33,037 nucleotides of DNA from Myxococcales bacterium (GCA_003154095.1 PMCK01000562.1:19902-52938); one strand, 5' to 3'. Numbered from the stretch's first letter, positions 1 to 33,037 are shown. Notes: a model not told the origin generated them from the sequence alone. A program made the numbers and translations.

Positions 1-674
1 GGCGTGTTTTCGGACACGCGCAGTAGTCCAATCGTATCCACTTGCCGGAAGTACTTCAGTGTGTCGCCGCTGCCGGACCAACATTGAGACTTCATGTCGC
101 TGGCTTGCACAACTGCACCCGGCGTATAGTAGTCGATGCAGTACTGCTTGGAATACGGATCACCGGCAATATGCGCGGTCAAGCGGAAATGGCCCGCACT
201 GCCAGCCTGCGCGACGGACGTGTAATTGACGGTCACCAGGCGAGGCGCATTGTCGCCCCAGGGCCCTGCCGGTTGAGTTGTATTGAATCCCAAGACAACA
301 CCCCAGTTCTTGTCCCAGTCACATTTGAATTGCGGCGTACCTTGCCCAGTGCAGGACAGTGCCTTGATATTACCCTTAGTGCAAAGCGGACCTCCGGTGT
401 TCTTGAAGCAGCCGTTGGAATTGCAGGGACTAGGCGAATATACGGTGGCTGACTCGCTTGCAGCCACCCAAGCATATCCGCTGGCAACTCCTTCGAGCTT
501 TCCATTGCTGCCAATGACGACTTGTCTACCCGAAGGGGCAGCACTTACGGTTATGGCACCAAGGATCGAGATTATGAACGCAATATGTCCCAATCGGAGC
601 CGATTAGGCGCCAATGCGACAGCACTAGTTGAAGTCGATGCGGGTTTTTTAGTGTCGGTTTGTAGCATTGTCAT
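1..674 (-). CDS. Secreted protein with a Cys-containing carbohydrate-binding-like domain, partial (3' end beyond window)
   Basis: Read by hand on the minus strand: ATG at 674, open to the left edge, MTMLQTDTKKPASTS..LRLGHIAFIISILGAITVSAAPSGRQVVIGSNGKLEGVASGYAWVAASES...CDWDKNWGVVLGFNTTQPAGPWG.... Signal-like N-terminus. Not in the ORF track because it has no stop in the window. Confidence 0.7.
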   Translation of the reverse strand, partial: MTMLQTDTKKPASTSTSAVALAPNRLRLGHIAFIISILGAITVSAAPSGRQVVIGSNGKLEGVASGYAWVAASESATVYSPSPCNSNGCFKNTGGPLCTKGNIKALSCTGQGTPQFKCDWDKNWGVVLGFNTTQPAGPWGDNAPRLVTVNYTSVAQAGSAGHFRLTAHIAGDPYSKQYCIDYYTPGAVVQASDMKSQCWSGSGDTLKYFRQVDTIGLLRVSENT

Positions 675-758
675 AGATACACACTTTCTGTAGGTAGTGA
701 GCGAAACTCAGGAAGTTTGTGGCAGGTTCATGCGCTTTTCGAACCTGGACGTATCTAA

Positions 759-1712
759 CTAACGCGGGATAAATTTCAAATCGTCGATCCAAATATCGAA
801 AGGAGTGTCACCAGGCTGAATCAAGAAGGCGATGCTATGAACTCGGGTAGCATCGAGCGGTGGAGTGTCGTAACCGCGCTGGCGCAATTCACTCCACTTG
901 AGTGAATAGTTCTGCCAGCGAGCGCTCAGATCGACCTTCTTCTGATGTGTGTTGTAACAGTCGTGCGTGCAGGTCCCTCCCCATTCAACTTGCACGACAC
1001 GCACTTCGTGCACTCCCGCGTAAACGCGCCCCGGGCCCTTCGCGCTGAACGATATGCCACCATAGACGCTCGCATCGTAGCAAGAGGGTTGAAATGAAAG
1101 CTGAACCGTCGCACCCCAATCCCGCAGCTCGCCACCTACTGCGTGTAGAGCAAATCGGTTGCCTCGCGTCGGTTGCGGACGAATCGTCGGCGTTAGCGGC
1201 ATACTTGCGCCTGGCGTATCCGTATCCCGGTACAAGCCCCAAAGTCCTACGCGACTTTCGAAGGAGCCAACCAAGGGATTGCCATCCTCAAAATCATCGA
1301 TCGACGGCTGGTTACCTGCGGCTCGAATATGAGCCACGCAAGGATCGGCTGCGACGCGTGACACCGAACTTACGGCGGCGGGTGCTGGCAGAACCTGCAC
1401 AGCCGTCCGTAAGGGTTCTGGCGACACCTCCACCTTGAGCACTGGACGACGCATCCACCCCCAAAAACCAATCAGCGCCAGCGCTGCCACCCCAGTTGCA
1501 GTCCAAGTGAAGGGTCGCGCAAAGGCCGCTTTCAGTTTGTCGCCAAGGCCTTGAAGTACGACTATACGGCGCTGCAAATTGCTCATTTGCTTCAGTCGTT
1601 GCTCGAAGTCCATGCGCAAGTCCGGCAGGCATGGTTCCCCTTGATCGAGCGTTCGTGCGTGCAGCGACTCGAGCTCCGAGACGAGACGGTCATATGCCTT
1701 ATGCTCAGTCAT
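759..1712 (-). CDS. Membrane anti-sigma-like protein with C-terminal CIA30/CBM11-like (galactose-binding fold) domain
   Basis: Cytosolic N-terminus, one TM (WTATGVAALALIGFWGW), then IDDFEDGN...GISFSAKGPG...GDTPFDIWIDDLKFIPR. Its start overlaps the stop of the ECF sigma gene. Confidence 0.75.
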   Translation of the reverse strand: MTEHKAYDRLVSELESLHARTLDQGEPCLPDLRMDFEQRLKQMSNLQRRIVVLQGLGDKLKAAFARPFTWTATGVAALALIGFWGWMRRPVLKVEVSPEPLRTAVQVLPAPAAVSSVSRVAADPCVAHIRAAGNQPSIDDFEDGNPLVGSFESRVGLWGLYRDTDTPGASMPLTPTIRPQPTRGNRFALHAVGGELRDWGATVQLSFQPSCYDASVYGGISFSAKGPGRVYAGVHEVRVVQVEWGGTCTHDCYNTHQKKVDLSARWQNYSLKWSELRQRGYDTPPLDATRVHSIAFLIQPGDTPFDIWIDDLKFIPR

Positions 1713-2392
1713 GCGTCGCCTCCATCGCTCAGGTGCTCGCGCAGAACGGCGTCGCGCTGGGCCAATTTTCGAAAGCGAGCGTCGGCACTAGTGAGTCGCC
1801 GCTTCACGGTTGCCAACGATACACCAACACTGCTCGCAATTTCGTCAAGACTCATGCGCTCGAAGTGGCGCAGCAGCCAAGGCGTCTGAAGGCGATTGGG
1901 AAGTTGCATTATTACCTCGCGGGCCCTGCGAAATACTTCGGCGCGCACTGGATCGCAGGGGGGCAACATTTCATGAGCCAATTCGTAAGGCTCAGACCGA
2001 GTATCGAACCTGCTCCTGCGCCGCCGTTCCGCGTAAGCAAGACGAATCGCGATGGCTACCAACCAAGCCCTTAGCCCTGACTCATCGCCCGCCAACTCGA
2101 CCTTCCGAGCCGTTACCGAGCTAAACGCAGTGACGAATACCTGTTGCGCTACATCCTCCAAGTCAGCGCCGTATCCCAGGTGCCCGGCGAGTACGCCCCT
2201 AATCAGTCGACGATGCTGGAGGTAAAATTGTCCCCAAGACTCCGTGTCCAATTCTTGAAGTCTGCGGCAAGTCGCGGCGTCCAAATGTTCGTGGCCGGGC
2301 AAACATTCGGCGGCCCGACTAATGGGAAATCCTGACACTTGGAGCATGCGAAGTCTCACCGTAAATGCGCAGAGTCGCCCAATTCGGCTCAA
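1709..2392 (-). CDS. ECF-type RNA polymerase sigma factor (start codon uncertain)
   Basis: Region 2 (LEDVAQQVFVTAF..LRAWLVAIAIRLAYAERRRR) and region 4 (LQTPWLLRHFERMSLDEIASSVGVSLATVKRRLTSADARFRK). Confidence 0.88.
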   Translation of the reverse strand: MSRIGRLCAFTVRLRMLQVSGFPISRAAECLPGHEHLDAATCRRLQELDTESWGQFYLQHRRLIRGVLAGHLGYGADLEDVAQQVFVTAFSSVTARKVELAGDESGLRAWLVAIAIRLAYAERRRRSRFDTRSEPYELAHEMLPPCDPVRAEVFRRAREVIMQLPNRLQTPWLLRHFERMSLDEIASSVGVSLATVKRRLTSADARFRKLAQRDAVLREHLSDGGDA

Positions 2393-2482
2393 ACATTTTC
2401 AGGTTCCCAGGATACCGAGCCGGCCGGTCGAACCCGACTCGATTGATTCACGACGACCCAACAATTTGTGGAGTGAAATAGC

Positions 2483-2516
2483 CGAAGGGCAGAGCCGAAA
2501 CCGACCCTGCCCTTCG
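2483..2516. terminator. Inverted repeat, possible terminator or intergenic hairpin
   Basis: Perfect 10-bp arms CGAAGGGCAG (2483-2492) / CTGCCCTTCG (2507-2516) between divergent genes; no strong T tract. Confidence 0.35.
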
Positions 2517-2773
2517 AAGGTGTAAAGGCGTCATCCTGTCTGAAACTACAATCCAACTAAGCTAAGCGAAAGCAAAGATTTATGTGTGTTCACTCTCCTC
2601 GGTGACTTGACCCGCGAGATCGGCAACATCGACGACAATCTTCACCGAAGACGACGCGACCACGACCGCTGGGCTCTAACCATTGAAGACTGGAAGGTAG
2701 CCCACAAGAGCGTCGGCCAGAAGATTCTCACCGGTAACGGGCAAGTCGACGCGCGTCGCTGGAGCGCGAGTCG

Positions 2774-3235
2774 TTGACGACTTCGATGAAGAACGTTCAA
2801 ATTCGTCCGGCAATCTCTGCGGACCACGAGTTCCTATTGATGCTGAACCGTGCAGCATACGAGACGCTGGCGATTCGACTATTCGGCTTGTGGGACAACA
2901 GGTCGCAACAATCTAGATTCGAAAACAAGATCCAGCAACTTCAGTTTCGCATAATCGAGCTCAATCATGAACCCGTAGGCGCCATATGCTCGTCTGAGCA
3001 TGACGATCACGTATTTCTACATGAAATGCTCATTCTGCCGGAATTTCAGAATCGAGGTATCGGTTCATTCGTTCTTCGCCTTGAACTTGATCATGCTCGA
3101 ACATTCAAAAAGTCCATCCGTCTCCATATAGCAAAGCTAAATCGGGCCCGTGAATTCTACAGAATTCATGGATTCGTGGAAACTGGACGCGACGAGATGT
3201 TCATTGATATGGAGGCGCGGCTAACTCGGCAATGA
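2774..3235 (+). CDS. GNAT family N-acetyltransferase
   Basis: MILPEFQNRGIGSFVLRLELDHA..SIRLHIAKLNRAREFYRIHGFVETGRDE: acetyl-CoA motif Q-x-x-G-I/Y-G and the C-terminal NxxAxxFYxxxGF motif. Confidence 0.88.
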   Translation: MTTSMKNVQIRPAISADHEFLLMLNRAAYETLAIRLFGLWDNRSQQSRFENKIQQLQFRIIELNHEPVGAICSSEHDDHVFLHEMLILPEFQNRGIGSFVLRLELDHARTFKKSIRLHIAKLNRAREFYRIHGFVETGRDEMFIDMEARLTRQ

Positions 3236-3251
3236 ACTTCTCGGCTTGGAC

Positions 3252-3321
3252 CAGTGCGCTAAGCCTGTGGCTGCGGCGGTGCTTTCACGTCAAAGCCAGC
3301 AGCCAGTAGCACTTGTTGGAC
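3252..3321 (+). repeat. Possible short attC-like site (weak)
   Basis: Nested arms AGTGC/GCACT and GGCTGC/GCAGCC, ending in GTTGGAC (3315-3321), which fits GTTRRRY. It follows directly after the GNAT stop. Confidence 0.3.
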
Positions 3322-3339
3322 ACCTGGGTGTCGAGCCCA

Positions 3340-3698
3340 CGACATTGGCGGCGCGGCCTGGGTCAACTGTAAAGCCCATCCTCGCGTGGTTGGCAGCCGA
3401 CGCCGGTCTGCTTCAACCCAACGAAGAGGTCTCGTGCAACAGCACGTTTGAATCCGGGTTTCACTGCTTCGCGTCACACGGGACACTCACACTTCCAGAT
3501 GCAATTGCTGCTTCCTGCAACGTGTACGCTTTCGAACTAGCCAAGCGCGTCGGGTTAGAACGAATCTCCTTTGGATTCACTCAATTTGGGCTGGGTCAGA
3601 AGACTGGGCTCGTCATGCACGAGTCGTCTGGCTTCCTTGCGACACCCCAATGGGTCGCAACACGGCCGTCGTCGCGCTCCGCCGTTCGGGCATCCTAA
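3340..3698 (+). pseudogene. Penicillin-binding protein transpeptidase fragment (PBP2/FtsI-like), truncated at both ends
   Basis: RPGSTVKPILAWLAADAGLL (SxxK), CFASHGTLTLPDAIAASCNVYAFELAKRVG (SxN), FGLGQKTGL..ESSGFLATPQW. Then the reading runs into repeat sequence; no KTG-box region follows. Confidence 0.7.
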
Positions 3699-3749
3699 TG
3701 GCACCTTCCGCTGCTGGATGAGCCGCGGCAGAAGCACAAGCCGTTGGCT
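3640..3749 (+). repeat. Partial attC-like repeat (right half)
   Basis: CGGGCATCCTAATGGCACCTTCCGCTGCTGGATGAGCCGCGGCAGAAGCACAAGCCGTTGGCT aligns with the right half of the 4508-4718 repeat (GTGGCAT...TTCCGCGCCGGATTGGGCCGCCGCTGAAACGCAAAGCCGTTGGGC). Confidence 0.5.
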
Positions 3750-3939
3750 GGCGCTGATAACGAAAGGCAGGGCCAGCATGACTGAGTACAGGGATTCCAT
3801 CGACTGCCGTCAAGTCTGCGGCAATCTGAATCGTCGCCTTTGGCGTCTGTACCGTAAGGTTATACTTTGCTCACGCCTACCACCGGCCATCGCGTCAATT
3901 CTCATGGCAGCGGAGCTTTCATTTCCCGCTTAACCGTTC

Positions 3940-4434
3940 ATGCGCTCGGCCGTACTCCGATATTGCTCCACTTCCGTTCGCCCACTCCTGAGGGTGCGTA
4001 TCGTGTCGAATCTCGAATTCGAATATCTCGCTGAACTGCGCTTGATGGTCTCCTATCAAGGAGCCACGAACGCGAGTGATAGCGCCTGGGATGCATACCT
4101 TACCGAGTTAAGGCAGGCCTTTCAATCGGGAGGACTCTCCCGTTCCTTGGTGGTGACCGAAGGAGCTTTTCCAACCCGCTGTCAACAGAGTCGAATGACG
4201 TCGGTCGTTGGCGGCCGCGCTCCGCGGGTTGCCGTCATTTCGTCGTCCGCTCGACTTCGCTTCGTTGTTTCGATGCTTGCACTTCTGAACAAAAACGTGG
4301 ATTGTTTCGACCCCAAGCAGGGCAAAGCAGCGTTTTCCCACCTTGACCTAAGTCCCTCCCAACAGGCGCTAGCCGAAGCCACGATCGAGCGTCTTCGTCG
4401 AAGAATGACTCTCGCGAGCACGACGGCGGCATAA
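3940..4434 (+). CDS. Hypothetical protein with an N-terminal SDSAWDAYL segment and a C-terminal PRVAVISSSARLRFVVSML segment
   Basis: Uninterrupted ORF between attC-like repeats. The true start may be internal (GTG at 4003 or ATG at 4048). Confidence 0.6.
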   Translation: MRSAVLRYCSTSVRPLLRVRIVSNLEFEYLAELRLMVSYQGATNASDSAWDAYLTELRQAFQSGGLSRSLVVTEGAFPTRCQQSRMTSVVGGRAPRVAVISSSARLRFVVSMLALLNKNVDCFDPKQGKAAFSHLDLSPSQQALAEATIERLRRRMTLASTTAA

Positions 4435-4507
4435 AATTCTGAACGCACCGACGTGCGTCGGCGTGGATATGCTGCCGTGCCGTTGCCCAGCGACGCTTTG
4501 CCGAGCC

Positions 4508-4718
4508 CAGCCAACTCGCGGTTGGATCAGCCAAAGGCCTGTAGCTCAAGCAATTGCCTTTTGTCGCGGTCCAAGCGATCATCCGTACCTTGAGGTTGAC
4601 GCTGGCCTTTGCGCCATCCGTGGCTCGGCAACGATTTTACGGCTGGCGCCTGTAGTGGCATACGGCTGCATGTTTCCGCGCCGGATTGGGCCGCCGCTGA
4701 AACGCAAAGCCGTTGGGC
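4508..4718 (+). repeat. attC-like structured repeat
   Basis: Left end GCCAACTCGCGGTTGG; hairpin GCGCCATCCGT (4611-4621) / ACGGCTGGCGC with loop GGCTCGGCAACGATTTT; right end GCTGAAACGCAAAGCCGTTGGGC, where GTTGGGC fits GTTRRRY (4712-4718). Confidence 0.65.
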
Positions 4719-4810
4719 AGACCTGTCAACGTGTTGCGTCTACGCGCGAAAAACGGGCGTGTTCGAAACGCAGCGGATCGAACTCTGCGAACATTGCGCT
4801 GGCCAGTTGG

Positions 4811-5302
4811 CTACCCCCATAGACCTTGAGTCATTGCGCCGCAAGAAACCGGTTCAAAGGAATCGAAGAAGATATCTCTGACCGTCCGCATGTCTTTCCA
4901 AAGTAGCTCATGGCCCTTCGTTCCCCGTGCGGTCTTCACGCGGTCTTGCCAAATGGCGATCTCTTGGTCAGTCCCGTTTCGCTTATTGCCCAAAGAGCCC
5001 ATGAGCCTCACTGCAGGAGGTGCTAAGAATTTTCCGGCGAGTAGTGATCGCTGCCAAAAAGCTGGAGTGCTGTTCACAGCAAGAATGCACACTCTGGGGT
5101 TCCGATTCACGTTCTTTGATGTTGTAACGGTAAACTCATCGAAATAGAAGCCCGTCTTATCGTCACGAAGAAAAAGTGCACCAATCGGCGCTACATGCGG
5201 AGAGCCGTCTTCAGCCACCGTGGCCACGGCAAAGTGCATAGAGCTGTTTCTGCCTTCTTCAAAGATTGCTCGGATTGTTTCCCAATGTTTGCCAATTTCC
5301 AT
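4811..5302 (-). CDS. Pyridoxamine 5'-phosphate oxidase family (PPOX, FMN-binding split barrel) protein
   Basis: FAVATVAEDGSPHVAPIGALFLRDDKTGFYFDEFTVTTSKNVNRNPRVCILAVN. Confidence 0.85.
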   Translation of the reverse strand: MEIGKHWETIRAIFEEGRNSSMHFAVATVAEDGSPHVAPIGALFLRDDKTGFYFDEFTVTTSKNVNRNPRVCILAVNSTPAFWQRSLLAGKFLAPPAVRLMGSLGNKRNGTDQEIAIWQDRVKTARGTKGHELLWKDMRTVRDIFFDSFEPVSCGAMTQGLWG

Positions 5303-5630
5303 GCAATTTGCCTCCTCGCTTTCACGGCCCTTTCTGTATCACCACGGGAGCAGCTACTATGCCAACGACAGGAGTGAATAGATCATTCTTCTGCAATGAA
5401 TTTTGTACCTGTACCACAATGAAAACGCTGACCGCCGCAGCTATTGGCCCCATTGTTTTGGGCGGCACGAAACACATTTGCTGCTGTTATGGCGTGCCTT
5501 TCGGTAGGCGAGCTAATTGTGAACTCGCCCGGTAGTGCGTAACCAGTTTTGCAGCAGTGGTACGGTGACCTACGCGTTGACATTCAACCGATCTTTCGTT
5601 TGTACGCTCCGTGTCTGCCCGAGCGAGACC

Positions 5631-5790
5631 GTTCAACTCACGCTTGCACCTGACGGCCTAGTTTTCTGGGGCGTTGTGGTCAGCCGCCGCCGTGGCTTCG
5701 CGACAATTTTACGGCGGCGGCTTGTTGTGGCATGCTGATAGGTACTTGCGGGTCTGACGGGCCCGCAGGTGAAGCGCAAACCCGTTGATA
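5631..5790 (+). repeat. attC-like structured repeat
   Basis: R''-like GTTCAAC (5631-5637, fits RYYYAAC). Outer arms CGCTTGCACCTG / CAGGTG-AAGCG with one unpaired base. Central perfect 12-bp stem AGCCGCCGCCGT (5682-5693) / ACGGCGGCGGCT (5711-5722). R'-like GTTGATA (5784-5790). Confidence 0.75.
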
Positions 5791-6189
5791 TGGAACGACC
5801 CGTCAAGTCTTGGCGTGACGTCATTTTCGCTTTTTTCCTTGTTCGATAGTTTTCTTTCTTCTTGGCGGGGGATGAAACAAAGAGTGAACGACCGAAAGCG
5901 TGCTTATTCGACGGTCATCAAGCTGATATCCGAGGGTCAGTTGAGCGCGCTCACGTTATTTGAGGGACGGATTCTCAAGATATTTGAGGGACGCATTGAG
6001 TCAAGCCAAGACAAGCAAATTCCGTCGGACTGTGGTTCGACAGCGATCACTGGTTAGAAGTATTCATCGAGTCGAAGGGATCGCGATGGGCGCAAAGCGC
6101 GCAGCCGGCTACGGCGATAACGACGGATGATCGCTCGCAGGGTTCGAATGGTGGCGATAAGGTCAAACGCTGCCTGCTGACTGGGGCTG

Positions 6190-6490
6190 CCTGGCTCGTA
6201 ACCGTGCGTGCCGGATTCGACCCTTCAGCCCTTTGGGGCCGCCGAGCTTTTCAATGAATCTCCTCACCGCTTCAGGCCGATTGGGAAATTGCCCAATGCT
6301 TCGGATCTTCTGCCTTCCCTCGGCGATTGCTGCCGTGATCGTTTCTGCATGTACATCCAAACCCAGATATCGTGTATTCTTGCTCATGACCGACTCCTCC
6401 TTTGTGGCTCTGCGTTTCAGTTTCCTTACCGAGACCGAGCGTAACCCACGCCTAAGGCGCGAGTCGGTCGTTCCATCATGACTGGACGGA
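6190..6490 (-). mobile_element. IS110-family transposase N-terminal remnant plus upstream end region
   Basis: Minus-strand ATG at 6387: MSKNTRYLGLDVHAETITAAIAEGRQKIRSIGQFPNRPEAVRRFIEKLGGPKGLKGRIRHA..., an IS110 DEDD-type N-terminus. It loses similarity after about 65 aa; the remainder is missing. Confidence 0.75.
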
Positions 6491-6493
6491 CCG

Positions 6494-6910
6494 ATGACAT
6501 CCTCGTTCCAAGATGCACTCGTGGAGGTGCTCGCTAAAGAGTTCACCGGGGAATACCGTGAAGATTTTGCTGCGGCCACCGCATCTTGGTCCGACGCAAA
6601 GATCGCCGCGTACGTCGAGTCACTGGTCTCTGCCCACTTCGGAGTCCAACCTTCCCGTCCACTCTTTGCGGAGAAGAGCGTCGGCGTGGTGTTCGGGATC
6701 GAGCTGATCAATAGCCATTCCGTTGTTCTCAAGCTCTTCGCGCCGTCACTAACTCTCGCCCAGTTGAATGGCGTTATTCGGTGCCTGCAACATCTTGAAC
6801 GAGCCCACTTTCCCGCAACGCCCGCTGTTTCAATGCCATTCTCCACTTCATTCGGGCAGCTTGGGTGTTTCTTTTCCTATGCTTCGGCACACCTTTCGCG
6901 GGAGTGGTAG
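6494..6910 (+). pseudogene. N-terminal fragment resembling aminoglycoside-phosphotransferase-like (APH/choline kinase) proteins
   Basis: VGVVFGIELINSHSVVLKLFAPSLTLAQLNGVIRCLQHLERAHFPAT resembles an APH ATP-loop region. The ORF ends before any catalytic HxDxxxxN motif. Confidence 0.45.
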
Positions 6911-6920
6911 AAGCCGAGCA

Positions 6921-8757
6921 ATGTCATCTCTCGAGAGCCCAGCTGGCGCCGACACAGTGCCCGGTATCGTAGCGCGGCTCATTTGGCTCTGGGCGGCTTT
7001 GTTGGCGGTGCTCGCATCCTTGCCAAGCTTGTTCGTCGGGTTTGTGAACGATGATCTCAACCACCGCCTGGTGCTCGAGGGGCGTGTCCCAGGCCGCTCG
7101 GGGACCTGGTTCGGGCTCTACGATTTTACATCACCCAGCTTGCCGGCGTCCGCACTGACTAGGCAAGGAATCTTTCCTTGGTTTACGGATCCCGCGCTCG
7201 CTTTGAGGTTTCTGCGACCGCTGTCGAGCGCGACCTTGGCGCTCGACCACGCGCTGTTCGGGCGCAATGCGCTGATCGCTCACGTGCATTCGTTGCTCTG
7301 GATGGCAGTTCTTGCGGGAATTGTTGGCCGGCTCTTTCAGCGCTGGTTCAGTGCGCCCGCAGCGCTCGTATCGGCGGTCGTGTTCGCGCTTTCGGGCGTG
7401 CACGCGATCCCGCTGAGCTGGCTCGCCTCGCGGCACACCCTAGTGGCAGCCAGCTTCGGCGCGCTGTCCCTATGGGGTTGGGTACGCCTTCGGGAGGATG
7501 GCTATAAGCCGGGGCTCGCCTTGTCAGCGGTCGCATTGGTCGCAAGCTTGCTATCCAGCGAATCGGGGCTGGTGACTGCTCGCCTGCTACGAGCTCGGCA
7601 CACGGGGTTTGTGGCGCGGACTACGAGGCGCAGCTCTACCGGTGGGATTGGGTTTGTGTTACCTCGCCTTATACGCGGCGCTCGGCTATGGCACACGGGG
7701 CAGCAACTTCTATGTCTCCCCCTTTAACGCACCCCTCGACTATTTGAAGGCGGTGTTCTGGGGAGTTCCGGCACTCGCTACGGAGTTGCTGCTTGGTGTG
7801 CCGTCCATCGTCCTAAGCATCGGAGGGCGTTCCACACAGGTGCTGTTGGTCGGCGCTGGATCGTGCGCCGTTGTCGGAACCGTCTTGCTGTTGCGTGCCG
7901 TCAACACGGCACTGTCTGTCAGCAACCGGCGGTTGCTCGCTTGGCTGGCAATCGGCTCGGTCGTGAGCCTGCTTGCACTCGTTGGAGCACCGGTGTCAGG
8001 CCGGGTCCTACCGCTGCCTTTCTTGGGAGCCGCTGCGGTAGCGGGTCACGTCCTGTGGGGCTCCTGGGCGATGGCTCGCGGCAAGGTGGGGCTTGTGGCA
8101 CCAAGAGGCTCTCATTCAAAACGTCCGCAACAGGGCTCAATGGGTCACAAGCGCTGGTGGATGGCGTTCGGTGTGGTCGTTCTGTTCCAGCTCGGACTGT
8201 CACCTTTGATGCGGCTGAGCATGCCATCCCAGTTCAGAAAGGCGGGTGAAAGACAAAAGCAGCTTGCTCTGGCGGCCGATATCGGTTCCTGTTCTCATGG
8301 TGGCTCTCTTTACGTCGTGAACGGTCCCGATCCGACGCTAACGCTGTACGGCTGGGCCGCGATTCTCTTTTACAGGCATGAGAAGCCGGGCGCCGACCGC
8401 CTAAGGATTCTCTCCATGGCGCCGCAGCCTCAGCGCCTTTCCCGAGCCGCATCAAACGTCCTAGAGCTGGAAGTGTTGGACCCGCCGCGGCAAAGTAATC
8501 TATTCGAGCCGCTGTTTCGCTCCCCAAGCCACCCGCTCCAACGGGGCCAAAGCGTCCAGCTCGATGAGCTCGCGGTGCAGGTGGATGCGGCGAGCGCGGG
8601 CTTATTCACACGGGCGCGCTTCGAGTTCGAGAACGACCTTGACCACTCGCGATCGTGTTTGATGGTTTGGAAAAACGGGCGGCTCGAGAAGCTGCCGATG
8701 CCTCACCTCGGCGAGAACGTGCGCATCGAGCACGAGCCCGGACCCATGGGACTGTGA
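6921..8757 (+). pseudogene. Multi-TM membrane protein (glycosyltransferase-39-like topology), frameshifted near 7565-7610
   Basis: MSSLESPAGADTVPGIVARLIWLWAALLAVLASLPSLFVGFVNDD... in one frame to about 7565, continuing in another frame as MWRGLRGAALPVGLGLCYLALYAALGYG...MPHLGENVRIEHEPGPMGL to 8757. Confidence 0.65.
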
Positions 8758-8884
8758 CGAAACACACGTTTGGATGTCGTGCGCCTCGAAGCGGAATTCC
8801 AAGGCTTACCCTAGCGATGGTGGGCGCCGTCGTAGAACAATCAATCAGCCGAGCGTCGACAATCATAAGAGCGTCACTTGAGCG

Positions 8885-9045
8885 CACCAACTCACGCTTG
8901 CACCGGACGGCCTAGTTTTCTGGAAGGTTGTGGTCAGCGGCAGCGGTGGCTTCGCAACAATTTTACTGCTGCCGCTTGTTATGGCATCCTGACAAGTGCT
9001 GTGCGGACCTAATGGGGCCGCAAGTGTGGCCCCCACGGCGTATTC
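8885..9045 (+). repeat. attC-like structured repeat (degenerate right end)
   Basis: CACCAACTCACGCTTGCACCGGACGGCCTAGTTTTCTGG; stem AGCGGCAGCGGT (8936-8947) / ACTGCTGCCGCT (8965-8976), one G-T wobble; loop GGCTTCGCAACAATTTT; then TGTTATGGCATCCTGAC and GGGGCCGCAAGTG. Confidence 0.7.
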
Positions 9046-9124
9046 GGCGATTTCTCAACCCAAACTGTAGCAACATGGACAGACTATCGGCTGGGGGCCT
9101 GAATCATGGTATACTGGTGGCATC

Positions 9125-9331
9125 ATGTCGCAGCCTCTGACGGCCAATGACCTACTACCCCTCGTTGCTCGGCTAGCTCCCCAAGAGCGGGAGCGTTTGG
9201 CTCGCTTGATCAGCGCCACGTCTGAGCGTGATGCCGCTATCTACGCGACCGCGCCGATCAGGCAGGATGAATTCGCTGCCGACGACGAATCCTTGGCATG
9301 GGATGCCGAGGGCTGGGAGGACGTAAAGTGA
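9125..9331 (+). CDS. Antitoxin of a MazEF-like toxin-antitoxin pair
   Basis: 68 aa, MSQPLTANDLLPLVARLAPQERERLARLI..., directly upstream of and overlapping a MazF-like ORF (GTGA overlap at 9328-9331). Confidence 0.75.
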   Translation: MSQPLTANDLLPLVARLAPQERERLARLISATSERDAAIYATAPIRQDEFAADDESLAWDAEGWEDVK

Positions 9332-9654
9332 ATCGTGGTGAGATTCGCTGGTGCACGTTCCGACTGCCTGACAAAAGAAGACCCGTAATGGTCCTAAGCC
9401 GAACTGAGGTTCTTGAACACCTAAACGAAGTGATTGTTGTTCCCATAACGCGGACAATTCGTGGACTGGCAACCGAAGTCGTCCTGACTCAAGATGACGG
9501 AATGCCCGTAACGTGTGCTTTGAACTTCGATCATGTCGCCCTCGCTCAGAAGGATCGCATCGGTTCTGCTCTGAGTACATTTGCGGAATGCACGCTGGCC
9601 CGAAGTGAGAAATGCGCTCCTGATAGCGTGTGGCTTCGAATCCAGCGAAGCTAG
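9328..9654 (+). CDS. MazF/PemK-like endoribonuclease toxin
   Basis: VNRGEIRWCTFRLPDKRRPVMVLSRTEVLEHLNEVIVVPITRTIRGLATEVVLTQDDGMPVTCALNFDHVALAQKDRIG: PemK/MazF fold motifs. Confidence 0.9.
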   Translation: MNRGEIRWCTFRLPDKRRPVMVLSRTEVLEHLNEVIVVPITRTIRGLATEVVLTQDDGMPVTCALNFDHVALAQKDRIGSALSTFAECTLARSEKCAPDSVWLRIQRS

Positions 9655-9817
9655 CTAACTCTGCTTGCACTTGCCGGCTTTCCATTTTGCAAGGTCGTGG
9701 TCAGTGGCAGGAGTGGCGCGCCCGCGCGCTTCGATCATACTCCTGCCACTTGTTCTGGTAACCTGAAACGTGATTGCGAGTCCGCATCGGCCGCAAGTAA
9801 AGCAACCGCCGTTGGCC
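9652..9817 (+). repeat. attC-like structured repeat overlapping the mazF-like stop codon
   Basis: GCTAACTCTGCTTGCACTTGCCGGC ... GGCCGCAAGTAAAGCAACCGCCGTTGGCC as outer arms. Central perfect 12-bp stem AGTGGCAGGAGT (9703-9714) / ACTCCTGCCACT (9739-9750). Terminal GTTGGCC (9811-9817) followed by AGAC. Confidence 0.75.
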
Positions 9818-9952
9818 AGACGAACATGCTTGGCACCCTCATAAGGGACAACGACCGTTCGCCAAACAAGTACGCACATTGTCAATTGCAGCCCCTACTA
9901 CCCGGATGGCAATGCTATCTTGTCCCGATCGGAACTCTACTGAACCTGCTTT

Positions 9953-10603
9953 TTGCCATTGCCGGCTACGGGGGTTTCGACCGTCACCGGCAGCATGACT
10001 ACCAGGCGTCTTCACCACACGGCCACAGTACTTGCCGATGGGACAGTGCTGGTGACGGGAGGGCAGGACAATGTTGACGCTTTCAAAAGCCTCGCAAGCA
10101 CAGAAGTCTACAACCCCGTCGCCGGAACTTGGACGGCCAAGGGCAACATGGGAAAATCGCGCACCTACCACACGGCGACCTTGCTCCCTAGCGGCAAGGT
10201 GCTGGTGGCGGGTGGTGCCGAGTGCTCCTGCAAGATCCCGGTTGGTGCCACTAGTTGTGTGGAGTCGCGGAACGTACTGTCAAGCGCGGAACTCTACGAT
10301 CCTGAAACTGGGACCTGGACTGCTACGGGCAGCATGACTATGGCGCACTACCTCGGCACGAACACGCTGCTCTGCAATGGAACGGTGCTGGCTGTCGGTG
10401 GCTACAACACGAACTTGTCCGACCCAACGCTCGCGAGTGCAGAAATTTACGATCCAACCACAGGGACCTGGACCACTACGAGTTCAATGGCCGCGGCGAG
10501 TTGCTCCCACACGGCCGTGGCACTTGCAAACGGGAAGGTCCTCATAACAGCGGGCGATGGCCGTCCGGGAGGTTACTTTCTAGCGCGATCGGAAGTCTAC
10601 TGA
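9953..10603 (+). pseudogene. Kelch-like beta-propeller protein, probably 5'-truncated
   Basis: Repeated SMTTxRxxHTATxLxxGxVLVxGG...SAELYDPxTGTWTxTGSM units. The N-terminus starts inside a repeat with no signal peptide. Confidence 0.75.
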
Positions 10604-10632
10604 TGACGCCTGCTCGACGTCGGACCTGCATC

Positions 10633-10770
10633 CCCACACGCAATGCATTCGCCAATGCCCAGCACGCGACCATGCGCCAGGATCCCGACGTCATTCTGGT
10701 GGGCGAGTTGCGCGACTCTGAAACCATTGCCCTGGCCATCACCTCCGCCGAGTTTTCGCTGTCGACCGCG
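10633..10770 (+). pseudogene. Fragment of PilT/GspE-type secretion ATPase
   Basis: NAFANAQHATMRQDPDVILVGELRDSETIALAITSAE is the Walker B/Asp-box region of PilT-like ATPases; flanking parts are absent. Confidence 0.7.
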
Positions 10771-10963
10771 CACTCATCGTCAAGAACGGGCAATTGGCGC
10801 ATCATGGCGCTGCTGCACTGCCGATAAACACGGCGTCGTCGGGCGGTACCTTGCCTCCATTTTCCGACAAGATTGCCGGGATAACCGTGATCATCGCGCG
10901 CAGGCGACTGCGACCGCAAGACCCGATGGCACGGCTTCCCCAAGCCCTATATGATTGGGCTGA

Positions 10964-11149
10964 GTGGTTCTCTCCGCTAAATTCCGTCGATGGCGCCGCT
11001 GGCTCATCCTAACCGGAGGACTCGTCGTTGCATACTTAGCTCTGTGTGTTTATCCGCAACCACTCTTCTATACGACGCAGCAAGAAGGCATCGTGGTGCA
11101 CTCGATCCATCCGATACCAGAGGAGATGCGGGCAGTAGTTGTACGCTGA
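10964..11149 (+). pseudogene. Short ORF: single-TM N-terminal fragment of unknown protein
   Basis: RRWLILTGGLVVAYLALCVYPQPLFYTTQQEGIVVHSIHPIPEEMRAVV then stop; looks like a truncated N-terminus. Confidence 0.3.
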
Positions 11150-11371
11150 CTACGTAGCGAGGGACATTGACTATGCTCGGACATGATATCGCCGGGGTCG
11201 CGCGGACAAGTGCTCGGTGCGCGAACATCTGTCCGCCGCAACCTATCGCGGGTTTGACGAGGAATCTGCCCGGTTTTCAGGTGGCATGCGCGATGCTCTC
11301 GTAAGCGCGTACGCAAGCCGCGTCGCCCCTAAGAGCGGACGGCGAATGCGTCATAGACCAGGAGTCGCACC

Positions 11372-12229
11372 ATGTCTGCCCTGTCGTATCGCACCTATAC
11401 CGCATTATTCGGCATCTCCACACTCTTGCTCAGCGGAATCTCGGCGGCACAGCCAGCCACTGGGTCGCCACAGTCCGCTCCGGCGCAAACTGAAAATGAA
11501 GCACAACCAGCAGCGCAGCAGACGTCAACCGAGGGCGAACCGAGCGGGGCCCACGTAGTTGCCTCGGCGCCACCCGCTTCATCGGGGCCAATCGCCAGTG
11601 CGCCCAACGCCGCAAGCCCTGAACCAAACCATGCGCCTCAAAGCGCGCCGGCCCCCGACGATGGTCCACGCACGCTGATCCGAGCAGACAGCAAATTGGG
11701 CGGCTACGGCGGCCTCGACGTGGGATATACGCGCCTAGTCGGCAAGGATGCGGCGCTCGCCTGTGTCGGGGGCGCGCTGCTCGTGGATCACTCATTTTCC
11801 CTGGGCCTCATCGGTTGCGGCAACGCATCGCGGATCTCAGGACAGAATTACGGCAACGTGGTTCACGAAGCGGGCGACCGACTTGAACTTGGATACGGTG
11901 GCCTGGTCGTTGGTTATCACTTCTTTCCAAGGCAGCTTTACAATCTTTCGCTCACCGCGATGTTCGGGGGAGGCGGCGCGGCCATCGTCAATTACAGGGG
12001 CACGTCGTGGAGCGACGATGACTACGACGAACACCGGCACCTCAAGACTCACGATGCGCTGTTCGTGGCTGAGCCCAGGCTGACGGGATACATCAACCTA
12101 ACGCGCTGGGCCAGAATGGGGGCCTTTGCCGGCTATCGTTTCGTCGGTGGCGTCAACATGCAGAATCTTTCAGCAGGCGACCTCTCGGGGCCCGTCGTAG
12201 GTGGCACCGTTCAATTCGGATGGTTCTGA
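11372..12229 (+). CDS. Secreted/outer-membrane hypothetical protein with Ala/Pro/Ser-rich linker and C-terminal beta-strand-like domain
   Basis: Signal peptide (FGISTLLLSGISAAQPA), low-complexity linker, then GGYGGLDVGYTRLVGKDAAL...GGTVQFGWF. Confidence 0.7.
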   Translation: MSALSYRTYTALFGISTLLLSGISAAQPATGSPQSAPAQTENEAQPAAQQTSTEGEPSGAHVVASAPPASSGPIASAPNAASPEPNHAPQSAPAPDDGPRTLIRADSKLGGYGGLDVGYTRLVGKDAALACVGGALLVDHSFSLGLIGCGNASRISGQNYGNVVHEAGDRLELGYGGLVVGYHFFPRQLYNLSLTAMFGGGGAAIVNYRGTSWSDDDYDEHRHLKTHDALFVAEPRLTGYINLTRWARMGAFAGYRFVGGVNMQNLSAGDLSGPVVGGTVQFGWF

Positions 12230-13054
12230 GACTGCATCACCGAACACGCGCGGTATCCGAATTAATTGTCGTGACGCCACGCACACGGCGTGTCGCCCTA
12301 CAAACTCGTGGGGCTTGCCTGAGTGAGTAGTACTGATTCATTCAAGGCGCCCCGACGCCGTGAGCGTCTGGCATCGCTCGCGGTGCGTCTCGAACGGCAT
12401 TGTCCGCGCGACGAGGCTGTCACGGTTCACGTAGAGGTCGAGGAGCGAACCTTCAACCGCAATATTGCGCGCGAGCTCTCGACGCTCGCCGGGTCGATCG
12501 AGTGTCAGCGTGGAGGTGGCTGGTACCGCAAAGTGCCCAGTCTCGATAAGAAGCAATCCTGCACCTTCCGCGACTCGAACCTCGACGGCATGTCCGAGCG
12601 CGATGGATCGCCAGGCGTTGGCGGAGCCAAGCGCGACGGGACTGCGCACGAACGCTTGACGATCGACGTCCCCCCAGCGGCTGCGGCGCCGCGCGTCATA
12701 TACAGCTTGCCCAAAGATACACGCGATATCAGTGCTTCGGGGCTGTCGGGGTAGGTCTGTTGCAATGACCGCAGCAGTGCTAAGCTCCAATGCTGGAGGT
12801 CTTTCGTCTATTGGTGGAGACATTGCCACGGGGGGTTCACCTTCGACGGGTGGGTCCACGAACACTAGTGCATCAACCTGCCCGTCGGGGATTCAGGCTT
12901 CGTGAACCTCGGCATCGGGTTCCGTTGCTGCTCCCCGTGACCCGGCACCATCCATTGGCGTTGGACCCGCCGGTTGCCGTAGCTCCGCCCGGCGACGAAC
13001 GTCCGCCCGTTGCCGGCATGCATCCGCCGCGATCCGCGTTGCTTCGACCGGACT

Positions 13055-14053
13055 TTACTGATTGGCCAGACACCGTGCCAAGAATTCTAGATAACCCGTT
13101 TCATCCGCGCCGTCAAAGGACGAGAAGAGTAAGCCAACTTGCGCGGAGTGCTCACAAAGTTGTTTAGCAATCGTGAGGATATCCTCCATCCCCAACCCCA
13201 GAGCTTGAACCGAATCGAGTAGAACCCGAATAGGCAGATCCGTGGCCAGCGTCTCCATTCTGAGTTCGTTGAGCGACGACACGAGCCGCACGTAGTGGGT
13301 CTCGACGTTATCGCGCGTTGCCGGCAGTGGCGTTTCGTCCTCGTGCTGACACAAACTAACGAGAGAGACGGGCATGTTGAAAGTCGTCAATGCGGACACG
13401 CCGATCGGCACTCGAGTTTGCTGCAAAATTACTTCTATGGCTTCGTCGTTGGGAACGCCCGGATATTCACCGCCGATGATGAGCTTCGAAAGCGAGCGCA
13501 ACGCCAAAGATTTGCCGATGTTGTGAAGCATCCCCGCAAGAAAGATCCCCTCGGACGCGTGTCGCTCTCTCTCAATCACCACAAATGAAACCGCAAAAGC
13601 TTCGGTCATAGCAGCATGAAAGAGCCGTTCCCACCACCCATGGAACAGCTCATGCTCCACACGAAGTTCGACATCGAACAGTGCTCGACACGCTACGCCA
13701 ACCGCAACATTGGCGACACGCTTCAAGCCAAGCAGGGAAATAGCGGTTCGAATCGATTGAACGGGGTCGGCACGGCGATTTGCCGCCGAATTTGCCACCA
13801 TAAGAACGGCGGCACAAATCGCGGGGTCACGCTCGATCAGGTGGGCGAGGCGCCCGATATCGACATCCGGGTGTTCGGCGAGATCGATCACTCGCGAGGC
13901 CATCGCGGGAAACGAGGTGGGCTCCAGCTGATGCCGCTCGAAGTGGCTCAGAACTTGCTTGACAAGTGCACCAAGTGACGAAGCATCGAGCGCGAGACGA
14001 GTTGCCCCCGACTGCCTACCCTTTCGTTTGGTGTTCGATGTTGCGTCAGCCAT
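13055..14053 (-). CDS. HDOD domain protein
   Basis: ATG at 14053. LEPTSFPAMASRVIDLAEHPDVDIGRLAHLIERDPAICAAVLMVANSA...AISLLGLKRVANVAVGVA...GMLHNIGKSLALRSL. Confidence 0.88.
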   Translation of the reverse strand: MADATSNTKRKGRQSGATRLALDASSLGALVKQVLSHFERHQLEPTSFPAMASRVIDLAEHPDVDIGRLAHLIERDPAICAAVLMVANSAANRRADPVQSIRTAISLLGLKRVANVAVGVACRALFDVELRVEHELFHGWWERLFHAAMTEAFAVSFVVIERERHASEGIFLAGMLHNIGKSLALRSLSKLIIGGEYPGVPNDEAIEVILQQTRVPIGVSALTTFNMPVSLVSLCQHEDETPLPATRDNVETHYVRLVSSLNELRMETLATDLPIRVLLDSVQALGLGMEDILTIAKQLCEHSAQVGLLFSSFDGADETGYLEFLARCLANQ

Positions 14054-14255
14054 TGTCCACGATTCGCACCAGAAACGGCCACCGCCGGGACCGCTGTAGT
14101 GTCCGAACAAAAACCCTGAGTTTCTATGCGGTTTGCGTCGCGGCCGAAGAGCCATTCTTACGATTCACCCATAGTCGCAGCGCGTCAGCCACAAGCGGAT
14201 GCTCCGAAGGCCATACCGACGACCGAAGAACCTAAGATGAAATTCTGCTTGCGCA

Positions 14256-15320
14256 TCATCGAACACTTCCCTGGGCGGCATTGGTATTGTAGGACAATCC
14301 TCCCGCTCCAAACCAGGCGCCACCTGATGGGTGGAACGTTCCAAACGTGGCTTTGGCGAACTCAGGATGCCCCCGCAAGACCCGTCGAATGGCCAGATAC
14401 TTATCGGCTGGATCTGATAGCCGGGGTCCGGATAGGCGCACAAAGACGCTTGCGCAGGAGGTTGTTGGCGCAACGAGGGGTTCGTCGGGTTCCGCTTCCT
14501 TCTTGCAGACGGGTTGGATGCGCGTTGGCCGAGGTTCATGCGCAACGGTTGAACCCAAGTGAAAGATGCCGTAGCGGCATTTGCCCGAAATGAGCGAACA
14601 GTCCGGGTGTTTCGCGAGGAGCCACACATCGTTGTGCCCCGTGAGTCCCAGGGCAACTGGCAGGTACGACTCTCGTGTCTCGTCGATGGTTGCTGCAAAG
14701 GGCACTGTCAGCAGTTGCTGTTCGCCGTTCGACGATTGTCGAATGACAATACCGCGGGCTGCTGCGAAACCCGCTGCCCAAAGCGAACCGTCAGGGCCCA
14801 ATTCCAAGGATTCGATGCTAAACCCGGGCTGCAGCAAGCGAATCTTGCTCCAACTCGTGCGGTAACCCCGGCGAGCCACTGACGGGTTGGGGTTCCGGCA
14901 CAGGCTTCGGCGGACCGGCCACGATTTCAAAATGGTGCTCATCTTTTGCCGGCTTTCCCTTGCACGGGTCCACTTTTGGCCTGCCACATCCGTCGTCGGG
15001 TCAAGGCACGCAATCTGCGCCACCGATGCACGGAACGAACTAGCGGTGTCCGGGGACGGCTCTTGCTCAACTGCGTCCGGCACATCCGCAGTTGTTGTAG
15101 GCGTCGGCACTTTGACGGGCGACAAGGTTGCCGATACGGGAATCTTCGACTGTGACGGAGTGCTTGCGGAAAGAGAATTTGCACTTTGGCACGCCACTAG
15201 AAGTGCAGTGATTTCGCAAACAGCCGTACGCCCGAGTAATTTCCTGCATGCGCCTCGCGCGCTCAGCAGCAGCGCCCGCCGAATGAGCCCGGTTGAGGAA
15301 ACGCGAGCGTTTATCACCAT
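14256..15320 (-). CDS. Hypothetical protein (possible beta-propeller-like C-terminal region), start uncertain
   Basis: Long minus ORF with IESLELGPDGSLWAAGFAAARGIVIRQSSNGEQQLLTVP...NDVWLLAKH; convergent with nothing on the same strand. Confidence 0.4.
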   Translation of the reverse strand: MVINARVSSTGLIRRALLLSARGACRKLLGRTAVCEITALLVACQSANSLSASTPSQSKIPVSATLSPVKVPTPTTTADVPDAVEQEPSPDTASSFRASVAQIACLDPTTDVAGQKWTRARESRQKMSTILKSWPVRRSLCRNPNPSVARRGYRTSWSKIRLLQPGFSIESLELGPDGSLWAAGFAAARGIVIRQSSNGEQQLLTVPFAATIDETRESYLPVALGLTGHNDVWLLAKHPDCSLISGKCRYGIFHLGSTVAHEPRPTRIQPVCKKEAEPDEPLVAPTTSCASVFVRLSGPRLSDPADKYLAIRRVLRGHPEFAKATFGTFHPSGGAWFGAGGLSYNTNAAQGSVR

Positions 15321-15759
15321 TCCGATAGTCTCACGGCTCAAGGTAACAATGCCATGGTCTCGGCGACTTGCCGAAGCGTTGCTGCCGAACGGCCGACGCC
15401 CCCCAACTTTGCAACGAAACTCGCCACTCTTGCGCGGCAGGGATTGCGCATCCCAACCTCCATGCGGGGCTGATGTGATTTGTCCCAGCCAGTGCCCCGT
15501 CGCGGCATGCCACAAGAACGCGCCATGCAGGCCGTTACCGACAATGACTCGATCATCGAGGGCAAGGCCACCTAACCGTGGAAGTCGCATCCGAGGGTCC
15601 CGTAGTCGTTCCTTCGGCGGCTCTGCGCAAGGTCACACGAGCTTGCAAGCGCTAGAGCGATGTCCCGTGGGAACGGGCTTCGGTTCAGTGGGTGTAAGAC
15701 AAAAAACAAACGCCGGCGGAGTCGACCAACTGCGCGTCGCGCATGGTAAAAGAGCTGTA

Positions 15760-17826
15760 ATGCCCGCCTGCTCCCATTGTGTACCTGCCGGGGTTCAAGT
15801 TTCTGGCTTCGCGGTTTTCGCAATCTTCAGTTTGGTTGTCGGCTGCAAGGGGAAGTCTGCTCCGTCTGCCGCCACACCCACGCTTCGATCGGCAGGTGCT
15901 GCGAGCGTCCCCATATTCGTTGCCAATCCCTCCACCGCTGATGAGAAGACGCCGCGGCCTCGCTCGAAGGCGAGCCGGCTCGTTGTGGGAGACAACCGCG
16001 CCTGCGCTATCCTCGAGAACCGCACCGTAGCCTGCTGGGGACAAGACAATACGCTAGCCAGTTGGGGACGGGACGGCTCGTCGACGCCCCGTGTCGTGGC
16101 AGGCTTAACCGACGTTGTGGACGTCGCAATCTCCCAAGGTATCGTGGCGGTGCGCTCGGACGGCAGCGTACTTGTAGCTGCTGTGGATGGTCGTGGTCCG
16201 CCCCGCACACTCGAGCGGCTCACAGGCGTCACGCGTGTGAACGGAGACTTTTACTCGTTATGCGCGATCGCTGCCGAAGGTCGAGTGATCTGCTATTCGA
16301 ACCCGCCTTACGAATGGCATAGGGGCAAGGAGGCCGCCGGTTTGGAGGTGCGTGGCGTGCGTGGAGCAACCGAGCTCGGCTTTGGCCGTGACTACGCTTG
16401 TGCGCTGGTCACCGGCGGTGAGGTAAAATGCTGGCGGATGACATCAGCGGTGTCGCCGTCGAAGGTCCTGTCGGCCTTCACTTTGCGCGGTGTGAAGGAC
16501 GTTAGCAGCTTAGCCATGGGCAGCTCGGCCATCTGTGTGCGCCATACGGACGGCAGCGCAGCGTGCTCGAGCCTCAAATCCAGCAGCAAGAAGATTCACG
16601 ACCTCGGCCAGGTCAACGCGCTTGCAATGGATCAGCGGGGCTACTACGGCGATGACGGCGTACCGGTCGTCTGTGCGGCGCACGGAAAGGCAATCTCGTG
16701 CCAACGATTCGAGGATTTTGGCTCGGATTCTTCTACCAAGCTCCCCAAAGCGGGTCCGGTTCCAGCGGGCGAACTCGGTCGTATCGTTGAGCTCGGGGTT
16801 AAAGGGGCCACCGCTTGTGCGCGCGACGAAAGCGGGCTCGTCGCATGCTGGGGTAGTAACGCGGGGGGAGCCCTGGCGCGCCCCGACTTGTGCCATGTGG
16901 ATCGGCCCATGCGAGTCCCGGGCGTCCCCGAGGCTACCGAAGTAGCGCTGGGAGAGAAGTTCAGTTGTGCGCTCAGCGTAGCCGGCGAAGTCTGGTGCTG
17001 GGGAAAGAAGGGCAAGGGGGGTGACGCTCACTGCGGCGAGCCGCACATGGAACGGGTCGCGGGACTCGAACACATCCACCATATCTTTGCGGCCTGGGAC
17101 TATTGCTGCGCTGAAACTGCTGGCGGCGAAGTCCACTGCTTTTCGGGCATCGAGGGGCCTGACCGTCAGCGGCGCCCCGTTCGTGTTCCCGTGTTCGAGG
17201 GGGCACGTTCGGTGGCGTTGCCGCAATCAGGTTGGGACTCGTGGGTTGCCGTAGCGAGCCACGATGGCGAGCTCTTGCTGGGCAAGACGCCGAACCCCAA
17301 CACCCTAGAAGGCCTGTCTCTAGCACCCGTCCGCGGAGTGAGCGGCATCCGGCGCCTTGTGGGCGCCTACGAACTTGTGGCACTCGACGACGCGGGGCGA
17401 GTTTTCGTGGACAGCATCTACGCAGGCAAACTCAGCGAGAAGCGCGAGCGCGGTTCTCTCAACGGTGCCCTCGATGTGGCATACGCAACGGCACTGTTTG
17501 CGGGCGGGCAAATCCGAAGCTTCATGCAGTCTGGACCGGAAGATACGAGCGGTGTGATCCGCGAAAACAGCCCCATCGTTTCGTTACTCGAAGGCCCCGA
17601 GCCGTGCGGGCGCACGGCGTCCGGCAATGTCATGTGCTTCATAGGAAGCAAAGACGAGGTGCTGCTCGAGGGCATGAAGAGCTCGGCGGGTAGCAAACAC
17701 GGGCATCTGTGTGGAGTTGACGCACAAGGTCGCGTCTTTTGCCGTGGTCATAACGATACCGGACAGTGCGGCGTCAGCGTCGGGATCGACGCCTCCGAGG
17801 TTCCGCTCACCGTGCCATTACCGTGA
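15760..17826 (+). CDS. RCC1-repeat-like secreted lipoprotein
   Basis: MPACSHCVPAGVQVSGFAVFAIFSLVVGCKGKS (lipobox-like), then repeated CAxxxxGxVxCWG units (RACAILENRTVACWGQ, FSCALSVAGEVWCWGKK, VACWGSN). Confidence 0.85.
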   Translation: MPACSHCVPAGVQVSGFAVFAIFSLVVGCKGKSAPSAATPTLRSAGAASVPIFVANPSTADEKTPRPRSKASRLVVGDNRACAILENRTVACWGQDNTLASWGRDGSSTPRVVAGLTDVVDVAISQGIVAVRSDGSVLVAAVDGRGPPRTLERLTGVTRVNGDFYSLCAIAAEGRVICYSNPPYEWHRGKEAAGLEVRGVRGATELGFGRDYACALVTGGEVKCWRMTSAVSPSKVLSAFTLRGVKDVSSLAMGSSAICVRHTDGSAACSSLKSSSKKIHDLGQVNALAMDQRGYYGDDGVPVVCAAHGKAISCQRFEDFGSDSSTKLPKAGPVPAGELGRIVELGVKGATACARDESGLVACWGSNAGGALARPDLCHVDRPMRVPGVPEATEVALGEKFSCALSVAGEVWCWGKKGKGGDAHCGEPHMERVAGLEHIHHIFAAWDYCCAETAGGEVHCFSGIEGPDRQRRPVRVPVFEGARSVALPQSGWDSWVAVASHDGELLLGKTPNPNTLEGLSLAPVRGVSGIRRLVGAYELVALDDAGRVFVDSIYAGKLSEKRERGSLNGALDVAYATALFAGGQIRSFMQSGPEDTSGVIRENSPIVSLLEGPEPCGRTASGNVMCFIGSKDEVLLEGMKSSAGSKHGHLCGVDAQGRVFCRGHNDTGQCGVSVGIDASEVPLTVPLP

Positions 17827-17830
17827 GCAT

Positions 17831-18727
17831 TCAACGAAACTCGTACGCAAAGCTAAACAGACCTCGCTGCGGCGTATCTTTATCGAATGAACTAGTCAAG
17901 AGAGCCGAAATGTCGAATTGTTCCTCGTTGCCTGCTAGGATTCCTAGCCGTAGGCCCCCCTCGCGAACTACGTGGTTCTGAATCGATGTGGTCGGTGCGA
18001 GCCACTGAACGAATTCATTCGAGTACCAGCGATAGCCTACGAGCAACGCAGGTCCGACGTAGAAACGCTCGAAGGGCCCGAAGTAGGCTGAGACGCTCCC
18101 TTCGGCCTCGGATAGCGTGAGCTGTTTCGAGTTGCCGGACTCGTCCGTGACGATTCTCAGGCCCAAAGTACCGATGAGCTGCGCGTGGATTCCGACGAGC
18201 TCAGTCAATTGTTTGCGGAGCCCGACGTGGGCCACGAACATTCCGGCTGTCTTTAGGCTATTATCCATGCTGACGCCGCCCGTACCAAGACCGATCGCGT
18301 ATCGCGGCCAATACCGGGCACGGCGACGTCGCTTGATGCTGCGGATCGCGTCGCGCTCGTGTTCTGCCGCCTTGGCGATTTCCAGCGCTATGTTGCGAGG
18401 AGTCACCACCTGAACACAGATGCCATCGACGCCGCATACGCTCCCGGCTGGGCAGGCTTCTTGGCACAACGCCGCGCAATCGCCCCATTGGCACACAGGG
18501 ACAGTCAAGAATATCGGTGCCGGCGCAGCTCCAGCTACCGGCGCGGGTGCAGCTGCCGGTGCGCGTGCAGACGCAGGTACTTGATCAGATGCTGGCGTTG
18601 GTGCGGGCGCAGGATCTGATGCCGGCACGAATGTCGGCGCGGGTGCGGGTGCCGGCTGTCCCAAGGCTAATCGAGTGACAGTTATTGCCAACGCGACGTT
18701 GCTCCAATGCCCGGCAAGCCTGCGCAT
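17831..18727 (-). CDS. Secreted hypothetical protein with Pro/Ala-rich repeat linker and Cys-rich segment
   Basis: Signal-like N-terminus, (A/P)-rich APAPAPTFVPASDPAPAPTP..., CQWGDCAALCQEACPAGSVCGVDGICVQ, C-terminal beta-rich region. Confidence 0.65.
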   Translation of the reverse strand: MRRLAGHWSNVALAITVTRLALGQPAPAPAPTFVPASDPAPAPTPASDQVPASARAPAAAPAPVAGAAPAPIFLTVPVCQWGDCAALCQEACPAGSVCGVDGICVQVVTPRNIALEIAKAAEHERDAIRSIKRRRRARYWPRYAIGLGTGGVSMDNSLKTAGMFVAHVGLRKQLTELVGIHAQLIGTLGLRIVTDESGNSKQLTLSEAEGSVSAYFGPFERFYVGPALLVGYRWYSNEFVQWLAPTTSIQNHVVREGGLRLGILAGNEEQFDISALLTSSFDKDTPQRGLFSFAYEFR

Positions 18728-19509
18728 CAGAAATGCCCCGAGAGTCCTAAGAATGCGCCGTCATGGTTCGGAACCACGGCAATTTTGATGGCAGTCGGAT
18801 CGTCATGCAGTCTGGGGTGGCGATTGTGCGCCCAAGTGACCCAGCCGATTGGCGTCATGACGGCACCCGCAACGAATGCAGCCAAGCCACCGAGAAACAG
18901 CCCTGATCCGGAGTTGTCCTGGTTCTGGCATTCAGCCATGAGGCACGCATGCTGCATTCCCTCTCCCATAAGCACCACGGCGGCCACGACAGAGGCCGTT
19001 CCCAGGATCCCAAACACCAAGCCAGTAGATGCAGTGTCTGGGTCGGCGTCTTTGATTTCGATGCCCCCCGGTCCTTGCACTGAGAACTTGAACTCATGTT
19101 CCGCGCCAGACTGATCGTAGAAGAGCGCTTTGTAGTCGCCGCTCGGTAGGCTGAGCCAACAACCGCCAACACAGCGCGCGATCGCTTCGTCGTGACTCGA
19201 GCGGACTTCGATGCGACGCTCCGCCGTGCGCGAGCGAACCCTGAACGCGTAGAGCTTCAGCGGCTCCACGTAGACAGGACTAGCCGAAGCGGCACCGACC
19301 GGAACACCGGGCGCGACAGCGACTTTGGATTCACTTTCACCCGCGGGCGCGCCTTCGCGGGTCGGCTCATCTTCACGAGCGGCACTGTTGCCGTTTTGCG
19401 ACACACTGGGCGGCTGAGTCGCAGCCTCTTGTGCCGGCGCGGAAACAGCGAAGAACTGCAGGGCGGAACCCAGGCACAATACCGGGAGCTTTCTCGTCAG
19501 GGGAGCCAT
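18727..19509 (-). CDS. Secreted/membrane hypothetical protein with two C-terminal TM segments
   Basis: MAPLTRKLPVLCLGSALQFFAVSAPAQ signal; STGLVFGILGTASVVAAVVLMGEG and GLFLGGLAAFVAGAVMTPIGWVTW. Abuts the gene at 17831-18727. Confidence 0.65.
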   Translation of the reverse strand: MAPLTRKLPVLCLGSALQFFAVSAPAQEAATQPPSVSQNGNSAAREDEPTREGAPAGESESKVAVAPGVPVGAASASPVYVEPLKLYAFRVRSRTAERRIEVRSSHDEAIARCVGGCWLSLPSGDYKALFYDQSGAEHEFKFSVQGPGGIEIKDADPDTASTGLVFGILGTASVVAAVVLMGEGMQHACLMAECQNQDNSGSGLFLGGLAAFVAGAVMTPIGWVTWAHNRHPRLHDDPTAIKIAVVPNHDGAFLGLSGHF

Positions 19510-19811
19510 GGGGGTCGCCTGAGCAATGAGCGTGCCGCCGAGCACGAGGCTGTCCGCGCATCAGGGTCGGCCCTGTGGCATGTACTTTGCTCAACATCCG
19601 GGATTGAGGTTGCACTTAGCTACGCCGACATGGCCCACAACGGGCCGCATCTCAAACCCCAGCATGACGACGACGACTCAACAGGCGGTACGTAACGACC
19701 TGAACAACTTCGGTTCCTGCACCGCACCGACCTCCTGTGCGATTAACGGCATCACTTATTCGAACGGTACACTGCGCACAGCGACGCTTGAGCCCTGCAT
19801 AAGGCCCGTAG

Positions 19812-21110
19812 CTACTTAGACCGTTGGCCTGCATGAAGCCACCGGTGAGCTTGCCACGCCAGGATCATCGTTGCCAGTGTCAATAGTGCCGATGCCGGTG
19901 CGGCAAGGCTGGTGGCAACGATAATCCAAACTACCAAGAATGCGGCGAGCAAGGCAGCTACTCGCGTTGAGACCGACGGGACGTGCTGGTCGCTCAGCGC
20001 GCGCAGCCGAAATATCCCGAGCAAGGCAATCAACGTGGAAAGACTGAGCATGATCCCCACGTAGGTCAGTAGTGCCTCGAAACTCGACGTTAGAACGAGA
20101 ACGGATGCAAGGCCCGACAGCACCAAAGTGGAGCGGATCGGTGGGGCAGCCGCACTTTTCGGAGTGAAGATGCGGAGTCGAGCGGAGTCGAGGCTCATCG
20201 CCGAAAGCACGCGAGCGCCCGAAAATGTGAGCGCGCTGACACAGCTTGCAAGTCCCACACAGACCAAGAAGGTCAATGCCAAAGCCGCCTTTTGTCCGAA
20301 TAGATGTCGAGCGGCAACCGCTCCGATGTCGAGTGCGCCGGACAATTCACCAAGCGGCGCGGATGCCAGGTAGACAACGTTGACCAAAACGTAAAGAAGC
20401 GTGACCAGGGCCGTTGCTCCGACCAATGCACGCGGCAAAGTGCGTTCGGGATTCCTGATTTCACCTGCCACGTAGACCGCGGCATTCCATCCGCTGTATG
20501 CGAAAGTGACATATACGAGCGCGTGGGCGAATTGGAGCGAGTACCAGCGTGTTCCGAGATGTGGCGGCGCAAAAGTGCGTCCAATGTGTCCAACGACCAG
20601 TCCACAAATTACAAGTACTGTCATCAGGGCGATTTGAAGCGCTGTCGCGCCAACCTGAAGTTTGCCGCTGAAGGAAGCGCCGCGTAGATGAACAGCGGTC
20701 ATCACACCGATCAGCCCAACCGCTAGCAACTCGCGCGGCACCTGCGGAAAATAGCGACCGGAGTAGGTGGCGAATGCAACCGCGGACGCCGCCAATGGAG
20801 CCGAGAACCCTGCCACAATCGACACCCAACCAGCGACGAATCCGACTGTGGGGTGATACAGACGACCGAGCAGCTGGTACTCGCCTCCGTTGAACGGCAA
20901 CGCAGTCGCCAACCGGCCATAGGCGAGGGCACCGCAGCACGCCACGAGGCCACCTAACACCCACGCCAGAAGCACCAGCCTCGCCGAACCCAAGTCGCGG
21001 ATCAAAAGGCCCGTAGTCGTGTAGATACCCGTACCAATCATGCTCGACACGACCAAAGCAGCGCCGCTCGCCAAACCGAGACGTCGGACTACAGGAGCGT
21101 CACTTCGCAC
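19812..21110 (-). CDS. APC-family amino acid permease
   Basis: LGLASGAALVVSSMIGTGIYTTTGLL, about 12 TM segments, AYSGWNAAVYVAGEIRNPERTLPRALVG. Confidence 0.9.
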   Translation of the reverse strand: MRSDAPVVRRLGLASGAALVVSSMIGTGIYTTTGLLIRDLGSARLVLLAWVLGGLVACCGALAYGRLATALPFNGGEYQLLGRLYHPTVGFVAGWVSIVAGFSAPLAASAVAFATYSGRYFPQVPRELLAVGLIGVMTAVHLRGASFSGKLQVGATALQIALMTVLVICGLVVGHIGRTFAPPHLGTRWYSLQFAHALVYVTFAYSGWNAAVYVAGEIRNPERTLPRALVGATALVTLLYVLVNVVYLASAPLGELSGALDIGAVAARHLFGQKAALALTFLVCVGLASCVSALTFSGARVLSAMSLDSARLRIFTPKSAAAPPIRSTLVLSGLASVLVLTSSFEALLTYVGIMLSLSTLIALLGIFRLRALSDQHVPSVSTRVAALLAAFLVVWIIVATSLAAPASALLTLATMILAWQAHRWLHAGQRSK

Positions 21111-22230
21111 CGGTCACCGCGTAGGGTAGTAGCTCTTTGGGCAATCGTTGCGGGTAAAGCGGGCATTGTGGCGCGTCTCCTGCATGTGTGTTCCAGAGCA
21201 GTATAGTCTGCCCGCGGAGCGCCGGCCCGTCCGTGACGAGTGCCGCCAATGTTTTGGCCGTATACGTGAGGTCCAATTGCAGGTTCTCCCGCTGCTGGGC
21301 AAGAAGCATCGACTTTTTTCCTTCACTGGTTGGGATTGCGTAACCTGCTCCAAGATGGCGACCATCGATGGTGAAGGTAGTTTCGTCGAACGGCAATTCG
21401 GGAAACGTCGAGTCGCGTGCGCGCAACCATTGCTGCGTAGCATCGTAAAGCTGCCGGAACTTGCGCGACGAGGAAGTGCCGGGGTTGGAGGTGCGCACTG
21501 CAACTAAGCGAGACTTGAGCCGTGTCAATCTAAGCCCCAGAAGCAGCCCCACGGCGCAACCCATCGTGCCGAGCGGCACGTAGATTCGAGCAGGCTCGGG
21601 CAGTATGCCTTGTTCGACTTGATGCTCGAGTTCGAGAGCAGCATCGATATACCCGACGTTGCCCACCGGTGAGGATCCGCCAAGTGGTATCGAATGAGTC
21701 ACGCCCGGATAACGCGCCAGCGCCTGTTGCCACATTTGCGTCAAATCGCGCGCAGTCGGAACATAGTGGATAACCTGAGCATAGTGGGCGCTCGCGGTGA
21801 GCACACGCCGAGCTTCCTCACTCGGGGGTTCGGGCATCAGCAGCAGCTCGACGAAAAAACCGTGCTGGCTGCCGTAAATCGCGGTGGCGAGCGCATGGTG
21901 GGAACCGACACTGCCACCGGTGACAAGACGGCTGCACCCCATTGCCCGCGCTTCACCGAGAAGGTACTCGAGCTTACAGACCTTGCTGCCCGCGTACGTG
22001 TCACACGCAAGGTCATCGCGTTTGACGTAGAGTTGTCCAAGTTCCAGTTGCTCGGCGAGCCGCCTGGCGTGCGTGATTGGAATCGGCCTTTTTATCAAAG
22101 ACAAGCGCGGTAAGACCGTTGCGAGCTTCGGGAAGCGCGCGAGCAGTGACCCGTCGGTCCCCCGTGCGCTTGGAAGAAGCGGCTCTGCTGCGAGCAGCAG
22201 GCTCGAACCTAGGAACTGTCGGCGATCCAC
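21100..22230 (-). CDS. PLP-dependent D-cysteine desulfhydrase/ACC deaminase-like protein with Tat-like N-terminus
   Basis: MDRRQFLGSSLLLAAEPLL (twin-Arg), then PITHARRLAEQLELGQLYVKRDDLACDTYAGSKVCKLEYLLGEA...VTGGSVGSHHALATA (family motifs). The 3' end overlaps the permease start. Confidence 0.85.
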   Translation of the reverse strand: MDRRQFLGSSLLLAAEPLLPSARGTDGSLLARFPKLATVLPRLSLIKRPIPITHARRLAEQLELGQLYVKRDDLACDTYAGSKVCKLEYLLGEARAMGCSRLVTGGSVGSHHALATAIYGSQHGFFVELLLMPEPPSEEARRVLTASAHYAQVIHYVPTARDLTQMWQQALARYPGVTHSIPLGGSSPVGNVGYIDAALELEHQVEQGILPEPARIYVPLGTMGCAVGLLLGLRLTRLKSRLVAVRTSNPGTSSSRKFRQLYDATQQWLRARDSTFPELPFDETTFTIDGRHLGAGYAIPTSEGKKSMLLAQQRENLQLDLTYTAKTLAALVTDGPALRGQTILLWNTHAGDAPQCPLYPQRLPKELLPYAVTGAK

Positions 22231-22371
22231 GAAATTATCCTACCTAAGGCGCAATTGGGTTCCGATAGCCTTGGACGGCTGACCCGGCGATTCGATTCAC
22301 CCTATTGCGAGAACATGCATTGTACAAACATCAAAAGACTCTCGAGCCTGAATCGCGCTAGTATAACGCAC

Positions 22372-23565
22372 ATGCTTTGCTCGAGAAACGGTTGGTTTCT
22401 GGCGGGCTGCCTTGCCGTTGCAGCGCAGACGGCAGGCTGCCGCAAGCCGGCACCGAAACAAAACCCGGTGCCTGCCGCCACCCCAACCGCAAGCTCACCG
22501 ACAACGATATCGTCCGAGCTTGCTCTGGCGTCCGCGCAGGGCCAGCTCACGGCATTGAGGCGACTTTTTGCGCTGTCCACTGAAGGAGAGGCCTTCATCA
22601 GTGACAATGTCGTCAGCAACGAGACCAGCCTCCTGCAACCCGCCCAGGCATTGGCCGCGCTGCGCGGAGGCGTCTATATCGGAGTTGGACCAGAGCAGAA
22701 CTACACGTACATAGCGCTGAGCCGGCCCGAGTTGGCGGTTATCGTCGATCTACGGCGCGACAACGCGCTGTTGCATTTGCTGTACAAGGCACTGTTCGAT
22801 GTTGCGGCCTCGCGGCTCGAGTTCCTTTGTCTATTGTTGGGTCGCCCCTACAATCCAGCATTCGAGCCCGAAACCGACTCCCATGCCAAAGCCCTGATCG
22901 CTGCGGCCCAAGGCATTGCCCCAAGTCGCGATTGGTTCGATCGACAACATGCCCGATTGATTGACCGAGTTAACAGCTATGGCTTAGGACTATCCGAGTC
23001 CGATATTGCGCGGGTTGGAAGGATACACGAGCTGTTCTTCGAGCGCCAACTCGAATTGCGGTTCGAATTGCACAAAGCCAATGGTCGAAAGTATCCTTCG
23101 TTGCAACGCCTGTTGACGCTGCGATCTCGCACCGGCGTCGGAACCTTCTTGGACGATCGCGAATCCTTCCAATTCGTCCAACAACTTCATCGACAGCACC
23201 GCATCGTGCCGCTCGTCGGCGATGTTTCCGCACCGCAGCCTCTGGGCGCGGTAGCTGACGAGCTGCGCCGACGAAAACTTGAACTTAGCGCGCTTTATAT
23301 CTCGAACGTCGAACAGTACCTGATTGGGCAACCAAGCTTTCGCGGCTGGCTCGATAACCTGCACCAATTGCCCCACGACCATGGGAGCATCTTGCTGCGC
23401 TGCTATCTCGATCAAGGACGCCCCCACCCCCTCCAACAACCCGGGCAACGCTCGGTCAGCATTGCCCAGCGCCTGACCCCATTCCTTGACTCCGCGACGA
23501 AGCGACTCAACCGGAGCTACTTCGATATCGTTACTGATGATACGCTCCTCGCGGAGCCCCCTTAG
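22372..23565 (+). CDS. Lipoprotein with YIGVGPEQNYTYIAL...VDLRRDNALLHLLYKALF domain (possible LIC_10091-like family)
   Basis: ATG 22372: signal with lipobox QTAGC; long uninterrupted ORF. The family name is from memory of the motif. Confidence 0.7.
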   Translation: MLCSRNGWFLAGCLAVAAQTAGCRKPAPKQNPVPAATPTASSPTTISSELALASAQGQLTALRRLFALSTEGEAFISDNVVSNETSLLQPAQALAALRGGVYIGVGPEQNYTYIALSRPELAVIVDLRRDNALLHLLYKALFDVAASRLEFLCLLLGRPYNPAFEPETDSHAKALIAAAQGIAPSRDWFDRQHARLIDRVNSYGLGLSESDIARVGRIHELFFERQLELRFELHKANGRKYPSLQRLLTLRSRTGVGTFLDDRESFQFVQQLHRQHRIVPLVGDVSAPQPLGAVADELRRRKLELSALYISNVEQYLIGQPSFRGWLDNLHQLPHDHGSILLRCYLDQGRPHPLQQPGQRSVSIAQRLTPFLDSATKRLNRSYFDIVTDDTLLAEPP

Positions 23566-23953
23566 GCAATCCGATGCCAACGATTCGACTTCAGCTTGCG
23601 CTTGGCGACAGTTTCAATTGTCGCTCTGCTTCGGCCAGTGCCTGCTTTATGGCATGACGGCACGCATAGCCACGTGACGTCATTTCGTCGCCCTGCGGGC
23701 ACGCCGGCGCCGCCAACAACAAGCAAGCCGCACGTATGCTTGCGCTGGTTTATTCGTTTTTGAGGACAAACCTTTTTCCCTCATAACCATCTTCACACAG
23801 GCGCGGGGAACGCCGCGGCTTGCGCATGACGAATATATCAATGAGCACCGGGGTCACCGGGTCGAGAGGCAATATGTATTGAATTGGCGTAAGCGCCCCT
23901 ATGGGTCAGAGCGCGCTCGTGAACGTACTGTGCATGTAGCCTAACGAGGATCA

Positions 23954-24080
23954 GTGAGGGTCAAGCTTGACGAGAATTTAGGGACTCGCGAGGCCGAGCA
24001 TTTAACTGTTGCTGGGTTGGACGTCGCGACCGTAGTTGGAGAGGACTCATGTTCGGTGGCAGACGCAACCCGTCGGAAAG
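23954..24080 (+). pseudogene. N-terminal remnant of DUF5615/PIN-like toxin
   Basis: VRVKLDENLGTREAEHLTVAGLDVATVVGEDSCSVAD matches the N-terminal KLDEN(L/P) pattern; similarity is lost afterwards. Confidence 0.55.
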
Positions 24081-24341
24081 CTCGTACGTCGAACGCCCAG
24101 GCTTTCTTTCTAGTTACTGTCCTTGTTGTTTACGACGATTCGAAACCGGCAACCGCCCATCGCGAATTATCCACTGATTCAAATCATTCACTGGGTACAT
24201 CGGAGCCCCGCCGGGGACGAAGGCCTGCCTTGCCACCCATTGCCTTACACCGTATTTGGTGCGATCATTCTAGCCTTGAGTTTTTGGGGTAGGTCTTCGC
24301 GGCTCAAGCCCCATCCGCTATGCCGACGTGAGTTGAATACG

Positions 24342-24692
24342 ATGCCTAGACTCCTTCTTGCGGACTTTGCCTGGCCTGGGCTCCTATTTACGTTTGGATA
24401 TTGGTCTTGGTGGGTCGTCCCAGTGGGTCTCCTTATTGAACTGTTTGTTGTGGTCCGAGTTCTTCAACTACCCATTCGTCGAGCGTTTTTTGCGAACCTA
24501 TCTATGAATGCTGCTTCGGCCAGTCTAGGCATGATAGTCATTGCTACCGCGGACTTTGGTTGGCAATTCTCCATTGGTGAGTGGCTTTTCGCCTATTCCA
24601 CACGCGCGCAACCATCCACAGTGTCGTTCCCCCACTCAATAGCGTTACGAGCAACCACACCACCAAAATTAACCGTGCACCCATTTTGCTGA
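24342..24692 (+). CDS. Small membrane protein (cassette-type hypothetical), 3' end possibly altered
   Basis: MPRLLLADFAWPGLLFTFGYWSWWVVPVGLLIELFVVVRVLQLPIRRAFFANLSMNAASASLGMIVIAT; located directly upstream of an attC-like repeat. Confidence 0.5.
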   Translation: MPRLLLADFAWPGLLFTFGYWSWWVVPVGLLIELFVVVRVLQLPIRRAFFANLSMNAASASLGMIVIATADFGWQFSIGEWLFAYSTRAQPSTVSFPHSIALRATTPPKLTVHPFC

Positions 24693-24784
24693 TGCTCTGA
24701 TGGTACCACAAGGAATTTTTGCAAAACGTGTAGAGTCTGCTGCGGCACGGTCGAGCGGCGTTCCGACAGTGTAAGCGTGCGGCA

Positions 24785-25001
24785 TAACTCACGTTTGCAG
24801 CGCTCGGCCAAGTTTTGGCTGGGTTCATGCTGGCGCCAGCCGTGGCTATACATCCATTTTGCGGCTGGCGCCCGTTGTGGCAATTTGACGCCTCCTTCTG
24901 GATAGGTCTCCAAAATTATTGGGACTGAATGAATCAGTGAATCTTGGATTTAGCTTTTCAGTCGGGCATTCTGAAGGCGTGAGTCGATGCCTCCGTTGGG
25001 C
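24785..25001 (+). repeat. Outlying attC-like structured repeat with about 100-bp internal difference
   Basis: TAACTCACGTTTGCAGCGCTCGGCCAAGTTTTGGCTGGG; stem GGCGCCAGCCG (24832-24842) / CGGCTGGCGCC (24862-24872) around TGGCTATACATCCATTTTG; CGTTGTGGCAAT; ends CCGTTGGGCAGAC, identical to the 4711-4722 end. Confidence 0.6.
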
Positions 25002-25065
25002 AGACTTGACTACTATAGAGGGTGGCGCTGCAACGTGGCACCGCGACGAGCCCCACCGCGAACAA

Positions 25066-25392
25066 CTACCTCTTCCCCTCAACCAACCGTACCAAGGTTC
25101 CAGTTATACGATTGATCAAAGCCAAAAACTCCGAGTCCAGAGTGCGCACATATCCAAACGCGCGAGCCACCTCCAAACATGAGTAACTCTCCCGCATGGA
25201 ACCGAGCGCGGTATGATAACGAACAGTCCGCAATTCGCCGCGCGAATACATCCCCTCCCCAAGATTCAAGGCTACGCTGCTAGACGCGCGCCGCAGCTGA
25301 CGCCCCAAGTCCCGATCCCGCCGCTCAATCTGGGCGAGTAACGGACGCAACGCGGCGATGAATTCAAGAACAACTGGGTAAATCTTGAGCAT
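25066..25392 (-). CDS. Four-helix-bundle protein (23S rRNA IVS/Avd-like family)
   Basis: ATG at 25392: MLKIYPVVLEFIAALRPLLAQIERRDRDLGRQLRRASSSVALNLGEGMYSRGELRTVRYHTALGSMRESYSCLEVARAFGYV, characteristic family pattern. Confidence 0.88.
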   Translation of the reverse strand: MLKIYPVVLEFIAALRPLLAQIERRDRDLGRQLRRASSSVALNLGEGMYSRGELRTVRYHTALGSMRESYSCLEVARAFGYVRTLDSEFLALINRITGTLVRLVEGKR

Positions 25393-25437
25393 TGGGTACC
25401 TCCTCAAAAAACACCCCACCCACAGCCGGCGCGCGCA

Positions 25438-25507
25438 GGGCGTGTCAAGGAGGCGAAGCCCCGCGAAGCGGCAAGCTGGCAAAGCCAGCGCAGTCCTTGA
25501 TACGCCC
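25438..25507 (-). ncRNA. Candidate structured RNA, four-way junction, in the 5' leader of the four-helix-bundle gene
   Basis: Closing stem 25438-25451 GGGCGTGTCAAGGA / 25494-25507 TCCTTGATACGCCC (13 of 14 Watson-Crick plus one wobble). It encloses hairpins GGC-GAA-GCC (25452-25460), CCGC-GAA-GCGG (25461-25471) and GCTGGC-AAA-GCCAGC (25475-25489). Confidence 0.55.
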
Positions 25508-25553
25508 GAGCACGACGGTAAAATCAAAAAGCCAAGGAGAGGCAACTCTAACT

Positions 25554-25728
25554 GGGGTCAGTGTGGAGTGTGCAGCGCGCAGGGTCAAAGCGGTGTGGTT
25601 TGGGGTTTGGGTGGTGTGGATCAAGGCAACGCGCAACCACCCATCCCACAACCCAAATCCCACGCCGCTCCCACAACACAAAACCCACCCCACAAACCAC
25701 TTGCCACTGCACCCTGCACTCTGACCAC
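25554..25728. repeat. Long imperfect inverted repeat (GT-rich left arm, AC-rich right arm)
   Basis: Left GGGGTCAGTGTGGAGTGTGCAG...TGTGGTTTGGGG versus the reverse complement of the right arm GTGGTCAGAGTGCAGGGTGCAG...TGGTTTGTGGGG. A nested inner pairing joins TGGGGTTTGGGTGGTGTGGAT and ATCCCACAACCCAAATCCCA. Confidence 0.7.
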
Positions 25729-25859
25729 AATTACTAGCTGGGGCGCACAGCCACCAAAACGGGTGCCGCGAAACATTTTTAGTCGCCGAAGATCAGGATT
25801 GAGATGCGATTTCGCAAGAACATCGAGGGACTGGTGTCAAAATTGGGCTGGAGTCGAGA

Positions 25860-26333
25860 ATGTTGTCGCAACCATCAGTGCACGTCGGCGCAGTCAAGGA
25901 GATCGCATGTGTGGTGCTTTGCATGTCTCATGCAACAATCGCGTGCAGCGGAGACATGTCGAGTGCCAGTGATTCGTCCGGTGGAACGCAGTCGGTGACT
26001 GGAGGCGCCTCCAACGGCGGAGCCAAGGCAACTGGCGGTCGCATATCTGCAGGAGGAACGTCGGCGAGCAGTAGCACAATGGCGGTTGGCGGAGCGGCGG
26101 CGGGCGCGACTTCGACTGGCAGCTGCGGCAACGTCAATTGCGCACACGGGACCCAATATTGCCATGCCGTAATCGGAGGTTATGTCGGCAATCCCGGAAC
26201 CTACACGTGCATACCGCTGCCAGCTGGTTGCGGTTCGAACCCGAATTGCGCGTGTCTCTCGGGTGACAGTTGCGGCTACAATTGCATGCAGTCCGCCAAC
26301 GGCGATTTGTTCACGACATGCTTGGTTCCGTGA
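25860..26333 (+). CDS. Small secreted/lipoprotein with GG(S/T)-rich linker and Cys-rich C-terminus
   Basis: SSGGTQSVTGGASNGGAKATGGRISAGGTSAS..., then CGNVNCAHGTQYCHAV...CGSNPNCACLSGDSCGYNCMQ. Confidence 0.7.
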   Translation: MLSQPSVHVGAVKEIACVVLCMSHATIACSGDMSSASDSSGGTQSVTGGASNGGAKATGGRISAGGTSASSSTMAVGGAAAGATSTGSCGNVNCAHGTQYCHAVIGGYVGNPGTYTCIPLPAGCGSNPNCACLSGDSCGYNCMQSANGDLFTTCLVP

Positions 26334-26342
26334 CTTGTCGAC

Positions 26343-27263
26343 ATGCGCGAGCTCGTTCGAACCTTTCGGTCTGGGATCCTTACTTACCGAATCACTCCCC
26401 CCAAGCAATCGTATTCGAGTGAAAGACTCGCCGATGTCGCCACCGCTCAAACTGAACGGATCCGTCAACTTCCAGTCGATGCCCTTGTCGTTTATGACAT
26501 TCAGGATGAGTCCATGCGGACTGAAGCACCGCGCCCTTTTCCGTACCTCGCCTGCGTTAACTCTACGAGATACGCCTTGGATGCTCTCGCGCAATTAGAT
26601 ATCCCCAAGGTCGTATACCGTTGTGTGGCGCCTCTTTCGAAGCAAGAACTATCCGCAAGCTTCGGGCGGCTCAATGCGTCTTCGTGTCTCTCCGTATTAG
26701 TGGGGGCTGCCTCGCGCCGCCAAGCCGCTTCGATGAAACTGACTGAAGCATGCGCACTCGCAAAAAGCGAGTACCCCGGCCTGCCTATCGGAGGGGTAAT
26801 CATCGCCGAGCGTCACGAGCAGTCTCACGCCGAAGATCAACGGGCTATGACAAAGATCGATGCGGGTTGCACCTTTTTCATTAGCCAAGCCGTGTATTCG
26901 GTTGACGCTACCAAGAATCTGCTAAGTGACCTTTTTTACCTTTGCGAGGCACAGCAGCGCCGCATGCCACCCGTTCTGATCACGCTCAGCCCATGCGGCT
27001 CCCTGCGGACACTCGACTTCATGCGATGGTTGGGTGTTTCGGTTCCTCGTTGGCTTGAGAACGACTTGCGTCGTTCGAAAGACATTCTGCAGGCCTCACT
27101 GAATATTTGCACGGAAGTGTCAGCGGACTTATGCGATTTCGCGGCATCTCGTGGTATCCCTCTGGGGTGTAATGTCGAAAGTGTATCGTTGTCAAAAGTG
27201 GAAATCGAAGCCTCGGTGGAACTCGTCCATAGGGTTGCTCGTCAACTTGGCCGAAGCATATAG
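26343..27263 (+). CDS. Methylenetetrahydrofolate reductase-like protein
   Basis: TYRITPPKQSYSSERLADVATAQTERIRQLPVDALVVYDIQDE...KIDAGCTFFISQAVYSVDATKNLL...GIPLGCNVESVSLSKVEIEASVELV. Confidence 0.75.
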   Translation: MRELVRTFRSGILTYRITPPKQSYSSERLADVATAQTERIRQLPVDALVVYDIQDESMRTEAPRPFPYLACVNSTRYALDALAQLDIPKVVYRCVAPLSKQELSASFGRLNASSCLSVLVGAASRRQAASMKLTEACALAKSEYPGLPIGGVIIAERHEQSHAEDQRAMTKIDAGCTFFISQAVYSVDATKNLLSDLFYLCEAQQRRMPPVLITLSPCGSLRTLDFMRWLGVSVPRWLENDLRRSKDILQASLNICTEVSADLCDFAASRGIPLGCNVESVSLSKVEIEASVELVHRVARQLGRSI

Positions 27264-27472
27264 TGGCCGTTCTCTCCCATTTGCGGGGCCACTCTCCGCG
27301 CTGACCCCGACGATGATGTTCAATCGCCTGAGCGCGCCGGGAAAAACAAAAGACACGAATCGTATGACGCGTTTCAACCGGTAATTCGCGCCACCTGGCC
27401 GACAATGACGAAAAGGTAGATCGCTTCCGTGACCCCCGGCATTACTCTCGCGTCACTACTCCAAAAAGGTGT

Positions 27473-27694
27473 CTCGAATCACTCGCCGTTTGGGTCAAGA
27501 GCAGCGCGGCGGGCGCGCAACTGTCCGCCAAGGGGTTCGGCGGCACCGACAAGACATCCGCAATCGCCAGTTCCACGGCTTGGACCAATTTGTCCATCAC
27601 GGGCATTGCAGTCAGCAATGGCCAATGCGACGTCAGCGTGACGAGCTCAGGGCAGACCGTGACGGTGGATGACTTTACGTTGATCAAGAACTGA
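27473..27694 (+). pseudogene. C-terminal fragment of a carbohydrate-binding-type domain
   Basis: Translated by hand: LESLAVWVKSSAAGAQLSAKGFGGTDKTSAIASSTAWTNLSITGIAVSNGQCDVSVTSSGQTVTVDDFTLIKN*; no start or upstream portion. Confidence 0.6.
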
Positions 27695-27716
27695 ATGTCG
27701 TCGCAACGTGATCTTA

Positions 27717-27986
27717 TTAATGTCGTGACGGCACGGAATCACCGATTCTAATTGGTGCTTGCGCATCCGGCTGATCCTCTTTTTTGGCCGCCTTCTGCGA
27801 GACCGCGTCGTCGTTTCCTTTGATTTTCGCCGCCGCCTTTTGGAGCCCTTTGCCGGTTGCATCCAGCGCATTCTTTGTGTCCTGTTTCACACCTTCAGCA
27901 GTGTGACAGCCACTGGTTAGCGTGGTGAACGCAGCCAACGTTAGCCCTCCTACGATTCGCCGGACCGAGCTATTCGTGATCGACAT
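27717..27986 (-). CDS. Entericidin-like small lipoprotein
   Basis: MSITNSSVRRIVGGLTLAAFTTLTSGCHTAEGVKQDTKNALDATGKGLQKAAAKIKG: lipobox TSGC followed by a TAEGxxxD amphipathic segment. Confidence 0.7.
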   Translation of the reverse strand: MSITNSSVRRIVGGLTLAAFTTLTSGCHTAEGVKQDTKNALDATGKGLQKAAAKIKGNDDAVSQKAAKKEDQPDAQAPIRIGDSVPSRH

Positions 27987-28126
27987 GACGGCACGGAATA
28001 CCATCAATTGGAGCGCGCGCACGAGGTTTATTCCCAGCAGGGCGATACGCTGCACCTCGATGAAGCCCGCCCCGCGGCTTTCCGTGCCGCAGCACCCAGC
28101 CCCTGATGCAGATCACGCTCGCGGCT

Positions 28127-29329
28127 TCAGTCAGTATGTCGTAATGGCGGGTCGATCTCGAGTCGAAAGTCTTGATCGGCTGCATACGAGTATAGTCTCA
28201 GCGACGGCGAATAGGTCTTCATATGCACCGTACGCCCGTCGGGGTGAATCTCGAAGAAGCGCAGGTACCCTAGCCCCCCTTGGTCGAGCATTTGGTAATT
28301 TACCAGGACTTGATGCACGGCGTTGCCGGCATTGCCGCGGCTGGTCAGGCGCCCTGTGCCTTGGCCGAGGACGTGACCACTGACGACCATGAAGATACCG
28401 GGGTGGCGCCGAACGAGATCGTTCCAAAGCTGCTCGCCATCGTGGTTGCCATCCTCCGCGAACGCTCCCTCGGCTGTATGGTAGTCTAATGGGCTCCACT
28501 GCTGATCGGGACGAGTGGCACGATCGTATCGCGTGCTGTCATCATACGTATAGGCATGTGTGGCAACGATGACCCGATGATCCTTGAAGCGTGTGAGCAC
28601 CTGGTTTGCCCATTCGACGGTGATACGCCGTGGGCTCCATTCGAGCATGAGCACGCCTAGACGATATCGACCCGCATTCAACGAATAAAACGCGTTTTCG
28701 ATGTGACCCGGTGTCATGACTGCGCGAAGCGCTCCGTTCGACTGCGCCCATTTCTCGTCGAAATAGTTCGAAAGTAGGCTTTCGCGGCTGTCGGTGGTGC
28801 CATCATTGCCAAGGTCGTGATTGCCCGTGGTCAGCAATAGCGGAAACCCTTGGGTAATGGGTGCCAATGCGTCGCGAAAGAATGCCCATTCCTCCGGGGT
28901 ATTTCTGTCCGTGAGATCTCCCAATGTGATGGCCGTCAGGATTTGCCTTTGTGCGCGCTGCTCGGCGATCCAATTGCCCTGGTTTCGCAGATGCGGGTAA
29001 CGACAATGGGCGTAGTATTGCGTATCCGGCAAGAGCACGAAAGTGATGGCATCAGGAGGTGCGGGCTCGAGCTCTCGATCGAGCGTCGCCGTGAGCGACT
29101 TTGGCCACTCCGGGTGCCAAAGCTCAACCGGAAGCCCGCACGGCGGCGGGCCTGCATCGGTCGATGACGATTCGGCAGAAGATTTCACATGGGTCGTCTT
29201 CGCGCAATCGAGACTAGAGGCTTCGCGCTGCCCATATCCGGCGTGATTGCAGGACTCAATGCCGAGCAGGCAGATCGAAGCGATCGCCAGTGCTATCGGG
29301 GATTGTCGGTGCGATTGCCGCAACTTCAT
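28127..29329 (-). CDS. Secreted calcineurin-like metallophosphoesterase lipoprotein
   Basis: Lipobox GIESC; FVLLPDTQYY, ITLGDLTDRNTPEEW, LLTTGNHDLG, FMVVSGHVLGQG. Confidence 0.88.
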   Translation of the reverse strand: MKLRQSHRQSPIALAIASICLLGIESCNHAGYGQREASSLDCAKTTHVKSSAESSSTDAGPPPCGLPVELWHPEWPKSLTATLDRELEPAPPDAITFVLLPDTQYYAHCRYPHLRNQGNWIAEQRAQRQILTAITLGDLTDRNTPEEWAFFRDALAPITQGFPLLLTTGNHDLGNDGTTDSRESLLSNYFDEKWAQSNGALRAVMTPGHIENAFYSLNAGRYRLGVLMLEWSPRRITVEWANQVLTRFKDHRVIVATHAYTYDDSTRYDRATRPDQQWSPLDYHTAEGAFAEDGNHDGEQLWNDLVRRHPGIFMVVSGHVLGQGTGRLTSRGNAGNAVHQVLVNYQMLDQGGLGYLRFFEIHPDGRTVHMKTYSPSLRLYSYAADQDFRLEIDPPLRHTD

Positions 29330-29737
29330 GGCCGTCAGATCCCTAGCTGAGGGATGAAACGGGCGCCAGTCTAGTGAGTCACTTTACTCGAAGCTTCATC
29401 ACCGTGCCGGTACTCGCTACTGAACCCAATCGCTAGACGCTGTATCGGAAAGCCAAGTTTTGGTCACATTTCCGAAATCCGTCAGAGTGGTAAGCGCTGA
29501 CCTCGAGTCAATCTTCAATATTCCTGTGCGGAGGAAGACTTCTATTCCTTTGACTCAATCGCGTGTTAAATTTCAAGTGCAGGATTGGGTTGCCGATCCC
29601 ACGACGAGTCGAATCTTCGAAGTGGCAAGACGAATGAACTGATAGTTCTCTGCTGCCCCCATGAGTGTGCAGGAATTGCTTGGCCGTCGGATTATCCCGG
29701 CATCAAGACCTGTGACTGCCCATAAACAGAAACGGGT

Positions 29738-30982
29738 TCATTGCGGGCCTTTGGGTTGAGCTAGCACCCAGTCGCAGCGCTCGGCGTTCATCAAGGGGGA
29801 GAGCAGTGGATCGACGAGCAGCTCGACCGGGGCAACCTGAGCGTGACCAACAGGCAACCAGCGCACCACCGTCTGTTCGATGATGGCCCAGGCCGCGGAA
29901 GGATTTTGCCGGAACGAATGCCAGCGGGCGACTTTTAGCGCGTCGTCGAACTGCAGCCCGTCGCCCACCTCGTTCCACAGTCGATGGATCTCCGGCTCGA
30001 TATTGTACATTGTCGCCAGGGCGAAGCAGTGTCGTCCCAGGTCCTTGGTTTTGCCGGCGAAGCGTTTGCTCGTGGTTGCGGTGGCGACTGCTCCCTCGTA
30101 AGCCTTGGTCTCCTCGGGCGTCGGCTCAGCAACTCGCTGCGAGGGACGCACCAAGTCCTTGAGGAGCGACGCCTGTGTTTGCGATGTGTACTTGGCGGGG
30201 ATCTTCGCGGCAGCCCGTTCGATAATCTCCGGCGTGCCAAGCTCGCGAGCTGCACGTCGGAAGAGCCGGGTCAGGTCCGTGAACACATTGCCGGCGTATT
30301 CCACCGACGGATCGACGAAATACACTTCCGCTCGCGACACGAAATCCGCCCATTTCCCCTGGAAGGCGAGGATCTCAGAGAGCGATGCGCATGCAGCGCC
30401 CTCGCCCGCATTGGCGAGCTCCTCTAGTACGGGGATGGCTTCGTCGAGATGCCCGCGCCGAGCCGCGTGCGCCGCCTGCTTGGCATTCTTGATCTTGGAT
30501 TGACGCTTCGGCTTCTCCAGTGGCAGTGGCGTCCAGCGTTTGACGACTCGCGGATCCGCCCGGGGACTGGGCCAGAGCGCAATCGTGATCTTCTCCCTCT
30601 TCGCGAGCCCCGAGTGCGAAACCCGAACTCGGTACCAACCCGCAACCACGGCAATGCGCTTGGCGTCTGGCAGATAGTCAGTGCATCCAAGAGCGACCAG
30701 TTGACCCGATTTGATCTCGATACTTCCCTCGGTGACGTGATCGGCATCACTCCCTGTCGTTGGCTCGGACGCATGGATTGCGACGATAACGGACAGCGTG
30801 TCGGCCTCTTGGGTGCCGATGCCCAGACCTCCCTCGGCAACCGCCAGCTTGTCCTCCGTAGCCTGGACGGTCCATGCCTCCGCGAGGTCGGGATTCATTC
30901 CATCGTCGAACAGGTGGATCTGGTGATAGTCGGCAAACAGGTCGAGGCGCACGGGTTTGGTAGGTTTCGAGACATTGGCCAT
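29738..30982 (-). CDS. Hypothetical protein, N-terminal beta domain (LFADYHQIHLFDD...) plus helical repeat region
   Basis: ATG at 30982 preceded by TGAGGTAGGATTGGAC; long uninterrupted ORF. Confidence 0.65.
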   Translation of the reverse strand: MANVSKPTKPVRLDLFADYHQIHLFDDGMNPDLAEAWTVQATEDKLAVAEGGLGIGTQEADTLSVIVAIHASEPTTGSDADHVTEGSIEIKSGQLVALGCTDYLPDAKRIAVVAGWYRVRVSHSGLAKREKITIALWPSPRADPRVVKRWTPLPLEKPKRQSKIKNAKQAAHAARRGHLDEAIPVLEELANAGEGAACASLSEILAFQGKWADFVSRAEVYFVDPSVEYAGNVFTDLTRLFRRAARELGTPEIIERAAAKIPAKYTSQTQASLLKDLVRPSQRVAEPTPEETKAYEGAVATATTSKRFAGKTKDLGRHCFALATMYNIEPEIHRLWNEVGDGLQFDDALKVARWHSFRQNPSAAWAIIEQTVVRWLPVGHAQVAPVELLVDPLLSPLMNAERCDWVLAQPKGPQ

Positions 30983-31478
30983 GTCCAATCCTACCTCAGT
31001 GAGCCTCGTGTTGGTCCCCTTATTACTTTGGGAGTGCAATATGATATGTAAGTGCTTTGCCAGAGCAGCCAAAGCATTGTTGCGCAATTCGGTCGACATC
31101 TCGCGAGCACGAAACCTAGTGCGGAAAGAGTCGTCCTACACCCGTTGCCTCGCAAGCAGTAGACGAACCTGCAGCGTCCTGGCAATGAGAGAAGCGAAGG
31201 CTTGCGTCCGGCCTGTGCAAGCGCTCTCGCGAACATCCCGCAAGCAGGTTGCTATAGACGCCGATGACGGCCAAACATGCAGGTTTCAGTCCAACACATG
31301 CTCTCAAGGGTACCACTCTGAACGAGTATCACCGATGTCCAATGTTCGCACGAGTCTCTTCGCGGAGAACCGAACCGCGGCTTCGCGACACGCGCCGTTA
31401 TCCACCAATTTCTGACCAACATTTGCGTCATCGCCCAACGGGGCTAAAGTGGCGGCCACCGGGGCGACGAGTAACGGA

Positions 31479-32426
31479 TCATTCGAGCGTATCTTGCCAG
31501 ATACTATAGAGTGACTCCGGTTGGTTCGTCATGATGCCATCGACCGAGTAGTAGAGCAGTTCGGCTAGCTGCATGTCGCGATCGAAGGTCCAAACGGTGA
31601 CACTATCGATTTGACCGGCCTCGCGCGCGTCGACATTATGCGCGACATCACGTTTGAAATCCGACCACGCGACGCTGGGCACGAGGCCCGCGCTGATGTC
31701 GCGAAGATGCGCCTCGAGCGTACCCTGGAGTGCGCCGAGGCCTTCGGTGTCCAGGACCACGCGCATGTCGTCTATTCCGAGCGCCATCCGCTCCGCTTCG
31801 TACGTATCCACAATGCTGCGATGCACGCTGAGCATGTAGAAGCGCACGTGCGCAAGAGCAGTGTCGGCGGCCTTCGCGGAGTGGATCATGTCGAAGAGTG
31901 CCTTGGCCTCGGCCGTCTGTGTCTCGGTCAACTTGGTGTCGATGTAGACAGCCTTGAGTTCGGACTCATCGCGTGCAAAGTCCAGTGCCTCAGCCACCGT
32001 GGGGATTTGGTAAATTTCGGCGCGGGTGCCGTCAATGCTACCATAACCGTAGTTCTGACGAAGCTCCGCGAGCGTAAGTTGATCGACCGGGCGTCGCATG
32101 TCGGAGCCAATTGGGGGTACCAGAGGAATATACGCAAGCCCTTCCGCGCCACTCTGACGCGCAACTGCCTCGATGCTGTCGGGATCGCGGTCATGCCAAA
32201 TTACGAAGATGCCGTCACTCGTGATGCATACATCAGTCTCTATCGCGTTGGCGCCGACTGCGGTTGCGACTTTGAATGAGGGAATAGTATTTTCGGCGGC
32301 CACATTCGGCGCACCTCGGTGTCCTATCACAAGGAAGTTGGGGTTAGGTCGGCCAAGGCCGCGCGGGTCGCAAGCAGCCAGTGCAATCAATACCCCCATG
32401 CGTAGCGCGAACGCATTCCATTTCAT
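31479..32426 (-). CDS. Glycerophosphodiester phosphodiesterase (lipoprotein-like)
   Basis: VIGHRGAPNVAAENTIPSFKVATAVGANAIETDVCITSDGIFVIWHDRD: GDPD catalytic motifs; signal with lipobox ALAAC. Confidence 0.92.
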   Translation of the reverse strand: MKWNAFALRMGVLIALAACDPRGLGRPNPNFLVIGHRGAPNVAAENTIPSFKVATAVGANAIETDVCITSDGIFVIWHDRDPDSIEAVARQSGAEGLAYIPLVPPIGSDMRRPVDQLTLAELRQNYGYGSIDGTRAEIYQIPTVAEALDFARDESELKAVYIDTKLTETQTAEAKALFDMIHSAKAADTALAHVRFYMLSVHRSIVDTYEAERMALGIDDMRVVLDTEGLGALQGTLEAHLRDISAGLVPSVAWSDFKRDVAHNVDAREAGQIDSVTVWTFDRDMQLAELLYYSVDGIMTNQPESLYSIWQDTLE

Positions 32427-32992
32427 GGGTGCCTCCGATCGCTCGAGCCATCCCAGATGGGAAAGGTTGCGGTCCCGGTGATTGTCACTGCGGGCAGCCC
32501 ACCAAACCCGCCAATGACTTCAAGACCTAGCCAGCGATATTCGACGCCAACACCCAACTCGTACCCCGACTCGAGCCCCCAGCAGGCGTGTACATCATAG
32601 CGATTGCACCACGTGGCAAAGGGGCCCACGGGAACGTAGTAAATCAGTGAAGTGCCAACAGCGGGATAGAAACCAAGCGCCCCTTTTCCCCCGATCCACC
32701 ACTCATACAACAAACGTAAGCTCGGGCGAAACGTCATGTAGTTACCTCCTAGACCGATTTGCCCGACCGGCTCGAGTGCAAGACCGCCCAAGCAAGGCAA
32801 GTTGATCCGCACGTGGCCTCCGAGTGCCCATTGGTCGCCATTGAGCGTTCCGCCCAGGCGCGGCCCGCCACTGAACGAGACGCATTGGGGCGTTGGATTC
32901 GAACAAACCTGCGGCTCTTTACCTTGATTAGGCAAGGCCGCTGCTGTCGCCGATATTGCGAGAAGAATGCCAAGCATCGTGCGGTTAATCAC
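32423..32992 (-). CDS. Secreted hypothetical protein
   Basis: MINRTMLGILLAISATAAALPNQG signal; overlaps the GDPD start by 4 nt. Confidence 0.65.
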   Translation of the reverse strand: MINRTMLGILLAISATAAALPNQGKEPQVCSNPTPQCVSFSGGPRLGGTLNGDQWALGGHVRINLPCLGGLALEPVGQIGLGGNYMTFRPSLRLLYEWWIGGKGALGFYPAVGTSLIYYVPVGPFATWCNRYDVHACWGLESGYELGVGVEYRWLGLEVIGGFGGLPAVTITGTATFPIWDGSSDRRHP

Positions 32993-33037
32993 ATATCCGT
33001 TTGCCGACTCAATTACAATACTTGCCTGACTTTTGAA

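Follow-up and report, generated by a model that had tools for sequence, protein, structure and literature searches.

Clusters of attC sites without an integron integrase (CALINs), defined as two or more attC sites with less than 4 kb between them (PMC9024848, PMC9668308), have been proposed to be degraded integrons. Their counts are inflated in draft genomes (PMC9024848), and their cassettes can still be moved by IntI acting in trans (PMC9668308). The array analysed here lies in a 33,037-nt stretch of DNA, referred to below as the window, which corresponds to bases 19,902−52,938 of the 87.6-kb contig C118 in a metagenome-type, 8.66-Mb draft genome of a Myxococcales bacterium (714 contigs, estimated contamination 2.85%). 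Small assembly gaps were present among the draft contigs and none fell within the window; the array occupied about 23.6−29.7 kb of C118, with ordinary chromosomal genes flanking it on both sides. It resembled the published CALINs (PMC9024848) in having at least two attCs on one strand, separated by gaps (0.76, 0.91, 3.1 and 0.6 kb) below the 4-kb limit, with no intI on the contig, and differed from them in that two attC families interleaved and one attC was a mosaic of both. Like the sedentary chromosomal integrons of the Vibrio and Xanthomonas type, this genome has an intI, attCs specific to the host and numerous cassettes, among them a toxin-antitoxin cassette and many whose function is unknown, whereas here the system was scattered over about 30 contigs, with very diverse attCs and several damaged intI genes. 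A separate chromosomal integron in a relative from the same family (G009) carried nearly uniform 164-nt attCs, as opposed to the very diverse ones found here. The window array itself belongs to the known CALIN or chromosomal integron kind, and the only unusual part was a layout with multiple attI sites headed by DUF559 genes elsewhere in the genome.

An initial DNA search with the first good copy of the window repeat returned 11 places in the genome and made two repeat families apparent, A of about 155−170 nt and B of about 130−140 nt. In both, an AAC box on the left and a GTT box on the right enclosed paired arms, which had an extra G, and a hairpin inside. Covariance models R1 (type A) and R2 (type B) scored all four good copies claimed by the first-pass annotation, at the positions it had given and with E-values of 1e-14 to 3e-42 (Table 1). 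The R1 training set included window copies 2, 3 and 4; independent support came from sites outside the training, at 24197−24333 and 24818−24910 of the window and at more than 40 places on other contigs. A search of the window against Rfam gave no family match at gathering thresholds. The single repeat family proposed at first held as to attC identity and proved to be two families, with copy 1 a chimera in which the type-B 5′ part and hairpin (R2 on 4507−4639) were joined to a type-A 3′ half (R1 on 4567−4721). Among the partial or weak copies proposed, the remnant attC0 consisted of a 3′ half only, and the two decayed attCs at 24.2 and 24.8 kb had gone unlisted. The covariance score of attC0 (9.8 bits) was by itself not significant; its R′ box was the exact complement of the R″ box of the next site, attC1. 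Consensus boxes (R″ RYYYAAC, R′ GTTRRRY) were present in most genome copies and in window copies 1 and 4, and the degeneracy of some R′ boxes noted earlier was confirmed at copy 2 (GTTGATA) and at copy 3, where no GTTRRRY box was found.

Table 1 Coordinates of repeats, cassettes and associated features (window positions unless a contig is given)
Feature	Position	Strand	Description	Evidence
attC0	3653..3752	+	3′ remnant, type A; R′ GTTGGCT at 3743-3749	R1 9.8 bits, nhmmer 34 bits
attC1	4509..4718	+	B/A mosaic; R″ AGCCAAC, R′ GTTGGGC	R2 77.7, R1 59.6 bits
attC2	5631..5790	+	type A; R″ GTTCAAC, R′ GTTGATA	R1 164.3 bits
attC3	8885..9045	+	type A; R″ CACCAAC, R′ lost	R1 138.8 bits
attC4	9653..9817	+	type A; R″ AGCTAAC, R′ GTTGGCC	R1 142.2 bits
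attC5	24197..24333	+	type B, degraded on R″ side	R2 54.9 bits
attC6	24782..24910	+	type A, L′/R′ (3′ side) lost; R″ GCATAAC	R1 53.1 bits (24818-24910), nhmmer 75 bits
Cassette 1	3744..4712	+	crossover to crossover; 164-aa ORF at 3940-4434	
Cassette 2	4713..5784	+	PNPOx-domain ORF 4811-5302 on minus strand	PF01243 5e-10
Cassette 3	5785..9040	+	ORF 6494-6910; PMT_2-like membrane protein 6768-7727 + 7609-8757	
Cassette 4	9041..9811	+	small ORF 9125-9331; MazF/PemK-type ORF 9298-9654; left end inferred	
attI family alpha, 5 copies	C396:5717, C396:13901, C573:1242, C573:7219, C22:1603	-, -, +, +, +	loci L042, L147, L044	
attI family beta, 3 copies	C75:599, C86:10679, C626:539	+, -, +	loci L145, L157, L152	
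Four-helix-bundle / 23S_rRNA_IVP gene	25081-25326	-	in the window	
Four-helix-bundle / 23S_rRNA_IVP genes	C613:226-564, 690-1043; C418:6291-6629; C22:17-226; C396:312-581		on other contigs	

The structure of the repeats was judged from covariation, because copies folded one at a time yielded mixed structures dominated by internal hairpins. RNAalifold placed 32 pairs in an alignment of 13 type-A copies, 22 of them with compensatory changes, and 27 pairs in nine type-B copies, with compensatory changes in nine. In the type-A covariation alignment, columns 18 and 25 of the left arm were unpaired, at a distance of 6 nt from each other; of these extrahelical bases, the one read first on the bottom strand was variable and the one read second was always C. 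Type B had paired L″/L′ arms and similar extrahelical bases, with a mismatch. Two extrahelical bases on one side, 6 nt apart, have been described for attC sites, among which T-N6-G or T-N6-C are well excised (PMC3053210). Covariation thus reveals the attC architecture of paired arms and two extrahelical bases at this distance.

Genome-wide, at E ≤ 0.001, the two models gave overlapping sets of 59 (R1) and 26 (R2) matches, which, merged by hand and including the weak remnant attC0, amounted to 70 attC sites on 30 contigs, with a maximum of eight per contig. All sites on a contig were on the same strand in 29 of the 30 cases, and types A and B were interleaved within single contigs such as C396, C128, C200 and C461. 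The covariance-model search proposed with the first-pass annotation returned about 70 sites in same-strand arrays. Short variants of about 65−80 nt, all with the R″ box GTCCAAC, were also observed at C53:3364, C293:969, C580:5390 and C573:2181, and possibly represent a third attC family.

A quantitative test of integron recombination follows from the crossover rule. If IntI cuts G^TTRRRY, the first six bases of a cassette travel with it; its R″ box is then expected to be complementary to the R′ box at that same start, which is the R′ of the preceding attC, while the downstream R′ need not match. Of 32 cassettes of the genome with readable boxes, 20 had an R″ that was an exact match to their own start and three had one that exactly matched the downstream R′; with shuffled starts, exact matches averaged 3.9, and none of 20,000 permutations reached 20. 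Among the cassettes that failed, C396:5273 and C573:8234 had an attI as their true start, which they matched exactly, and in the relative G009 the rule held for six of seven cassettes. Across the genome, the boxes were those expected of a circular intermediate joined at G^TTRRRY, as for integron gene cassettes. In the window, scoring was confined to cassettes 1 and 2, since the lost R′ of attC3 marks both the end of cassette 3 and the start of cassette 4. Cassette 1 alone passed, with exact pairing between its start GTTGGCT and its R″ AGCCAAC, and cassette 2 matched at two of four positions. The pass by cassette 1, together with the failing or unscorable cassettes 2−4, indicated that the window holds true cassettes in decay. 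Fold covariation, boxes and crossover rule thus all agreed with the proposed attC identity. The outcome named earlier as speaking against it, namely no covariance matches and copies inside genes without cassette context, was the opposite of the same-strand arrays and obeyed crossover rule seen here.

The gene content of the four cassettes was only in part assignable to known families. The 164-aa ORF of cassette 1 had no Pfam match and belonged to no known family, and the ORF of cassette 2 was oriented opposite to the attCs. Cassette 3, at 3.2 kb long for a cassette, is possibly fused or degraded, and its right end had to be inferred because the R′ of attC3 is lost. Its membrane protein was a weak PMT_2 match (PF13231, E 0.0025, under the curated cut-off), and the split of this ORF over two frames reflects a frameshift or a sequencing error. 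In cassette 4 the MazF/PemK-type ORF matched PF02452 at 4e-9, and the small ORF before it is, from its position, probably the antitoxin. Of the cassette content first suggested, the PNPOx (PF01243) and MazF-type (PF02452) genes were upheld, and the GNAT gene (2774−3235) was found upstream of the first recognisable attC. Both this gene and a truncated transpeptidase ORF lay at or before the first attC remnant, outside any assignable cassette.

To place the array relative to its integrase, the genome was surveyed with the integron-integrase model TIGR02249, which scored above its cut-off at four loci (C613, C22, C130 and C418); C620 carried a fragment. One of these intI genes was intact (C613) and four were broken or gapped, including the C22 gene, which contained a 2-base assembly gap, and the truncated genes of C130 and C418. 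The C613 protein scored 412.6 bits against a cut-off of 265, its best match was Vibrio IntI4 (PDB 2A3V, E 3e-77, aligned over the full length), and inspection of this alignment by eye showed the catalytic residues of tyrosine recombinases to be conserved. Compared with other genomes, it matched integrases from many phyla at up to 61% identity. Contig C118 had no TIGR02249 or PF00589 match and no attI, bearing out the first-pass call of a CALIN without an integrase; the search for intI elsewhere, which had also been suggested, uncovered the intact gene and its damaged counterparts. The arrangement of a complete integron, with intI adjoining attI and an array, was absent from C118 and present on C22. 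Because C118 lacks intI, the published definition makes the region a CALIN; because intact and broken intI genes occur elsewhere in the genome, "without integrase" holds for the contig and not for the cell.

We conclude, with a probability of about 0.93, that the window contains a CALIN, a decaying row of four cassettes plus remnants that has been cut off from its integrase. Decay was evident at most of its sites, with attC1 a mosaic, attC3 devoid of R′ and attC5 and attC6 reduced to halves. The cassettes would have been acquired through integron recombination, in which IntI would fold the attC bottom strand and cut G^TT in R′ (site structure and crossover point are shown here, catalysis and strand use extrapolated from the known family), and the circular cassette would insert adjoining attI or another attC. 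The host carries a large, broken-up chromosomal integron comprising ~70 attC sites together with several damaged intI genes and an intact one. Given the intact gene, the better sites of the window could still be recombined by IntI in trans. Counting against the CALIN reading in the window are the single cassette that passed the crossover test, the degenerate R′ boxes of copies 2 and 3, the reversed ORF of cassette 2 and the unusual length of cassette 3, as well as the draft state of the contigs.

The alternative that survives best, although unlikely, is that the integron is complete and that only assembly or binning parted the array from its intI, making the CALIN an artefact of the 714-contig draft. 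The known inflation of CALIN counts in such genomes (PMC9024848) and the location of intI on the short contigs C22, C613, C130 and C418 are in its favour, but the array is embedded in an 87.6-kb contig, flanked left and right by ordinary chromosomal genes, and that contig lacks both intI and attI. Less probable again is a misbinned C118, with the array derived from another organism than the intI contigs; a metagenome-type draft with 2.85% estimated contamination leaves room for such an error, yet families A and B, including close kin of the window copies, occurred on many contigs and were interleaved on several of them, and the intI contig C22 itself bears type-B attCs. That the repeats are REP- or MITE-like palindromes resembling attC and spread by a transposase rather than by IntI is highly improbable, because the dispersal in many copies, some alone on their contig, with variable length and internal mosaicism, was accompanied by a uniform strand, a gene-unit spacing of about 1−2 kb, R″ and cassette-start boxes that follow the IntI crossover rule and attI junctions that break exactly at GTT, none of which MITEs predict, and the either-way orientation without cassette unit or crossover rule expected of such elements was not seen.

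Outside the window, eight attI copies of two families were recognised on other contigs. The intI of C22 is transcribed in the direction of attI and the cassettes, on one strand with them, and the attI segment between intI and the first cassette ends AATTAAGA^GTTCGGC, with the R″ of the first attC there being GCCGAAC. Copies of this alpha segment, two on C396 and two on C573, were 83−86% identical to that of C22, and all alpha copies agreed up to AAYTAAGA^GTT before diverging into different cassettes. Copies of a second family, beta, showed the same break at GTT and lay downstream of DUF559 genes. In six of the eight attI copies, the R″ of the first downstream attC matched the attI-side start exactly; at C396:13901 one position differed, and C626 had its next attC 4 kb further on, with a non-matching R″. 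No intI was found beside seven of the eight copies (four of the five alpha copies), and each of these seven had a DUF559 gene just upstream, on the attC strand. Three of the seven DUF559 genes were cut by a contig end, where an intI further upstream is possible, and C396 carried two intI-less attIs with no assembly gap.

Genes for DUF559 (PF04480, Vsr-like nuclease fold) numbered 26 in the genome, and 14 of them were on attC contigs, whose share of the genome is 5.9%; the binomial p of about 3e-11 overstates the significance, because several of these genes share contigs. A role of DUF559 as a general IntI partner was rejected, as none occurred in 80 other IntI loci or on the attC contigs of G009, so that it is not a general integron feature. 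Our literature search found no paper linking DUF559 and integrons. The lack of the link in G009 suggested a possibly lineage-specific copying of one segment, and the DUF559-attI segment may have been copied in this way. Genes for four-helix-bundle (23S_rRNA_IVP) proteins were also observed beside intI genes or array ends (Table 1), with seven of the 30 in the genome on attC or intI contigs (p about 0.002). No homologue was present in 80 foreign IntI loci, and these genes, too, are therefore not a general integron feature.

The orphan attI copies have their closest known counterpart in the delta-attI-type cassettes of mobile integrons (PMC12901181), in which attI likewise lies inside a cassette or between two, apart from intI, and the crossover is still at G^TTRRRY, whereas the attI segments described here are longer, fall into two families, lie downstream of DUF559 genes and stand at the start of separate cassette runs. 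The atypical integrons of Treponema (PMC3607928) are similar in that intI is transcribed towards attI, as on C22, and differ in having one attI per integron, as opposed to at least eight attI copies in this genome. We tentatively propose, at slightly less than even odds, a multi-attI integron with at least seven attIs of two families, each just downstream of DUF559 rather than intI, which would independently receive cassettes through IntI supplied in trans; DUF559 and attI would have been duplicated jointly, as a head module. The trans-acting IntI would, in our reading, come from C613 or C22, and DUF559 could be a passenger or could aid the spread of the module.

Taken together, an unannotated repeat family was shown from sequence alone, by a quantitative crossover test, to be a site-specific gene-capture system. 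A further host is thereby described, whose chromosomal integron is large, fragmented and partly decayed and carries two interleaved attC families. If the attI-DUF559 copies are confirmed, one integrase can feed several insertion points, in contrast to the one attI per integron stated previously (PMC3607928).
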